Notes under the pieces: model-generated
Seen by the model: the letters and a program-made list of their open reading frames with translations, nothing else
Told to the model about the DNA's origin: nothing
Database searches by the model: none
Position numbers and translations under genes: made by a program
Shown: positions 1 through 61,131 of the stretch, in pieces
Position numbering within the stretch: the first letter of the stretch is position 1
How the letters are laid out: the number at the start of each line of letters is the position of its first letter
Virus record (IMG/VR): IMGVR_UViG_3300032284_003381
Span: 1 to 61,131 of that record
DNA length: 61,131 bases
Reading direction: 5' to 3' (one strand)
Source of the DNA: a virus

Positions 1-123
1 CAAAACCAACCAGAGGTACAAAACCAACCAGAGGTACAAAAACAAGCAGCTAGTTCAATCGATATGAGCAAAATGGGTTCTTCGCCAGTTACACAAAGTA
101 AAAGTTTAACACCTAAGATATGA
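1..123 (+). CDS. 3' end of an unidentified phage protein (partial)
   Basis: An open frame enters from the left edge and stops at TGA 121-123, giving about 40 residues. It begins with a Gln/Pro-rich tandem motif (QNQPEV twice) and ends in a Ser/Lys-rich tail. No fold can be assigned. The gp20-type portal at the right edge also runs into a Pro-rich repeat, so this could be the tail of a similar structural protein. The two edges do not join in this frame, so I do not claim continuity. Confidence 0.55.
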   Translation, partial: QNQPEVQNQPEVQKQAASSIDMSKMGSSPVTQSKSLTPKI

Positions 124-125
124 TT

Positions 126-989
126 TTACCGATTATCTAGATTTTTTTGTGCTAATTGGCTAATGAAATGTGCATTTGGGGAAGAGTATTGTTGAGATAG
201 AATTTCAAAAGGATCGCCGAAAGAGACATAATTAGGTGGGAGATATTTAAATTGCGATTTATTGAAATGTGGCGGAAGTCCATGTTGGCAATCAATAAAT
301 GGCGTTTTAGAGAATCCCATCATATTTTCTGCGAGTTGGAAATTTTGGGTTACATTAGTTGTGTAACCCATTGAATCTGCAACATTAATTGCCCAAGCCA
401 ATTTATCTGTATGTTCCCAAACTTTTCTTCCTGATATTATTTGTTGTGTAGCAAGTATTTCCAACAGAGTAATTGTTTTTTGGAAGAATTCAATTGGGAA
501 ATTATTAAACATCATTATTGATCCCACAGGGACCCATTTTGACTCATAATATTCTTTTGGATTTATTATCCATTCCCAAAAAGGTCCAACATTTTCAACG
601 GCTTCGTCAAATGTAAAAAATAATTCAGGATAGAAGATGAATTCTGAAAATTGATCATTGACGAATGTAATTTGTGGTTTTTCTCTGAGTATTATTTGTG
701 GTTTTAAAATGGCAAATGGTTGTGTGATTTTTTTATTTGCAAGGCACCACAAAAGCGAATAAAATTCATTAAATGGAGCATATCCTCTAATTTCTCCAAC
801 ATTATTGTGAACATTTTTTCTTGGATGTTTTGAAGAATTTATGCAAAAATGAGGCAGATTTGGCGAATTTGAATCTGCCACGGATATGACTAAATCATTT
901 TGGCAATCATTAGTTTTAAAACTTTCGATAAGAAGTTCTAATTGCCAATGATAATAAGGTGTATTTTCGATGCTAACAAAATATTCCAT
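126..989 (-). CDS. Putative glycosyltransferase-like protein (GT-A fold suspected)
   Basis: 287 aa. The N-terminus (FVSIENTPYYHWQLELLIES) alternates a short strand and an amphipathic helix as in nucleotide-sugar GT-A enzymes, and a DxN-type acidic site follows at about residue 38 (VADSNSP). Family assignment is by general resemblance only; no definite DxD with context is visible. The stop abuts the end of the rightward fragment at 1-123 (convergent). It is the last of a leftward cluster and lies 12 nt downstream of the metallopeptidase gene. Several other sugar-transferase-like genes occur in the window (24.0, 31.8, 33.4, 34.8 kb), which fits a role in glycan modification of virion or host. 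Function is inferred. Confidence 0.5.
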   Translation of the reverse strand: MEYFVSIENTPYYHWQLELLIESFKTNDCQNDLVISVADSNSPNLPHFCINSSKHPRKNVHNNVGEIRGYAPFNEFYSLLWCLANKKITQPFAILKPQIILREKPQITFVNDQFSEFIFYPELFFTFDEAVENVGPFWEWIINPKEYYESKWVPVGSIMMFNNFPIEFFQKTITLLEILATQQIISGRKVWEHTDKLAWAINVADSMGYTTNVTQNFQLAENMMGFSKTPFIDCQHGLPPHFNKSQFKYLPPNYVSFGDPFEILSQQYSSPNAHFISQLAQKNLDNR

Positions 990-1001
990 AACATTAAAGA
1001 G

Positions 1002-1376
1002 TTATTTACAACCAAATTTATTACATTTCAGTGAATCATTATTGTTGTATGTCAAATATTGTTCATAAATTCTATAAACTTCACTGTAAGCAACTCCCCA
1101 ACTTGCATCATGTGCTCTTTTTTCGAATTCCACCCAATTTAAAGAATCATGAAGGTGCGTCCAAGCTCTTGCATGTGACCATTCATGAATTAAAGTGTCA
1201 ATTGCACAATCTTCTGTTATATCCCGATTAATTCGGATATAGAATTTCTTTTTATCGAGAAAACAATCTCCACACAATCCTTTTCCCATTTTTGTGCGAC
1301 GAACGCTTATAGGATAAGCCACTGGACATTTTTTCTTTAAGACAGATACAAGTTTTTTATAAACTCGATATTCCAT
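1002..1376 (-). CDS. SprT-like zinc metallopeptidase
   Basis: 124 aa from the chosen start. The motif LIHEWSHARAW near residue 64 is an HExxH zinc-peptidase site in a SprT/WLM-like setting (known family role: small zinc proteases). A longer reading starts 7 codons upstream, but GGAGGG sits directly before the inner ATG at 1374-1376, so I chose that start. That ribosome binding site is one arm of a perfect 10-bp inverted repeat (1377-1429), suggesting translational control. The C-terminus contains Cys pairs. The gene follows the HAD gene and precedes the glycosyltransferase-like gene on the same strand. Confidence 0.72.
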   Translation of the reverse strand: MEYRVYKKLVSVLKKKCPVAYPISVRRTKMGKGLCGDCFLDKKKFYIRINRDITEDCAIDTLIHEWSHARAWTHLHDSLNWVEFEKRAHDASWGVAYSEVYRIYEQYLTYNNNDSLKCNKFGCK

Positions 1377-1429
1377 TTGCCCTCCAATAATATTCACAGG
1401 ACTGCCTGCAAATATATACTGGAGGGCAA
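1377..1429 (-). promoter_or_regulatory. Hairpin sequestering the ribosome binding site of the metallopeptidase gene
   Basis: TTGCCCTCCA at 1377-1386 and TGGAGGGCAA at 1420-1429 are perfect inverted repeats. In the leftward mRNA the downstream arm contains the GGAGGG ribosome binding site and ends directly at the ATG. The loop can extend the stem with CAGG/CCTG and ATATT/AATAT pairs. The hairpin begins right after the HAD gene stop (1432). No U-run follows, so it is not an intrinsic terminator; sequestration or an RNA-processing site is more likely. Confidence 0.6.
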
Positions 1430-1431
1430 TC

Positions 1432-1980
1432 TTAATTTATATCGTGAGAATGTCTTTGAACAACATCATGTACCACGATTTTATCCAAATTACCATAGTT
1501 TTTCTTCCAAAATTTGGCAGATTCAATAAATCCTTGTACATGTTCTTCACGATCTTCATGAATTTCCAAGACCTTAAGTTCTTCGTGCATAATACTTTGC
1601 GTTATAAAATTGCATTTTATTTCGAAAGTATCATTACCTTTTTGGTTTTTTTGTCCACGGAAGTAATATTCATGGAATTTTAGTTCATAAAAATCACAAA
1701 TTTCTTGAACTCTAGTACGGATTTTGATTGGTCTACCTGTCATAAGCACAAGTTTTGTGTTTTGATCTTGTGCATCTTTACGATATTGTTCAATTGTGTG
1801 TTGAATATACCATTCAGAGGTTGGATTTTGAGGAACGACAGGTGGCAGCAATGATTCTGGTCTTCCCCACCATCCTTCGAATGCAAAATCCTTATTTAAA
1901 CAAGTTTTTGCTTGTTCTCTGGTTGGAGAATTGAACAAAGTGCCATCAAAATCATAAATTACAGTTCTAACGGTGTTCAT
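1432..1980 (-). CDS. HAD-superfamily phosphatase/hydrolase (HAD_SAK-like)
   Basis: 182 aa. Three HAD motifs are visible: DFDGTLF at residues 10-16 (nucleophile D10, acid/base D12), LMTGRP near residue 80 (motif II Thr/Ser), and IHEDREEHV near residue 142 (acidic motif IV). This pattern and size match the stand-alone HAD_SAK group, found in phages and fused in RNA-repair-type proteins. The substrate is unknown. It lies between a CCA/poly(A)-polymerase-like gene and the metallopeptidase, all leftward, so an RNA 3'-end role is possible but inferred. Its ribosome binding site AAAAAGG is one arm of a perfect inverted repeat. Confidence 0.78.
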   Translation of the reverse strand: MNTVRTVIYDFDGTLFNSPTREQAKTCLNKDFAFEGWWGRPESLLPPVVPQNPTSEWYIQHTIEQYRKDAQDQNTKLVLMTGRPIKIRTRVQEICDFYELKFHEYYFRGQKNQKGNDTFEIKCNFITQSIMHEELKVLEIHEDREEHVQGFIESAKFWKKNYGNLDKIVVHDVVQRHSHDIN

Positions 1981-1983
1981 TTT

Positions 1984-2029
1984 ATGCCTTTTTATTGTAA
2001 AAACGTCATTTTATCACAAAAAAAGGCAT
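1984..2029 (-). promoter_or_regulatory. Hairpin sequestering the ribosome binding site of the HAD gene
   Basis: ATGCCTTTTT at 1984-1993 and AAAAAGGCAT at 2020-2029 are perfect 10-bp inverted repeats, with inner TTGT/ACAA pairing. In the leftward transcript the 3' arm holds the AAAAAGG ribosome binding site, just upstream of the start at 1980. The 5' arm begins a few bases after the stop of the upstream gene. The architecture is the same as at 1377-1429. Confidence 0.55.
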
Positions 2030-2037
2030 TTGTAAAG

Positions 2038-3495
2038 TCAATGACCATGTAAATTATCTTGGTACGCTTTATTGAAAAGAATTCGTTTTAGGTGATGGAA
2101 ATGATTTCCTGTCGGCATCATGCCAAAATGTTGCTTATACAGAGGATTTTCTCTTTTTCCATTTTCATCATGGACATAGTAACCTAAATCTTTATCGTCA
2201 TGATTCATGAGAGTTTCGATTTCTGGTCCATGTGCATTATTCATTTTCATCCAATTGCGTATTTTGTCATTTGTCAAACCTGAATGCATAGATTTGACAT
2301 CATGTGCATAATTGGGATCGAAGTTGTTTTTTGCCCATTGATGCAATACAACAAGATGTGCGATATTTGCTGCTTCAGATGGAGACCATCCGGCATTTAC
2401 TAACATTTGAACAACATCTTGTGGATGATGTTTTTTTAGAATCCAAGCAGGAGCCATCCATCGATCACCCGTTAAATTGTGGGGAACGTCATTTGGATCG
2501 AATTCAGCATTTGGAAATAATGAATTTAGCAAACCTGTATGGGAGAGAATTTTTAAATATTTTCTTGGATTGCCATCGTTATGTTCCAATCCACTCAAGA
2601 ATTCTTTTCGAATATGATCTTTAGGAATTCCATTTAAATCTTTATGTTTCATTATTGTGATAACATGTTTTTCTGGGATTTTGCTTGAATCTCCGAATCT
2701 ATTTAAAAATTTAATATATTTAAATGCAACACTTGGATCTTCCGCCATTCTTTTTTCGAATTCATCTCCAACAAATTTAATTTCCCCATTTTTGAGATGA
2801 TGAGCACCACCATGTGGATCGATAAGGTCGCTATTATCGCCATCAGCATTTGTCAATGGGATATACAGCGAATTAATTGTTAAATCACGATTTGCTGCAT
2901 CTTCTTCTACTGAGGAAGCGGATTCTCCTTTATCTGGATCAATTAATCGACTTTTTGGAGATTTAGAAAAGGTAGCCAGATAAAATTTTTCACCTTTAAC
3001 TTCGACTGTAAATTCAAGTTCTTTACCTTGTTTGTCCCATCTAGAGGCATAAAAGATTTTGCTTTTTGAGCCTGCTGGAGGCAAATCAGCATATTTTTTA
3101 TCATCTTGTTTTTTTTCTGGTTTAGTTTCTGTAAATCCTGCTTCTGGTTGGTTTAGGATCATTCGTATTTCGCTAGGTGTTGCATCTGTAACGAGATCAT
3201 ATCCTTTTGGGGTTTTACCTTTGAGGTGATCACGAACGGCACCGCCTGTTAGATAAAGCGATTTCTTTTTAAGTTGTGGTTCGATTTCGCCTTTAGATTT
3301 ATCGATTGTGGTATAACCTGCACCTACATTTGGAGAATCAGCAAAAGCCTTGATAAGTTCCCGAAGATTTTGGCGTGTTTCTTTATTGACAGTAAAAGGC
3401 GAAAATTCTTTGGAACCTTTTTGTAGTTTAATTTTAGAAGTAACAGGCATTGTTTCTTCTCTGAGTCGAATATAATCTACGAATGATTTTTTCAT
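2038..3495 (-). CDS. CCA-adding/poly(A) polymerase-like nucleotidyltransferase
   Basis: 485 aa. The class II signature LTGGAVRDHLKGKTPKGYDL (about residues 85-105) is followed by a TDATPSEI helix and, later, by NRDLTINSLY; the C-terminal half resembles the helical neck/body. An insertion rich in Lys/Ser separates the palm strands. Family members add CCA or poly(A) to RNA 3' ends. The usual catalytic Asp-x-Asp reads Gly-Tyr-Asp here, so the first carboxylate is missing. I start at the inner ATG (3493-3495): a start 13 codons upstream lacks a ribosome binding site, and the inner start gives MKKSFVDYIRLRE, resembling T4 capsid-targeting sequences. Confidence 0.75.
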   Translation of the reverse strand: MKKSFVDYIRLREETMPVTSKIKLQKGSKEFSPFTVNKETRQNLRELIKAFADSPNVGAGYTTIDKSKGEIEPQLKKKSLYLTGGAVRDHLKGKTPKGYDLVTDATPSEIRMILNQPEAGFTETKPEKKQDDKKYADLPPAGSKSKIFYASRWDKQGKELEFTVEVKGEKFYLATFSKSPKSRLIDPDKGESASSVEEDAANRDLTINSLYIPLTNADGDNSDLIDPHGGAHHLKNGEIKFVGDEFEKRMAEDPSVAFKYIKFLNRFGDSSKIPEKHVITIMKHKDLNGIPKDHIRKEFLSGLEHNDGNPRKYLKILSHTGLLNSLFPNAEFDPNDVPHNLTGDRWMAPAWILKKHHPQDVVQMLVNAGWSPSEAANIAHLVVLHQWAKNNFDPNYAHDVKSMHSGLTNDKIRNWMKMNNAHGPEIETLMNHDDKDLGYYVHDENGKRENPLYKQHFGMMPTGNHFHHLKRILFNKAYQDNLHGH

Positions 3496-3524
3496 ATTTT
3501 TTTCCCAATAATAACAGCTTGATA

Positions 3525-3530
3525 TATTTA
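3525..3530 (-). promoter_or_regulatory. TAAATA late-promoter-like element
   Basis: On the minus strand this reads GGTAAATATATC, upstream of the nucleotidyltransferase-like gene. It resembles the T4 late -10 (TATAAATA). Similar elements occur near other gene starts, but the hexamer is common by chance in AT-rich DNA. Confidence 0.3.
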
Positions 3531-3541
3531 CCATCGTCGGA

Positions 3542-4027
3542 TCAATTTTTGATGCCTAATTTATATAAAATATATCCGGCAATGATCATATAAGCTACTT
3601 TCCAAGCTCCATCGAATATAATAAACCAGCGACCATCATTGTTGCCCAATCTTAAGGATATATTTTCCATTTTGATTTGCATAGAGTGCATTGACTCTTT
3701 TAATGATTCTAATTCTTGATCAGAAGCTGTATCTGAAACTTTTTCTGATAAAATTTGCAATCTATTTTCAATGTCTCTGGATTGTAACACAGTTTCAACG
3801 GCTGCAAGTCTTTGGAGGGCAGAATTTTGCATTTCTATTAATTTATCAATTTGATCATCAATTTCTTTTTGTCGCTCGATAATCATTTTAACTCTTTCAT
3901 CTATTCGAGAGGTGAGATCGAAAACCAATTGTATTGATTCGGAAACTTGCCCAAAAAATTGTTCAGTCAAAGGAGCAGATTCTTTGATTGTAGTCTTAAT
4001 TGGTGGCATAATTTTATAATTCTCCAT
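3542..4027 (-). CDS. Coiled-coil protein with C-terminal membrane anchor
   Basis: 161 aa. Residues 40-130 are heptad-rich (RQKEIDDQIDKLIEMQ and onwards), predicting a long coiled coil. The last 30 residues contain one hydrophobic segment (WKVAYMIIAGYILYKL) ending in a short basic tail. No catalytic motif is visible. Upstream is a TAAATATA element; a downstream ATG at codon 7 is an alternative start. It is divergent from the gene at 4051. A tail-anchored phage protein of unknown role. Confidence 0.6.
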   Translation of the reverse strand: MENYKIMPPIKTTIKESAPLTEQFFGQVSESIQLVFDLTSRIDERVKMIIERQKEIDDQIDKLIEMQNSALQRLAAVETVLQSRDIENRLQILSEKVSDTASDQELESLKESMHSMQIKMENISLRLGNNDGRWFIIFDGAWKVAYMIIAGYILYKLGIKN

Positions 4028-4041
4028 ATTGGTACTCTATA

Positions 4042-4047
4042 TATTTA
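4042..4047 (-). promoter_or_regulatory. TAAATA late-promoter-like element
   Basis: On the minus strand GGCTAAATATATAG lies about 15 nt before the ATG at 4027, in the 23-bp divergent gap. It leaves almost no leader. Confidence 0.35.
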
Positions 4048-4050
4048 GCC

Positions 4051-4587
4051 ATGACAAACAAAACTATTACAAAAGAAGAAGTCGTAGACTCAGTGCCTTT
4101 GGAAGTAATTTCACAGGAAGACATAAATTTTGCAGATGAAGTGGATATTGAACAAAATTTCCTTGTTCCTGAGCCACCAACAATGAATGTTGGCATGCCT
4201 GAAAAGCCAGTTGATGCCACCATGCTTATTTCTGATGAAAAATATTTAAGTGTTTTAGATGAAATAATAAATAACATTAGAGACGATAGAAAGCAAGTAA
4301 GTGATTACATTGATAATATTGCTGATATGGTCATAAATGATGGGGACGCAACAACTTCTAGCAAAGAAGCTTTAGTAAATTTAGTAAAGGTGAAAACAGA
4401 CCTTCAAGACAAGATGCTGAAAGCTGCTGATTTAATGACAAGACTGAAGTTGAAAAACACGTATGCCTACAGTGGACCTCATTTAAATGCAATGCAGCAG
4501 AATAACTACAATATCAATTCTGAGGGTACAGATTTTAATCGTAAAGAATTGATTCGTGCCATCAATAACGCCAAGAAGAAAAAATAG
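4051..4587 (+). CDS. Hypothetical phage protein, acidic N-terminus and helical C-terminus
   Basis: 178 aa. Residues 1-60 are acidic and Pro-rich; residues 60-150 look all-helical, ending in KDLQDKMLKAADLMTRLKLK-type helices, then a basic tail (AKKKK). Such a small acidic/helical protein could be a small terminase or scaffold-type factor, but I see no diagnostic motif and do not assign one. No clear ribosome binding site precedes the ATG. It heads the rightward structural block and is followed 10 nt later by the next gene. Confidence 0.6.
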   Translation: MTNKTITKEEVVDSVPLEVISQEDINFADEVDIEQNFLVPEPPTMNVGMPEKPVDATMLISDEKYLSVLDEIINNIRDDRKQVSDYIDNIADMVINDGDATTSSKEALVNLVKVKTDLQDKMLKAADLMTRLKLKNTYAYSGPHLNAMQQNNYNINSEGTDFNRKELIRAINNAKKKK

Positions 4588-4597
4588 GAAATTTAAA

Positions 4598-5920
4598 ATG
4601 GGTCATGCATTAGAAGAATGGTTAAATGAAGCAGGAATTTTAGGAGCATCAAGTGGAGATGTTCCAGCAGGATCTTCGATGGCTATCCCCGGAATGCCCG
4701 GACAAGGCGGTCCACCACCTCAACAAGGATCACCTCCACCCGGAGATCCTAATGTAGCCAATCCTGCTGATCAAAATCCTGATCAACAACCACAAATGCA
4801 GCAAAATACTATACCAGACGTTTCAGGCGATCCTCAAGCTCCTGATATGCCTGAAGAACAAGAAGATCAAGATTTTGAGCAATGGAAAAACAATTATTTT
4901 AGAGAATCTACAAAAGATGATGTTAATAAACTAATTGATCTTATTCACAAGGTTCGTGATATGGATCTTGATTCTTATCCTCGTAAGTTCGTTGAAGACA
5001 ATTTGCAAGTTTGTTTTTTACGTCAAAATGCGAATATTGATAAAGCAAGTAAAGAAATTCGAAGATCAATTAAATCCGATTTAGACCAAAACAATCCTGC
5101 TGTATCAGTAGTTAATCACATTGACAACACTCTGCAAGCAATGCCTGATCTCAATAAAGTTTTCATTAAATTGAAAGGATTATTGGGAATGAAAGGTGAT
5201 TTACATCGCAAATTTATTGCTGCCATTATTGGTGGAGTTCAAGTAGGAACTGGCGGTAATATTGAAGATGTGGTTTATAATGACAGAGATTATTCTATAA
5301 GAATTTCCACTCGGTATAATGATAAATGGGGACGAGTTGATATCGGAAAATGGTCGTTGCGAGAAGATGATGCCGACCGATATTTAACTGAACCAGAACA
5401 ACATAGATTACAAGATGGAAGTCCAGAGGAAAGAGACGTTCTTCGCCGTCGTGTCGTCATGGAAAGTATTGCTGAAACATTCAAAAAGAGAGCATTTATC
5501 ATTAATTCTGTTGGTCAGGATGGCACGATTTACACATTAGGGTGGGATTTAGCAGGAAGCCTTCGTAGTGCGTACACTAGCGGTAAATTAGTTGTAAAAA
5601 CAATTAACAGTGATAACAGCGAAGCTATGATTGATGAGGATGGCAAGATTATTCCTTATGTTGACATTAAAATTAAATATGTAAAAGAAGGAAGCGGCGT
5701 TGATGAAGATGGCAAACCATCAAAAGAAGAGCATGATTTTATGGAAAGAATTGATGGAATGTTATTTTTGACTGCTCAATTCCAAATTTTACAAGAAGCC
5801 TCGTCATCATTTTCAGGAATAGTATTAAAGGAAACACCATACACAGGCAATCCAAGCGATTTGCGTGTTTTACAAAGATGTGTTCCAAACGCTAGCGAAA
5901 TTTTGTTAAGACAATGCTAA
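4598..5920 (+). CDS. Putative virion structural protein with Pro/Gln-rich linker
   Basis: 440 aa. The chosen ATG (4598) has AGGAAA seven bases upstream; a longer reading from 4556 overlaps the previous gene without a site. The N-terminus MGHALEEWLNEAG resembles T4-type capsid-targeting peptides (LxE followed by Ala/Gly). Residues 25-100 are Pro/Gly/Gln-rich and probably disordered; the remainder is a folded alpha/beta domain of unknown family. Placement in the structural operon supports a virion or assembly role. Confidence 0.6.
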   Translation: MGHALEEWLNEAGILGASSGDVPAGSSMAIPGMPGQGGPPPQQGSPPPGDPNVANPADQNPDQQPQMQQNTIPDVSGDPQAPDMPEEQEDQDFEQWKNNYFRESTKDDVNKLIDLIHKVRDMDLDSYPRKFVEDNLQVCFLRQNANIDKASKEIRRSIKSDLDQNNPAVSVVNHIDNTLQAMPDLNKVFIKLKGLLGMKGDLHRKFIAAIIGGVQVGTGGNIEDVVYNDRDYSIRISTRYNDKWGRVDIGKWSLREDDADRYLTEPEQHRLQDGSPEERDVLRRRVVMESIAETFKKRAFIINSVGQDGTIYTLGWDLAGSLRSAYTSGKLVVKTINSDNSEAMIDEDGKIIPYVDIKIKYVKEGSGVDEDGKPSKEEHDFMERIDGMLFLTAQFQILQEASSSFSGIVLKETPYTGNPSDLRVLQRCVPNASEILLRQC

Positions 5921-5936
5921 AATAAAAGGCAAAAAA

Positions 5937-6419
5937 ATGAAACAATTTCTTGAATTTGTAGATCGAAAACAAAGAGAGTCTAAAAAACATCTTAAGCTTA
6001 TGGAAAAGCTTTTAAGAAAAGGTGGATTAGAAGTTCATTCTCACATAGAAGCAGATGATGATGAACCTTATATATTCGTAAAAAGTCCTACAAAGAAACT
6101 AAGTTTTGATGGCATAAGGATTTACGAGATTGGAGAAATGGTTGCATATAGAATTCAGAAAGAAGAAAAAACACAACCATTTGGAAAATCTTATTCTTTA
6201 AATCTTGAAGATATGTTTAACGACTTTATGTCTGAAAACATGAAAGAAAAAGAAGCAGGCAAGAAGGTAATTGAAGGTGTTATTTCTGAAATTAAGAAGT
6301 TTTTTAACAAGAGTGAACGTGCTGAAGAAGAAATGAAAATAAGTGGGCAAGACGGAACCGGATTGATCATTAAGACAGGCGGAAGCGATTATAGCAGTGC
6401 AGTATTAAATCGCATGTGA
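5937..6419 (+). CDS. Hypothetical protein with capsid-targeting-like N-terminus
   Basis: 160 aa. Starts MKQFLEFVDRKQRE, an amphipathic Met-Lys-x-Phe leader like those of T4 internal head proteins. A small beta-containing middle (residues 40-80) and a charged helical C-terminus follow. AAAAGGC precedes the ATG and the gene follows the previous stop by 16 nt, so it is in the same operon. Function unknown. Confidence 0.55.
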   Translation: MKQFLEFVDRKQRESKKHLKLMEKLLRKGGLEVHSHIEADDDEPYIFVKSPTKKLSFDGIRIYEIGEMVAYRIQKEEKTQPFGKSYSLNLEDMFNDFMSENMKEKEAGKKVIEGVISEIKKFFNKSERAEEEMKISGQDGTGLIIKTGGSDYSSAVLNRM

Positions 6420-6421
6420 TA

Positions 6422-6434
6422 GTGATAAATACTT
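6422..6434 (+). promoter_or_regulatory. Late-promoter-like TAAATA upstream of the Pmp3 gene
   Basis: GTGATAAATACTT overlaps the previous stop and lies about 30 nt before the GGAGG of the next gene. The distance is right for a T4-type late -10 followed by a short leader. Confidence 0.45.
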
Positions 6435-6460
6435 ATAGCTCTTTTATTCAAGGAGGTGCT

Positions 6461-6655
6461 ATGAGTAACGAAGTTAAAAAGCAGGATATTGATGAAATAA
6501 GTTTGGTAGCAATTATATTGGCATTCTTTTTGCCACCAGCAGGAGTTGCAATTAAAGAAGGGATTGGTTTTAGTTTTGTTGTAAACATTTTACTAACATT
6601 TTTAGGATTTTTCCCCGGAATTATACATGCATTATATGTAATTTTGAAAAAGTAA
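6461..6655 (+). CDS. Pmp3/YqaE (UPF0057) family small membrane protein
   Basis: 64 aa. The ATG at 6461 has a strong AAGGAGGTGCT site; longer readings from 6416 have none. The segments LPPAGVAIKEGIGFSF and FLGFFPGIIHALYVI are the hallmark of the Pmp3/YqaE family: two transmembrane helices with a conserved G-F-P-G-I-I-H-A-x-Y turn. Members are proteolipid-like peptides tied to membrane potential and stress in yeast, plants and bacteria. The N-terminus is a short charged cytoplasmic extension. The gene forms a single unit between a late-promoter-like box and a terminator. Presence in a phage is unusual. Confidence 0.88.
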   Translation: MSNEVKKQDIDEISLVAIILAFFLPPAGVAIKEGIGFSFVVNILLTFLGFFPGIIHALYVILKK

Positions 6656-6660
6656 CAAAA

Positions 6661-6699
6661 ATAAGACCCAAGGACAGCCTTGGGTCTTATTTTATTTTT
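6661..6699 (+). terminator. Intrinsic terminator after the Pmp3 gene
   Basis: Thirteen-bp perfect stem (ATAAGACCCAAGG with CCTTGGGTCTTAT), ACAG loop, then TTTATTTTT. It ends the transcript that begins upstream of the Pmp3 gene. Confidence 0.9.
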
Positions 6700-6706
6700 C
6701 GCAAGG

Positions 6707-6714
6707 CATAAATA
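6707..6714 (+). promoter_or_regulatory. CATAAATA late-promoter-like box
   Basis: Lies between the terminator and the ATG at 6720, only five bases before the start codon. If used like a T4 late -10, the mRNA would be leaderless or nearly so. Confidence 0.45.
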
Positions 6715-6719
6715 GAATT

Positions 6720-7292
6720 ATGCCACTTCCCTTTCAAGACGCATTATTACAGAACTTTCAAAACAATGCCCCTGCATCACCTAATGCAATTGTAGGTCGT
6801 GGCAGCTTGATTACTTTTGACTACATGTTTTACAAGCATGATCCGAAACCTTTAGTGTTAATAACAGATTATCCATATTTTGATCCTAGAAATGGACCAC
6901 GAATGCGAGAAATTGTATATGTTCGTGGATTAAATTTTCACTATTTAACATTTCCAGCTATTAAAAACTTGATGTTTTTGGAAATGTCTCAAAACAAAAC
7001 AATGTGTGAAAACCAACAATTCAGTTATCAGAATTATCTTAAAGGCACTGTAAAACCAATAATGCCTAGATCTGCATTTAGACAATATAAGGTTCAAGGA
7101 GTCAGATCTATTAAGAAATTAAATTGTGAGTTCATAGTAAAAGCACTTGAGATATCAAGATCTTTCGATCCAAATCAGATTGAAGCAATTCGTAAAGAAG
7201 TTAGAGAACAAATTCGCAGAATGGCTAATCCACAGGCAGCACCTACAGGTGAAATGCCTATGAATCAAAATATTAATCCTCCAAATCAATAA
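6720..7292 (+). CDS. Conserved phage structural/assembly protein, unknown
   Basis: 190 aa. A compact beta-rich core (residues 25-85) carries SLITFDYMFYKHDPKPLVL and RGLNFHYLTFP, a pattern seen in uncharacterised T4-type phage proteins. The C-terminus (140-190) is helical, then Pro/Asn/Gln-rich. There is no Shine-Dalgarno just upstream, only CATAAATA and AAGG further off. It follows a terminator and directly precedes the tape measure, so it heads the tail operon and may be a tail or completion factor. Confidence 0.6.
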   Translation: MPLPFQDALLQNFQNNAPASPNAIVGRGSLITFDYMFYKHDPKPLVLITDYPYFDPRNGPRMREIVYVRGLNFHYLTFPAIKNLMFLEMSQNKTMCENQQFSYQNYLKGTVKPIMPRSAFRQYKVQGVRSIKKLNCEFIVKALEISRSFDPNQIEAIRKEVREQIRRMANPQAAPTGEMPMNQNINPPNQ

Positions 7293-7333
7293 TATAATAA
7301 AGTTTCTCTTTTAGAGATATGATGTAGGTGAAA

Positions 7334-10300
7334 ATGGCAGAAGCAATAGACAATCTTGGAAGAAAAATAGACACTTCAAATATGACTCTGGGTCAAATCA
7401 GAGATCTTATTGCTACTTGTTGTGTTGGACCTCAACGTCCATTGAAAGAAGGAGAAGCAACAAGCGAAACCCAAGAAAAAATTAAAGAAATTATGGGAAG
7501 AAGTAGTCAATTCCAAAAAGATAAAAAATGTGTAGAAGACACAGCAGATGCTTATGATGAGCTTTTTGATCACAGTGAAAAAGGATTTAATGAGCTTTTT
7601 GATCACAGTGAAAAAGGATTTAAAAAACTTAAAAGACATGTTGATGAACTTACAACAAGTTTTGGAAAAGTACAAGAACATACCTTAGGGTTTCAAGGTT
7701 TTGCAAAATTAACAAAAGGAATTGTTGATGAGGAAAGAAAATTCACTCAAGAAGTACGTGCCGTTGCTTATGAAACAGCAGGTGTAACAAAAATATCTAG
7801 AGGATTACAAAAAACTTACGAAGATATTGGCAGATCTGTTAAGCAAACAGGATTTGACAGATCAGAATTTCAAAAATCTTATATGACAGCATTAAAAGGT
7901 GGCATTAAAAATCAAAAAGCCGCCATGAGCATCACAACTGCGCAACTCAATACTGAAAAACAATTAGGTTTTGAAGCGGGATCATTAGGCGATCAATTTA
8001 AAGAATGGACCTTAGCAGGAAATATGACTGTTGGGCAAATTGCCGATATGGGTCGTGGAATGCGTGATGTTGCAAGATCAACAGGTGTAACAGGAGAAGC
8101 ATTAAAAAGCGGAATTACAAGTGGTCAAGAATTTGTCAATCAATTAAGAAATGCTGCTCAATTATCTGCAACAGCCGCCAAAAATGCGATGGAACTAGCC
8201 GTCAACGCTCAAAAGTTTGGCGTTAATTCTCAAATGCAACCACTTATGAAAGCAATGGCTAGCTCTTCAAACCTTTTGCTTGAATCGTCAAGTGAAACCA
8301 AAACAATACTATTCCAAGCCGCAGGAAGTGTTGGAAGATTAGATGATTTAATGAAAGGAACTCTCCTTCGTTCTAAACAAGGAACGAAAGACATGGCAAA
8401 GGGTTTTGAAAACATACTTAGTAGATTTGGTGTATCCAGTATGGAAGCCATAGATCAATTAAGCGATTCTGCCAAGATGCAAATCAATCTTCAAATGAAG
8501 GCATCGATGGGAGTTGAATTAGGAGAATTTAGACAGCAGTATCAAACATTAATTGATTCCAGCAAAACTTATGCAGATAGACTTTCTGATATTGACAAAA
8601 AACGCAAACAAAATCTTACGCTTGAAGAAAAAGCTACACTTATGGAAGAAGAACGTAGTCTAAAAACAAGCAAAAGCTTAGAAGTTTTGACTGTCTTGGA
8701 TGAAGCTGCCAAAGGTGCCAAAGACATGAATCAAGCCTTGGGCAAATTTGGAGAAAGAAGGAAAGAATTCCAAGAAGATTTATCTGCAATGGGTATTTCG
8801 GCAACAGACAATGCTGGAGTTGCGAGACAAGCTATTAGAAGTGCATTAGAAAACGTTAATGTTGGTTTACAAAAAGCTGGTAAAAGTGAACTTAAAATTG
8901 ATTCTTCTGAAATTGAAAAAGCATTAAAAGATCCAGCTTCAATGAGAGAATTAACTGCCAAGATAACAAAAGGAGAACAAGAATTAGCTACTGCTCAAAA
9001 AGCACAACTCGATCCTATTACACAAACAAATCAGTATTTACAAGAAAGCAATGAATACCTTAGAAGTATGTCTCAAAGCTTACAAAGCATGGCAATGAAT
9101 CTGCCCGGAGCAAGCTATGCTACAACAGCTTTGGCTGGAATAGGTGCAGCTACAGGATTAATCGGAGCAGGATTTGAAACTGCTGATTTTTTCAAGACCT
9201 TTTACAGAACGACATTTGGCGGTCAAAAAGAAGATTATTTAGGAAGACCAATGAAAGATAAAGACAGTGGTGAACCTATAATGGAAAAAGGCATATTTGG
9301 CATTGCCAAGGATGTGCTGGGATCGTGGCTTGGTGGCGAAAAACATCAAACATGGAAGACTAAAAAGACTCAAATAGAAAAGAAAATGCTTCCGCAAGAA
9401 AAGAAAAATTTAGTTCAAGAAACCAAAAATGTCAAAATGGAGAAAAAGGTCGTTGAAGGCGAAAAAACTCCATGTCCATCTCTGCCTAGCATGGAATGTT
9501 TTGATCTTGAAACGTTAAAGAAGCATGGCAAACAATTTGCAAGCACCGCTGCGGCATTAGCAATTCTTGGAATAGGAATTCTAACTTTAGGTGCCGCAAT
9601 GATGTGGTTGTCGAAGAAAATACTTTCAGTATTCAAACTTGATACTGCAACAGTAGTAGAAACTTCTACTGCCGTTGCAGCTATTATTATTGGAGCAGCA
9701 GGAATTATTGGCGCAGCACTGCTTGCCTACGAAGGTATGAAAAAATTTGAGAACGTTAAAATAGACTTAGGACTGTTTACAAAATCAGCAGGAGTTATAT
9801 TGCTTTTAGGCGGAGCCTTAACTTTATTAGGTGCAGCAGTTGTTAAATTATCTCAAGGAATTCTTGGCGCATTTGGGCTTGATGCAGCAACAGGTAAAAA
9901 AGTAGCAGATGATGTATCTGGAATACTAATGTCAACAGCACAAATTGTTTTAGCAGTTGTGCTTGCGACAGGTGCATTAATGGGAATTGGTGCATTATTG
10001 TCATTGTTGACAGGTCCACAACTTGGATTTGCATTGTTGTTTATGGGTTTAGGGACGGCAGCAATTTTAACTTTGACTCCTGCAATTGTAGGGTTGGCTG
10101 CTGCGACGGTGACACTTGCTGAGGCAGTCATGTCTTCGTTTTCGATGGACGTTCAGAAAGCAAATAAAGTCTCAGAAAATGTATCTGGCATAATCGAAGC
10201 GGCATCTAAAATAGCATTTAGCATTGTGAAATCTGTTCCACTTTTATCTGGATTTAGTGCATTATTACCTATTGCTCCTTTAGTTTCATTTTTTATGTTG

Positions 10301-12790
10301 GCAGGAGTTTCAGCTTTAGGCACTTTGACTTTCCCGATTTTGGCGTTTGTTAGAGCAGTTACAAAATTTTCACAAATAGTAGGCATGATTGTAAATCCTC
10401 GTAAAGCAGCAGAAATGGCAGACGGGATTGCGAATGTTTTAAAATCTTGCGTAAATGTAGCAGAAAAAATTATAGAAACCAAAAATTTTCTGAGTGCCAT
10501 TACAGGACGAAGTTGGGCACAGTGGGCTTATGAATCAACTCAACTTTGGCGTTTAGTAGCCAAAACTGGAGTTCCTGCATTAAATGAAATGAAGCGACCA
10601 GTGATTGACTTTATTTTAGCGATAAAGAGTTTTGCTAAAGAGGTATCTTCAAAAGTAAAAATTGATGAAGCAACAAGAAACGCAAGAATGGTTGCTTCGG
10701 TATTAAAATCAACTAGTAGCGTGGCACAAAATATTGTTGAAACCAAAGGTTCATTGTCGGCAATAAAAGGGAGAACTTGGTTAGAATGGGCTGGCAAATG
10801 GGGCGAATGGGGATACTTATTAAGAACAACTGGAGTCAAGGCACTTCAAGAATTATCTCCCGGAATAATTGAATTTATAAAAGAAATAAAGTCTTTTGCT
10901 AGAAACGTAGCAAAAGAAATAAGTCCAAAAGAAGCAATCATTAATTCAATGGGTGTTGCGATGATTCTCAATGCCACCAATAAAGCTGCCAAGAAAATTA
11001 TTGAAACAAGTCAGTTGATGAGTGAATTAAAAGGTTTTGGATGGGGCAAATGGTTTGCTGAATCTACATGGCTTGGACGTGCATTTACAAAAGTTGGTGG
11101 ACCAGCTTTAAAACAATTAGCTCCGGGAATTATTGACTTTATTAAAGAGATTGTTAATTTTTGCAATGATCTTGAAAAAGTTGTGTCTATGGAAGATGCA
11201 ATAAAAAATTCAATACAAGTTTCTTATATTTTAAGATCAGTTGCAAACATTTCCAAGAATATCATATCAATTACTGAATCTATGAAAAATATTAAGACTG
11301 GAGGTTGGGGACAACTTTTAACGAATAGCATTAATTTTGCAATGGGATCTACAACAGGTGCAGAAGCATTAAAAATTCTGAGATACCCGATCATAAAATA
11401 CGTAGAACAAATCATTATTTTAGCAAATTCCATGAGAGGTTTAGGAGACATAAAAGAAGCTAGTTCGATTATACGTTCTGTCTCCATATTATCTTCTAAT
11501 ACAGCAATTTTGATTAAGGGATTAGCAAATGCTACAGATCTGATGACTAATTCTTGGAGCTTTTTCTCGAAAACTCCGATGCAGAAAATTTACGAATCAA
11601 AAGATCGATTCAAAATAATGTTTGAAGGAATTTCTCAATTCATGAAGCAAGGAATTATTGATCCTGTAATTCAGAATTTGGCTGGAGTTGATATAAACTC
11701 GGCAGCAAAAATAATGATTTCTATGGCAAAAATGGCATCTTCTATGATTCCATTGATAAGAGGTCTTTCTTATTCCTTTGGAATGATGAGTGGCGGGAAA
11801 TTAGTTGATGAATTGGATACAAATTTCCCAATAGATAAGATTGTTGCGAACAAAGAAATGTTTAGAAATCATTTTGTGGCAATAGCGGAATTTATGAGAG
11901 ATGGCATCATAACGCCAATTACAGAAAATATGCCAGATATATCTGAAATTCAAGAATCCACTAAAATTTTAGAAGCAATGAGCAGACAACTTTCCGCATT
12001 ATCAAATGTGATAAAGAAAACTTCTGCTGTCTCTAATAGTTTAAACAGAGGAATTGGTGGAGGACTAAACATTAACGGCATTTCTATGGGACAACTTGAT
12101 ACCATAAGTTCTCAATTTCAGGCACAGAATGCCGGTATCAGCGATAAAGTAAGAAAACAATCACAAAATGCTAAACAAATCCAGAACACAGATAGACAAA
12201 CAAAAAGTTCGATGGAATTAGCAAATGCCGCATTACGTGGGGAAGGAATCAAAGTAAGAGATAGAACTGTATCTAAGGCAGTCGAAATACAGAATAAAAC
12301 ACAATTGAAAGCAAAAAGTGCTATAAGCTCTGCAATGGGAGATCCTGTTGGAAAGTCCGCTTTAGAGGCAGTAAAAGGTAAAGCCAAGAAAAGAACTTGG
12401 TACGAATATTTTGCGGGCACGGAAGGAACGGCAAAACCTCAAACAAAGGTTTCTGCTTCGACTTACACAAACGCAAACGCACCTGATTTACAAAATGCCG
12501 TTGCAAAGAGTCGTGCGACCACAGCACCAACCAAGGCAGAAATGGTATCTCCTGAGTTAGGTAATATTGCTGGACAAACATCCGAGCAAACAGTGCTTCA
12601 ACAAAAGCTTGTCAACTTGTTTGAACAAGTTTTAGACGTTTTGACACCAAAGAGCACTATTACTTCAACATCAGCCGGTCAGCCATGCGATGATAATAAA
12701 GTAGGCAACATAAGAACGCCCGCAAAATATTATAGAAGCAACACTGGTTTGGTTACACGACAGCCATCTAGAGGAATCATTAATTCATAA
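7334..12790 (+). CDS. Tail tape measure protein
   Basis: 1818 aa, the longest gene here, directly before the baseplate block. The start is the ATG after AGGTGAA. The N-terminal 600 residues are coiled-coil and helical. Residues about 715-1000 contain several long Ala/Gly/Leu/Ile-rich hydrophobic segments typical of tape measures that insert into the host membrane. Residues about 1000-1400 contain roughly four degenerate 80-residue repeats (a Trp-containing LxAIxGRxWxxW element followed by P-I-I-x-F-I-x-x-I-K-x-F). A 33-nt tandem duplication (7559-7624) encodes ELFDHSEKGFN twice. The length predicts a tail of well over 200 nm at about 1.5 angstrom per residue. Confidence 0.88.
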   Translation: MAEAIDNLGRKIDTSNMTLGQIRDLIATCCVGPQRPLKEGEATSETQEKIKEIMGRSSQFQKDKKCVEDTADAYDELFDHSEKGFNELFDHSEKGFKKLKRHVDELTTSFGKVQEHTLGFQGFAKLTKGIVDEERKFTQEVRAVAYETAGVTKISRGLQKTYEDIGRSVKQTGFDRSEFQKSYMTALKGGIKNQKAAMSITTAQLNTEKQLGFEAGSLGDQFKEWTLAGNMTVGQIADMGRGMRDVARSTGVTGEALKSGITSGQEFVNQLRNAAQLSATAAKNAMELAVNAQKFGVNSQMQPLMKAMASSSNLLLESSSETKTILFQAAGSVGRLDDLMKGTLLRSKQGTKDMAKGFENILSRFGVSSMEAIDQLSDSAKMQINLQMKASMGVELGEFRQQYQTLIDSSKTYADRLSDIDKKRKQNLTLEEKATLMEEERSLKTSKSLEVLTVLDEAAKGAKDMNQALGKFGERRKEFQEDLSAMGISATDNAGVARQAIRSALENVNVGLQKAGKSELKIDSSEIEKALKDPASMRELTAKITKGEQELATAQKAQLDPITQTNQYLQESNEYLRSMSQSLQSMAMNLPGASYATTALAGIGAATGLIGAGFETADFFKTFYRTTFGGQKEDYLGRPMKDKDSGEPIMEKGIFGIAKDVLGSWLGGEKHQTWKTKKTQIEKKMLPQEKKNLVQETKNVKMEKKVVEGEKTPCPSLPSMECFDLETLKKHGKQFASTAAALAILGIGILTLGAAMMWLSKKILSVFKLDTATVVETSTAVAAIIIGAAGIIGAALLAYEGMKKFENVKIDLGLFTKSAGVILLLGGALTLLGAAVVKLSQGILGAFGLDAATGKKVADDVSGILMSTAQIVLAVVLATGALMGIGALLSLLTGPQLGFALLFMGLGTAAILTLTPAIVGLAAATVTLAEAVMSSFSMDVQKANKVSENVSGIIEAASKIAFSIVKSVPLLSGFSALLPIAPLVSFFMLAGVSALGTLTFPILAFVRAVTKFSQIVGMIVNPRKAAEMADGIANVLKSCVNVAEKIIETKNFLSAITGRSWAQWAYESTQLWRLVAKTGVPALNEMKRPVIDFILAIKSFAKEVSSKVKIDEATRNARMVASVLKSTSSVAQNIVETKGSLSAIKGRTWLEWAGKWGEWGYLLRTTGVKALQELSPGIIEFIKEIKSFARNVAKEISPKEAIINSMGVAMILNATNKAAKKIIETSQLMSELKGFGWGKWFAESTWLGRAFTKVGGPALKQLAPGIIDFIKEIVNFCNDLEKVVSMEDAIKNSIQVSYILRSVANISKNIISITESMKNIKTGGWGQLLTNSINFAMGSTTGAEALKILRYPIIKYVEQIIILANSMRGLGDIKEASSIIRSVSILSSNTAILIKGLANATDLMTNSWSFFSKTPMQKIYESKDRFKIMFEGISQFMKQGIIDPVIQNLAGVDINSAAKIMISMAKMASSMIPLIRGLSYSFGMMSGGKLVDELDTNFPIDKIVANKEMFRNHFVAIAEFMRDGIITPITENMPDISEIQESTKILEAMSRQLSALSNVIKKTSAVSNSLNRGIGGGLNINGISMGQLDTISSQFQAQNAGISDKVRKQSQNAKQIQNTDRQTKSSMELANAALRGEGIKVRDRTVSKAVEIQNKTQLKAKSAISSAMGDPVGKSALEAVKGKAKKRTWYEYFAGTEGTAKPQTKVSASTYTNANAPDLQNAVAKSRATTAPTKAEMVSPELGNIAGQTSEQTVLQQKLVNLFEQVLDVLTPKSTITSTSAGQPCDDNKVGNIRTPAKYYRSNTGLVTRQPSRGIINS
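7559..7624 (+). repeat. 33-nt exact tandem duplication in the tape measure gene
   Basis: Two 33-nt units, identical except in the last codon (AAT versus AAA), encode ELFDHSEKGF twice. In-frame length change of a coiled-coil region. Confidence 0.9.
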
Positions 12791-12798
12791 GGTAAAAA

Positions 12799-13362
12799 AT
12801 GGGTAAAGCAACAGACAATACTGGAGATTTATTAGAAATAAAGAATTGTTATATAAAGATTCCAGATTTTAACAATTTAACAATACCAATGAAGATTTTA
12901 CCAGATATTTCTGATTCAAAATCCGCCAGTTTTTCTAGCGAAAAAGCAATTGGTCGTTCTATGCCATTTATCGGTTATGAAAGTTCTGAATCTAGACAAA
13001 TTACTTGGGATGCACATTTTGTAATATGTAAAGAAGGCGATCAAGATGACATCATGGGCTATATAAGAGCTTTGCAAGCCTGCACATACCCTCAACCCGG
13101 CAACGGAAGCACATCTTATCTTCCTCCTCCTACTTTAAAATTGCGTTGTGGAGAATTACTTTCAAAGGGACAAGAAACTACAGAAGTTTGTTGTATTTTA
13201 AAAAGTTACTCTCTTAAGTTTGACACAACTGTTCCTTGGTATGAAACTGAAGAAAATAGTAGTTTAATCCCATATAAAATGGACATAAGTTTAACGCTTG
13301 AAGTGATTTACAATCAAGCCAATCTTCCCGGTTCTGATAAAATTTTAAGCAGTGGAGCGTAA
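12799..13362 (+). CDS. Baseplate tube-initiator-like protein (CIS tube/Afp7-type)
   Basis: 187 aa. It follows the tape measure by 9 nt, with TAAGG upstream. The N-terminal half holds ISDSKSASFSSEKAIGRSMP, then a strand QITWDAHFVI, a variable loop with a Pro-rich strip (YLPPPTLKLRCG), and closing strands ending SLTLEVIY. This order matches proteins that cap the hub and start the tail tube in contractile systems, usually adjacent to a LysM/gp53-like gene, which is the case here. Assigned by pattern and context. Confidence 0.65.
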   Translation: MGKATDNTGDLLEIKNCYIKIPDFNNLTIPMKILPDISDSKSASFSSEKAIGRSMPFIGYESSESRQITWDAHFVICKEGDQDDIMGYIRALQACTYPQPGNGSTSYLPPPTLKLRCGELLSKGQETTEVCCILKSYSLKFDTTVPWYETEENSSLIPYKMDISLTLEVIYNQANLPGSDKILSSGA

Positions 13363-13370
13363 AAACTGAA

Positions 13371-13697
13371 ATGGCAAATTATACAGAATCTACAAAAATA
13401 AAAGCATCTAGATTTGTACCTATAAGTAGTCGTTACTACAATTCTTCGGTTGTTTATTATACTGAAAATAAATTGTTAACATTTAAAATATATAAGAAAA
13501 GCACAATAACTCCCACCCAAAAAGACAAATATTATGTAATTACTCCCGGAACGGAATACAGACCGGATCTTGTTTCTCAAACTGCATATGGCACAGGCGA
13601 TTTTTGGTGGAAAATTATGGAGGCAAACAATATTAAGGATATTTTTGAATTTAAATCTGGTTTAAATATTAGAATACCTAATGCAATATTTGGATAA
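13371..13697 (+). CDS. Baseplate wedge protein, T4 gp53-like / LysM-like
   Basis: 108 aa. The C-terminal two thirds reads TPGTEYRPDLVSQTAYGTGD, then FWWKIMEANNI and a GLNIRIP close: the classical gp53/LysM-like pattern in which a Trp-rich helix follows a YRPDLxxxxxYG segment. Gp53 ties neighbouring wedges together around the hub. Spacing to the genes on both sides is 3-9 nt, in the core baseplate operon. Confidence 0.8.
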   Translation: MANYTESTKIKASRFVPISSRYYNSSVVYYTENKLLTFKIYKKSTITPTQKDKYYVITPGTEYRPDLVSQTAYGTGDFWWKIMEANNIKDIFEFKSGLNIRIPNAIFG

Positions 13698-13699
13698 TT

Positions 13700-15229
13700 A
13701 TGGCTTGTACAATTGCCGAAGAATGTTTAACTACTTATGGATGTGGCTTTCCGCAAGAACCACTTGATGGAGCGGTGTTTTCTCCTTTTGTAATAATAAA
13801 ATTTTATGTAAACGGTGAAGGAGAAAAAACTATAACTGTAGGAAATGCTTCTTCTCCACCTTATAACAGTGCAGCAATTACATCTTTTAATTATGGATTT
13901 GTGCCGGGCACAAATGGTTGGGGTGCCGATTTTGAAATAATAGATCAAGGCGGCGTAATTGCATATGACATAATTGCAGCAGTCAACAAAAGCATTATTC
14001 ACATTGCAAACGAAACTTCAAATACTTCTTTCGATTTTGGATGGATTATTACATCATGCGATGCGGCTGGCGGTCAAGTGCAAACAGTCAAAAAAGCAAG
14101 TCAAATTAATGGCGAATTGCATGGTTTTATAAACGAAATAGAACAATCATTTGAAGGTGGCAAAATAAGGTTAAAGTTTAAAGTTACTGCACCATCGGCA
14201 AAGGCTAGCAGCGTTCATTATAATGGAAGCATGTTTGACGAAAATGAAAAAGGAAGTTTAAGACAAGCAATTGAAAGGCTTTTTACAGAAAATAATTTGA
14301 AATATCCGGGAGGAGTGAAGTTTTTAGATAAGGATGGAACAGAGGGGGATTTTGCATTCGAAATAGATGGAGCAAATGGACCAAAAGGTGCTTGGCCAAT
14401 GATGCAATTAAATCCGATTGCTATTGCAAGAGCTTGGTTGAGTTCAATAGTAACAAAAAACAAAAAAGGAATTATTAGTTATTACGATCCTACAGAACCA
14501 CCTAGTATCGTGTTTCAAGAAGACCCAATTAAAGATAGACCGCAATGTTGTTTAAATACTATTGGAACATATATTGTTAATGGAGGCAATTGTAGTCCGG
14601 TTTTAGAATTTAACCCAAAAATAAACTGGCAAAAAACTGGCGCAGAAGGAGCAGGCGGAAATTCTGGAGGTGCATCTAATGGACAAGAAATTCAAAATCC
14701 AGATTTAGATACGGAAGAACGATCTGGACCAACGATTGCACCAGTTCCACAGCAACATGAATTAATGTGGCGAGATCCTAGCGATCTTGCGGCAGCAGCA
14801 GCTTTTGGAAATGCTGCTCATATTGCAGCAAATGCATTCCGTGAACTTGGAACACCTATTGGTTTTGAGGCAGAATTAAAAATTCACGGAAATCCCGAAT
14901 ATACAGATGTATTTACTCTAGTTAGTTCTACTGTTGCAATAATTGTAGTAAATCCATTTCATATAGGAGATGATTGCAAGTGGAATGTAGCTGGTGGAGA
15001 ATTTTTGGCTTATTCCGCATGCAACACAGTTTTGAGCAACCAAAATTATTTGATAAAAGGAATTAGTCATCAAATCAGCGGTGGTTCGTATACAACCACA
15101 TTAAATGTTTACTTGCCACAACCCAACCATGACATACCATTTGATTATCCATCTGGTGGCTGTGGCACACTTTATTACGGTGACGGTTTAGGCGGTACAT
15201 CCTCAGAAGACGCCAATTTTGCTAGTTAA
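13700..15229 (+). CDS. Baseplate hub protein (gp27/gpD-type)
   Basis: 509 aa. Position between the gp53-like and spike genes, and a C-terminal pattern (FTLVSSTVAIIVVNPFHI, then YLIKGISHQISGGSYTTTL followed by a strand) typical of hub proteins, whose last domain ends with a repeated beta-hairpin. Residues 310-360 form a Gly/Asn/Glu linker. The hub forms a trimer that holds the spike at the end of the tail tube. Many Cys residues (CTIAEECLTTYGCG at the N-terminus) are unusual. A short weak ribosome site (GGATAATT) precedes the ATG. Confidence 0.75.
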   Translation: MACTIAEECLTTYGCGFPQEPLDGAVFSPFVIIKFYVNGEGEKTITVGNASSPPYNSAAITSFNYGFVPGTNGWGADFEIIDQGGVIAYDIIAAVNKSIIHIANETSNTSFDFGWIITSCDAAGGQVQTVKKASQINGELHGFINEIEQSFEGGKIRLKFKVTAPSAKASSVHYNGSMFDENEKGSLRQAIERLFTENNLKYPGGVKFLDKDGTEGDFAFEIDGANGPKGAWPMMQLNPIAIARAWLSSIVTKNKKGIISYYDPTEPPSIVFQEDPIKDRPQCCLNTIGTYIVNGGNCSPVLEFNPKINWQKTGAEGAGGNSGGASNGQEIQNPDLDTEERSGPTIAPVPQQHELMWRDPSDLAAAAAFGNAAHIAANAFRELGTPIGFEAELKIHGNPEYTDVFTLVSSTVAIIVVNPFHIGDDCKWNVAGGEFLAYSACNTVLSNQNYLIKGISHQISGGSYTTTLNVYLPQPNHDIPFDYPSGGCGTLYYGDGLGGTSSEDANFAS

Positions 15230-15243
15230 TACAGGAAAAAAAT

Positions 15244-17310
15244 ATGTTTGCTTGTCAATCGGATTTTGAATTACTAAAGAAGAGAATTGCAAATTTGGAA
15301 AATCATGTGGGAAACTCCCATTATTCCATGCAAGCTATTGCCAAAGAAGAAATTTACGACAATAGTAGTGCCATAGAGCAAGCTGAAATGCAATTCGGTA
15401 TGTACACCGCTTTCTGTATAGAAACAATCGATATATGGAAACAAAATCGCATTCGTTGGTTTTCACCTCTTTTTCACAATCCAAAAATGACTGTTAAAGA
15501 GCTTCCTTGGGCACACGCAATTTCTCCTTTCGGCGGTTTTGATGATTGTGGAGTTACTTGGGTTCCTCCAGCAGGATCTACAGTGTGCATTATGTTTGAA
15601 AATGGCAATAGAGGAGCACCATACTATATTGGGACAACTTGGCACAGAAATCGTGGTCCTGACGGGGAACACACATGGGGCGTTAATATTGAAGAATATT
15701 ATAAAATTTGGGAGGGAAAGAGAAAAGGGTATTTAGTTGGAGCAAATGATGGCTCTCAAGTGTTTCCGCCTTGGAATACAGAAAATTACAATGGATATGA
15801 TTTAAATTCTACGGTTGACTTTGACAGCAATCCAGAAGCACAAAGATTAATTACTTATCCGAACATATATGGTTTCAAAACTCCCGAAAAACATATGATC
15901 AAAATGGTTGACGGAGATCCAAAATGTAATCGTAAATGGAAAAGATTTGAAATTATGTCTAGTTGTGGCAATTTGATCATGTTGAAAGACGATCATTTGC
16001 ATTACGCAGGGCAATGGGCACATACAAGTTGCGGCAAGACAATAAAATCTGGAGATACAAGCTGTACAGATAATGATGGAAACAAAAAAGAAGAAACTTC
16101 ATGTAATGGAACTCAAAGTAATTCTAAAATTATTGGAGGGCATCCATCTACTGGAGTAGCTAATACAACCAAATATTACAATTCACAAGTAGGATCTAAT
16201 CCATTTTTTAAACATTCTCAAGAATGCAAACCATACAAAACCGATAACAAATTAAACACATGTAATTTACCACAATCAGGAATACAGATATTATCAATTT
16301 CTGGTCACACATTTGTCATGGACGATTCGGTTGAGGAACCATCGGGATCTCCAACTTGGGATCGAGAATTCGATTTTGGATGTAACAATCAATATGTTGG
16401 TAGAACTTATTGGAAATCTGCGACTGGTCATATGATAGAAATGAGTGATGTTGAAAGCCCTCAAGGAGGAGAGGGTTCTCAATTGCGTGGGAAATACAAT
16501 TATATTAGATTGTTATCTGCAACTGGCAACAAAATTGAATTAAACGATCATACAGTTTCTCAGAAAGACTGTCCCGGCAGTCCTCCAAACACTGCCGGTT
16601 CAGAACGTGGAATTCACTTGCAAACAACCAGCAATCATACAATCGACATGGTAGACGAAGGCAATGAACAAGTAGGAATTTGTCGTAAAGATGGCGGAAT
16701 TCCCGTAGCCAAGGCTAAAAAAGCCTACATCAAAATTAGAACTGGATATGGATTAGAAATATCACTTAATGACACTAACAGTCAAAAAGAAACCGACAAA
16801 CAAAACATAACAATATTTTGTCCACAAAAAGACAATAAGGATTCACAAGGGAAAGTTCGTGGTCCACATATTCATGAATATTCAGAATCAAAGTCTGGTC
16901 CCGGACAAGTTTATTTAAGAGTGGGTGGTAACTATAGAATAGAAACATACGATAGTTACGTTTTAACTGTGGGAAATAAAGATAATCCATCAGATTCAAT
17001 TCAAGAAATCAGTAGAGACAGTGTAGTTTATACAAAGAATAACTCTCTTCAATTTACCGAGAAACAACATTTAATAGAAGCAAAAGAAAATATATTTTTG
17101 TTGGCAGGAAAAGATTGTAAAGCTAAAGGTTCAGATTGTGGAGGATGTGGTGATGGCGTAGAGCCTTGTTTTGGAGCGGTATTAGTTTACGATTATTGCA
17201 GTGGAGCCGTAAAAATCAGTGATCGTGTATTTGCAAGTAGTTCGGCTAAAGCAACGACATTAAGCATGTTTCAATTAAGTCCGTTTGTAAAAGGCAAAAC
17301 TTGCGGCTAA
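15244..17310 (+). CDS. Central spike protein (gp5/VgrG-like OB-fold with beta repeats)
   Basis: 688 aa. An N-terminal helix is followed at residues 60-140 by an OB-fold region: RIRWFSPLFHNPKMTVKELP, then GVTWVPPAGSTVCIMFENGN and APYYIGTTWHR, as in gp5/gpV/VgrG. Downstream, strand repeats of the kind GHxxxMxD (GHTFVMDDS, GHMIEMSDV, GNKIELNDH, NHTIDMVDE) recur about every 60-70 residues, consistent with an intertwined trimeric beta-helix spike. No lysozyme domain is visible between the OB-fold and the spike. Cys-rich loops are present. AGGAAAAAAAT precedes the ATG. Confidence 0.83.
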   Translation: MFACQSDFELLKKRIANLENHVGNSHYSMQAIAKEEIYDNSSAIEQAEMQFGMYTAFCIETIDIWKQNRIRWFSPLFHNPKMTVKELPWAHAISPFGGFDDCGVTWVPPAGSTVCIMFENGNRGAPYYIGTTWHRNRGPDGEHTWGVNIEEYYKIWEGKRKGYLVGANDGSQVFPPWNTENYNGYDLNSTVDFDSNPEAQRLITYPNIYGFKTPEKHMIKMVDGDPKCNRKWKRFEIMSSCGNLIMLKDDHLHYAGQWAHTSCGKTIKSGDTSCTDNDGNKKEETSCNGTQSNSKIIGGHPSTGVANTTKYYNSQVGSNPFFKHSQECKPYKTDNKLNTCNLPQSGIQILSISGHTFVMDDSVEEPSGSPTWDREFDFGCNNQYVGRTYWKSATGHMIEMSDVESPQGGEGSQLRGKYNYIRLLSATGNKIELNDHTVSQKDCPGSPPNTAGSERGIHLQTTSNHTIDMVDEGNEQVGICRKDGGIPVAKAKKAYIKIRTGYGLEISLNDTNSQKETDKQNITIFCPQKDNKDSQGKVRGPHIHEYSESKSGPGQVYLRVGGNYRIETYDSYVLTVGNKDNPSDSIQEISRDSVVYTKNNSLQFTEKQHLIEAKENIFLLAGKDCKAKGSDCGGCGDGVEPCFGAVLVYDYCSGAVKISDRVFASSSAKATTLSMFQLSPFVKGKTCG

Positions 17311-17319
17311 AGAGGTAAA

Positions 17320-17739
17320 ATGGCAAATTTTTTAGGTGTTCCTTATCCAATTACGAAAACTCCGATGGGATTTTTATATTCTCAAAACGGAATAAACCAA
17401 ATAAAGTCAGATTTATTGGTGTTATTATTGACAAATCCGGGAGAACGTGTCATGAATCCAAATTTTGGAACACCATTAAGATCGCTTTTATTCGAGCCAA
17501 ACGACGTTACTTTGCAATTCCAAGCAAAAAATATGATTATTCAAGCAATTAAGAGTTGGGAACCAAGAATTGCAATTCAGAACATAAATGTGAGTTCAAA
17601 TATTAGCCCATCATCATTAAATAGCAATGACGACCAATCACAAAAATTAAATATATTATTTATACAAATTATTTTTGTTGATCCACAAAACATTAAAGAA
17701 GTTCAAGAATTAACATTAGAAATTCCCTTATCGGAATAG
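17320..17739 (+). CDS. Baseplate wedge protein gp25-like (GPW/gp25 family)
   Basis: 139 aa. The LLTNPGERVMNPNFGTPLRS segment (residues 35-56), then LLFEPND, is the core gp25 pattern (NPGER plus NP.FGT.L). In T4 it forms the sheath-initiating wedge with gp6 and gp53. The site AGAGG is ideal, and gaps to neighbouring genes are about 10 nt. Confidence 0.92.
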   Translation: MANFLGVPYPITKTPMGFLYSQNGINQIKSDLLVLLLTNPGERVMNPNFGTPLRSLLFEPNDVTLQFQAKNMIIQAIKSWEPRIAIQNINVSSNISPSSLNSNDDQSQKLNILFIQIIFVDPQNIKEVQELTLEIPLSE

Positions 17740-17749
17740 AGAGGAATAA

Positions 17750-19309
17750 ATGGCGACAAATAATAATTGTCCTTTTGACATTACTCCGTATGCACAATCA
17801 GATGTGATTACTACGCCAAACATTTTCAATTTAAATTATACGAATCAAGACTTTTGGTCTATGAAAACTCGTTTAATTGATTTTATTCGACAAAAATTTG
17901 GCACAGAATTTTCTGATTTTGTAGAATCTTCTCTCGCAATTATGTTGATAGAAAATTGGGCTTTTTTAGCAGATACGCTGTCTTTCAAAATGGACCAGAT
18001 AGCAAACGAAATTTTTATTGACACAGTTACAGAACTTGACAATGCATTTCGTTTGGCAAAATTAGTTGGATTTCAGCCTCAACCGCCAATTGCAGCTAGT
18101 TCTTTGTGGACCGCAACAATCAACAATCCAGTTTTAAGTGATGTGACGATCCCTGCTCCTTTTGTTTTAAATGTGGACGCCGGTTCAACAAATATTACAA
18201 TTGAACTATTTCCAGCAGATGCAAACAACAATCCAATATTTGATCAAGATATTGTTATTCCTGCTGGGAATGTAGTAAATGCCAGCATTGTTGGATTAGA
18301 AGGAAAAACTAGAACAACCAATCAAGTCGGAAATGGAGCGATTGCTCAAACAATTCCTTTAACACAATATCCAGTAATTTATGATTCGATTAGTGTAATC
18401 GTAGACGGAGTAAAATGGGACCAAGTAGATTATTTTACGGATTCTCAACCAAGACGTGAGTATAGAGTAGAGTTTGATTCTAACTACCAAGCATACGTTA
18501 TTTTTGGAAATAATCGTGCAGGATTAATTCCTTCACAAGGCAGTTCAATATCAATAACATATCGACAAGGTGGTGGAAGTATAGGAAATATTGTAAGTAG
18601 AAGTATTCAAAAACAAACAATAATAAATGTTACTGGGATTAATTATCCAATACCAGTTTCATTTGCAAATTATACTGGTGGTCAATATGGATATAACGGG
18701 GATACAATTGACGATATTAGAAGCAAGCTTCCCGCTTGGGCTAGATCACAAAACAGAGCCGTAACAGGATTGGACTATAAAACCTTAACAGATCAATTTG
18801 CAACACCGTATCAAGGTCAAGTTGGAAAATCGACCGCAGTTTTAAGAAATTATGGATGTGCTGGCAATATTGTCGATCTTTATGTGCTTGCATTAGATGC
18901 TCCGAATAACCTAATGAAAGCAAGCGATGAACTAAAGGTGGAATTGCAAGCCTACATAAATAATCTAAGCATGATCACTGATCACGTTTGCATCAGAAAT
19001 GGAGAAGTTGTTTATGTCGATATTTCTTTAGATGTTGTTCTTGATAGGACTTACAGAAAATTTGAAGATGAGTTAAGAGTTAAAATAAAGAGAAGATTGG
19101 ATTCGTTTTTTGTTCTCCAAAACTGGGATTATGGAATGAATTTGCGTGATTCCGATGTGGTTAAATCTTTGTCAGATCTAAAAGAAGTTTCACACTACGA
19201 AATAACATTTACAACAAACGACCCAAATAACGGCGGCAGTATTGTAACCACACGATTTTTTGAAATCATAAGACCAGATGTTATAGACATTATTTTCACC
19301 TACCAATAA
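17750..19309 (+). CDS. Baseplate wedge protein gp6 / J-like
   Basis: 519 aa. The N-terminal region FWSMKTRLIDFIRQKFGTEF, then ESSLAIMLIENWAFLADTLS, plus a central Ile/Gly-rich beta domain and a C-terminal segment with RAVTGLDYKTL identify the gp6/baseplate J family, which dimerises into the wedge ring. It follows the gp25 gene by 10 nt in the order conserved among contractile tails. Confidence 0.87.
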   Translation: MATNNNCPFDITPYAQSDVITTPNIFNLNYTNQDFWSMKTRLIDFIRQKFGTEFSDFVESSLAIMLIENWAFLADTLSFKMDQIANEIFIDTVTELDNAFRLAKLVGFQPQPPIAASSLWTATINNPVLSDVTIPAPFVLNVDAGSTNITIELFPADANNNPIFDQDIVIPAGNVVNASIVGLEGKTRTTNQVGNGAIAQTIPLTQYPVIYDSISVIVDGVKWDQVDYFTDSQPRREYRVEFDSNYQAYVIFGNNRAGLIPSQGSSISITYRQGGGSIGNIVSRSIQKQTIINVTGINYPIPVSFANYTGGQYGYNGDTIDDIRSKLPAWARSQNRAVTGLDYKTLTDQFATPYQGQVGKSTAVLRNYGCAGNIVDLYVLALDAPNNLMKASDELKVELQAYINNLSMITDHVCIRNGEVVYVDISLDVVLDRTYRKFEDELRVKIKRRLDSFFVLQNWDYGMNLRDSDVVKSLSDLKEVSHYEITFTTNDPNNGGSIVTTRFFEIIRPDVIDIIFTYQ

Positions 19310-19318
19310 GGAGTAGTA

Positions 19319-22300
19319 GTGGCAACACTAACAATTAACGACAATCCTTCTATTGCCGACACAATAGTTTTCACTTTAACAACGCCAGACTCAAATGGAT
19401 GTTTGTTGGCAAATCCATATAAAGTGGACAAAGTGGTCATTTATTATGTGCAAAGAGATTTCAATAGCGGAAATTTAAGTGAATATAGCAACGAAACTTA
19501 CGACGAAACTTCTTTGCGAATCGCATTGAAAGCAGAGGCAATTGCTTGTGAGTCTCCTACTCCAGAAAATATAAATGCAGCAAAAATTGCCAGAATTAAT
19601 GCAGAAGGCAAAGCAACAATAAATTCATTCTACTTTAATGAGGCTAAACCTGTACAAACTGTAGGGAACGATGAATTTCCTGCATGGTTTGATGCAACAC
19701 CAACAGACCTAGCCAATTCGTTTTTGGAATTAGTAACAGAAGATGCAAGCGGAAACCCGTTATATGGAACATTCACATATACATGGCAACCAGTTGGAAT
19801 GCGTGAGGGCGATTATTTCATCTGTTGGACTTGGACTCCATTAGTTGCTGGCGACAGCATTTCTTCTCATATAAAATTTTATTTGCAAGGTGATACTCAG
19901 ATCACCACAAGTATTCCAACACATTTTACAGATCCAGATAAATACCCCACATTACTTGATCGTTATCTGCCAGAAATGTTTAAAATGATCATATCAGACA
20001 ATGATAGATCGCCAGACGTTTTGGACAAATTAAATGGTTCTGTAGCACTTGGTTTTAATGTTTTAGAGGATTTGGCGAATCAAATTGTTGATTTACAAGA
20101 TGCAAATTCTGTACATGAAGCACTAATTCCTTATTTGTCGAATCTTTTTGACTTGAAACTCAGAACAAACGACCCAACAAGATGGCGTGGACAGATTAAA
20201 CGTGCAATTCCTTTATTTAAAAACAAAGGAACAAAAGCAGCCTTAGCAGAGGCAATGGAACATGCTGCAATACACATGTTAGGTTTTACACAATTGTGGC
20301 AAATAGTTTCTTCCTATACTTGGCAAGATTTTTTCATTTCTGATGGAATAAATCAAGATTTTATTTTACAAAAAGTCGCATTGCCTATTGACTTTGATAA
20401 TTTCGAATTATGGATCAGATATGAAAACTCCAATGATTGGACACAATTGTCTTCAGATTATATTGAGTTTAACACTGCTGAAGGTGTTACGACCATGACT
20501 TGGATTGGCGGAAATCTGTCTGTTAATCCAATTGTTTTGCAATATGGAGATGAAATTCGAGTTTTATATAAATACAACGAAGTTCCTGATATAACCGCTC
20601 AATCTATTGAAAATTTTATTCGTTCCCTTCCTTTGATGGATCAACGTGATGAGAGAGATCAAATTTATCCTTTGAAAAATTGGAATGTACGAGTAATCGA
20701 AGAAAACAATCCAATGCTTGATGTGATTATACCAAACAAGCATCCATTTCATGATCCTGTAATATTTGGGAAAGTGAGAACAGAATTTCCATATAGCGAA
20801 AACATTTATAACATGGAAGAATATAACGGAAGTATAAGAAATTCAAGCCTTCCATGTGACATTGACCGAAATTTTATTGACCCATGCACAGCTTGTATCA
20901 GCAGTTCCTACAATATTGATTTAGAAATAGAAAATATTTCTGATGACAGAATTTCAGAAGCTTTAGATGTATTAAAAGAATACACTCCTTTCCATGCTGT
21001 TTTACACAAAATTAATTTTATTGGAGGAATAAATGAATTCATTCAATCTCCGATAGAAGAAATCGAAACATTAGTAGCCTTTAATACACAAAGTTATGTA
21101 TTAGCAGGTGAGGGTCAAACATATTTTAACAGGGTTATGAAGTCTGTGATGACAGAAGGAATTTTCAGAAATCAACTTTCAAATTCATCATTGGAATTAA
21201 CCACCTCTGCAACGGCATACAACGATTCAATTGTTGTATTCTCTCCAACAAACAAATTAGATAATATAGGAATGTCTTTGGATGGAGATGCTGTTTTACA
21301 CATTTTGTCACCGTCGCCTTTAGCTGGAAGATATGGTTTATCTAATCCAAAAGGCAATGTTGCAACGATTTCTCCGATACCCGGATCGGAACCAATCGCA
21401 GATTGCGGCAGTTTATTTGCAAATGATGAAACATTAAACACTTGTGCATTTGCTTTTGATATAAACAATACTGTAATCAATGGAGAATCACTTTGTGCCG
21501 TTAACCAAGACAATTTGTTTATATTAGGTGATTCCTCACAAAACTTTGGAGAACTTGGAGTAAAATCATTATTTGATGTTGATCATGGAACTGCCTCTTA
21601 TGCATGGGCAGTTTTGATTCCCGATTATGATGCAACGGCTTATGATATAGCAGATGTATTACCAGATGGAAGATTGGTTTTAATAAATCATGGAAATACA
21701 CTTCCTGATACAAACGCATCTGGTGTAAGTTACACTTTAAAAGATAACTTAACTACAATAATGAGTAGCACTTCAGGTGATTATCAGGTTACAAAAAGAG
21801 GTAGAATTACTGTATTAAACTCTAATTATTTCCCAATTTCTGATACTATTGATATAGAAAATTTTTATTTTGAATATAATTTGATTGAATATCCAGTAAT
21901 TGGTTTCGTAAGTGGAACAAATGATCAATTTTACATTGGAAATTATTCAGGCGGAGATTTAGGAAGCAGCATCAACTTAAAGATTAACCGCAGATTGATT
22001 AGCCAAGACATCGGATATTTGAGTCACAGAGGATTAAAATTATTGGTATCAGGAGATTTAGAAAGCAGTTTGGGAATTCAAAATGGAGCTAACTCTCTTG
22101 TAGTTGTAGATGATGGAATTGAGAACAACAAATTCAAAGAAAATTTCATCATAGTAATTGGATCTGACAGCTATTTTATTGCTGATATTAACGGAAACAG
22201 TCCTACGGGTTTTACAACAATAACTTTATCTGGTGTGGATAACTATTGGAAGACAATCTCATCAGGCGGAACGTCTGTTACAGCAAATTTTTATAATTAC

Positions 22301-22531
22301 ACAGTAGAAGGTGCTACGATTATGGGTCAACAATATGACTTGCCAACACATACATTTAGAAAATTAAATCGTAGTGGCAGTGCAAATATTGACGAAATCA
22401 ATCAAGATGGAGTTGTAACAGGTTTAAATATACCAGAAAAAGATGGAATCAGCGAGTTTGTTGAACAAAAAGAATCTATTTCATTTCAAATCGAATATAA
22501 AGATGGAACAAAAGAAGAGGGGAAATTATGA
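19319..22531 (+). CDS. Baseplate wedge protein gp7-like / tail protein I-like, large
   Basis: 1070 aa, GTG start with AAGGAG upstream. Residues 210-330 match the tail protein I pattern: LLDRYLPEMF, then LANQIVDLQDANSVHEALIP, a YLSNLFDLKL helix, and RGQIKRAIPLFKNKGTKAAL. This family completes the wedge after gp6/J. The 700-residue C-terminal extension is beta-rich and probably a peripheral arm that contacts fibres. The last four bases overlap the next gene (ATGA), indicating translational coupling. Confidence 0.8.
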   Translation: MATLTINDNPSIADTIVFTLTTPDSNGCLLANPYKVDKVVIYYVQRDFNSGNLSEYSNETYDETSLRIALKAEAIACESPTPENINAAKIARINAEGKATINSFYFNEAKPVQTVGNDEFPAWFDATPTDLANSFLELVTEDASGNPLYGTFTYTWQPVGMREGDYFICWTWTPLVAGDSISSHIKFYLQGDTQITTSIPTHFTDPDKYPTLLDRYLPEMFKMIISDNDRSPDVLDKLNGSVALGFNVLEDLANQIVDLQDANSVHEALIPYLSNLFDLKLRTNDPTRWRGQIKRAIPLFKNKGTKAALAEAMEHAAIHMLGFTQLWQIVSSYTWQDFFISDGINQDFILQKVALPIDFDNFELWIRYENSNDWTQLSSDYIEFNTAEGVTTMTWIGGNLSVNPIVLQYGDEIRVLYKYNEVPDITAQSIENFIRSLPLMDQRDERDQIYPLKNWNVRVIEENNPMLDVIIPNKHPFHDPVIFGKVRTEFPYSENIYNMEEYNGSIRNSSLPCDIDRNFIDPCTACISSSYNIDLEIENISDDRISEALDVLKEYTPFHAVLHKINFIGGINEFIQSPIEEIETLVAFNTQSYVLAGEGQTYFNRVMKSVMTEGIFRNQLSNSSLELTTSATAYNDSIVVFSPTNKLDNIGMSLDGDAVLHILSPSPLAGRYGLSNPKGNVATISPIPGSEPIADCGSLFANDETLNTCAFAFDINNTVINGESLCAVNQDNLFILGDSSQNFGELGVKSLFDVDHGTASYAWAVLIPDYDATAYDIADVLPDGRLVLINHGNTLPDTNASGVSYTLKDNLTTIMSSTSGDYQVTKRGRITVLNSNYFPISDTIDIENFYFEYNLIEYPVIGFVSGTNDQFYIGNYSGGDLGSSINLKINRRLISQDIGYLSHRGLKLLVSGDLESSLGIQNGANSLVVVDDGIENNKFKENFIIVIGSDSYFIADINGNSPTGFTTITLSGVDNYWKTISSGGTSVTANFYNYTVEGATIMGQQYDLPTHTFRKLNRSGSANIDEINQDGVVTGLNIPEKDGISEFVEQKESISFQIEYKDGTKEEGKL

Positions 22532-23007
22532 AAGAGGTAAATGAAGGACTAAAGCCATGTGGTTTTGTTCAAGGAATCATTGAATATGACACTGGCGAAA
22601 AGAAAATTATTGAATTTCCCAATACTGTCTTGGCAAGAGGCAGAGAAGCTTTAGCCGCAAGTTTAGCAAATGAATTGGGAACTAGTTATAATTTTTACAT
22701 AAACAGAATGTTATTTGGAGATGGTGGTACTGCTGCCGGTTCGACAAAATATGTAAGTTCTGACAGGAATGGTCTTTTTGGAATAACACAAGCGTCTAAG
22801 CCCGTTATTTCTGTGGTTGATCCAAACATCCCATCACAAGTCATATTCACTTCTGTAATTGCTTTTTCTGAAGCTAATGGTGTTGCTCTAAATGAGATGG
22901 CTTTGCAAATGGCAACAGGTGATTTGTATAGCATGGTTACATTTCCAGATTTAAATAAGACATCTAGCATGCAACTGACATTTAACTGGCGACTTTCATT
23001 TGTTTAG
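22528..23007 (+). CDS. Conserved virion protein, probably baseplate/tail associated
   Basis: 159 aa. A central LARGREALAASLAN segment, then INRMLFGDGGT, RNGLFG and a C-terminal LTFNWRLSFV form a pattern I associate with uncharacterised structural proteins of T4-type phages. It overlaps the gp7-like gene by 4 nt. The product of 43020-43523 has a similar overall plan (N-x-L, glycine turn, F-G-x-D), so the two may be distant relatives. Exact role unknown. Confidence 0.6.
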   Translation: MKEVNEGLKPCGFVQGIIEYDTGEKKIIEFPNTVLARGREALAASLANELGTSYNFYINRMLFGDGGTAAGSTKYVSSDRNGLFGITQASKPVISVVDPNIPSQVIFTSVIAFSEANGVALNEMALQMATGDLYSMVTFPDLNKTSSMQLTFNWRLSFV

Positions 23008-23016
23008 AGGAGAAAA

Positions 23017-23154
23017 ATGAGCGTCATCAATTTTTGGCTAGATAGAAAAAAAAATAAAGATCGTAAAAAAGAAATAGAAAAAAGAATAATAGGAATAATC
23101 AATAGAAACTATATTCCAAAAATAATTCCTATTAAAAAGAAAACTGGAAATTAA
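23017..23154 (+). CDS. Small basic protein (45 aa), unknown
   Basis: ATG at 23017 preceded by an ideal GAGGAGAAAA site; stop TAA at 23152. The peptide starts MSVINFWLDRKKNKDRKKEI and is about 40 percent Lys/Arg, with Ile-rich stretches. It fills the gap between two structural genes with correct spacing. The perfect ribosome site is the main evidence that it is real. Confidence 0.6.
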   Translation: MSVINFWLDRKKNKDRKKEIEKRIIGIINRNYIPKIIPIKKKTGN

Positions 23155-23187
23155 ATATATAATTAACCAGCCATAGTAAGGAGTAAA

Positions 23188-24018
23188 ATGCCAGATTTAA
23201 GCAAATTTTTGGTTCCACTTTATAGTGCAGATCAGCCATATCATTGGGAATATGATAATCTTCCCTTACAAACTCTTGCAGAAAGAGATGAAATCATCAA
23301 TTTTGCTGTTGATTTAAACAGTCAAATATTAAGTGATTGCAGTGGAACTCAAGGAACCCTTGCTAACAGACTTGCTCAATCAATTGATGCTGATGGCAAT
23401 CTAATTCCACAGGCAGTCGATCAATCAGAACATAATATTGCAGAACATAGTGATGGAACAAAAACAGTAACTGATTTAGAACTAACTGGCTATCAAGAAC
23501 TTGGATTCCCTTCCTTAATTAATCCTGTGCCGTTCGTAAGAATGCTTCAAGCAGAAAGAGACAAATTGTCTTTGATGGCAAATGAAGCAACAAACATGAC
23601 AGTTTCTGTTCAAACAATTTCAAACATTGTTCTTTTTGAACAAGGACCAATTAATTTTGTGGAATCTGACAGCATTCAGTGGCAGGTTGATGCTCCTGAC
23701 AATATTAAAGCCGTATTAAAGGTCTCTACAGATTTTGCTCACAGACATTATTACGATCAAACTCCTGTAATGCTAACTGGCTATCAAAATTACAAAGTCA
23801 ATTCAATGGCAACTCCTTATATTGAGGATAGCCTTAGAATTTACTTAAATGGTGTAAGATTGAGCAAATATGCTGAAGTTTATTACCCAGATTCAATGGT
23901 ATCAAATTGGATGTTAAATTCATATACTGAAGATTATGCCAATGGCAAATTCAATTTAACAAATGCAATTACAAGCTCTGATGTGATACAAATTGATTAT
24001 GATATATCTTTGACTTAA
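23188..24018 (+). CDS. Virion structural protein, fibre/neck-type N-terminus
   Basis: 276 aa. The N-terminus QPYHWEYDNLPLQTLAERDE is a signature of many phage tail-fibre or baseplate-attachment proteins (Tyr-His-Trp-x-x-Asp-Asn-x-Pro-Leu). The remainder is beta-rich, with a C-terminal strand pair closing in IQIDYDISLT. TAAGGAG precedes the ATG. It probably attaches a fibre; the exact partner is unknown. Confidence 0.6.
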   Translation: MPDLSKFLVPLYSADQPYHWEYDNLPLQTLAERDEIINFAVDLNSQILSDCSGTQGTLANRLAQSIDADGNLIPQAVDQSEHNIAEHSDGTKTVTDLELTGYQELGFPSLINPVPFVRMLQAERDKLSLMANEATNMTVSVQTISNIVLFEQGPINFVESDSIQWQVDAPDNIKAVLKVSTDFAHRHYYDQTPVMLTGYQNYKVNSMATPYIEDSLRIYLNGVRLSKYAEVYYPDSMVSNWMLNSYTEDYANGKFNLTNAITSSDVIQIDYDISLT

Positions 24019-24028
24019 GGAAATTACA

Positions 24029-24565
24029 TTGAAAATTTATTCGCACAAAGACCTTAATTTTGGCTTTGTGATTCTATGCCATGACAACAACATTGGTTTA
24101 CTTAAATCTACTGCAAGTTCGATTAAAGCACGATATCCAAAAACGCCAATAGTTTGTGCGACAAATGAATCATTAAGCATAGAAAGCGTTGAAGAAATGA
24201 AGAAAATATGCCCAACCTATAAGGGCAAAAATACAATTACTTCATTGATCAATACTGGAATGAGATATTCTCGTGCAGAATGGAATTTTATCGTTTGTGC
24301 TGGAGTTACAGTAAGAGCCAAAATGGACCAAAGATTTTCGTATTTCATTGAAAGTGAAAAAGATATTTTATTTCCTATTGCTGAAAATAAAATATATTTT
24401 GTTGACGGGACATTAAATGGACTATTTATCAATAGAAATACATGGAAGGAAGTTGGAGAAATGGATGAATCTGGCACTTTAGAAGAAGTAAAAACATTAT
24501 GGGCAATAGCCGCAATTGCCAAAGGCGTAAAGTTTAAAGCCATTGCCAACAGCAAAATATGTTAA
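24029..24565 (+). CDS. Small GT-A-like glycosyltransferase
   Basis: 178 aa, TTG start with AAGGAAAT eight bases upstream. FGFVILCHDNN at residues 11-21 is a beta1-loop, followed by an SSIKARYPKTPIVCATNES unit typical of GT-A nucleotide-sugar enzymes; EWNFIVCAGVTVR corresponds to the strand before the usual DxD, which here is not clear. The C-terminus GTLNGLFINRNTW resembles a GT2 acceptor loop. Convergent with, and overlapping by 4 nt, the deoxyribosyltransferase-like gene. Confidence 0.55.
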   Translation: MKIYSHKDLNFGFVILCHDNNIGLLKSTASSIKARYPKTPIVCATNESLSIESVEEMKKICPTYKGKNTITSLINTGMRYSRAEWNFIVCAGVTVRAKMDQRFSYFIESEKDILFPIAENKIYFVDGTLNGLFINRNTWKEVGEMDESGTLEEVKTLWAIAAIAKGVKFKAIANSKIC

Positions 24566-25074
24566 ATTTCTCCATATATGTAGCTCCAACGATTGTTTTG
24601 TCTGTGTTTTCCTTCATCTACTTCTCGAAGATAAGAGAACAAACTTTCCCATCCAGCGAACATAAATTCTGTGGGTATAAATCCAAAATACCATAAAGGA
24701 ATTTGTGTAACATTTGAGTCAGTAACAAGAAGTGTCGGTTTTTTAGCATTATTGCTATTAATTATTTCATGCGTAGTTCCGGTGGTAGGAACTTTATAAG
24801 GCAAATATGCAATTACAAAGTCTGCTCTGTCCACCATGCATAAATCTTTTCTCACAAAAGATTTCGAGATTCGAACAATAGTTTCCAGATCTCCATTTTT
24901 CTGAGCATCCTTAAGGATAGGGACCCATTGTTGTTTTGGGTCAGAAAAAGGATCAAATAAATTTATTCCAAATTCTTCCACAAGAACTTTTCGAGGCAAA
25001 TTTCTCCAGTCCTCAGTCACGTCGTGTTGGATGGGACCAGATAAATATACACGTTGATTTTGTAAAAAACCCAT
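24562..25074 (-). CDS. Nucleoside 2-deoxyribosyltransferase-like protein
   Basis: 170 aa. RVYLSGPIQHDVTEDWR at residues 8-24 is the family's N-terminal Tyr-Leu-Ser/Ala-Gly-Pro loop. It is followed by the acidic segment KDLCMVDRADFVIAYLP and by GTTHEIINSN (Gly-Thr-x-x-Glu catalytic Glu), in correct order and spacing. Such enzymes exchange or cleave the N-glycosidic bond of deoxynucleosides; phage versions may remodel nucleotide pools. AAGGATAAACAA precedes the ATG. It is an isolated leftward gene within rightward structural genes. Confidence 0.8.
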   Translation of the reverse strand: MGFLQNQRVYLSGPIQHDVTEDWRNLPRKVLVEEFGINLFDPFSDPKQQWVPILKDAQKNGDLETIVRISKSFVRKDLCMVDRADFVIAYLPYKVPTTGTTHEIINSNNAKKPTLLVTDSNVTQIPLWYFGFIPTEFMFAGWESLFSYLREVDEGKHRQNNRWSYIYGEI

Positions 25075-25092
25075 TTGTTTATCCTTCTAAAG

Positions 25093-25098
25093 TAAATA
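25093..25098 (+). promoter_or_regulatory. TAAATA late-promoter-like element
   Basis: AAAGTAAATATTTTG lies about 50 nt before the ATG at 25149, in the divergent gap after the deoxyribosyltransferase-like gene. It could start the fibre operon. Confidence 0.35.
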
Positions 25099-25148
25099 TT
25101 TTGAACTCTTATAAGGAAGCGGTTTCATTCTACAAAAAAGGAAAAGCA

Positions 25149-25832
25149 ATGTCAATAGATGAAGGTTTGCAAAACGAAATAAATAAGGTTTTGAAGCACG
25201 AAATTGCTCAAAGACACAGTTATTTTCAATTAAAGTACTTTTTAATTGGCAAAGAGCCGACACTGCAATCGAAAATGTGGCAATGTCTTCGTGAATTGAA
25301 GACTAGAAAAGATTCTTTGGAAGCAATTGAATTAGAAATTCAGGAAACAAAAGACAAAATTGAATTACTAGATATATCTATTGAAAAGATGAAACTTGAT
25401 TCTATTAAACAGTCTGAAGATCTTGATCGAAGAGAATGTGAAATAAAAATTCGACAATTAGAAAGACAAAAAAAGGCTGCGGAATCAAATTTGTCAGAAA
25501 TTGCTGACCGCCGTAAATGGATAGAAGAAGAGTGTATATTCTTTTTTGAAACATTCAAAAACATCAATAAAATTGAAGAATTGAAAAATTTTGACGATTT
25601 TGAAGCTCAAAAACAATATTGGGGCGAAAAATTAACTCAAAAACTTAATTTAAAAATGTTAACTAGCAATCAATTAGATTCCGAATTAATAGAAACAATA
25701 GTCGCTTTACCCGATGATATTGCCATTAAAAAGCAAACTTTAAATACATTAAATCTACGTCATATAAATATGGTAAATCAACTAAAGCAAACGATGCAGA
25801 TGATTGAAGAAAAAGAGAAAAAGGAGAATTAA
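25149..25832 (+). CDS. Long coiled-coil phage protein
   Basis: 227 aa. ATG at 25149 with AAAAAGGAAAAGC upstream; the longer reading from 24936 runs antisense through the deoxyribosyltransferase-like gene and is rejected. Residues 30-130 are strongly heptad-periodic (LEAIELEIQETKDKIELLDI and onwards), with a Glu/Lys-rich C-terminus. Its stop overlaps the start of the first PKD fibre gene by one base. It may be a chaperone or attachment factor for that fibre; this is inferred from the operon only. Confidence 0.6.
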   Translation: MSIDEGLQNEINKVLKHEIAQRHSYFQLKYFLIGKEPTLQSKMWQCLRELKTRKDSLEAIELEIQETKDKIELLDISIEKMKLDSIKQSEDLDRRECEIKIRQLERQKKAAESNLSEIADRRKWIEEECIFFFETFKNINKIEELKNFDDFEAQKQYWGEKLTQKLNLKMLTSNQLDSELIETIVALPDDIAIKKQTLNTLNLRHINMVNQLKQTMQMIEEKEKKEN

Positions 25833-26899
25833 TGGCAATCACAAAAATTGCATCAACTGACATTGGATATATAACTGGACAACTATCATTGTTTCCAGAA
25901 GCAAAAGATTCAACAAGTCAGCTTTATGAAGCAACAAATAATTCACAAACGATATTGACGCAAAGTTTGCCTTATAATGGAAAATATATAATTGTGGAAA
26001 ACAATGACAATTTTCCATCAAGTGGGATCTTGCGTATTGGTCCCTCGGCAGGCGAATCTGGTCCTGCTGAAATGGTATATTACCAAACTAAGACCAAAGG
26101 CATTTTTCGTGATTTAATTCGTGGATTTACAGGCTCAAGACAAAATCCTTGGCCAATTGGCAGTTTTGTCAGTAATGCTGTTTTTGCTGAACATCACAAC
26201 GCTGCAAAAGATGCAATTATTCAAATAGAAACAAATTTAGGAACACAGGATTTCCCATCTTCTACTTCTTTGAATGGAATATTAAAAACACAAGAAACTA
26301 GATTTTTAGCACCTCGTCCATTGTTTCGTGCATATCCTTTAATTGGTGCTCCTCCGCTAAAAGTTCGTTTTCAAAATTTTAGCACTGGAACGCTAGTTCG
26401 TTATTTATGGGATTTTGGCGATGGAACAACATCGCTTGAAAAATCTCCTACACACACATACCTGACAGAAGGGGTATATTCTGTAAAACTAAATATTATA
26501 AGTTCTTTGGGAGCACAAGGAGTTGTTACAAAAAGCAATTATATTGTTGTTAGCAACAAAAGCAAACCATCATTCTTTTATATAACTCCAACACAAGGAT
26601 ATTCAGTTCAAACAGCGGCAGAAAGAACTGCAAATGGTTTTCCTACAGATCCAACAATATTTAATTTTGTAGATCAAACAGATGGAAATGTTATTCAAAG
26701 ATATTGGATTTTTGATGGCGATGGATCAAGTGATAACGTTCCAATTCCAACACAAAGTATTTCAGAATCAAACCCAAATATTCACACAGTAAATTACGTT
26801 TACAATTTACCTAAAGAATATCAACCATCTCTTTTAGTTGTTTTTGATGATCAAAGTTTAAAAAGGGCAACTTTAGCAAATAAAGTTACGGTATTATAA
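25832..26899 (+). CDS. PKD-domain fibre protein 1
   Basis: 355 aa. The N-terminal part has the pattern AEMVYYQTKTKGIFRDLIRG followed by FAEHHNAAKDAIIQIETNLG, shared with the next two genes. A PKD domain (about residues 175-250) has the classical WDFGDGTTSLEKSPTHTYL motif. A second, weaker PKD-like region (YWIFDGDGSSDN) lies near residue 295. PKD domains are immunoglobulin-like folds used in surface adhesion. The stop is directly followed by the ATG of the next paralogue. Confidence 0.75.
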   Translation: MAITKIASTDIGYITGQLSLFPEAKDSTSQLYEATNNSQTILTQSLPYNGKYIIVENNDNFPSSGILRIGPSAGESGPAEMVYYQTKTKGIFRDLIRGFTGSRQNPWPIGSFVSNAVFAEHHNAAKDAIIQIETNLGTQDFPSSTSLNGILKTQETRFLAPRPLFRAYPLIGAPPLKVRFQNFSTGTLVRYLWDFGDGTTSLEKSPTHTYLTEGVYSVKLNIISSLGAQGVVTKSNYIVVSNKSKPSFFYITPTQGYSVQTAAERTANGFPTDPTIFNFVDQTDGNVIQRYWIFDGDGSSDNVPIPTQSISESNPNIHTVNYVYNLPKEYQPSLLVVFDDQSLKRATLANKVTVL

Positions 26900-29194
26900 A
26901 TGACAATTCCTACAATCACATACCCAACAGCAATAGACTCCAATCAAAACTTATATCAAGTTCGTGATGGTTTAAGGGTTCAATTAGCTGAAGATTATAA
27001 TCCCGGAGATACGTCAATAACAATTGTTGGCGATTTAACAAACTTTGATTCTACGGGAATTATTACATTAACAGAACAATGTAGCGAAGCAGAATTAAGA
27101 GCCATTTCATTTTATTATGGATCAAGAACATCCACAACTTTTGACCAATTGGAATTACTATCCGGTTTTATAGATTCTGCAAAACCTAAGAATCTAACAA
27201 ATGTTACTCAAAATGTTATGGCTTTGCATCACAACAATTTGAAAGATGCAATAATACAAATTGAAAACTTTGCTGGCAAAAGCACTGACTCACCAATTGG
27301 ACCACTTGAAGGTACGATGCATCAAAGAATTAATTATTTAAGAAGCATAGCATTAGCTCCAAAAGCATGGTTTAGTGCAGATCAAACTATTGGTTTGGCT
27401 CCTTTAAAAGTTACTTTTGAAGATCAAAGTTTTCAGTTGGGAACTGATGGAACGTCACAAACTGTTACACGAATTTGGGATTTTGGAGACAATACTGGTC
27501 CTTCAATAATTACAATAGATGAGACGACAGAAGTTCCTTCAAACATAACAAATGTTCTTGTTAACGAAGTTGGAACAGGAAATACTATTACCAAGACCTA
27601 CACAAAGCCCGGAATCTACAGTGTTAGTCTGACTGTAACTAACGATTTTGGAACAGATGAAGTTATATTTGACGATTATATTCAAGCTCGATTCCCTGCT
27701 CCAGATTATGCAGCAATAGAATTTGTTTTAGGTCCAAATCAAGTAATTACAGCAGGAAGTCCTAGTGGAGGACCATATCCGCCTCCTTTTGCAACTCCTC
27801 CAAAAATAAGATCTGTAGCAAATCAAATAATAAATATTCAATTAGGACCCGCTGGATATGTAAATTCTGGAATTAATCCAAATACGGGAAGAACATATGC
27901 TGGCGAAGAAGTGGATATGACCAACACTCCTATTGATCCAATCGAAAGCTATACATGGATTATCAACGATGATACAGCACACAATAATTCATATTCTGCA
28001 AGGGCTGTTTTTAGCGTTGGAGGAATTTATGATTTAACTTTAAGAGCAGATACAAAATTTGGGTCATATCGAATAACAAATTATTTAAGTGCTTTTGACA
28101 TAGTTGAACAAGTAAATTTATGGTTATGGACCTACAATTCAAATGGAACTGTTTCGTCAAATGAATTTGGACTAATTAGTGAAACATTTAAAAGCACAAG
28201 CTCATATACACTTTCTTTATCCAAGGATGATTCATTTTTGACAGGTGCAGTTAATGAATCGCAACAAAAAAGAGAATTTAATAGAAACAATGGATTTGTG
28301 CAACGAGGATCATCATCGTCTGGCTCTGGTGGCAAAGGGATATTATATTGGGCAAGTGGAAGGGGTCCTCTTGATAGTGCGAGTGTTGAAAAAGTTAAAA
28401 TGTCAGAATTCGATGGTTTTTTAGGAACATATCTTAGCAAACCTGACCACTATCGTCCTTGGAACTGGGTTTCTTTTGCTTCTTCTTCTACTTTATATTT
28501 TATATTAGGAGGAGTTACAGGCACCATTGCACCCAATACTTCGCCAACAAATCAAACAAAAGATGCAATTACATTAAGCAGTTTAGTATATGATAGTCCA
28601 GCACAAACTTTGGAAAATTCAAACTACAAAAATGGTGCTGAGGAACTGAAAAACAATCAAGTTTCTTATGACATGAGTGGGAATTCTTTACAAGGCAACA
28701 TGAGCGTTTATAAGTCCTGTTGGTACAATGATGCCGGATATTTCCTTCGGAATGAAGGTGTTGGCAATTTTTTTAGAATTAAAAGTTTTTATAAAACAAG
28801 CGGCAACAGCACAGAAGCTTTCATAAATATATCTAAACTACTAGATATGCCCGGATCAGCAAAAGTTGAAGGACAATTAGTTCCTTTGAGCCAAGGAGTA
28901 TATTTTTTCAATAACTCTGGTGCAGTTTCCGCATATAATCCAACTAGTAATATATGGTCAACTGGTGGTCCCGGATTAAATTCCGCAACATTCCAGTCAC
29001 TCCAAGATGTTTCTGTGAGCGGTTTCTCAGATGCATCCCAAACATTGCTTGCTACATCAGACGGAAGTGCAAATGCTTATTTGAGTTTTGATTATAGTCC
29101 CAACACATTCATTAAATTTAATGAAACAGATACCACTTTTCATGGTATTTCTTCGAGACCTTCAGCTTCTCAATGGCAAATGGGTATCTTTTAA
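26900..29194 (+). CDS. PKD-domain fibre protein 2, large
   Basis: 764 aa. Shares the N-terminal module of its neighbours (MALHHNNLKDAIIQIENFAG). A PKD domain near residues 160-255 shows RIWDFGDNTG and YTKPGIYSVSLTVTN; a second PKD-like part (residues 340-395, SYTWIINDDTAHNNSYSARA) follows. The C-terminal 350 residues contain repeated beta-hairpin, kelch-like features (SGVYFFNNSGAVSAYNP-like). Probably a receptor-contacting fibre. No ribosome site is resolved because it starts immediately after the previous stop, implying coupling. Confidence 0.72.
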   Translation: MTIPTITYPTAIDSNQNLYQVRDGLRVQLAEDYNPGDTSITIVGDLTNFDSTGIITLTEQCSEAELRAISFYYGSRTSTTFDQLELLSGFIDSAKPKNLTNVTQNVMALHHNNLKDAIIQIENFAGKSTDSPIGPLEGTMHQRINYLRSIALAPKAWFSADQTIGLAPLKVTFEDQSFQLGTDGTSQTVTRIWDFGDNTGPSIITIDETTEVPSNITNVLVNEVGTGNTITKTYTKPGIYSVSLTVTNDFGTDEVIFDDYIQARFPAPDYAAIEFVLGPNQVITAGSPSGGPYPPPFATPPKIRSVANQIINIQLGPAGYVNSGINPNTGRTYAGEEVDMTNTPIDPIESYTWIINDDTAHNNSYSARAVFSVGGIYDLTLRADTKFGSYRITNYLSAFDIVEQVNLWLWTYNSNGTVSSNEFGLISETFKSTSSYTLSLSKDDSFLTGAVNESQQKREFNRNNGFVQRGSSSSGSGGKGILYWASGRGPLDSASVEKVKMSEFDGFLGTYLSKPDHYRPWNWVSFASSSTLYFILGGVTGTIAPNTSPTNQTKDAITLSSLVYDSPAQTLENSNYKNGAEELKNNQVSYDMSGNSLQGNMSVYKSCWYNDAGYFLRNEGVGNFFRIKSFYKTSGNSTEAFINISKLLDMPGSAKVEGQLVPLSQGVYFFNNSGAVSAYNPTSNIWSTGGPGLNSATFQSLQDVSVSGFSDASQTLLATSDGSANAYLSFDYSPNTFIKFNETDTTFHGISSRPSASQWQMGIF

Positions 29195-29205
29195 TTCGCC
29201 AAGAT

Positions 29206-29217
29206 GGCTAAATAATA
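29206..29217 (+). promoter_or_regulatory. Late-promoter-like GGCTAAATAATA
   Basis: GGCTAAATAATA, with a leader of about 30 nt to the GTG start at 29249 and AAGGAAT as ribosome site. It is the same kind of box as at 6422 and 34031. Confidence 0.4.
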
Positions 29218-29248
29218 TGATACAAAGTTATAAGAAATAAGGAATATC

Positions 29249-31666
29249 GTGGCAAATTATTTTCCGCCTTCATCAGTTTATCCTAAAAATTACGATAGCG
29301 ACTATTCGTTGTTTTTAGTTTTTAATACAGCAGAAACAATTACTACACAAGATAATTCGCCTTGGGCAGATGAAATAAGTATTCGACCTGTACCCCCTGA
29401 CAAAGATGAGATATGGGCTAGCAATGGTTTTGCAAATATAGAAGGAGAGTTATTTTATTATGATTCCGTAGAGTTAGATACAAATGGAAAAATAAACAAA
29501 CTTAAAAGATGCTCAAGAAATTTAGGCGGAACTCATACAAAACAAAATAACGCAGGTTCTGAAGTTCGTGGATATGTTGTAGCAGAACACCACAATCAAA
29601 TTGTTAATGCAATTTTAAATATTGAAAGCTTTGTTGGCGAAAATTTTTCTACAGATCAAAAAACGTTAGATTGGAGAATTAGACATTTACAGCAATTATC
29701 GACAATATTTGATGACTTCACTTGTCCAACAATAAATTTTAGCTATGAAACTATAAGTAACGATCCCGCAACCGGCATTGTGATTCAATATAGCATAGTT
29801 GTCGATGGCATTTTTACTAGTTTTAGATTAGATTTTGGAGATGGAGAGTTCACCACAACTTCTCTTGCAGGAACCCACCAATATTCTCCAAACGCCCTAA
29901 TTGATCCAATTGTTACAGTTTCAAATTCTAAATGCACAATAGTACAAAGTCCTATTGAAAGAAATGCAACTTCAGAACCAACAGCAGCACCGACTACAAG
30001 CACATTGCTGATAGAAGTTCCGACTATACCAAATTTCCCAACTTTCAATATACCAACAATATCAGAACCTTCAAACATTGTAACAATACCACCAATTGTT
30101 TTTCCATGTTTAGACATAGGACCAATTGGACCAATAAATATACCTTCAATAATTGTTGTTGAACCACCAATTAACATACCTTCTTTAATTACCTTTGGTC
30201 CAGTACCAAATTTTGCAACAAAAATTACTTTTAGTCCCTTGCCAACTTTACCAAGCAAAATTACTTTTGGACCAATACCAACGTTACCACAAACAATTAC
30301 TTTTGGACCATTACCAACTTTTCCGACAGAAATTAAATTTGGACCACTGCCGACATTACCAACAGAAATTAAGTTCGGTCCATTGCCGACATTTCCAACA
30401 GAAATTAAATTTGGTCCAATACCGATATTCCCAACACAAATTAATGTTGGACCATTACCAACATTCCCAACACAAATTAATGTTGGACCATTACCAACAT
30501 TCCCAACACAAATTAATGTTGGACCACTACCGAAATTCCCAACGGAAATTAAATTTGGACCACTACCAAAAATTCCAACGGAAATTAAATTTGGACCACT
30601 ACCAAAAATTCCAACGGAAATTAAATTTGGACCATTACCAAAAATTCCAACGGAAATTAAATTTGGACCATTACCAAATATTCCAACAGAGATTAAATTT
30701 GGACCATTGCCAAAGATTCCAACAGAGATTAAATTTGGACCATTGCCAAAGATTCCTAGTAAAATTACCTTTGGTCCAGTGAATATTCCTAGAACAATTA
30801 ATGTTGTAGATAACATACCACCAACAATTGCATTAGTTGGCGGTCCAAGCTCGATAACCCTTGTTGCTCCAGCAGCAATTCCATTGGTCAGTCCGGGACC
30901 AATCCCGTTGGTCGGACCAAGCTCGATCCAATTGGTTGGTGTTCCAAGTTCAATTAGTCTTCAATGTTGTAGTTCGATTGCGGTAACAGGCATACCGCCA
31001 TCAATTAGTGTAAATTGGGCACCCGTTCCCGTGCTAACTTGCGTTGTAACAGTGTCTTGCCCATCAAGCACACCTTCGGCATCGCCATTTGTTAGAAATT
31101 CCATTTTGGATGGAATTCCAGAATTTGACAACACAGTTGATATGCAAGTATCAGATTTAGGGATACCATCTGAGATTTTAGTTAAAATGCCAGAAATGTC
31201 TGACATTAAAATTATCCATGATATTCCAGCAATTATTCGAGTAGAAGCTCCAAAAATACCTGATATACAGATTATTGGACCTAAAACGCCTTTACCGCAA
31301 GAAATAAAAATTATTTCCGATAATATTCCAAGTACAATTGAACTTGTTTCTAAAGATTTACCAGAATCAATTAAATTAGATGTTTCAGATTTACCAAGAG
31401 CAATTAAATTAGATATTCCCGAAACTCTTCCTGATATCAAGATTGATGCCAGCGGTATTCCAGACAAAATCCAAGTTGTTGGAATTCCATCAGCTATTGA
31501 ATTATTTGGAGCACCAAGCGAAATTAAATTGGTTTTACCAGATAAGCCTGAAGTTGAATTGGTTTACAAAGGTGCTCCTATAGATGTGAAAATTAATTTA
31601 GATGTAAGTAGATTAACAGGAGAAGATAATGGACAATGCGTAGCTATTGTCCCTTGCAAAACTTGA
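29249..31666 (+). CDS. Repeat-built fibre protein 3 (PKD paralogue with 12-aa tandem repeats)
   Basis: 805 aa, GTG start. The N-terminal 120 residues match the two preceding genes (VAEHHNQIVNAILNIESFVG), then a short PKD-like FRLDFGDGEFTT. Residues about 240-510 form a Pro/Ile-rich region containing sixteen consecutive 12-residue units of the kind FGPLPTFPTEIK (30194-30769). The C-terminal 290 residues keep a degenerate version of the same Pro-x-x-Ile-x-Leu/Val beat. It probably forms an extended rod; the fold is not one I recognise. Antisense and frame-shifted shadow frames stay open because of the repeats. Confidence 0.75.
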   Translation: MANYFPPSSVYPKNYDSDYSLFLVFNTAETITTQDNSPWADEISIRPVPPDKDEIWASNGFANIEGELFYYDSVELDTNGKINKLKRCSRNLGGTHTKQNNAGSEVRGYVVAEHHNQIVNAILNIESFVGENFSTDQKTLDWRIRHLQQLSTIFDDFTCPTINFSYETISNDPATGIVIQYSIVVDGIFTSFRLDFGDGEFTTTSLAGTHQYSPNALIDPIVTVSNSKCTIVQSPIERNATSEPTAAPTTSTLLIEVPTIPNFPTFNIPTISEPSNIVTIPPIVFPCLDIGPIGPINIPSIIVVEPPINIPSLITFGPVPNFATKITFSPLPTLPSKITFGPIPTLPQTITFGPLPTFPTEIKFGPLPTLPTEIKFGPLPTFPTEIKFGPIPIFPTQINVGPLPTFPTQINVGPLPTFPTQINVGPLPKFPTEIKFGPLPKIPTEIKFGPLPKIPTEIKFGPLPKIPTEIKFGPLPNIPTEIKFGPLPKIPTEIKFGPLPKIPSKITFGPVNIPRTINVVDNIPPTIALVGGPSSITLVAPAAIPLVSPGPIPLVGPSSIQLVGVPSSISLQCCSSIAVTGIPPSISVNWAPVPVLTCVVTVSCPSSTPSASPFVRNSILDGIPEFDNTVDMQVSDLGIPSEILVKMPEMSDIKIIHDIPAIIRVEAPKIPDIQIIGPKTPLPQEIKIISDNIPSTIELVSKDLPESIKLDVSDLPRAIKLDIPETLPDIKIDASGIPDKIQVVGIPSAIELFGAPSEIKLVLPDKPEVELVYKGAPIDVKINLDVSRLTGEDNGQCVAIVPCKT
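30194..30769 (+). repeat. Sixteen tandem 36-nt repeats (12-aa units)
   Basis: Exactly 36-nt period and about 576 bp in total. Each unit encodes [FV]GPxPx[FLI]PxxI[KNT]. Neighbouring units are nearly identical (for example the three FGPLPKIPTEIK units), showing recent unit duplication or gene conversion. The array is in frame inside the fibre 3 gene and not a CRISPR: there are no unique spacers. Confidence 0.93.
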
Positions 31667-31758
31667 AAAAACAATTGCCACAAACTATTCCTTATTATCA
31701 AAGAATTTGAATGGAAAATGAGTTTGAGTTCAATTTACATGACTGGCGTACATAAACT

Positions 31759-32610
31759 ATGAAAATAAAAAAACATTTAAATGGCAATCATTATTTAACG
31801 ACTGATCAAAATAATTGGGTACGTAAATTCACAGAAAATAATGCTCCTTTTGTTGACCTTAATTCAACAATTGAAACCAAGGATCATTCTAGATTTCTTC
31901 AAAATGAAACAAAAAACGGTTTTAACAGATATGCTTGGATTGATGCAGAAAAATTTTTTCATCCAGACATCTTAATTATATCAGATGGATACAATTTTAA
32001 AGAAAAGCATTTATTGCTTAAAGATCTGCCAAAAAACGTCGTGATCATCGGCGTGAACGGAGTATTGAATAAGTGGGAATTTTCAGAAAGAAATATCAAT
32101 TACTATGTTGTTAACAATCCATATGATGAATGCATGAAATATTTACCAAGAAGAGCAAAACTTTTACCTACATGTATTGCATCTCCTAGAACAAACCATG
32201 AATTTTTATCTAATTACAGAGGAACAAAATATAGATATTATCCTGTAAATGAAAAAAACTATATTACATCTGGTCAAAAAGAAGTTGAATGGCAAATTGA
32301 TGATTATAGAAATCCAATTTGTGCAGCAATAGGATTAGCTTATAGATTTGGTGTTCAAAAATTAATGTTATTTTGTTGCGACGATTCATTTAAAGATGAA
32401 CGTCCAAATTCAATTAAGCTAGAAAATGGTTTATGGATGTATCCACAACATCAAACTGCACACGGATTGATTGATGGCAATTTATATTGGTTAAAAAATC
32501 AGCCATATCAAGAAATTTTAATTGCAGATCATTCGAGTGGACCATTATATAAAAATGCATCATATATAGATGAAGAAAATTTATTAGATTTTTTTAGGAC
32601 AGACAAATGA
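31759..32610 (+). CDS. Maf/DUF115-like glycosyltransferase-related protein
   Basis: 283 aa. Residues 90-135 (VVIIGVNGVLNKWEFSERNI, then YYVVNNPYDECMKYLP) and PICAAIGLAYRFGVQKLMLF near residue 190 give a nucleotide-binding Rossmann-like plan, reminiscent of the DUF115/Maf group, which includes glycosyl- and pyrophosphotransferases. No catalytic site is confirmed. There is no clear ribosome site; ACATAAACT directly precedes the ATG. It overlaps the next gene by 4 nt. Confidence 0.45.
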   Translation: MKIKKHLNGNHYLTTDQNNWVRKFTENNAPFVDLNSTIETKDHSRFLQNETKNGFNRYAWIDAEKFFHPDILIISDGYNFKEKHLLLKDLPKNVVIIGVNGVLNKWEFSERNINYYVVNNPYDECMKYLPRRAKLLPTCIASPRTNHEFLSNYRGTKYRYYPVNEKNYITSGQKEVEWQIDDYRNPICAAIGLAYRFGVQKLMLFCCDDSFKDERPNSIKLENGLWMYPQHQTAHGLIDGNLYWLKNQPYQEILIADHSSGPLYKNASYIDEENLLDFFRTDK

Positions 32611-32912
32611 AAAAAAGGAATGAGCAAAAAGATCCATTTGGGTTTTTTGATTTAAGTGATTTCAAAAATTGGATGAATCAACAAAAAGATACAAGACCCA
32701 AAATAGAAATCATAGGTCTCCATGTAGAATCAAGAGCTAACTTGAAAAGACTTTTATCAAAAATAGAAATTTGCGAAGGTGAAATTGATGAAGTTGCCAA
32801 AGATTTCAAAGAAAATGGCGGAATCATTTCAGAGGCAGATGGTCACAAATTTCTTATAGATGTAGATAGTGGATCTTTTATTATTCATAGGATGCATGTA
32901 AAAAGAAGCTAA
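32607..32912 (+). CDS. Hypothetical protein
   Basis: 101 aa. Starts with a Lys-rich stretch and a DPFGFFDLSDFKNWM helix; a small alpha/beta domain follows (IEIIGLHVESRANLKRLL). AGGACAG precedes the ATG. It overlaps the preceding gene by 4 nt and is convergent with the leftward gene that ends at 32909. No recognisable motif. Confidence 0.5.
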   Translation: MKKRNEQKDPFGFFDLSDFKNWMNQQKDTRPKIEIIGLHVESRANLKRLLSKIEICEGEIDEVAKDFKENGGIISEADGHKFLIDVDSGSFIIHRMHVKRS

Positions 32913-33274
32913 TATTTTTGAGCCATAATTTTTTTATTTGGTAAACATGATCCATTTATTGTTACTATTTCTGATCTTGATTGCTCAAATTCAGGTCGAT
33001 CATTTAAAGGAAGGTTTGTGTATCCTCTTTTTCTCAATGATGCACAAAGTTCGCTAAAAGAATTTGCAGATTCAATCCAAGGTTCCCACATCATTCTATG
33101 TTCATAAAAAATTTGGTTTAAACCAGAATTCCAACTTTGTGGAAGTTGAAAAGAAGATATGTCGTTATGTCTAGATGCTATTTGTGGTGTGCTTTTGAAT
33201 TTAGCCAATATTCTGATGCCGCTTTTATCTCTTTTTGCTAAATAAAAATAAAGATCATTCATTTTTTGTGGCAT
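32909..33274 (-). CDS. Hypothetical protein
   Basis: 121 aa. AAAGGGAAAAATT precedes the ATG. One alpha/beta domain with a Trp-rich middle (MMWEPWIESANSFSELCASL). No family recognised. The start region overlaps the small leftward gene at 33255-33419, so the two are translated as a pair. Confidence 0.55.
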   Translation of the reverse strand: MPQKMNDLYFYLAKRDKSGIRILAKFKSTPQIASRHNDISSFQLPQSWNSGLNQIFYEHRMMWEPWIESANSFSELCASLRKRGYTNLPLNDRPEFEQSRSEIVTINGSCLPNKKIMAQKY

Positions 33275-33419
33275 AATTTTTCCCTTTCTTTAATTCCATC
33301 AAAAGTTCTTCAAAAACAATTTCCACAATTATTCTATTATATTCATCACTTTGTCCAAATTGTTGTGCAAGTATTTTTATTGCTTCTGTACACACAATTG
33401 TATCATGGTCGTCTTTCAT
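33255..33419 (-). CDS. Small protein (54 aa), unknown
   Basis: Starts MKDDHDTIVCTEAIKILAQQ, is acidic and helical, and stops at TGA 33255-33257. The start codon has GAGGTATTGGC upstream, a proper ribosome site. It overlaps the next leftward gene by 20 nt, typical of compact phage operons. Its start shares two bases with the divergent rightward ATG at 33418 (CATG). Helical content predicted; function unknown. Confidence 0.6.
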   Translation of the reverse strand: MKDDHDTIVCTEAIKILAQQFGQSDEYNRIIVEIVFEELLMELKKGKNYATKNE

Positions 33420-34029
33420 GCCAATACCTCTACCTCAGTACGCCAATATAAAAGATAATTACTGCATTACTTATTTTGGAAACAACAAGGAATATTTGAT
33501 ACAACTCAAACTTTTGCGTCCATTTATGGAAAAAACATTTCCGGGCATAAAAGTATATATTGGTTGCCACGACAATGCTTTTTATTTACTTCAAAATGAA
33601 GACAGAATAATCAAAAAATCTGAATTAAAAGACAAAAAACACCAATTCGCATATGTTAGAGAATTAGTGTGCGACATGAAATGTCATCCAATTGAAGAAT
33701 TCATGCTTGAGTCTGATATTCCTTGCGGTCCAATTGTAGAAAAACATGTCACCAAGCTTGATAAATGCGTTCTTTTGACAAATGGAATAATCCCTGTAAA
33801 AACACTAACTGGCGAACAAATTAAATCTGCAATTAATTACATTCGCAGTAAAGGATGCGAACCAAGATTAAATGATTCTATTGAGGATGCAGGGTGGGTA
33901 ATAGGAGTGGAATGCGATCAATTGTATCAAGCAGGAGCAGAAGGAAAGATGACGACATTGATTCCCACAGGATTGGGTGAAAATTTATACAAGAAAATGT
34001 TCCCATCTGGTGAAATATTAAGGTTATAA
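33418..34029 (+). CDS. Glycosyltransferase-related protein, partial GT9-like plan
   Basis: 203 aa. CITYFGNNKEYLIQLKLLRP resembles the beginning of an N-terminal Rossmann subdomain, and SIEDAGWVIGVECDQLYQAG plus TLIPTGLGENLYKKMFP the sugar-nucleotide subdomain of GT9 heptosyltransferase-like proteins. Shorter than the 314-residue GT9-like protein downstream. The ribosome site is weak, and the ATG overlaps the start codon of the leftward small gene. GT assignment is tentative. Confidence 0.4.
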   Translation: MPIPLPQYANIKDNYCITYFGNNKEYLIQLKLLRPFMEKTFPGIKVYIGCHDNAFYLLQNEDRIIKKSELKDKKHQFAYVRELVCDMKCHPIEEFMLESDIPCGPIVEKHVTKLDKCVLLTNGIIPVKTLTGEQIKSAINYIRSKGCEPRLNDSIEDAGWVIGVECDQLYQAGAEGKMTTLIPTGLGENLYKKMFPSGEILRL

Positions 34030-34030
34030 A

Positions 34031-34042
34031 GGATAAATAATA
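34031..34042 (+). promoter_or_regulatory. Late-promoter-like GGATAAATAATA
   Basis: About 50 nt upstream of a strong AAGGAGA site and the ATG at 34090; followed by a terminator after the gene. This is the best late-promoter candidate of the window. Confidence 0.5.
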
Positions 34043-34089
34043 TTGAAGTAGGGTTTGCAATAGACACTCTATACACTCCAAGGAGAAAA

Positions 34090-34704
34090 ATGAGCGTATT
34101 TAAAGTCACATTAAACAATAGTGCTCAAGGAGCATTGGATTTAAATCCAAGCACAGCTATACCAATGACAGGTGGCAACTATGGAAATCTTGGACAGGAA
34201 ATGAATCCTTCTGTTCAAAGAACAGTTTATGTTGCTGGACCAAATAGAATTTACCGTAAATTGAAGGATGGTCAGCAATTTACAGACTGTAATTACTGGA
34301 AGAGATTTGCATATCCAAATCTTCCTCTTGATCAGGCATTTATTACAGTTGTATCTGATGATGGATCTATTTACAGTGACATCTCGGAAGAAAATACATA
34401 TCCATTAGTCTACAATTTAGCTGTCGCAAACGTATCTACATTTGCCGAAAATACTGTTGACATTCTTGGCGATACAGGCGGTTTTGCTGTATTCGTGCAG
34501 ATTGCCAACCAAGGTTCTACGCCCGTTAAAGTTCGTCTAAATGGTTCTGCCAATGCCATTTTCGATCTTGGCGCAAGCGAAACACAAGTATTTAACAGTG
34601 GCGATTTAAGTATCACCATGTTGGAATTTGCCAATACTGTTTCTGGTGGTTCAGAAACAGACATTCAAGTTCTTGTATCTGTTAGAACTGTTTGCCAAAG
34701 CTAA
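34090..34704 (+). CDS. Stand-alone virion structural protein, possibly a decoration or minor capsid/tail protein
   Basis: 204 aa. A beta-rich protein with GGNYGNLGQEMNPSVQRTVY at residues 28-47 and a long Ser/Thr/Asn-rich C-terminal beta section (LEFANTVSGGSETDIQVLVS). It has its own TAAATA box, a leader, an ideal AAGGAG site, and an intrinsic terminator (34724-34760). Such a monocistronic unit with strong signals suggests high late expression, as for decoration or head/tail proteins. The family is not recognised. Confidence 0.6.
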   Translation: MSVFKVTLNNSAQGALDLNPSTAIPMTGGNYGNLGQEMNPSVQRTVYVAGPNRIYRKLKDGQQFTDCNYWKRFAYPNLPLDQAFITVVSDDGSIYSDISEENTYPLVYNLAVANVSTFAENTVDILGDTGGFAVFVQIANQGSTPVKVRLNGSANAIFDLGASETQVFNSGDLSITMLEFANTVSGGSETDIQVLVSVRTVCQS

Positions 34705-34723
34705 TAAAAATTAATTTTTTATT

Positions 34724-34760
34724 ACCCAGTTAGTTAATTCTAACTGGGTTTTATTTTTTT
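34724..34760 (+). terminator. Intrinsic terminator after the stand-alone structural gene
   Basis: ACCCAGTTAG with CTAACTGGGT, 10 bp perfect with a TTAATT loop, followed by TTTATTTTTTT. Confidence 0.92.
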
Positions 34761-34775
34761 ACACTCTTTAATAAT

Positions 34776-35720
34776 ATGGCACAAAGATTTAAAAAACAAG
34801 AAAAAAAAATTCCATTAAGCCTAAAAGATTTTTATAATATAAGGAATAGAGTTCTGTTTTTACATAACCAAGGAGGATTAGGCGATCTTTTAATGCATAG
34901 AATGATTTTTCAAGATTGCAAAAAAACATTTCAAGAAATAGAAATATTTTTTGCACATGACTCTGCGTATAAAGAAGCAATTATCGATCATCCAGAAATA
35001 AATTGCGTTGACGAAACGACATTAAATTTAGATAATTTTCTCATGTCTTACGAAACTTCTGTAAAGACAGCGGATCGATATGAAAATACAAACACACCAT
35101 GCTCAGAACACAGATCAGATATTTGGGCAAAATATTGCGGCATAAAACTTGAAAATCACGATATGCAATTTAATTTAAATCAAGAAAAAATTGATGTCTT
35201 TAGAAATCATTTGAAAATTAAAGATGCTCCAATAATAATTTTTTGTCCAATCTCAAAAATGACAACCAAAACATTGTTGAATCATCAAATAAAAGCAATA
35301 GTTGAAGTAACAAAAGACCATAATCTTTATGGTTTACACACAAAAGAAATTTCAGAATTATCTAAATTAAACATAAAAACAATTAGTGAAGTATCTTTGA
35401 GTGACTGGATGCATTATATTGCCGCAGCAGATTATGTGATATCTGTGGATACAGCAGCTTTTCACATGGCAGGGGGACTAAAAAAACCTTTACTTGGCAT
35501 TTTTACATTTGCCGATGGAAAAGCATATGGAAAATATTTTGACTTTGTTCTTGTGCAAAAACATCGAGATGACGGAAATTGGGATTGTGGACCATGTTAT
35601 AAATTTTGCCAATGCATTAAATCCAACAAACCTCAAAAACCTTGTTTGACAGAGATTACAAAAGAAGAATTACAATTTGGTGTTTTACAAATGTTTGAAA
35701 AATGGAAAAAAATTAATTGA
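34776..35720 (+). CDS. GT9-family (heptosyltransferase-like) glycosyltransferase
   Basis: 314 aa. GGLGDLLMHRMIF at residues 33-45 is the GT9 N-terminal Gly-loop (usually GxGD). AADYVISVDTAAFHMAGGLK at residues 220-240 is the family's nucleotide-sugar motif (SVDTA.HMA...K.P.). A Cys-rich loop (CGPCYKFCQCI) near residue 275 is a likely metal or disulfide cluster. Heptosyltransferases build lipopolysaccharide core, so the product may modify the host surface or the virion. No ribosome site lies near the ATG. Confidence 0.78.
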   Translation: MAQRFKKQEKKIPLSLKDFYNIRNRVLFLHNQGGLGDLLMHRMIFQDCKKTFQEIEIFFAHDSAYKEAIIDHPEINCVDETTLNLDNFLMSYETSVKTADRYENTNTPCSEHRSDIWAKYCGIKLENHDMQFNLNQEKIDVFRNHLKIKDAPIIIFCPISKMTTKTLLNHQIKAIVEVTKDHNLYGLHTKEISELSKLNIKTISEVSLSDWMHYIAAADYVISVDTAAFHMAGGLKKPLLGIFTFADGKAYGKYFDFVLVQKHRDDGNWDCGPCYKFCQCIKSNKPQKPCLTEITKEELQFGVLQMFEKWKKIN

Positions 35721-35764
35721 CACTAAATTAATTGATATCTGGTAAAAAAATGTGTACAGTCCAA

Positions 35765-35770
35765 TAAATA
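35765..35770 (+). promoter_or_regulatory. TAAATA box four bases before a start codon
   Basis: CAATAAATAAGAT directly precedes the ATG at 35775, as at 6707-6720. Used as a late promoter this would make a leaderless mRNA. Confidence 0.35.
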
Positions 35771-35774
35771 AGAT

Positions 35775-36029
35775 ATGGCACAGTTAATTAAGCCCGGATC
35801 AGTTAAGATAATAACAAATGAAGGTGAAGTTCAAGTTTCAATAACTTTAGAACTTAACATCAATTTAAACACTGACAGTATTAAGGTTGTATCTCAACAA
35901 ATAGAAGAAAACAATAAAGAAGAAAAGAAAAAAGAAGAAAAGAAAAAAGAAGAAAAAAATATTTCAGATGATTGGTTAATCCCTGATTTTGGAACTTCTC
36001 CAAAACTTAATTTCGGAAAGAAGGAATAA
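35775..36029 (+). CDS. Hypothetical protein with Glu/Lys repeats
   Basis: 84 aa. A small beta portion (residues 1-45), then EEKKKEEKKKEEK, encoded by 15-nt direct repeats, and a short C-terminal segment ending WLIPDFGTSPKLNFGKKE. The ATG lacks a Shine-Dalgarno. Function unknown. Confidence 0.5.
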   Translation: MAQLIKPGSVKIITNEGEVQVSITLELNINLNTDSIKVVSQQIEENNKEEKKKEEKKKEEKNISDDWLIPDFGTSPKLNFGKKE

Positions 36030-36070
36030 GATGATATTCATACTCTCATAATAAAACTAGAAACAAAAAA

Positions 36071-36790
36071 ATGATAGGAATTTATGGAATCAAAAATAAA
36101 GTAAATGGAAAAATTTACATTGGACAAAGTGTGCAAATACGAAAAAGAAAAACTAGACATTTTTATGAGTTAAGACACGGAAAACATAGAAATCAACATT
36201 TACAAAAAAGCTTCGATCAATATGGAGAAAACAATTTCGAATTTATTACATTGCAATTATGTAAACAAGAAGAACTAAATGATTTAGAACAAAAGTTTAT
36301 TGATGAATATAAAAAAGTCACAGAGATTTATAACCTTGCAGAGTATGTCAATGATACAAAAGGATATAAAAATCCATTTTTTGGAAAAAAACATAAAGAT
36401 TCGTCAAAAGCAGAAATGAGTGCTTGGAAAAAAGAACATTATGTCGGAGAAAATAATCCTAATTATGGAAAGAAAAATTCTCCAGAAGTCAGAAAAAAAA
36501 TGAGTTTGGGGCGAGGCATACTTAAAGAAAATGATGTGATAAAAATTGTAGAAAGACTTAGAAACAACGAATCGCACGCATCAATTGCCGCTGATTATAA
36601 TATTTCTAGAACTGTTATAACAAGAATTTCAAATGGCACACGATGGGCTAATATCACAGGCGGTCCTGTTTTTCCTGTCGTTTATAATAATGGAAAAAGA
36701 GTCTTTCAAGAAACTCATAAAAATAAATTAGTGGAAGCTCGTTGGCACAAAAATAAAGATGAAAAAACAAATAATCAAGATTTGACGTAA
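36071..36790 (+). CDS. Free-standing GIY-YIG homing endonuclease with NUMOD3 and HTH modules
   Basis: 239 aa. IYGIKNKVNGKIYIGQSVQI at residues 4-23 is the GIY...YIG core; the conserved Arg and Glu follow (RKRKTRHF, EQKFIDEYK). Residues 117-155 show NUMOD3 motifs (NPFFGKKH, NPNYGKK). The C-terminus near residue 165-200 contains an HTH, VIKIVERLRNNESHASIA. It is not inside an intron or intein; it sits between a hypothetical gene and the actin-like ATPase gene. Such nucleases spread by cutting homologous loci. Weak start context. Confidence 0.9.
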   Translation: MIGIYGIKNKVNGKIYIGQSVQIRKRKTRHFYELRHGKHRNQHLQKSFDQYGENNFEFITLQLCKQEELNDLEQKFIDEYKKVTEIYNLAEYVNDTKGYKNPFFGKKHKDSSKAEMSAWKKEHYVGENNPNYGKKNSPEVRKKMSLGRGILKENDVIKIVERLRNNESHASIAADYNISRTVITRISNGTRWANITGGPVFPVVYNNGKRVFQETHKNKLVEARWHKNKDEKTNNQDLT

Positions 36791-36814
36791 ACCCTTACAG
36801 GAGAAAGACTTACA

Positions 36815-37816
36815 ATGATAGGTTTTGATTGCGGCACCTACAATTTAGTTTGTAGTCACAGAGATGAAAAAGGAAATTTTGTTTACAAGCGTGAAGTAAA
36901 CGCTTTTTTGGAACTTCCATTAGACAATCGCTTTGTTTTCAATATGATGAAAACAGCAGGAGTTCCATTAATTGAACGTGAAAAAGTAGCATATGCATTA
37001 GGCGAAGCTGCCTGTAATATGGCATATACCATGAGTCAGATTGAATTAAAGCGTCCCATGATTCATGGATGCGTTAATCCGAAGGAAAAAGACGCTTTTC
37101 AAATCATGTCTATTATGATGCACAGTCTAATTGATGGCGTCAAAAAAAATGGAGAAACTCTTTATTACTGCGTTCCTGCCAATGCAATCAATGAAGAAAC
37201 AGATGCAGATTATCATCAAAGAATTTTAGCGGCTATTTTCAAGGCATATAAAAACGAATCTGGTTATACCGTTGATGCACATCCAATAAATGAAGCCTTG
37301 GCTCTTGCATATGCCGAACTAGGGAAGAAGGCATATACAGGAATTGCATGTAGCTTTGGTGGCGGAATGATCAATATTTGTTATGCAATGTATGGCAATC
37401 CAATATTTTCCTTTTCTATTGTCAATTCTGGTGATTGGATTGATCGTCAAGCTGCCAAAGCAACAGGCGAATCTATTGCATTTATTAATAAAGAAAAAAT
37501 GAAAATAGACTTATCCAAGAGTCCATCGACTTTAGTTGAACGAGCAATCAATACTCAATATAGACTTATGATTGAGCACGCAGTTGCTGGAATCAAAAAA
37601 GGTTTTGCTGATGTAACAAAAACAGTTAGAACCGATGATGCTGTTGATATTGTGGTTGCAGGAGGAACTTCTTCTCCAAATGGATTTACCGAAATTTTCA
37701 AAGAAACAATTGAGCAGGCTGATTTGCCAATCAAAATTGGCGAGATTATCAGACCAAATGATCCTTTGTATAGTGTTGCCAGAGGTTGTCTAATTGCTGC
37801 TGAAGCGGCAAAATAA
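36815..37816 (+). CDS. Actin/Hsp70-fold ATPase (phage ParM/MreB-like)
   Basis: 333 aa. MIGFDCGTYNLV at residues 1-12 is a phosphate-1 motif (D-x-G-T), INEALALAYAEL at 158-169 resembles the Hsp70/MreB connect region, CSFGGG at 179-184 is phosphate 2, and VAGGTSS at 281-287 is the adenosine motif. All occur in the right order and spacing. It is about 330 aa, close to MreB/ParM/Alp filament proteins; Hsp70 would be longer and have a substrate domain. It may be a phage cytoskeletal or segregation filament, but polymerisation is not proven. AGGAGAAAG precedes the ATG. Confidence 0.8.
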   Translation: MIGFDCGTYNLVCSHRDEKGNFVYKREVNAFLELPLDNRFVFNMMKTAGVPLIEREKVAYALGEAACNMAYTMSQIELKRPMIHGCVNPKEKDAFQIMSIMMHSLIDGVKKNGETLYYCVPANAINEETDADYHQRILAAIFKAYKNESGYTVDAHPINEALALAYAELGKKAYTGIACSFGGGMINICYAMYGNPIFSFSIVNSGDWIDRQAAKATGESIAFINKEKMKIDLSKSPSTLVERAINTQYRLMIEHAVAGIKKGFADVTKTVRTDDAVDIVVAGGTSSPNGFTEIFKETIEQADLPIKIGEIIRPNDPLYSVARGCLIAAEAAK

Positions 37817-37831
37817 ATAGAAAGAATTGAA

Positions 37832-38290
37832 ATGAAAAAGAATCAGAAGAGCGTAAGCGACCTTGGTGCCGCTGCGTATTTACTAATGCACGATTTGAAG
37901 GTAATTGGAAGACGAGGAAGAGATATATATTTTTTATTGTCTGATTATACATCAGAGCAATTTGACCAATTAACCTTGGATTATTTATCAAGTGAATTTC
38001 ATCGTTTTGATGCTTGCATTATGTCACTAAAGAAAATTGGTGAGTACAACTTTGATTTTAAGAGTTGTCATCGCTTTGTAACTGATTTGGGTGCAGCAGC
38101 TTATATTCTAATGCATAAATACAGAGTAGTTGGAAAAAGAGGAAAAGCGTTCTATTTTGAAGTAGATGAAGAGTCAGGTGATAAATTCGATGAAGTTGCT
38201 CTAGAATATATTTCCAGCGATTTTCATAGATTTGATTCTTGCTTAATGTCGCTAAAGAAAATTGGTGAATATATTAGCGAACAATCTTGA
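37832..38290 (+). CDS. Tandem two-copy DUF5659-like small domain protein
   Basis: 152 aa made of two about 65-residue repeats. Each has DLGAAAYxLMH, a GRRGRDIYF-type Gly-Arg turn, and F-H-R-F-D-x-C-x-M-S-L-K-K-I-G-E-Y. The halves are about 60 percent identical, showing an internal duplication. It lies just after the actin-like ATPase, with TAAATAG overlapping that gene's stop; a binding or accessory role is possible. The domain is similar to the DUF5659 type of small proteins; no function known. Confidence 0.62.
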   Translation: MKKNQKSVSDLGAAAYLLMHDLKVIGRRGRDIYFLLSDYTSEQFDQLTLDYLSSEFHRFDACIMSLKKIGEYNFDFKSCHRFVTDLGAAAYILMHKYRVVGKRGKAFYFEVDEESGDKFDEVALEYISSDFHRFDSCLMSLKKIGEYISEQS

Positions 38291-38323
38291 TTCAAGAATG
38301 ATATATAGAATCAAGGAGTGATT

Positions 38324-39370
38324 ATGAAAAGATTTAAAGATTATTTAGTAGAGAAAAATTTATCAATTAAAGCTGAAGCAACATCTTCTTTTGATGACGT
38401 TGAAAAAGCCATCGATAATGCAATTGATAATTGGTCGCAAGATTTAAAAAAATCTCTTATAAATCCATTTCATATATCTCAAGATGCAGGCGAAGAAGGA
38501 GCAGAAGGAGCGGGAACACGAAGAGGATACGCAAAGCCATCATTTCATCGAAGTTTATGGGATAGATTTAAAAACACATTGTCAAATCTATTCTACAGTC
38601 GCTATCATTCCGACAATCCCTACAAATGGCAAAACGCTTTGGGCGATTACTTAGGGCAAAAAGTTCAGAAAGAAAATTTTATTCCTTTGCCTTTTCATTT
38701 GGAAGATTACCAAAAAATAGAAGAAATTTATAATTCATTAGAACAACAAATTAATGAAAATGATGATACAGAAAATTTACGATTATTTGTAATCATCAAC
38801 AAAAAAACACAAGAACTTAAAAATATCGTAAAAAATATCTTCAAAAGTTTACAGCAACAGCAACAACCACAAACTCAACAACCTCCACAAACCACACAAC
38901 CTGCCCCAGAAGAACCTGTTGCAGATAAAGGCAAAATAAAAGTGGGAACAGGTGGAGATTATGATCCTATTGGCACAGCAGAAATAGGTGGTGGAAATGT
39001 TCCAAAAACAACAATAAGCATTTCAAAAGGCGTTTATGAAAATGCCAAATTCTTAGGAGTTCATGATTACGAGTCCCCTGAATATGGACCCAGATTGATT
39101 TGGGAATGGAATATTCATGGAAATAATATAAGAACAGTCACATCCAATCGTGCAACTAAAAATAATAAATGTGGCAGAATTTATTGGAAAATAATTAATG
39201 AAATTCCACCCAAAAATATACACAGAGATAATGATAGATTCATTGATGAAAAAGAAAAAGAAAAAATTAACCAGAATATAAATAAACTTTACACCGTTTA
39301 CGTACATGAAAGTGCTACTGGCACGTTATTTGTAGACAATGTAAAAGGATCATCGGAATCCGATGAATAA
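38324..39370 (+). CDS. Hypothetical protein, capsid-targeting-like N-terminus and Gln/Pro linker
   Basis: 348 aa. The ATG at 38324 is preceded by AAGGAG, so it is preferred to the GTG at 38318. MKRFKDYLVEKN resembles T4 capsid-targeting peptides with an LxE cleavage-like site. A helical N-terminal half, a QQQQQPQTQQPPQTTQPAP linker (about residues 185-205) and a C-terminal beta domain follow, ending in an acidic tail. Role unknown; head packaging is inferred. Confidence 0.55.
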   Translation: MKRFKDYLVEKNLSIKAEATSSFDDVEKAIDNAIDNWSQDLKKSLINPFHISQDAGEEGAEGAGTRRGYAKPSFHRSLWDRFKNTLSNLFYSRYHSDNPYKWQNALGDYLGQKVQKENFIPLPFHLEDYQKIEEIYNSLEQQINENDDTENLRLFVIINKKTQELKNIVKNIFKSLQQQQQPQTQQPPQTTQPAPEEPVADKGKIKVGTGGDYDPIGTAEIGGGNVPKTTISISKGVYENAKFLGVHDYESPEYGPRLIWEWNIHGNNIRTVTSNRATKNNKCGRIYWKIINEIPPKNIHRDNDRFIDEKEKEKINQNINKLYTVYVHESATGTLFVDNVKGSSESDE

Positions 39371-39757
39371 TTATTTTTGATTAGCCTTGGCAGCAAGATT
39401 TGCAATCATATCCAAATCAATATACTGAGAAGAATTTTGTGACAATATAGGTTCTTGATTGTCGTTTTCATGGGTATCTACTGTTTCAGAATATTGTATA
39501 TCAGATTCAGATTCTGACTCGGATATTACTTGCTCTTCTAAAATGCCAACAATATATTGCCATGAATAATAGTTTTTACATCCAGTAATATGATGTTTTG
39601 AAAAAACTCCATCTTCATCTAAAGATTCTATAATTCCTGTAAAAAAATCAGAAAACTGTTGGTTATCAAAATTCACTTTGTTGACAGTTGTTGTTAAAAT
39701 TGTACAAACTTTACCAACAAATGATTCTTGAAGCTTTTTAATATTAAGTGCTTTCAT
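39371..39757 (-). CDS. Conserved phage hypothetical protein
   Basis: 128 aa. AAGGAATAAT precedes the ATG. The middle FFTGIIESLDEDGVFSKHHI, then TGCKNYYSW and VGILEEQV, resembles a short conserved phage family of unknown function. The C-terminus is acidic (SESESESD). It is 8 nt downstream of the primase gene and presumably cotranscribed. Confidence 0.55.
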   Translation of the reverse strand: MKALNIKKLQESFVGKVCTILTTTVNKVNFDNQQFSDFFTGIIESLDEDGVFSKHHITGCKNYYSWQYIVGILEEQVISESESESDIQYSETVDTHENDNQEPILSQNSSQYIDLDMIANLAAKANQK

Positions 39758-39765
39758 ATTATTCC

Positions 39766-40824
39766 TTAATGCCAGATATCACTAAACCCAAAAAAATCGC
39801 CGATTGTACCAATTGGACCAGAGTAATCCAAAGGTTTTTGATTTTTTAGAACAAAATAATGTAACATTTCAACATTGTTTTTTATCAAAAATTCATTCCA
39901 ATCGTTGTATCCAAGAGGCGGCACAACATAGTATAATTTATCCTTGGTCTTTTTTGCTGTTTCCAAGGCGGTAATTACAGAACTCATTTTCATGGTGCCT
40001 GCTTTACCCGCTTTGTCTCTATCTAAGCACAAAACAATTCTATAGTCAGATAACATCAGTGCTTGTTTTTCACTCATATTTTTGCCGCCACAAGCAGCAG
40101 CATTAAATTCTGCCATTTTCATTGTAATAGCATTAAATTCGCCTTCGCATAAATAAACTAGTTCGCCAGCTTTTGGCCAATCTCCTGCCATAAAAACAAC
40201 ATCTTCTTTACCTACTCCAATTTCTTTGGGAGGACCAAGATATTTACATTTTGATTTGCCAATGTGTCTTGCGTTGAAATATATAAGCCTTCCGTCCTTA
40301 TCATAATATGGAATTATAATTCTGGCTTTATAACGATCTTCTGTGCAAATATACAGACCGTCAATTGGCAATTTTCTGTTTTGCAGGTATTCTTCAGCTT
40401 TTTTTCTCCACCAATTATTGGTTGCCAATTCTGAAATTAATTTACATCCTGTTGGCAAACTAATTCCAACAGGAGGAGCAACTACAAGAGGTTGTCTGTC
40501 TTCTTCAGCAAACATTTCCTCCAATTTTTTTTCTAAATCATGAATACTAGTCCTGCCAGCCAAAGTTGAAAGTGCATCTTCTCTATCACAACTGTCAACT
40601 AATTGAACAAGTTTAACAAGACTACCTTTTTTATCTGTTTTGAAACAATGAAAAACACCAAATTTACGTTTTTTCTTGCCACCGGCAGGGCTGCACCACA
40701 TATGGTGATTAGAATCATCTGTGAAAATTGAATTTATGCGAATTTCTTTACCTTTGACTTGGATATTATCCTCTCCAAATCTGTTGGTTGCCCATTTTAA
40801 AAATTTATCGTATGAAATACTCAT
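39766..40824 (-). CDS. Phage DNA primase (CHC2-like and TOPRIM)
   Basis: 352 aa. The N-terminal 110 residues have MWCSPAGGKKKRKFGVFHCF, consistent with a degenerate zinc-binding module (Cys and His). The TOPRIM portion contains VYLCEGEFNAITM (catalytic Glu) and IVLCLDRDKAGKAG (the D-x-D-x-A-G pair), with the ACGGKNMSEKQ helix between. It is the shortened phage primase type without a visible helicase. It is divergent from the nuclease gene across a 39-bp gap. Confidence 0.82.
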   Translation of the reverse strand: MSISYDKFLKWATNRFGEDNIQVKGKEIRINSIFTDDSNHHMWCSPAGGKKKRKFGVFHCFKTDKKGSLVKLVQLVDSCDREDALSTLAGRTSIHDLEKKLEEMFAEEDRQPLVVAPPVGISLPTGCKLISELATNNWWRKKAEEYLQNRKLPIDGLYICTEDRYKARIIIPYYDKDGRLIYFNARHIGKSKCKYLGPPKEIGVGKEDVVFMAGDWPKAGELVYLCEGEFNAITMKMAEFNAAACGGKNMSEKQALMLSDYRIVLCLDRDKAGKAGTMKMSSVITALETAKKTKDKLYYVVPPLGYNDWNEFLIKNNVEMLHYFVLKNQKPLDYSGPIGTIGDFFGFSDIWH

Positions 40825-40825
40825 A

Positions 40826-40854
40826 TTGATTTATCCTAGATCTATCGCTATAAT
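40826..40854 (+). promoter_or_regulatory. Sigma-70-like promoter for the Cas4-like nuclease
   Basis: TTGATT, 17 bp, TATAAT, ending 9 bases before the ATG at 40864. With a normal start site the transcript is nearly leaderless. It differs in style from the TAAATA late boxes, implying host-polymerase (early or middle) control. Confidence 0.6.
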
Positions 40855-40863
40855 ATAGTTATT

Positions 40864-41658
40864 ATGACAAATCAAAACGAATCGCCAGATGATCGCTTAA
40901 TTTGCGAACACATGTCTGTTTCAAGAACACAGACATGGCAAGACTGTCAGGCAAAATACAGGTTTCGTTATCATCTCAAAATAATTCCAGATGTTCCAGT
41001 CCAACCTTATTTTGTTTATGGAAAACTCGTTCACAAAGTTGCAGAGGTTTATGTTCAAGAACAGGGCAAAATTCCAATTGAAAAAATTGCCTCAGATTGT
41101 CTCAATGGTAACATAGAGGTGGAAGAAGGTCAACCTCCGCCCATTTTAAACAATGAGTATAAAAACAAATTTCCTGAACATTTAAAGAACATAAAAAACT
41201 TAAATGACAGAATAGGATATGACGGAGAACTAGAATGGTCATTCAAATATGATCTTCAACCTCCAGACAATCATATCGTTGTTGGATTTATTGATCGCCT
41301 AATAATTCGTGGTGATAAATATTTTATATTAGATTATAAAACCACCAAAAAAGGTCGCTGGAGAAAAAACGCAAATACAATCAAAAAAGATTTGCAGCTT
41401 TGTTGTTATGCCAGAGTTGTTCAAAGAGAATTTGGAGCAAAACCAGAAAACATTAAAGCTGCATTATTTTATCTTGAGGGTAACGAGCTTATTACTACGA
41501 GATTCACCGAAGAATCTATGGCAAATGCCGAGCAAGAATTACACGATGCATACAAAGAAATTATAAACACACATCCAAATGATGTTTATGGGCGTGTTGG
41601 AGATCAATGTAAGCGTTGTGATTATAGAAGCATTTGTCCTTTTTATTCACTTACTTAG
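40864..41658 (+). CDS. RecB/Cas4-type PD-(D/E)xK nuclease with Fe-S cysteines
   Basis: 264 aa. SVSRTQTWQDCQAKYRFRY supplies the first conserved Cys (28) with its downstream basic residues. GFIDRLIIRGDKYFILDYKT carries the PD-(D/E)xK core (D144, D157, K159). CKRCDYRSICPFY gives Cys 249, 252 and 258. One Cys before and three after the core is the Fe-S-bearing Cas4/AddB-type exonuclease layout. It is probably a DNA-processing nuclease in replication or packaging. No CRISPR array or other Cas gene is near. Confidence 0.87.
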   Translation: MTNQNESPDDRLICEHMSVSRTQTWQDCQAKYRFRYHLKIIPDVPVQPYFVYGKLVHKVAEVYVQEQGKIPIEKIASDCLNGNIEVEEGQPPPILNNEYKNKFPEHLKNIKNLNDRIGYDGELEWSFKYDLQPPDNHIVVGFIDRLIIRGDKYFILDYKTTKKGRWRKNANTIKKDLQLCCYARVVQREFGAKPENIKAALFYLEGNELITTRFTEESMANAEQELHDAYKEIINTHPNDVYGRVGDQCKRCDYRSICPFYSLT

Positions 41659-42514
41659 GCAAAACAACGTAATCAATAGGAAACTCAATTTGAGGTTCAT
41701 TTCTATTGATAATTGGAATTTTTTGAGCCAAACCAGATTGACGCAATAAAAATTCATAACCTTTTTGCTGTCCCCAATATCTATGAATAACGCTTAAAGG
41801 AGTAAAATATCCTCTGCCTGTACCATTTTGATATTGTGTGCCCCAACAAGTGCCAATATAATTGCCATTGTCATCCATAAGTCCTCCCCCCGAACGACCG
41901 GGGCGAGGGCTATTTTTTTGAGTAACTAAATCATATCCTATAATTCCCAACATTTCGATGTCATAATGTGCGACTTCGGAACCCAAGTCGCTGCCACATG
42001 AATGTGCAGATTTACCTACTTTATATTCATAATTTTCTGGACCAATTGGAATATAATGGGGCTTCCAATCTGGAACGAAAGTAATTAAGGATGTATCCTG
42101 CCCCTCAAGATAACTATAAAAAACCACACTGGCATCGTAGCTTTTTGGATAATCTAATTTTTGATCATTTTTATACCAAACAATTATCTTGCAACGTAAA
42201 GGATTAACTTTTAATTGTTCAGCAGACATAAATCCTTTTCCCCATAAATGTCCACAAGAAGCGATATATGCTACATTTTTTAATTCATCATAATATACAA
42301 TTGTGCCAGAACCAGATGTATTATTTACAGAAATTTTTACAGAAGCAGACAGAAATTTTTTATATTCCGCTCCTCTATTTTCAATAGGTGCATTAGCAAC
42401 AATACCAACAGGAGTCTTTTCCAGAATTGGCATTGAATATTTTTCGGCAAAAACCGAAAAAGGTTGAATTAAAAATAAAGCAAAAAAAACCAATATAGAA
42501 ATTTTTTTTGACAT
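41651..42514 (-). CDS. Secreted trypsin-like serine protease
   Basis: 287 aa. A signal peptide (residues 1-24, Lys-Lys then a 15-residue hydrophobic core, VFA before cleavage) precedes a chymotrypsin-fold domain. The catalytic triad is His 89 (IASCGHLWG), Asp 140 (EGQDTSLITF) and Ser 208 (RPGRSGGGLMD), in the correct order; GRSGGG is the modified GDSGGP motif. It would act outside the cytoplasmic membrane. AAGGAGTAGC precedes the ATG. It overlaps the Cas4-like gene at the 3' end by 8 nt. A secreted serine protease is rare in phages. Confidence 0.85.
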   Translation of the reverse strand: MSKKISILVFFALFLIQPFSVFAEKYSMPILEKTPVGIVANAPIENRGAEYKKFLSASVKISVNNTSGSGTIVYYDELKNVAYIASCGHLWGKGFMSAEQLKVNPLRCKIIVWYKNDQKLDYPKSYDASVVFYSYLEGQDTSLITFVPDWKPHYIPIGPENYEYKVGKSAHSCGSDLGSEVAHYDIEMLGIIGYDLVTQKNSPRPGRSGGGLMDDNGNYIGTCWGTQYQNGTGRGYFTPLSVIHRYWGQQKGYEFLLRQSGLAQKIPIINRNEPQIEFPIDYVVLPK

Positions 42515-42570
42515 TGCTACTCCTTAGCGATAAAGAACCCCTTTTTATATATATTACTCAGGATTAAAGA

Positions 42571-43023
42571 ATGGCGACATTAACTATATCTCACTACATT
42601 TATTTAACTCGTGAACAAAGATATGCTCTTCATGAAGGCAATAAATTAGAAGTGACTGGCGTTAGCGTGCCAGTGTGGTTCAAAAAAGGGAACACTTCAG
42701 AACCCGCTCAAGAAATATTTTGTAAATACACAATTTCTAACGATTCGTCATCAAATCGCTCGATTGTTCCAACAACCACTGGATATGAAATCAATCTGCC
42801 GCAAAAACTAAAATTCGCAAATGAATCAGTACCAGAAGAAACACAGGTAGTGGTTTCTGTATATTTAGGAACATCTGAAAGATTGTTGGATATAAATGAT
42901 GGAGGATCAGAGTGGTTAGAATTTAGACAATTTAGCAAAATTCAACAAGGAACGAACAAATTTAATGTTGTTCATTTTGTTGAAATAAAACCAATTGAAC
43001 TACTAGAAGACACATTGAGTTAA
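42571..43023 (+). CDS. Hypothetical phage protein
   Basis: 150 aa, predicted beta-rich; the SEPAQEIFCKYTISNDSSSN segment and a conserved-looking GYEINLP strand are visible. AGGATTAAAG precedes the ATG. It is convergent with, and overlaps by 4 nt, the leftward gene at 43020. Possibly structural; no motif. Confidence 0.5.
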   Translation: MATLTISHYIYLTREQRYALHEGNKLEVTGVSVPVWFKKGNTSEPAQEIFCKYTISNDSSSNRSIVPTTTGYEINLPQKLKFANESVPEETQVVVSVYLGTSERLLDINDGGSEWLEFRQFSKIQQGTNKFNVVHFVEIKPIELLEDTLS

Positions 43024-43523
43024 GGGCAGTCTTTAAGAGCTAATGCCATTCTCATATTTAAAGAATCTCCTCCTGCAAATGTAATTGAATTTGACAAGGA
43101 AGATGATGCAATTAAAGTTCCTGAATTATCAGATGTACTAGCCATAAAGAGATTGGTGACTGGTCCATATCCGGCACCAGTTGCAGTAAATGTAATGATT
43201 TGGCTACTTGCCCTATAAACTCCACTTACTTCTTCAATTGTAAAACCTGATGAAGAACTAACTGCTGCTCTCAAGTAACCGTTTCCAGAAGGTTCACCTA
43301 CTAAGCTAGATAATGTGTCAGTAGTGCTTATAGTAGGTCTGGCGTCTAAACCAAAAAAATATTGACTAGGGATTGTCGCTCCAGCAAAACAGAGAGACAA
43401 AATAAATGATTCTCCTCCAACATGAAGAGTATTATATAAATTTTTATCTTCCCAAATAATTTTGTTGTTTCGAACATGTTGTATTTCGAGAATTTTTACT
43501 AAACCATGCCAATCTTTTTTCAT
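43020..43523 (-). CDS. Putative virion structural protein
   Basis: 167 aa. The plan (a charged N-terminus with NLYNTLHVGGESFILSL, then YFFGLDARPTI, followed by Ser/Thr-rich strands) resembles fibre/baseplate accessory proteins, and loosely the product at 22528. GAGGCAAC precedes the ATG; the start overlaps the preceding gene stop (ATGA). It is the last gene of the terminase-linked leftward operon. Confidence 0.55.
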   Translation of the reverse strand: MKKDWHGLVKILEIQHVRNNKIIWEDKNLYNTLHVGGESFILSLCFAGATIPSQYFFGLDARPTISTTDTLSSLVGEPSGNGYLRAAVSSSSGFTIEEVSGVYRASSQIITFTATGAGYGPVTNLFMASTSDNSGTLIASSSLSNSITFAGGDSLNMRMALALKDCP

Positions 43524-44065
43524 GTTGCCTCTAATGAAATTGGAGTTTTTTTACCTGTTTTTGAAGAAAAAAATACTTTGTCAATATTAAATCTTTCGCC
43601 ATTAAATGTGTCATCACCAACATATTTGTTGCCAGTACCTTTTTTCAAATAAGCGATTGTCACATGAGGAACATAAAATGCATGATTTTGAGTTACCAAA
43701 AGCGAACTTTTCATTCTGCTGTTTAATTTATGAAGTCCTTCAGAAAATACATCTATCACTAAAACATCAAAATTTTTATTTTTAGTAAATAAAGATATTT
43801 TTCCTAATGTACAATCAATTTGTTTTTCGTCAATGAAATTTTTAGAAACTTGTTTAACATTAGATGTATGTATTCCATATATTACAGTGATGTGTATATC
43901 ATCTTCTCTGCCAAACAAAAAATCTTCTGAATTAAATAAAGTTTCATCAGGAACATGGTCAAATCCCCAAGAAATTATATTGTCAGTTAAATGTTCTGGA
44001 AGTTCTACCATCAAAGATGAATAGTCATATCTTCGCTCTTTATCCGAAAACTGTAGAAAATTCAT
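43520..44065 (-). CDS. 2H phosphoesterase (LigT/CPDase superfamily)
   Basis: 181 aa from the ATG with AAAGGC upstream (a longer reading from 44119 lies inside the preceding gene). Two H-x-T motifs, HITVIYGIH (His 58) and HVTIAYLKKG (His 134), about 76 residues apart, are the 2H signature. Relatives include RNA ligase-like CPDases and the phage anti-CBASS protein Acb1, which cleaves cyclic nucleotides. Whether this is Acb1-like cannot be said. It sits in the terminase-linked operon. Confidence 0.75.
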   Translation of the reverse strand: MNFLQFSDKERRYDYSSLMVELPEHLTDNIISWGFDHVPDETLFNSEDFLFGREDDIHITVIYGIHTSNVKQVSKNFIDEKQIDCTLGKISLFTKNKNFDVLVIDVFSEGLHKLNSRMKSSLLVTQNHAFYVPHVTIAYLKKGTGNKYVGDDTFNGERFNIDKVFFSSKTGKKTPISLEAT

Positions 44066-44375
44066 CTTCGTCGCCTTTCTCTTCTTCTTTAGGTAGATTT
44101 CGGCGTCGTTGAATTTCATTCAGTCTATTTTTTTCCTTAAAAATTTCTTCATCAATCGCTTGAATCATACGCAAAGGATCATAACCATAATTAACTGCCT
44201 TTGATTCTCTTTTCTCTGCAACGACCTCTCTACGCTCTCTTTTTTTCTCTAAATGCTCTAATTTGCTCATAGCAATTCGAATATAATGTCTCACTTCAGA
44301 TAAAGCATTGTCATTAGGCGTGTGTGATAAAGCCTTCAACAGCAAAGATTTAGCTTCTTGTGTATTATTCTTCAT
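44040..44375 (-). CDS. Small helical charged protein, unknown
   Basis: 111 aa. AAAGGTTGAAC precedes the ATG. Helical throughout; the middle has a Lys/Arg/Glu block (EKKRERREVVAEKRE) and the C-terminus is acidic. It overlaps the 2H phosphoesterase start by 26 nt and the preceding gene by 11 nt, so the block is translationally coupled. No function recognised. Confidence 0.55.
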   Translation of the reverse strand: MKNNTQEAKSLLLKALSHTPNDNALSEVRHYIRIAMSKLEHLEKKRERREVVAEKRESKAVNYGYDPLRMIQAIDEEIFKEKNRLNEIQRRRNLPKEEEKGDEDEFSTVFG

Positions 44376-45312
44376 TGTTCAACCTTTCTATCCAGCGTAT
44401 TGGTGCTTCATTTGCGATAATTTGATATTCAACAAAGTCGCCTTCATGTAGATATTCTTGTAAATGTTTTTCTTCAATACGAACTTTCCAAATATCAGAT
44501 TGATTTTTAGTAGGCAGGTTTGCTAAAGTCACATGATTTGGGATCGATGCTTTAATACCCAAAGATAAATCCCTTTTCATAATTTCAAAATATTTACGTT
44601 CAGATAATGGTCTGCTCATATAAAGAGTTAATATCTTATTGTATTTTGGGTTACTTTGTAATTTATCAATTAGATCCTGCATGCTTATTTTCAACGAAAG
44701 TGGTGCTTGATCCTCAAATAAATTTTTTACCTTATATCCTAATGGTGTTGATTCATAAATAAAATATGATTTTCCCACATTTACTTTTGATTCGTTAACT
44801 ATCCAATCATTTTCTGGGCAAATTGCTTCAATAACTATTTCTTGACTTTTCCAACTTGGAATTTTTGATATTGCCAAATCAATGTTTTTAGCCATTTGAT
44901 CTAATACCAATTTAGATTCTGCCAAATAACAATTTGTAATTTCATCGACTTCTTCAGGACCAAATTTATTTCCATATAATTTTGCACAATATTCAAATAA
45001 AGACAATCTTATTTTGTCGCAATTTTTGTTGTTTTCCGCCCATCTGTTAAAAATTGAATTTGCATGACTTACTTTTCTAGAATCACCTGTACGAATAGCC
45101 ATAATTAATTCATTGGCTAAAGGATAGTGAACTTCAGACAACAACTTAGACATTTCTTGCAAATTAAGAATGTTTTTTTTAACTTCAGATATTTGATCAT
45201 TAGGCTTCAATAACAAACTAGACATATCTGCGTTCAATTTTTCTTTGTATTCATCTAAAATGATTACAATATTTGTACGAGATCTAGATTCAACATAACT
45301 TGTAAACGACAT
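44365..45312 (-). CDS. Hypothetical protein in the terminase operon
   Basis: 315 aa. Starts 12 nt after the terminase stop with AAGAGGC upstream. The N-terminal half is helical, the C-terminal half alpha/beta with a final small beta-domain (VRIEEKHLQEYLHEGDFVEY). No family recognised. The position suggests a packaging or assembly role. Confidence 0.5.
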   Translation of the reverse strand: MSFTSYVESRSRTNIVIILDEYKEKLNADMSSLLLKPNDQISEVKKNILNLQEMSKLLSEVHYPLANELIMAIRTGDSRKVSHANSIFNRWAENNKNCDKIRLSLFEYCAKLYGNKFGPEEVDEITNCYLAESKLVLDQMAKNIDLAISKIPSWKSQEIVIEAICPENDWIVNESKVNVGKSYFIYESTPLGYKVKNLFEDQAPLSLKISMQDLIDKLQSNPKYNKILTLYMSRPLSERKYFEIMKRDLSLGIKASIPNHVTLANLPTKNQSDIWKVRIEEKHLQEYLHEGDFVEYQIIANEAPIRWIERLNNEE

Positions 45313-45323
45313 TTATGCCTCTT

Positions 45324-47165
45324 TCAACTAAACAAGTGCAACAACGAAAATAACCAAACCCAACCAAATTCTTGCAATAATTTATGATTTTTTCTTTTAA
45401 AATTTGCCAATACAGACGGCATCTCTGAACTATCAGGAGCCAAAAGATCAGTTCCGTCATCAATAAGAAAATCCTCTGGCTTTCCTTCCATTAATTCACG
45501 CTTAATTTCTTCATAAACTTGATTTTTGAGAATTGCTGTAGCCTCTCTAGGAGTTTCTGCTCCCATAGGAACGTCTCGCAACATGGAATCACGAACATGA
45601 AGTGCTATACACATAGACATAATAGCGTCATCATGCTTGCCTTTTTGTGCTTGAGCTTTCTTAGTTACTGGATTATATTCAAAAGTTTGTAATTCCATTA
45701 CAAATCTAGCACTGTTTATTCTTACAGTTTGATTTAACAATCTATTTTGTAACGATTCAAGATATAAAGCACGATTTGTTTGTCCAATTTTAATGCCGGG
45801 CTTAGCATTTGCAGATTTTGTGTTCTCAAAATGTAAATTCTCATAAAACAAAGTATGCTGCAAAGTACTTAAAACTGCTCCGCCCGGACCCATATTTTCA
45901 ACTACTATTAAAGCATTGTTATAATAAGTGCCAACTTCATTTAAAACCTGTGCAAATTCATGAGGAACTACAACATTCGAATAAAATTCGGCAACCTGTT
46001 CCAATGTTGAAGTATCTATAATTTGAAAACATGAATTATCGTTGTTTTCACCTTGTCCTTCAGCGACATCAACGCCTATTATATATTCATGACCTTCGAC
46101 TGGTTCTTTCCAAACCCACATTGCACCTTTATTGTGCTCTTCTTCTAATTGAGATATGCGACCAGTTTGATTAACCCACTTAGGAAATAATTTTCTGCTA
46201 GGATAATTACTTCTGGTTTGCTCTGTAAGTTGCGTAATAACTCTGGCAGGAAAATAAGTTTCACCAGAACCAAGAAATTCACGCATGACTTCTTGTAAAA
46301 AGCCTTTTTCTCCAAGTTGGGCTTTTTGTTCTGCAATCCAATTTTCGTCGTTGTAATTTGGATGTTCCCAAAAATCTAAATCGATCACATTAAATTTATT
46401 TAAATTTTCTTTTGCATCATGGTAGGTTTGCTCATACCAGTTTCCAAGACCATTGACTGTTGAAACAAGCGTACAGCTACCACCAGTGCTTAGAATTGGC
46501 CACATCGCTTTCCAGTGCTTGTCCATATCTGGAATAAATGCGGCTTCGTCTACAATTAGAAATGTAACAGCTTTACCACGAGCGGCTTCTGGCGAATGGA
46601 ATTTACAGGCAGAACCTGTTTCCGTAAATTGTTTTAAGTGATCATTCCACTTTCCGTCTTTTTTGGGTTTTAGCCATGAAGGTAAATTTTCACACGCACG
46701 ATCAATCATTTGACCAATATCTGTGGCGTCACGATCTGTTTTGGAAAGCAACATAATTTGTTGATCCAATTGAAACATGCATCTCCACATTCCCCACAAA
46801 ATCGAAACAGTGGTTAAACCTCCCTGCCTAAACTTGGAAATAATGTTAAATCTGTTGTTTTCATAATCACGAATTACTTTTCTTTGATATTTAAATAAAA
46901 CAAAAGGAATTAATCCTCTCATGGGATGCAGAATTTTTACATATTTGTGGCAAAAATAAAAAAAACTATTGCAACATTTGATAATTTCTTTTTGCCGACG
47001 AGCAGCATCGTAATTTTCCGCATTTTCATATGGTTCATTCGGATCGATATCTAGCTCATATTTATCAAATTCGTAATATTGGGGGTCGTATTGGAGCTTG
47101 CCTGTGTCAGGGTCAATATTCCCACCAGATAAATAAAATTCTTTAAATGATTTCGAATTGTCCAT
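45324..47165 (-). CDS. terL: Terminase large subunit (T4 gp17-like)
   Basis: 613 aa from the chosen start (T4 gp17 is about 610). ATPase part: an adenine-type Gln/Arg segment (FKYQRKVIRDY), Walker-A-like FRQGGLTT at residues 112-119, Walker B LIVDEAAF at 203-210. Nuclease part: VDVAEGQG with the metal-binding Asp near residue 360, followed by further acidic residues. The Walker A Lys is Leu. A longer reading to 47276 lacks a ribosome site; TAAGGC precedes the ATG used. It powers DNA packaging through the portal and sits leftward, far from the portal gene. Confidence 0.93.
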   Translation of the reverse strand: MDNSKSFKEFYLSGGNIDPDTGKLQYDPQYYEFDKYELDIDPNEPYENAENYDAARRQKEIIKCCNSFFYFCHKYVKILHPMRGLIPFVLFKYQRKVIRDYENNRFNIISKFRQGGLTTVSILWGMWRCMFQLDQQIMLLSKTDRDATDIGQMIDRACENLPSWLKPKKDGKWNDHLKQFTETGSACKFHSPEAARGKAVTFLIVDEAAFIPDMDKHWKAMWPILSTGGSCTLVSTVNGLGNWYEQTYHDAKENLNKFNVIDLDFWEHPNYNDENWIAEQKAQLGEKGFLQEVMREFLGSGETYFPARVITQLTEQTRSNYPSRKLFPKWVNQTGRISQLEEEHNKGAMWVWKEPVEGHEYIIGVDVAEGQGENNDNSCFQIIDTSTLEQVAEFYSNVVVPHEFAQVLNEVGTYYNNALIVVENMGPGGAVLSTLQHTLFYENLHFENTKSANAKPGIKIGQTNRALYLESLQNRLLNQTVRINSARFVMELQTFEYNPVTKKAQAQKGKHDDAIMSMCIALHVRDSMLRDVPMGAETPREATAILKNQVYEEIKRELMEGKPEDFLIDDGTDLLAPDSSEMPSVLANFKRKNHKLLQEFGWVWLFSLLHLFS

Positions 47166-47258
47166 TAAAATTGCCTTACTGAATTTTTTAAATTCTGGGA
47201 GTTTGGATAAAATATATATCATCAAAACAGGCAAAAAGCAAAAATTTCGAAAAAACTG

Positions 47259-47287
47259 TTGATTGACTAAGTACATTCTTGTAAGAT
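47259..47287 (+). promoter_or_regulatory. Sigma-70-like promoter for the ferritin operon
   Basis: TTGATT, 17 bp, TAAGAT in the divergent gap between terminase and ferritin genes. The predicted start is about 25-30 nt before the AAAGGG-preceded TTG. Confidence 0.5.
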
Positions 47288-47320
47288 TTTTTTATCCGCT
47301 TCCAAATGAAAGGGCAGATT

Positions 47321-47749
47321 TTGACAAAAATTGAATTGATAGATTTATTAAATAACGATTTAATGAACGAATATAAGCACATGCACTTTTACCTATATCA
47401 TGCAAGTGCAATTACTGGTTTGCATCGTGAAGAACTCAGAGAATTCTTGTTAAAAGAAGCTGCGAGTGAAATGAATCATGTAACAGAATTTTCTGACCTG
47501 ATTTTTGGTTTAGGAGGAACCCCTACAGTTTTGGGCAATAATTTTCTTAAATTGGAAAATGCAAAAGATATTTTTCAATATGCTCTGCAAATGGAAGAAG
47601 AGGTTGTTATCAACTATGTAACTAGAATAAATCAATCTAGTTCGTTAAACGATGTAGATGGAAAATGGTTAGAAATTTTCCTTGAAAAACAAATTGAACA
47701 TAGTCGAGAAGATGTTGATCATTACAGAAGAATTTTGACAGGATTATAA
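47321..47749 (+). CDS. Ferritin-like/bacterioferritin-type diiron protein
   Basis: 142 aa from the TTG at 47321 (AAAGGG site); ATG at 47306 gives 147 aa without a good site. A four-helix plan: NNDLMNEYKHMHFYLYHAS (Glu 17), EAASEMNH (Glu 50, His 53), GLGGTP turn, EEEVVINY (Glu 93/94), and EKQIEH (His 127). The position of the usual second Glu near 124 is Gln. Ferritins store iron and protect against oxidation. Its stop overlaps the next start (TAATG). A ferritin-like gene in a phage is uncommon. Confidence 0.82.
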   Translation: MTKIELIDLLNNDLMNEYKHMHFYLYHASAITGLHREELREFLLKEAASEMNHVTEFSDLIFGLGGTPTVLGNNFLKLENAKDIFQYALQMEEEVVINYVTRINQSSSLNDVDGKWLEIFLEKQIEHSREDVDHYRRILTGL

Positions 47750-47913
47750 TGGGCATTTATGCAATTTCTATAGCTGCAATTCTTTATCTAATAACTGCAT
47801 ATTCTTGTTTTAAGCAAGCAGATTATCCTCATTGTTCTATGTGGATTTTTTATGCTTTGGCAAATTGTTCGCTAATTTGGTGGGAAATGGTTAAAACTTC
47901 CAAAGGACAATAA
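47749..47913 (+). CDS. Small two-helix membrane protein
   Basis: 54 aa. The ATG overlaps the ferritin stop, with AGGATTATA upstream. Two hydrophobic segments (ISIAAILYLITAYSCF and MWIFYALANCSLIW) are joined by a short polar loop with Cys-His-Cys, and a short basic tail follows. A hairpin membrane protein coupled to the ferritin-like and CYTH genes. The following gene starts inside the adjacent few bases. Confidence 0.68.
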   Translation: MGIYAISIAAILYLITAYSCFKQADYPHCSMWIFYALANCSLIWWEMVKTSKGQ

Positions 47914-47914
47914 A

Positions 47915-48451
47915 ATTCCAACTGAAAATGAACGCAAATATATCATTGAATCTTGTTGTGAAGATCAAGCAAAAAAAGATGCAATTGAAGCATATGCAGT
48001 TTCTCAAGGTTATTTGACCACAAGTAGTAAAATTGCAACTAGAGTCAGAAAATTAGTCAATAAATCAAACAATTCTGAAAATTATGTGTTTACTTTAAAG
48101 GTAAGTACGAATGGTCGTTGTGTTGAAATTGAAAAAAATATTGACAAGAGAGATTTTGATGATTTATGGGCAATTGCGTTAAATAAGCTTGAAAAAATAA
48201 GATATGTTATTAGTCACGAAAAAATGAATTGGGAAATTGATTTTTTCAAAAATTGTAATGGTGAAACATATTTGGCAGTTGCAGAAATTGAATTGCCAGA
48301 GAACGGTACTAATGAACCCGAAAGTTTGCTTAATTTGGTAAAAGAAAATTTATTGTTCGAAGTACCATTGAATGACACTAGATTTTCCAATAAGTTATTG
48401 GGAGATGCCAGTTATGTGGTAAAAGTTTTAGAAGAAATTAAAAGAAAGTGA
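47915..48451 (+). CDS. CYTH-domain triphosphatase-like protein with apparent AUU start
   Basis: 178 aa if it begins at ATT 47915, with AAGGA seven bases upstream. That start gives MPTENERKYIIES, containing the ExExK motif (residues 4-8) that defines CYTH/triphosphate tunnel enzymes. It continues with ATRVRKL, then FTLKVS, CVEIEKNI, EKIRYVI and WEIDFF, the usual beta-strand order, and LAVAEIELPE. The only ATG/GTG/TTG in frame is TTG at 48014, which would remove the catalytic ExExK. No in-frame standard start lies upstream before a stop at 47873. Family members hydrolyse inorganic or organic triphosphates or cyclise ATP. A frameshift with the preceding gene is the alternative explanation. Confidence 0.75.
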   Translation: MPTENERKYIIESCCEDQAKKDAIEAYAVSQGYLTTSSKIATRVRKLVNKSNNSENYVFTLKVSTNGRCVEIEKNIDKRDFDDLWAIALNKLEKIRYVISHEKMNWEIDFFKNCNGETYLAVAEIELPENGTNEPESLLNLVKENLLFEVPLNDTRFSNKLLGDASYVVKVLEEIKRK

Positions 48452-48460
48452 GAGTGAATT

Positions 48461-48763
48461 TTGAAGTATGAAATTGTAGAAAATCTTCCTGTTGCACGTT
48501 TTTTTTATAAGGGATCGCACACGCATCCTGTTAGGCGTACTATTCTTGTGATCGAATCAAATCGTGATTTTATTCAAGGATATGAACTTCGAGAAGGAAC
48601 TACTGTAAGAACTGCCGAAAAGGCACCAGTTAAAACTTACCTTCGATCAAAAATTGCTAGAGGAATGAGTCTAAGAGCAAATAATCCAATAAGAAAGTCG
48701 TCCCCCAATAAAAGCACTTTGGTGAGACGACCCTTGATCGATATCATAAAAGTAGGTGCATGA
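48461..48763 (+). CDS. Conserved phage hypothetical protein
   Basis: 100 aa, TTG start at 48461 with GAGAGTGAA upstream. Begins MKYEIVENLPVARFFYKGSH, then THPVRRTILVIE and an Arg/Lys-rich C-terminus: a compact beta protein of a type seen in T4-like phages. It ends at an intrinsic terminator. Function unknown; probably nucleic-acid binding given the basic tail, by inference. Confidence 0.58.
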   Translation: MKYEIVENLPVARFFYKGSHTHPVRRTILVIESNRDFIQGYELREGTTVRTAEKAPVKTYLRSKIARGMSLRANNPIRKSSPNKSTLVRRPLIDIIKVGA

Positions 48764-48798
48764 AAAAAGAGGGGACAAAAATCCCCTCTTTTTTTTTA
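48763..48798. terminator. Bidirectional intrinsic terminator
   Basis: AAAAAAGAGGGGA pairs with TCCCCTCTTTTTT; A-run on one side, T-run on the other. It separates the rightward CYTH operon from the leftward sulfotransferase. Confidence 0.92.
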
Positions 48799-49578
48799 TT
48801 TCTTTCGACTTACAATATTTTCGACAACATCTTTGCCAAGAATTTCTTCAGCACAATTTTTAACAGGCGAAACTTTGTTTTTAATTTTGTGCAAATTAAC
48901 AAAGCCGTGAACCTCATCATCTTCTTGCGTGATTTGTTCAACATAATCAAAATTGTGCTCATACCATTCTTCGCCCAAGAATTCATAAATTGCTTGCATT
49001 GTGTCTTTTGGCTTAGATGTCAAACTATTAAAATCAACAAAAAACAAGCGATTTTGGAATCCTCTTTTAATTGCATCATCAATTCGATTCAAAGCAATTC
49101 CAACAGGCTGTTCAGGTCTCATCCAATAATCACATCTTCCTTGAATTGTCTGAAATTGGAAATAGTTTTCCTTTTCGCCGGGCGGCTGTTTTATTTTAGA
49201 AGTTTCACGATATAATTTTTCAAAACTGGCTAAAATTTCTACAACTGGACGAACAGGAACTAGAATTTTAACTTGTTCTTCTAAAAGATCTTCTATTAAC
49301 TCGATATAAGGAAGCCACCCTCTGCTTTTATCAAATATAACGGGCTTTTTTATATCTTGATGATATGCTGAAACTATAGCCTTTAAAACGTTTCTACATT
49401 TGTCAGGACATGGAGCAGCTTTATGCTGCACTAATCCTGTCCAAGTATTCCTAACGCTAAACAATACGTCAACTAGACCACTTGTCGCAGTACCATGAAA
49501 TCTTGGATTCTGACATAAAATATTTTGCAGAAGTGTCGATCCCGACCTTGGTAATCCTGAATTAAAATAAAGCTTCAC
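48796..49578 (-). CDS. Sulfotransferase family protein 1
   Basis: 260 aa, GTG start with AGGAGG upstream. SGLPRSGSTLLQNILCQNPR at residues 7-26 is the PAPS 5'-phosphosulfate-binding loop of sulfotransferases, and ILVPVRPVVEILASFEKLYR is the 3'-phosphate-binding strand-loop-helix. C-terminal LTSKPKDTMQAIYEFLGEEW matches the usual end. It would transfer sulfate from PAPS to a sugar, lipid or protein. It lies between terminators and is leftward. Confidence 0.88.
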   Translation of the reverse strand: MKLYFNSGLPRSGSTLLQNILCQNPRFHGTATSGLVDVLFSVRNTWTGLVQHKAAPCPDKCRNVLKAIVSAYHQDIKKPVIFDKSRGWLPYIELIEDLLEEQVKILVPVRPVVEILASFEKLYRETSKIKQPPGEKENYFQFQTIQGRCDYWMRPEQPVGIALNRIDDAIKRGFQNRLFFVDFNSLTSKPKDTMQAIYEFLGEEWYEHNFDYVEQITQEDDEVHGFVNLHKIKNKVSPVKNCAEEILGKDVVENIVSRKK

Positions 49579-49596
49579 GGTTCCTCCTAAAATGTT

Positions 49597-49630
49597 AAAA
49601 AGCCGCCAAACATGTTTATGCTTGACGGCT
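49597..49630 (-). terminator. Intrinsic terminator after the small conserved gene
   Basis: On the minus strand AGCCGTCAAG and TTTGGCGGCT form a 10-bp stem with one or two wobble pairs, followed by TTTT. It separates 49653-49955 from the sulfotransferase. Confidence 0.7.
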
Positions 49631-49652
49631 ATGTTAAGCTAAACTATGCTAA

Positions 49653-49955
49653 TTACAACAAGTTTTTCTTTGTTGCATAAGCCAATACAGCAGCATTGAT
49701 TGCATCCATGAGAGCACCCAATTCAGGTGTATCAGCCATTTCTTTCATCATGTCTAAATTAATTGCAATTCCTGAACTTCCATCTTCGCTTTCTGGCATC
49801 AAAACAACGCCATTATCTAGATTTGCACGTTGTAGATGAATGGATGTCTTTGCCTTTGTTCCATCAAGCTTAGCCAAGAATTGTGTAACAAACCACTTGT
49901 CATAGTTAATTCCGCTAACTGCTGGAGCGGCTACAGGTTGTGATGCACTAATCAT
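49653..49955 (-). CDS. Conserved small phage protein
   Basis: 100 aa, AGGAGG site before the ATG. Ala/Pro-rich N-terminus, then a compact alpha/beta core with GINYDKWFVTQFLAKL and SSGIAINLDMMKEMADTPEL. No known motif. It follows the YadA-like fibre gene on the same strand; the strong ribosome site and its own terminator suggest substantial expression. Confidence 0.6.
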   Translation of the reverse strand: MISASQPVAAPAVSGINYDKWFVTQFLAKLDGTKAKTSIHLQRANLDNGVVLMPESEDGSSGIAINLDMMKEMADTPELGALMDAINAAVLAYATKKNLL

Positions 49956-50014
49956 AAAAAACCTCCTAAAAATTTAAAAATCATGAACTTTCTTTCTTTT
50001 ACTTCCTTGTTATA

Positions 50015-52255
50015 TTAAACAGGAGTATTTTCGACGAGAATTCCTTTCCAATAGAATCGTCCTAAACATGTTGAGGCATCTGAAGCTGTCGTGACTTTTG
50101 CATTAATTTGAACTTGATGCCCATTGTGATTAATGTTGTTGTAAATCCATCTTTCGCCGGTGGATTTAACACTTGTTAATGTGTCTCCAAGGATTTGATC
50201 GTCATTTCCATAGAAGCCAAATCTTACAACAGGATACTGCGATCCATCACCTGTGCCATTATTCAATATAATGCCAACTTCATCACAATAGAACGTACAA
50301 TTATTTGGAATATTAGCATAGTATAGTGTTCCGGTGCTTCTAAAATTAACTTGTTTACTCATAATCACATTCTGTGTACCAGAGTAAAACAAGAATGCCT
50401 CATTAGCACTTTCACCACCGTCACCACGAATGACAATACCACCAGAAATATTAACCGTTCTATCTCGGCGAGCCACTGCGGCATAACCAAGAGCTACAGA
50501 GTAATCTGCAAATGCACTTGATTCACTACCAATTGCTAAGGCATCATATCCATCAGCATAGTTTTTGTGACCAATTGCGCTTGCTCTACTGACACTTGCT
50601 GTATTTCTGTAACCAATTGCAGAAGCACCCCAGTAACCAGAAGCATCGTTTTCATAACCAATTGCACTTGATCTATCGCCGCTTGCTGTATTGATCACAC
50701 CCAAGGCAGAAGATTTCTCGCCTGAAGCTATGTTGCCTTCACCAAATGCACTTGCACGCCAATCACCTGCATAGTTTTTGTGACCAAACGCAGATGATTT
50801 GCTTCCCGATGCTAGGTTTTTATAACCAATTGCAGAAGAACTCCAATAGCCATCAGCAGTGTTGTTGTAACCAACTGTTGTACTTCTATTTACGTAACCA
50901 TAATATGCTGGCAAACCGGAATAGTTGTAGGAACCGATTGATGTACAATTTTGACCATATATGTAGTTTTGATTACCAACTGCTGAAGAATAATCTCCAT
51001 AACAGCTATTGTTGTAACCAGTGGTAATTGAATAACTACCTGTAACAGAGTTGTTGCCGCCAATTGTTGAAGAATAATATCCATAAACACTATTGCTATA
51101 ACCAGCAGCAAGTGAATGGCTGCCTGCTACATCGTTCATGCTACCAACAGCAGTTGAATCAAATGTGTTATAAAGAGCATCGCCAACATTGTTTTTGTGT
51201 CCAAAAGCACTCGATCTAGACTGATAAACATTGTTTCTATAACCGAACGAAGAAGAACCCCAATAGCCGGAAGCTTCGTTTTCGTAACCAACAGCACTAG
51301 CCTTTATTCCGCTTGCAACGTTATTTGAACCAAATGCAGAAGCTTTGTAATTAGAAGCTGTATTGTCATTACCAAATGCCGAAGACTGTCTGTCGGAAGC
51401 ATAGTTTTTGTGTCCAAAAGCTGCTGCTTGACTGTATTCTGCACTATTTCTATAGCCGATTGCAGAAGAACTCCAATATCCACTTGCGTTATTTCTAAAT
51501 CCTACAGCAGTTGCTCTGTTGACAGGATTTCCATATCCGTCAGAAACATCTGAAGAATAATTTCCATTGGAAGTATTGTTGTATGCACCAACAGATGTGT
51601 TATACGCACCATTTGTATAGTTGCAATAACCCATTGCTGTTGAGGAATAGCTGTAATATGAATAAGATGCATCAACAGTGTTATCGTAACCAACAGCCGT
51701 TCCATTGTTTTGATAACATTTATTGAAGTATCCCATTGCTGTTCCATTGTTGGAATCTGCATCATTTCGATATCCGACAGCAACAGATGCCCACCCAGAA
51801 TAGTTGTAATAACCGACTGCCGTGCTGTAACTTCCGTTTGAGTAGTTATTAGTACCCACAGAGGTTCCACGGTATCCAGCAATGTTGTTATTACCAAGTA
51901 GAGTTGCATACTGTTCTGTGTATGATGTATTGTCATAACCAACAGCAACGCCTTGGTATCCAACATGATTGTTGTATCCAATTGCTGTTGCAAGATCAGA
52001 GCTTACATCGTTGGCAAATCCAATAATTGTTCCATAATTGCTACTTGTGGTACATCCATTTCCAACAATGATATTTGAAAGGGAGCTAAATGGATTGGTT
52101 CCATCATTAACTGAGGCATCTTTAAAAAGATATGTTACAAGTTGACCTAAATTAATTCTTACTGTATCTGTACCAACAGCATCTTCTGCTGGGAATTGAT
52201 ATGTTGAATCAATGTCTCCTTGGTTAATTACGTCTAATTGATAAATTCTCGTCAT
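50015..52255 (-). CDS. Tail fibre with YadA-like head repeats
   Basis: 746 aa. Residues 85-590 are built from about 14-residue repeats of the type SSAIGYxNxASG and TAVGYxNx, the left-handed beta-roll pattern of trimeric autotransporter heads (YadA). N-terminus (1-80) anchors it to the phage; the C-terminal 150 residues are a separate beta domain ending WKGILVENTPV. A trimeric adhesive fibre is expected. AAGGAG precedes the ATG, which overlaps the preceding gene stop (ATGA). The Asn-rich loops (YNN, NNN) are unusual for YadA. Confidence 0.83.
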   Translation of the reverse strand: MTRIYQLDVINQGDIDSTYQFPAEDAVGTDTVRINLGQLVTYLFKDASVNDGTNPFSSLSNIIVGNGCTTSSNYGTIIGFANDVSSDLATAIGYNNHVGYQGVAVGYDNTSYTEQYATLLGNNNIAGYRGTSVGTNNYSNGSYSTAVGYYNYSGWASVAVGYRNDADSNNGTAMGYFNKCYQNNGTAVGYDNTVDASYSYYSYSSTAMGYCNYTNGAYNTSVGAYNNTSNGNYSSDVSDGYGNPVNRATAVGFRNNASGYWSSSAIGYRNSAEYSQAAAFGHKNYASDRQSSAFGNDNTASNYKASAFGSNNVASGIKASAVGYENEASGYWGSSSFGYRNNVYQSRSSAFGHKNNVGDALYNTFDSTAVGSMNDVAGSHSLAAGYSNSVYGYYSSTIGGNNSVTGSYSITTGYNNSCYGDYSSAVGNQNYIYGQNCTSIGSYNYSGLPAYYGYVNRSTTVGYNNTADGYWSSSAIGYKNLASGSKSSAFGHKNYAGDWRASAFGEGNIASGEKSSALGVINTASGDRSSAIGYENDASGYWGASAIGYRNTASVSRASAIGHKNYADGYDALAIGSESSAFADYSVALGYAAVARRDRTVNISGGIVIRGDGGESANEAFLFYSGTQNVIMSKQVNFRSTGTLYYANIPNNCTFYCDEVGIILNNGTGDGSQYPVVRFGFYGNDDQILGDTLTSVKSTGERWIYNNINHNGHQVQINAKVTTASDASTCLGRFYWKGILVENTPV
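50440..52000 (-). repeat. Degenerate 42-nt-period repeat region encoding YadA-like units
   Basis: Roughly 14-codon units recur across most of the fibre gene, with GCTGTTGGTTAT-like cores. The units are diverged at the nucleotide level, unlike the 36-nt array at 30.2 kb, so this repeat is older. Confidence 0.7.
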
Positions 52256-52500
52256 ACTCTTTTCTCCTTGACATATCGAGTGTCCGTAGTGATCCCATTA
52301 TAAACTTCGATTACATCATGTGATGAAGTTTCAAGTGCGGAAATTATATAATTAGGATATAGATGTTTGTTTGTGGCTATTGTATAATCTCGCCATAAAA
52401 TTGTGCAATCTCCTTCGCATGGCACAAGTTTTAAGTTACAGACAATAATAGCCGGAATATAAGATTTTATATTTTTGAGCATTGAACAACCATAAAACAT
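52252..52500 (-). CDS. Small hypothetical protein, coupled to the fibre gene
   Basis: 82 aa from the ATG with AAGGCGGAATTT upstream; a longer reading to 52578 lacks a ribosome site. Begins MFYGCSMLKNIKSYIPAIIV, with a short hydrophobic stretch and several Cys, and overlaps the fibre ATG by 4 nt. Unknown; a fibre assembly factor is possible from coupling alone. Confidence 0.5.
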   Translation of the reverse strand: MFYGCSMLKNIKSYIPAIIVCNLKLVPCEGDCTILWRDYTIATNKHLYPNYIISALETSSHDVIEVYNGITTDTRYVKEKRV

Positions 52501-52556
52501 AAATTCCGCCTTGAACAATTTTATGTGTTTAATATATCTATTAAAGATTTTAGATT

Positions 52557-52757
52557 TTAAAAATCGGAATAATTCCAATCTACAGCAGTTTTAGATAAAT
52601 CATAAAACGATCTAATTATTTTTTGTTTTTTAATTGATTTTTCAGAATACCCAATTACAGAAATTTTTTGAGAATTACAGCCAAAAGGCAGGTTGTGCAA
52701 TTTGACACAACCTGCCCATTCTTTTGAAAGTAGTTCTCGCCAGCCTTCTTTTGGCAT
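52557..52757 (-). CDS. Small hypothetical protein
   Basis: 66 aa. WRELLSKEWAGCVKLHNLPF and a basic C-terminal helix (EKSIKKQKIIRSFYDL). Ribosome site weak. Fills an otherwise empty gap in the leftward operon. Only moderate support. Confidence 0.4.
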   Translation of the reverse strand: MPKEGWRELLSKEWAGCVKLHNLPFGCNSQKISVIGYSEKSIKKQKIIRSFYDLSKTAVDWNYSDF

Positions 52758-52771
52758 ATTCTAAATGCTTA

Positions 52772-53323
52772 TCACATAAAAAATACAATATAACATAGAC
52801 CGATGATTTGTGCAGCAATGATTCCAAGTAGAATTTTATCAGAAGCAGAATATCCAGAAACTTCTGCACGACTTTGAATTTCGTCAGCGATTCCTAAACT
52901 ATTCAATTTATTCGAAAAATCACTAGGTTGGTCCTTAACAGCCTTGACCGCAGCAACTATGGCTTCGATCATTTCTTCTTTTGTAACATGACAATCATTT
53001 TCAACGTTCAAAACAGAAACCGCTGGAGCATTTGTACTAATATGTTCCACAAGTTGCATTTGAACTTTTGGATCAATAGATTCTACTTTTTGCTCAACAA
53101 CCTGTCCTGTTTTAACATCTAAAGTTTCGATTGTACGTTCAAAAACAAATGGCTTGGTCTTTTCTTTTACACGCTTCTGTAAACGTAAAGGACGTTCATC
53201 TTCAATGTGAAGCTCAATTGTTCGTTCACCTTGTCCATCTTCGTCTTTTACTTCTGTGATTCTCTTTTCAACTCGACGACCATCATCAAGCACCCATCTT
53301 TCGACATCTTCAAAGTCATCCAT
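52772..53323 (-). CDS. Hypothetical membrane-anchored protein
   Basis: 183 aa with GGAGGAATT directly before the ATG. A charged N-terminal half, many Glu/Lys/Arg and a Val/Glu-rich strand area (residues 55-90), then a helical segment and a C-terminal membrane helix (ILLGIIAAQIIGLCYIVFFM). A tail-anchored topology, cytoplasmic N-terminus. Function unknown. Confidence 0.6.
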   Translation of the reverse strand: MDDFEDVERWVLDDGRRVEKRITEVKDEDGQGERTIELHIEDERPLRLQKRVKEKTKPFVFERTIETLDVKTGQVVEQKVESIDPKVQMQLVEHISTNAPAVSVLNVENDCHVTKEEMIEAIVAAVKAVKDQPSDFSNKLNSLGIADEIQSRAEVSGYSASDKILLGIIAAQIIGLCYIVFFM

Positions 53324-53372
53324 AATTCCTCCAATATAGAAGTGGCGGTCTATTATTATATATTCAAGTAGA

Positions 53373-53723
53373 TCATTTTTTTGGTCGAACTCTTATCTCT
53401 ATAATATTTACCGATTTGTCAAAAGTTTGAAATGCACTAATTTCAGCTAGATTCTGAGCATCTTCATACGTTTCAGCTACAATTGTAGAAAGATTCTTGT
53501 ATTCTATTCCTAATCCCTGATTAAATCTCACAACTGCTTCCCAATTAAGCACTTGCGGACTTTTTAAAATTTCAATTGCCGATTCGACTGCTAATTCGTA
53601 ACTATCAAACTCTTTTTCATTTATAACAATTTCGTTATTTGGCACTGATTCTTTTTTTAGAATAAATTTTCCATTATTTGGAAAAATAATAAAGCCATTC
53701 ATCATTAAATCACGCAATTCCAT
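53373..53723 (-). CDS. Hypothetical small alpha/beta protein
   Basis: 116 aa from the ATG with GGGGACTGTAAAG upstream; a start five codons earlier overlaps the preceding gene. Two similar alpha/beta halves (SYELAVESAIEILKS, TYEDAQNLAEISAF) suggest a small duplicated domain. Function unknown. Confidence 0.5.
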   Translation of the reverse strand: MELRDLMMNGFIIFPNNGKFILKKESVPNNEIVINEKEFDSYELAVESAIEILKSPQVLNWEAVVRFNQGLGIEYKNLSTIVAETYEDAQNLAEISAFQTFDKSVNIIEIRVRPKK

Positions 53724-53725
53724 CT

Positions 53726-54250
53726 TTACAGTCCCCATTTGAGTTTCAAAATTTCCAGAATTTCTTTTTTATTTTTTTCTGCAATTTCTGCTAATTGTCG
53801 TTTTTCCAATGGTTTTCTTTGTCGTTCTATTTTTCTAGAAAGATTAAATAAATGCTCAATTTTATCTTCCCAATCTTCATAAGGAGCATATCCTTCTAGT
53901 TCGCCACCAACTTCTTTATACACTGTTTGCCCTTCATACTTAACTGTGATTTCACGAAAATGCGATAAAACAGATATTGTCATGTTCATGCCACGAGATA
54001 AACCATCAAAATGAACTCCAATTTGATAACTTTCTTGTTCATCATCTAGGGTAGGAATATCTCCTTCATCTTTTGCATCTTCTTCAAAAGGATCAGAAAG
54101 ATAGCTTGTATCAAAATACAATCCGCCTTGTCGAATTATTGGGTATCCTAAAAACTTGGCAATTGTAGAAAACTTTCCTTCAAGTCCCATATATCCTTTT
54201 TTCATAGCCTCGATAGTTCGGGCTTCTTTAAGCATTTGCTCTTTATTCAT
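53726..54250 (-). CDS. Conserved phage hypothetical protein
   Basis: 174 aa with GAGGGGGC before the ATG. Helical N-terminus and C-terminus around a beta middle (SYQIGVHFDGLSRGMNMTIS). A C-terminal Lys/Glu-rich helix. It is the first gene of the leftward block that starts in the 64-bp divergent gap with the metalloprotease. Confidence 0.55.
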   Translation of the reverse strand: MNKEQMLKEARTIEAMKKGYMGLEGKFSTIAKFLGYPIIRQGGLYFDTSYLSDPFEEDAKDEGDIPTLDDEQESYQIGVHFDGLSRGMNMTISVLSHFREITVKYEGQTVYKEVGGELEGYAPYEDWEDKIEHLFNLSRKIERQRKPLEKRQLAEIAEKNKKEILEILKLKWGL

Positions 54251-54314
54251 ATTTGCCCCCTCAATTCATATATATTAGTGTCACAGCAATAGAACAAAAT
54301 ATAGGTGGAAAATC

Positions 54315-56015
54315 ATGTTTAAAGGAATTGCGAACTGGTTTAAATCAATTATAAGTCCAAATAAAGTTAAATCTTTAGCAACAATAGTTTTTCCTACAAA
54401 TCAACAAATAGTGAGCGGAAAGGTCTATCTTAATGACCCAACAAACCCAGACTTGGTTACTGAAGAAATCAATCCCGAAAAGACTATTCTTTCTATGCGT
54501 GCGATAGGAGAACAAGGTGTTGGCTATCCTATGGGAAGTATTCAACAACAAGCATTGGCTCTTAAAATTATGGTCAATGATTCATTGAATTACATGGCAT
54601 CTAAAAGCCCAAAACAAATAAATCATTGGTCTTCAGTTAAATCTTTAAATTTAATTTGTCGTGAAGGAAAAGACATAAACGCATATTATGATCGTGGAGC
54701 TTTAAAATTTTTTTACTTTGGCGATATAGTGCGACAAAAAAATATTTATGCCTGTGATTCCAGACCAGTTGTGTGTCATGAATTTGGTCATGCATTTTTA
54801 GACATTTTACGTCCTGACTTTTGGAGCGCACAATCAGCAGAAGTTTGGGCATTTAGCGAAGCATTTGGAGATATGACTGCAATTTTATCAATGATACAAT
54901 TCGATAAATTGCTGCAAAGAGCCATCGAAGAAACACACGGCGACCTATTAAAATCAAATATTATAACCAGAATGGCAAGTGAAATGGGATCTGGTTTATA
55001 TCATCTTACAAACGGACAAAATGGAGAATTGCCATATTGTCTACGGGATTTATCCAATGATTTTAAATATGTTCAACCTGAAAAATTGCCTACAGAAGGT
55101 CGTGATGATGAAATCATAAATGAATGTCATAGTTTTAGCAGAATATTTAGCGGTGCTTTTTATGAACTTTTAATTAAAATGGCAAATCAAAATTCTGAAC
55201 TGCCAATCATTGATGCAATTAAGTCCGCAAGCGATACTCTTGCCAACTATTTACTTAAAGCTGTGGCAACAGTTCCTCTAACTGTGCGACTTTTTGAAGC
55301 AATGTGCAATCAAATGATGCAAATTGATAAAGCTGAAGGTGGAAAATATCAAAATATTATGACCGAAGTCTTTACAAAAAGAAATTTAATTTCCGCACAA
55401 GTTATGACGCTTGAAGATATCGACATGGAAACCTTTATCAAAGACGTGAAGGAACCACACGAAATTCAAGTTCATGGTGAAAACAAAATTGTTAGAACTT
55501 TATCGACCAAAAATATAAAATTATCAGAAAAATTAGAAATATTTGCACTTGAAAAAAATGAATTATTCAATCTTGAAATTGAAGTTCCAAATCAGGCAGC
55601 TTATTATTTCAATGAAGAAAACAAGTTAGTTAATATTGTCGAAGCAGATGAGAACGAAATTGTTGATGCCGCACATACATGTCTCCATATATTGAATATG
55701 AAAAATTTGGTTGGAGAACATGAAAATGCTTTGTTTCAAGAGGAAAATGGAAAATTAGTTCGAAAACAAATTGTTTGCAAATGCAACAAGCCAAACTATT
55801 GCGACCCAAATGCTCCAGAATACAATAAACCTTGGAAGCCAGTAAACAATTCTGGTTGCGTTTCTTGCGTCCAAAGAAACTGCAAGCCTAGATCTTGCGA
55901 TTGCAATCCTGTTGAAAAAGTTCCTCCTCCAAAATTAGGCTGTTACACAACAGTCTCAAAAAGTGGAACAAAAACCTATCGCTATGGAAGCTCTGCTTCT
56001 AGAAAAGTTTGTTAA
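54315..56015 (+). CDS. M4/thermolysin-like zinc metalloprotease with Cys-rich C-terminus
   Basis: 566 aa. VCHEFGHAFLDI supplies HExxH (His 155, Glu 156, His 159), and FSEAFGDMTAI supplies the third ligand Glu 182 with Asp 186, the arrangement of the thermolysin (M4) family. No signal peptide is obvious. Residues 500-560 contain a Cys-rich stretch (CKCNKPNYCDP, CVSCVQRNCKPRSCDCNP) of disulfide or metal-binding appearance. AGGTGGAAAATC precedes the ATG and a strong terminator follows. The propeptide usual in M4 enzymes is not seen. The target is unknown. Confidence 0.8.
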   Translation: MFKGIANWFKSIISPNKVKSLATIVFPTNQQIVSGKVYLNDPTNPDLVTEEINPEKTILSMRAIGEQGVGYPMGSIQQQALALKIMVNDSLNYMASKSPKQINHWSSVKSLNLICREGKDINAYYDRGALKFFYFGDIVRQKNIYACDSRPVVCHEFGHAFLDILRPDFWSAQSAEVWAFSEAFGDMTAILSMIQFDKLLQRAIEETHGDLLKSNIITRMASEMGSGLYHLTNGQNGELPYCLRDLSNDFKYVQPEKLPTEGRDDEIINECHSFSRIFSGAFYELLIKMANQNSELPIIDAIKSASDTLANYLLKAVATVPLTVRLFEAMCNQMMQIDKAEGGKYQNIMTEVFTKRNLISAQVMTLEDIDMETFIKDVKEPHEIQVHGENKIVRTLSTKNIKLSEKLEIFALEKNELFNLEIEVPNQAAYYFNEENKLVNIVEADENEIVDAAHTCLHILNMKNLVGEHENALFQEENGKLVRKQIVCKCNKPNYCDPNAPEYNKPWKPVNNSGCVSCVQRNCKPRSCDCNPVEKVPPPKLGCYTTVSKSGTKTYRYGSSASRKVC

Positions 56016-56051
56016 AAAACTATTGATCGAGATTTAATTCGTGTTTATGTT

Positions 56052-56087
56052 TATCGGACTTGTAAAAACAAGTCCGATATTTTTTTT
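56052..56087 (+). terminator. Intrinsic terminator after the metalloprotease gene
   Basis: TATCGGACTTGT pairs with ACAAGTCCGATA (12 bp), AAAA loop, then eight T. Confidence 0.94.
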
Positions 56088-56102
56088 AAAAATAAAAAAA
56101 TA

Positions 56103-56133
56103 TTGATATTTTTTGAGATTTCTAATCTATGAT
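56103..56133 (+). promoter_or_regulatory. Possible sigma-70-like promoter for the poly-Asp gene
   Basis: TTGATA, 19 bp, TATGAT. The spacer is longer than ideal, so this is weak. It lies between the terminator and the AAGGAGA site. Confidence 0.35.
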
Positions 56134-56165
56134 ATGTATCAACAGTTTTCAAAAGGAGACATAAC

Positions 56166-56513
56166 GTGAGTATGAACAACAAATTTAACGCCTATAAAGA
56201 TCGTTATACAACCTTCTTTTCAGATGATTGGAATGACGATGATGATGAAGATGATGAAGATGACGACGATTGGGACGATGAATACGATGAAGATGATGAC
56301 GACGACGATGACGATGATGATTTAAAACAATGGTATAATAACAACGACGATGATGACGACGATGACGATGATGACGACGATGACGATGATGACGACGATG
56401 ACGATGATGACGACGATGATTGGGACGATGATGACGATTGGGACGACGAATTTGACGACGATGATGATGACGATGACGATGATTGGGACGACGATGAAGA
56501 TGAAGATGAATAA
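56166..56513 (+). CDS. Poly-aspartate protein
   Basis: 115 aa, GTG start with AAGGAGACATAAC upstream. After 20 ordinary residues (MSMNNKFNAYKDRYTTFF) the protein is about 80 percent Asp with scattered Trp, Tyr, Phe and Glu (WDD, WDDE, LKQWYNNN). It is extremely acidic and intrinsically disordered; possible roles (DNA mimic, cation binding, charge shield) are speculation. Codons alternate GAT/GAC. The strong ribosome site, its own promoter region and the terminator upstream argue it is a real gene. Confidence 0.7.
   Translation: MSMNNKFNAYKDRYTTFFSDDWNDDDDEDDEDDDDWDDEYDEDDDDDDDDDDLKQWYNNNDDDDDDDDDDDDDDDDDDDDDDDDDWDDDDDWDDEFDDDDDDDDDDWDDDEDEDE
56220..56510 (+). repeat. Low-complexity GAT/GAC tract
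   Basis: Almost continuous GAY codons with short TGG and TTT interruptions. Reads open in both strands (antisense poly-Ile/Val and His/Arg frames), so overlapping frames here are shadows. Confidence 0.9.
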
Positions 56514-56515
56514 AA

Positions 56516-57139
56516 ATGACTCCTGCAATTGAGTATTTGATTAGAACTGATTGCATAAAAAAAATGATGCTTATTCCTTGCTCATTGTTTTTAAATGGCA
56601 AAAATAATGAGCAAAAGTTAGTCATTACAATCAGCGAAGAATTTAATCGTAGTAAATTTTTTTCAATAAAACATTGGCAAATATCGACCTGCTCGAAAGA
56701 GCAGGTTTTGCCATGTATGACCGAATATCGTGTTTTAAAAACATCTTTATTTACAGATAAAAATGTAATATTAAAAGAATATAATTTAATTCCATGCAAG
56801 CAACAATCAATAGATTCAAATCACAACTATAGTCGTGGACCGATGTCATCGGAATTATATTCTTATTATTTTGAAAATACAATAAATGGCTATGAATATA
56901 AAAGTTTAAGAACAAATTGGCTTTGGAACGAATTTATAAAAATTTATATTCCAAATTTATATTCCTGTTCAAGATATATACCTTCAGCATTTCATACAAA
57001 AAACGATGTTGCAGAAAAACAACGTGATTTGGTTAGTGAATTAATGAAAAAAGAATGGGAATATTGGCAAATGTGGCAAAAACACTTGCTTCAAAATCCC
57101 GCAGAAATTATTTTTCACAAGGAATATTTGAATATGTAA
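56516..57139 (+). CDS. Hypothetical protein, start uncertain
   Basis: 207 aa from ATG 56516, or 140 aa from ATG 56718. The longer form contains a terminator-like hairpin (56687-56706) inside the coding region; the shorter starts just after it. The C-terminal part is Tyr/Trp/Asn-rich and helical (WNEFIKIYIPNLYSCSRYIP). No known motif. It is followed by the cysteine protease gene. Confidence 0.5.
   Translation: MTPAIEYLIRTDCIKKMMLIPCSLFLNGKNNEQKLVITISEEFNRSKFFSIKHWQISTCSKEQVLPCMTEYRVLKTSLFTDKNVILKEYNLIPCKQQSIDSNHNYSRGPMSSELYSYYFENTINGYEYKSLRTNWLWNEFIKIYIPNLYSCSRYIPSAFHTKNDVAEKQRDLVSELMKKEWEYWQMWQKHLLQNPAEIIFHKEYLNM
56687..56709 (+). terminator. Terminator-like hairpin with GAAA loop inside an ORF
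   Basis: ACCTGCTC, GAAA, GAGCAGGT then TTT: a perfect 8-bp GC-rich stem with a stable tetraloop and a short U-run. It would attenuate or end the poly-Asp transcript about 190 nt after its stop. Confidence 0.55.
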
Positions 57140-57149
57140 GGATTTGCCA

Positions 57150-57803
57150 TTGAAAAACTTAATTGTCATTTTATGGTGCTTTATATTAACAATAAAACAA
57201 ATTGATTATTGTCAATATAATTTACATCCCAATGTTGCTGAACACAAAATAAAACAAATAGATGAATTGGCTGATGTTATGGTCCCAATTCCTATGGAAC
57301 ATAGAGTCTTTAATAAGACCGGCAATCAATGTACTTGGTGTGCTTTGGAAACATGTGGCAGATATGCACAAGAAAACAAACTAATTAATTTGGCAAAAGA
57401 TCCAGATTGCGAAGGATATAGCACATTAATAGATGTCATTAAAAAACTCAAAAAATTAGATGTCAAATTTGAACAATCAACAAACAAACTGGATCGAAGA
57501 TTAATTATAAAATCTGTAGTTAAAGAAAAAAGAGGATGTTTGTTTGGCGTGAGAAATAAAAATACAGGTCATGCCATGACATTAGTCCACTATGATGAAA
57601 AAAATAAAATCGTAAAATTCATCAATAATAGCGACCCAAATTTAAAAATTCGCACATGGAGCATGGACGAATTTAACAAAAGATGGGATGGATGGATTTG
57701 TGTAGTTTATGCTGACAAAGATATAATTCGGCAAAAAAATAAAAAAGAATATTTACAACTTTTACAAGCCAAAATGCTTATTTGCAATTACAATTTTTTT
57801 TAG
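57150..57803 (+). CDS. Secreted papain-like (C39-like) cysteine protease
   Basis: 217 aa from the TTG at 57150 with AAGGA seven bases upstream. An N-terminal hydrophobic segment (LIVILWCFILTI) acts as signal or anchor. The catalytic Cys lies in NQCTWCALETCGRYAQ (Cys 61 or 64), His 141 in GHAMTLVHY, then FINNSDP with Asn 159/160, the Cys-His-Asn order of papain-like folds. It may be a lysis, entry or host-processing enzyme outside the membrane. The 3' end overlaps the leftward gene at 57778 by 26 nt. Confidence 0.72.
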   Translation: MKNLIVILWCFILTIKQIDYCQYNLHPNVAEHKIKQIDELADVMVPIPMEHRVFNKTGNQCTWCALETCGRYAQENKLINLAKDPDCEGYSTLIDVIKKLKKLDVKFEQSTNKLDRRLIIKSVVKEKRGCLFGVRNKNTGHAMTLVHYDEKNKIVKFINNSDPNLKIRTWSMDEFNKRWDGWICVVYADKDIIRQKNKKEYLQLLQAKMLICNYNFF

Positions 57804-58038
57804 CAAATGTTAATTTTTGATGTCTAACATACTTGTTGTGTTTGTGAAATCGATCTTTTGCAGTTGGCGGTAAATCGTTTTGGCTATAAGTTGGAAAAGC
57901 TCCGGGCAATTCTGCGCTCATATCATTTCTTTTCTCATCTCCACCATCTGGTCCGTCTGTGCCTGATGGATTTCCAGCAGATCCACCATAAAACTCTAGT
58001 TTTTGACGATTATTTATCCACTTCGAAAATGCTTCCAT
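57778..58038 (-). CDS. Small phage protein with capsid-targeting-like N-terminus
   Basis: 86 aa. A strong GGAGGATAT site precedes the ATG. Begins MEAFSKWINNRQKL, then a Gly/Asp-rich stretch (GGSAGNPSGTDGPDGGDEKR) and a basic tail ending CNCK. Together with a TAAATA box upstream, it looks like a late, virion- or assembly-linked protein. No domain known. Confidence 0.6.
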   Translation of the reverse strand: MEAFSKWINNRQKLEFYGGSAGNPSGTDGPDGGDEKRNDMSAELPGAFPTYSQNDLPPTAKDRFHKHNKYVRHQKLTFAKKNCNCK

Positions 58039-58051
58039 ATATCCTCCACTA

Positions 58052-58057
58052 TATTTA
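58052..58057 (-). promoter_or_regulatory. TAAATA late-promoter-like element
   Basis: On the minus strand ACGTAAATATAG is directly followed by GGAGGATAT and the ATG at 58038; -10, ribosome site and start all lie within 22 nt. Confidence 0.4.
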
Positions 58058-58660
58058 CGTCCAATATTGCAGATTTTGTTTTTTTAAAAAGTAAAGATAT
58101 TTTTCATAGCCATTTTCAGCTTCAGAAATTAAATCTAATCCAGCCAAATCTGTGCTAAAACTTTTCTTGAAGCGATCTAAATCAAATGGTTGCATTAATT
58201 GTTTTAAAGATAAATAATTTTCTATCCATGAATTACATCTGCCAGTAATTAAATCTTCCCACGTCAATAAAATAGCATTTGGCGTTCTTTTTGCCATTTC
58301 ACACAATCTTCTTAGCCGAAATAGATAATATCGTGTTGCAAAAGAAGGTTTCATTTTATCATTGCCAATTAAAAAATTTAAAACTGGTTTAGGTTCTCTA
58401 ATGACATAAATAAATTTACATTTTTTATATGCGGCTTTTGTTGTTAAATCAATGTTTTTATTCAATTCTTCCATATAAATTGCAGAACGATTGTTGCATT
58501 TGTGATATTGTTCTGTTAAAAGCAATAAGTCAGTTGGACAAGAATAAGGATTGATATTACTCAATTGATATTGTTGAATTTTTGGATGTTGATTCAAAGA
58601 TTCACACAATGATGCAGAACCTGAATAAAAATGACTGCATACAAAAAGAATTTTTTTCAT
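58055..58660 (-). CDS. Sulfotransferase-like protein 2
   Basis: 201 aa from the ATG at 58660 (a longer reading to 58810 overlaps the portal gene and has no ribosome site; AAGG precedes the chosen ATG at some distance). KILFVCSHFYSGSASLCESL is a diverged PAPS-binding loop (usually GxxRSGST). KFIYVIREPKPVLNFLIGND is the 3'-phosphate site with the Arg-Glu-Pro triad, and the ILLTWEDLIT strand matches the family order. Less typical than the first sulfotransferase. It is divergent from the portal gene. Confidence 0.65.
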   Translation of the reverse strand: MKKILFVCSHFYSGSASLCESLNQHPKIQQYQLSNINPYSCPTDLLLLTEQYHKCNNRSAIYMEELNKNIDLTTKAAYKKCKFIYVIREPKPVLNFLIGNDKMKPSFATRYYLFRLRRLCEMAKRTPNAILLTWEDLITGRCNSWIENYLSLKQLMQPFDLDRFKKSFSTDLAGLDLISEAENGYEKYLYFLKKQNLQYWT

Positions 58661-58774
58661 AAACGATATAACCTTGTTTTTACCAAAAAACATAATTGCA
58701 TTCATATCTATTAGAGGAAAATTTCCAGATATTTTCTTACTATTATCTAATAGACTCAATTTGAAAGGGCTAAA

Positions 58775-61131
58775 ATGCCAATATGGAGTGATTTTTTCAA
58801 ACTTTTTCAATATAGCTCAGAGAAAGATCCTCTGTCGGCACGTAAAGACCCTAAAAATTTTACGACAGCAGGAATTGCATCTCCAGAAGCACTAGGAACA
58901 GATTTTCAAAGTGGTGGTGGTCCAAGCGGGACATCTAGCTATCGTCAAACCAATGACATGATAGACACAACAACACTTTCAAATCGTTCGATGCGATACA
59001 AAGAATACGAACGATTAAGAAATGTTCCAGAAATCGAATTGGCAATGACTGTCTTTGCAGATGAAGCTTGTGTTGCTGGTGACACAAAAATTGCCACACC
59101 TTTCGGATTCACAACAATAAAAGAACTAACAGAAAAAAGATCAGAAGAACGATTTTTAGTTTATTGTTATGATCATGTCAAAAAAGATTATTCTTTAGGA
59201 TGGGCTTTTGCACCAAGATTAGTAAAAGAAGATAAGACAATAACAATAGTCTTAGATAACGGAACAAGCTACACAGCAACGTATGATCATCGAGTTTTAA
59301 TGAAAGATGGTAGCTGGAAATATACTGGACAACTGAAAATCGGCGATAAATTAATGCCGTTTTATAGAATACCGTCCAACGGAGATGTCAAAAAATCACA
59401 ATATCCAAAAATGTTCACATTTACAAAAGGCTGGATACATGAACGCCAGTTTGTAGATGATTGGAAAAGTGGTGGAAAAATCAATCCACGATATGAAGCT
59501 GTTAATCGTGCCGTCAGAATGATAGCTGGTGGATTAACAACAAAACAAATTGCTGAAAAATTAGAACATGACTGGAAAACCATTGAAGACTGGTTCCAAG
59601 CTGAAGGGTTTTCACGAAGAGAAATTATAAATCTTTACAAAAATGAAGATCATCGTAGAGTCGTCGGAATTCATGATGGTCCAGTTCAAAATGTATACGA
59701 TATCAGCGTTGATGAACACAAATGCTTTGCTACAGATAGCGTTATATTACATAATTGCCAAAAAGATGAAAATGGAAACATCTTAAAAGTAATAGCAAAA
59801 AACGACGAAGTTCGAGAAGAAATCGAATTCCTGCTACTTCATCGCAAAATGCTCAATATGAACCGCAATGGCTGGACATGGTTTAAAAATCTGTGCATAT
59901 CAGGCGATTGGTTTATAGAACTCGTAGTAAATCCAGATAACCCAAAAGAAGGTATTTATCGAACTGTGCCATTGCCGCCCGAAACAATGTACAGAATAGA
60001 AACAGTTAAATCTAAACTAATTGAATACCAACAAAGCAAAGAAGGTCCAGATTATCAAGCTTTGGTTAAGGGACCACTTACAAGTCAAAGCGAAACAGAA
60101 TTAAATCAATCAACAGCAATACGATTTGCTCCAAGTCAAATTGTTCATTTTAGAATTGGAGATGATCGAAAAACATTCTATCCATATGGTCAAAGCTTAA
60201 TAGAAGCCGCTCGTGCTCCTGCTCACAGCCTTAGACTTATGGAAGATGCTATGGTTGTTTACAGACTGGTAAGAGCACCTGAACGTCGTGTATTTTATGT
60301 AGATGTAGGACAACTTCCTCCATTTAAAGCAGAAGCTTTTATTGATCGACTCAAAGATCAATTCCGAAAAAGAAAAATCGCAAACAATAGTGGTACTCCC
60401 GGTGCTAATCAAGTTGAAGAAAAATGGATGCCTCCTGCACAAGATGAAGATTACTGGCTTCCAATTAGACCAAATAGCAATACAAGAATTGAAACTTTGC
60501 CGGGTGCAGAAAATCTTGGCGAAATTGATGATGCGATTTATTTCAGAAATAAACTGCTTACTGCTCTTAATTTTCCAAAAAATTACTTCAATAATGAAGA
60601 CGCAAATGCAACTAGAATAACACTTTCTGCACAAGATGTTAAATTCGCTCGTATGATTGAACGTCTGCAAAGCCATTTTGAAGATGGAATTTTAGAAATT
60701 GCAGAAAGACATTTGCAATTAAGAGGATTTCCAGAAGATTCTTATACAGATCTAAAAATTAGAATGACGCCTCCATCTGATTGGAGAGAATTATCCCGTG
60801 CAGAAGTTGTCACTGCAAGATATGGAAATGCAGGAACACTTAAAAGTAGCCAACTCATGTCTGATTATGACATTTATATAAATATATTGAAATATTCAGA
60901 AGATGACTCGGAAGAAATGCTTGCAAGACTTAAATTGCAAAAACTAGAGGATTTGAAACTACAAGTATTGGCTCAAAATCCACAACTATTAGGCGTTGGC
61001 ATACCCGGACAAGAAAAATCAGAACAAGAAGTAGGATCAGAACCGGGAGGTCCAAATGCATTGCCGTCGCCAGACGAAACAGGCGAAGGTGCTCCTCCAG
61101 AAGCCGCTCCTCCAGAAGGTGCTCCTCCAGA
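58775..61131 (+). CDS. Portal protein (T4 gp20-like), interrupted by an intein, partial at the 3' end
   Basis: The gene starts at ATG 58775 with AAAGGGC upstream and continues past the window. Extein residues 1-98 are followed by a 229-residue intein (59069-59755), then the C-extein. Gp20 landmarks: APSQIVHFRIGDD, YPYGQSLIEAARAPAHSLRL, EDAMVVYRLVRAPERRVFYV and DVGQLPPFKAEAF (residue order conserved), and a helical clip/barrel region with NTRIETLPGAENLGEI. The portal forms the dodecameric DNA-entry vertex and docks terminase. The end is Pro-rich (GAPPEAAPPE) and truncated by the window edge. Confidence 0.92.
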   Translation, partial: MPIWSDFFKLFQYSSEKDPLSARKDPKNFTTAGIASPEALGTDFQSGGGPSGTSSYRQTNDMIDTTTLSNRSMRYKEYERLRNVPEIELAMTVFADEACVAGDTKIATPFGFTTIKELTEKRSEERFLVYCYDHVKKDYSLGWAFAPRLVKEDKTITIVLDNGTSYTATYDHRVLMKDGSWKYTGQLKIGDKLMPFYRIPSNGDVKKSQYPKMFTFTKGWIHERQFVDDWKSGGKINPRYEAVNRAVRMIAGGLTTKQIAEKLEHDWKTIEDWFQAEGFSRREIINLYKNEDHRRVVGIHDGPVQNVYDISVDEHKCFATDSVILHNCQKDENGNILKVIAKNDEVREEIEFLLLHRKMLNMNRNGWTWFKNLCISGDWFIELVVNPDNPKEGIYRTVPLPPETMYRIETVKSKLIEYQQSKEGPDYQALVKGPLTSQSETELNQSTAIRFAPSQIVHFRIGDDRKTFYPYGQSLIEAARAPAHSLRLMEDAMVVYRLVRAPERRVFYVDVGQLPPFKAEAFIDRLKDQFRKRKIANNSGTPGANQVEEKWMPPAQDEDYWLPIRPNSNTRIETLPGAENLGEIDDAIYFRNKLLTALNFPKNYFNNEDANATRITLSAQDVKFARMIERLQSHFEDGILEIAERHLQLRGFPEDSYTDLKIRMTPPSDWRELSRAEVVTARYGNAGTLKSSQLMSDYDIYINILKYSEDDSEEMLARLKLQKLEDLKLQVLAQNPQLLGVGIPGQEKSEQEVGSEPGGPNALPSPDETGEGAPPEAAPPEGAPP
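59069..59755 (+). mobile_element. Mini-intein with helix-turn-helix insert in the portal gene
   Basis: Block A CVAGDTKIATPFG begins at the +1 Cys (codon 59069). Block B contains YTATYDHRVLM with the conserved His. Blocks F/G read VYDISVDEHKCFATDS then VILHN, with Cys (codon 59756) as the first C-extein residue. This gives a complete Hint domain. The central insert, about 80 residues, lacks LAGLIDADG or HNH motifs but carries an HTH of the form GGLTTKQIAEKLEHDWKTIE. It splits the extein after TVFADEA. Confidence 0.95.

Follow-up and report, generated by a model that had tools for sequence, protein, structure and literature searches.

In the window, by which we mean the whole 61,131-nucleotide stretch of viral DNA analysed, a tight row of genes lies on the + strand. 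It opens with a gene for a ferritin-like protein (47306..47749; Pfam Ferritin PF00210, E=5e-15), the first of a small operon and also found upstream of CYTH in many relatives. Overlapping its stop codon in a TAATG, an ORF for a 54-residue, two-helix membrane protein runs from ATG 47749 to TAA 47911-47913 (47749..47913) and ends one base before an ATT (TAA-A-ATT). This ATT begins the CYTH frame (47915..48451), and a conserved gene of 100 codons follows at 48461..48763, with a TTG start (ATG in L001) and no significant Pfam match. Within the phage collection, the window is most closely related to LR756511 (L001), an uncultured phage of 595 kb, which carries a CYTH ortholog of 46% identity and has the terminase, CYTH and 100-residue genes in the same order as the window. 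For the membrane ORF, no homolog was found in any of the relatives' loci compared; the upstream neighbour of CYTH often varies among relatives, being a ferritin, a membrane ORF, an HNH or a ferredoxin-like gene.

What does the frame encode? Read from the ATT, it stays open to TGA 48449-48451 and specifies 178 residues, for which the AF2 model (pLDDT 92.3, pTM 0.87) adopts the eight-strand CYTH triphosphate-tunnel fold. Foldseek searches with this model returned NE1496, the plant TTM3 protein AtTTM3 and other CYTH proteins as top matches (E 2e-8 to 1e-6, at moderate TM-scores of 0.5–0.6), and the family profile matched the NE1496 triphosphatase structures 3typ and 2fbl (E about 1e-10 to 1e-9). 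The original prediction had called the product a CYTH triphosphatase; fold and distant profile bear this assignment out. Pfam CYTH is matched by 7 of 33 relatives (best 6e-7) and not by the window protein itself. The N-terminal ExExK is present as TENERK at residues 3-8, and both of its glutamates (E17 and E19 of the alignment) are invariant in six aligned phage proteins. With NE1496-type CYTH inorganic triphosphatases (PDB 3typ, 2fbl), the phage protein has in common the tunnel fold, the ExExK motif and other conserved charged residues, whereas its sequence is 25% identical to theirs and its triphosphatase activity is a prediction. We consider it very likely that 47915-48451 is an intact gene for a CYTH-fold predicted triphosphatase of a huge phage, with AUU as its start codon.

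The frame leaves little choice of start. Downstream of an in-frame stop (TAA 47873-47875), a check of the sequence met no ATG, GTG or TTG before the TTG at 48014..48016 (residue 34), just as had been claimed. Counted from the ATT, the motif TENERKY occupies residues 3-9, so initiation at that TTG would lose it; according to the secondary structure of the model, residues 1-33, with strand 1 and helix 1, would be deleted. The proposed AUU codon (47915..47917) aligns with the ATG of orthologs and is preceded by a Shine-Dalgarno (SD) sequence, aaagga (47902..47907), at the seven-base distance originally described (spacer 47908-47914). The predicted anti-SD pairing of -5.3 kcal/mol is slightly above the median of related genomes in strength; the SD is only average.

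Start codons of CYTH orthologs

If the ATT were the start, homologues should begin at the same residue, and most orthologs do have an ATG there. In LR756511, ATG is followed by PTENE at the aligned residue (ATGCCAACTGAAAAC, as compared with ATTCCAACTGAAAAT in the window), and the conserved protein of 51 distinct huge-phage orthologs starts at this point, in keeping with the proposal that the ATT places the N-terminus where the family begins. The codon aligned with the window ATT is ATG in 36 of these orthologs, ATT in 7, ATC in 1, GTG in 3, TTG in 3 and CTG in 1 (one partial ATT copy was left out, and ten rows were shifted by two codons after motif fallback). The relatives were gathered by scans with terminase and with CYTH alignments; the pattern of one scan extended to residue 1, which may have biased it towards M or I, whereas two other scans, one of them with a query lacking this residue, were free of the problem and likewise returned ATT and ATC. 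The AUU/AUC starts need at least seven changes on a maximum-likelihood tree—the same when only starred branches are counted—with gains and losses not separable, and all start codons together need 14. On these alignments, the start codon of the CYTH gene is unusually changeable, with AUG, AUU, AUC, GUG, UUG and CUG all occurring in orthologs.

Individual loci sharpen this picture. L057 has an ATC start with an in-frame stop two codons upstream (-6), and L091 has an ATT start in a frame that lacks any standard start over 128 codons. For L058 and L111, the AUU is less certain because of upstream in-frame ATGs, at -42 and -72, respectively; leaving these two out, six AUU/AUC orthologs remain, the window included. 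Two ATT forms recur in separate metagenome datasets (L089/L090/L108 and L111/L112), and the comparison of L089 (ATT) with L087 (ATG) gave dN 0.005 and dS 0.127, indicating purifying selection. The recurrence of ATT and ATC, the stop in L057, the open frame in L091 and the repeats in separate metagenomes together make it unlikely that sequencing errors generally account for these codons. For the window alone, which is a single metagenome record with no near relative in viral_contigs (single-protein scan), a G-to-T error or minor variant could have put a wrong T where the true codon is ATG. We regard this as highly improbable, given that seven other distinct orthologs, some of them repeated in separate datasets, have ATT or ATC at the same codon and that chance would have had to strike exactly this base. 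The rival raised with the original prediction, a one-base frameshift near 47893 (error or programmed slip) that would join membrane ORF and CYTH domain in one protein, can practically be dismissed: the two frames do overlap and the AAAA run does lie at 47893-47896 as described, yet no ortholog is fused, conservation begins at the ATT residue and the membrane ORF is absent from the relatives' loci compared. As judged from frame and orthologs, the AUU start of the window gene is very probably real.

Is this a habit of the gene or of the genomes? We compared 1622 non-overlapping homologous ORFs, in pieces of 12 related phage records. In this survey, 7 of 11 records carry ATT or ATC at CYTH. Outside CYTH, the lack of a standard start was convincing for just two genes: in G004, that for a T4-type portal protein (ATC), and in G008, that for a glutamine amidotransferase (ATT). 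Since these were the only two in 12 genomes, the habit is concentrated in the CYTH gene, and genome-wide loose start use was rejected. Among 610 homology-aligned starts of the 12 records, those that follow an SD, use a non-standard codon and have no standard start close by were all ATT or ATC, and seven of the nine cases were CYTH (the portal ATC appears one codon out of register in this table). A Fisher test set AUU/AUC in 7 of 11 CYTH genes against about 2 of 395 other genes, counts that are approximate and come from genomes that are not independent.

An independent case of an ATT start is the amidotransferase gene (L127:5769-6908, in the 381-kb contig G008), which reads ATT TGT GGA, with a Cys codon right after the ATT. 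In class-II amidotransferases, the N-terminal cysteine is the nucleophile; as the enzyme needs this residue at its N-terminus, the start is fixed at ATT. The portal gene (L163:12372-14924, in the 390-kb contig G004) includes an intein domain and has an apparent AUC start. An HNH insertion was rejected as the cause of the latter, the endonuclease being on the other strand and separated from it by about 60 bases of shared upstream sequence. We also discarded the idea that these phages encode an initiator tRNA whose anticodon is altered: in G004, G008 and shorter contigs, ARAGORN gave tRNA-Met(CAT) only as possible initiators, and it found no tRNA genes in the window. In G004 (L153:10512-10586), ARAGORN also calls a tRNA that it labels tRNA-Pyl; the anticodon, CTA, is amber-reading.

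Expected initiation at AUU and known precedents

In phages, AUU initiation has reportedly been described for T4 gene 26 (said to be the work of Nivinskas and others, 1992); there, in contrast to the window, the AUU start is internal and yields a second, shorter product. Established precedents in E. coli are infC and pcnB (PMC9410913), whose AUU starts, each with an SD, support weak, IF3-sensitive initiation, and the same would be expected for the phage gene. They differ from the present case in that here the gene encodes a phage enzyme, its start codon switches repeatedly between orthologs, and any feedback loop would be hypothetical. In S. aureus, the non-canonical starts of cvfC1 (AUU), ccpN and infC (both AUA) likewise have an SD and are conserved in relatives, akin to the phage gene (PMC13009471). 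In pncA of Borrelia burgdorferi, an AUU start brings back a catalytic residue at the N-terminus that annotation had overlooked, as it would here (PMC13398362). The S. aureus codons, however, are stably conserved, have an extended SD and were supported by ribosome profiling (PMC13009471), and the AUU of pncA was proved experimentally (PMC13398362), whereas the SD in the window is average and its start is read from the sequence.

How might the phage gene be translated? A ribosome would bind the SD at 47902-47907; it could arrive there de novo or come from the preceding frame, having just terminated at UAA 47911-47913, one base before the AUU. Reinitiation after this stop is plausible from the one-base spacing. 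Then, fMet-tRNA would decode AUU with a third-position mismatch, and a 178-residue protein beginning with Met would be made, weakly and in an IF3-sensitive manner. IF3 discriminates against initiation codons without a final G (PMC4611024), and in S. aureus on poor medium, output from AUU (the cvfC1 case) or AUA is about 10% of that from AUG (PMC13009471), which is why weak synthesis is to be expected here. Translation from AUU, low output and reinitiation are all three what we infer for this gene. Predicted SD pairing is somewhat stronger in AUU/AUC than in AUG orthologs (median -7.7 versus -5.7 kcal/mol, p=0.048), in a sample that is small and made up of related sequences. No Rfam match to a structured RNA near the start was obtained in eight loci.

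AUU starts as such were known already; what appears to be new is their recurrent switching in a phage family, and the literature searched contained no earlier report of it. For annotation, the consequence is that a gene caller that accepts no starts besides ATG, GTG and TTG would shorten the CYTH enzyme or overlook it. The repeated changes between AUG and AUU also provide natural pairs in which the cost or benefit of a weak start to the phage could be measured.

Possible causes of the codon changes

Why has the codon changed so often? The likelihoods given below for relaxed constraint, a mobile element and a regulatory circuit refer to this question; none of the three readings competes with the AUU start itself. 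Relaxed constraint is a tentative explanation, to which we give somewhat less than an even chance: coupling to the upstream stop, together with an adequate SD, would make the start codon nearly neutral, and rearrangement upstream would let it drift. The frequent change of the gene upstream of CYTH is consistent with such drift, as is the stop one base from the ATT in both the window and L058. Drift should, however, affect other coupled genes too, and the survey found two others only; in L097, moreover, no ferritin gene adjoins CYTH on the upstream side.

A putative mobile element is seen at some of the loci. In L090, a 234-codon frame for a putative HNH-type endonuclease (L090:3319-4023) lies between the ferritin and CYTH genes and ends 23 bases inside the latter; a second copy, 66% identical to it, sits on the CYTH start of L093 (L093:739-1395). 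By eye, the frame has C-x2-C pairs of the zinc-finger type and an HNH-like motif, CHYCDG..GLDRKNNEVGY..NVVPCC..CN; it has no significant Pfam match. Alleles with and without the insert can be compared at one site (L090 versus L087/L088, and L093 versus L092), the ATG sisters being without HNH. Along most of CYTH, hardly any differences separate L089/L090 (ATT) from L087/L088 (ATG), and upstream of the fourth CYTH codon the sequences of L089 and L087 diverge abruptly. In L093, the old CYTH start (ATGCCGACCGAAAACGAACGA) is kept upstream of the insert, now shortened by a stop, while the new start region, consisting of an SD and ATTCCCAC, is part of the 3′ end of the element, with native sequence resuming at GAAAACGAACG. 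Since the 3′ end of the element supplies SD and AUU in these two lineages, it explains two of the AUU starts, and the junctions suggest how a mobile gene could insert at a start codon and yet spare its target from silencing. A comparable arrangement is known from the free-standing HNH homing endonucleases (mobE) of T4 and Aeh1, where an endonuclease gene likewise lies in or beside a phage gene and overlaps it (PMC2988022); mobE splits the protein, whereas here the 3′ end of the element provides a new SD and AUU, and homing is putative.

Could the element account for the start codon changes in general? The CYTH start would then be a homing site, the 3′ end of the HNH gene would have evolved so as to equip the gene it enters with a fresh ribosome site and an AUU, and the AUU/AUC starts elsewhere, including that of the window, would be traces left when an insert came and went, or when the site escaped cleavage. 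We think this unlikely as a general account, even though a scan for the element found it in four contigs of two lineages, in all four at the CYTH start and nowhere else. L098 has a decayed HNH C-terminal remnant at its CYTH start (L098:3928-4008), which fits past insertion there, yet the start codon of L098 is ATG; and no HNH trace was found in the window, L057, L058, L091, L097 or L111. An apparent HNH remnant within the membrane ORF of the window was rejected, its weak score stemming largely from the overlap with CYTH coding sequence. The HNH element does not explain the AUU start of the window. Elsewhere in the window, a GIY-YIG/NUMOD3 homing endonuclease gene (36071-36790) lies directly upstream of an apparent actin-like gene.

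Selection for a regulatory circuit, in which AUU is kept so that IF3 of host or phage tunes CYTH synthesis in the manner of infC, seems quite improbable to us. The concentration of AUU/AUC in the CYTH gene would fit such a circuit, and huge phages have been reported to encode IF3 (PMC7162821). Yet phage IF3 does not track AUU: it is present with ATG in W01, G013, G035 and G037, with GTG in G036 and with ATT in G008, and absent from the 390-kb ATT contig G004. A circuit built on phage IF3 is therefore not supported by these contigs, which are mostly incomplete. IF3-like genes were seen in related huge phages at L121, L122, L123, L124, L291, L292 and L293, those of L121-L124 being full-length with an ATG available at the N-terminus.

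Three further frames of the window deserve mention. Two large proteins, at 29249-31666 and 50015-52255, contain many short repeats (FGPLPTFPTEIK-like and GYxNxxxGxxSxAxGY-like) and may be fibres or adhesins, and an ORF at 56166-56513 consists mostly of aspartate codons with scattered tryptophans.
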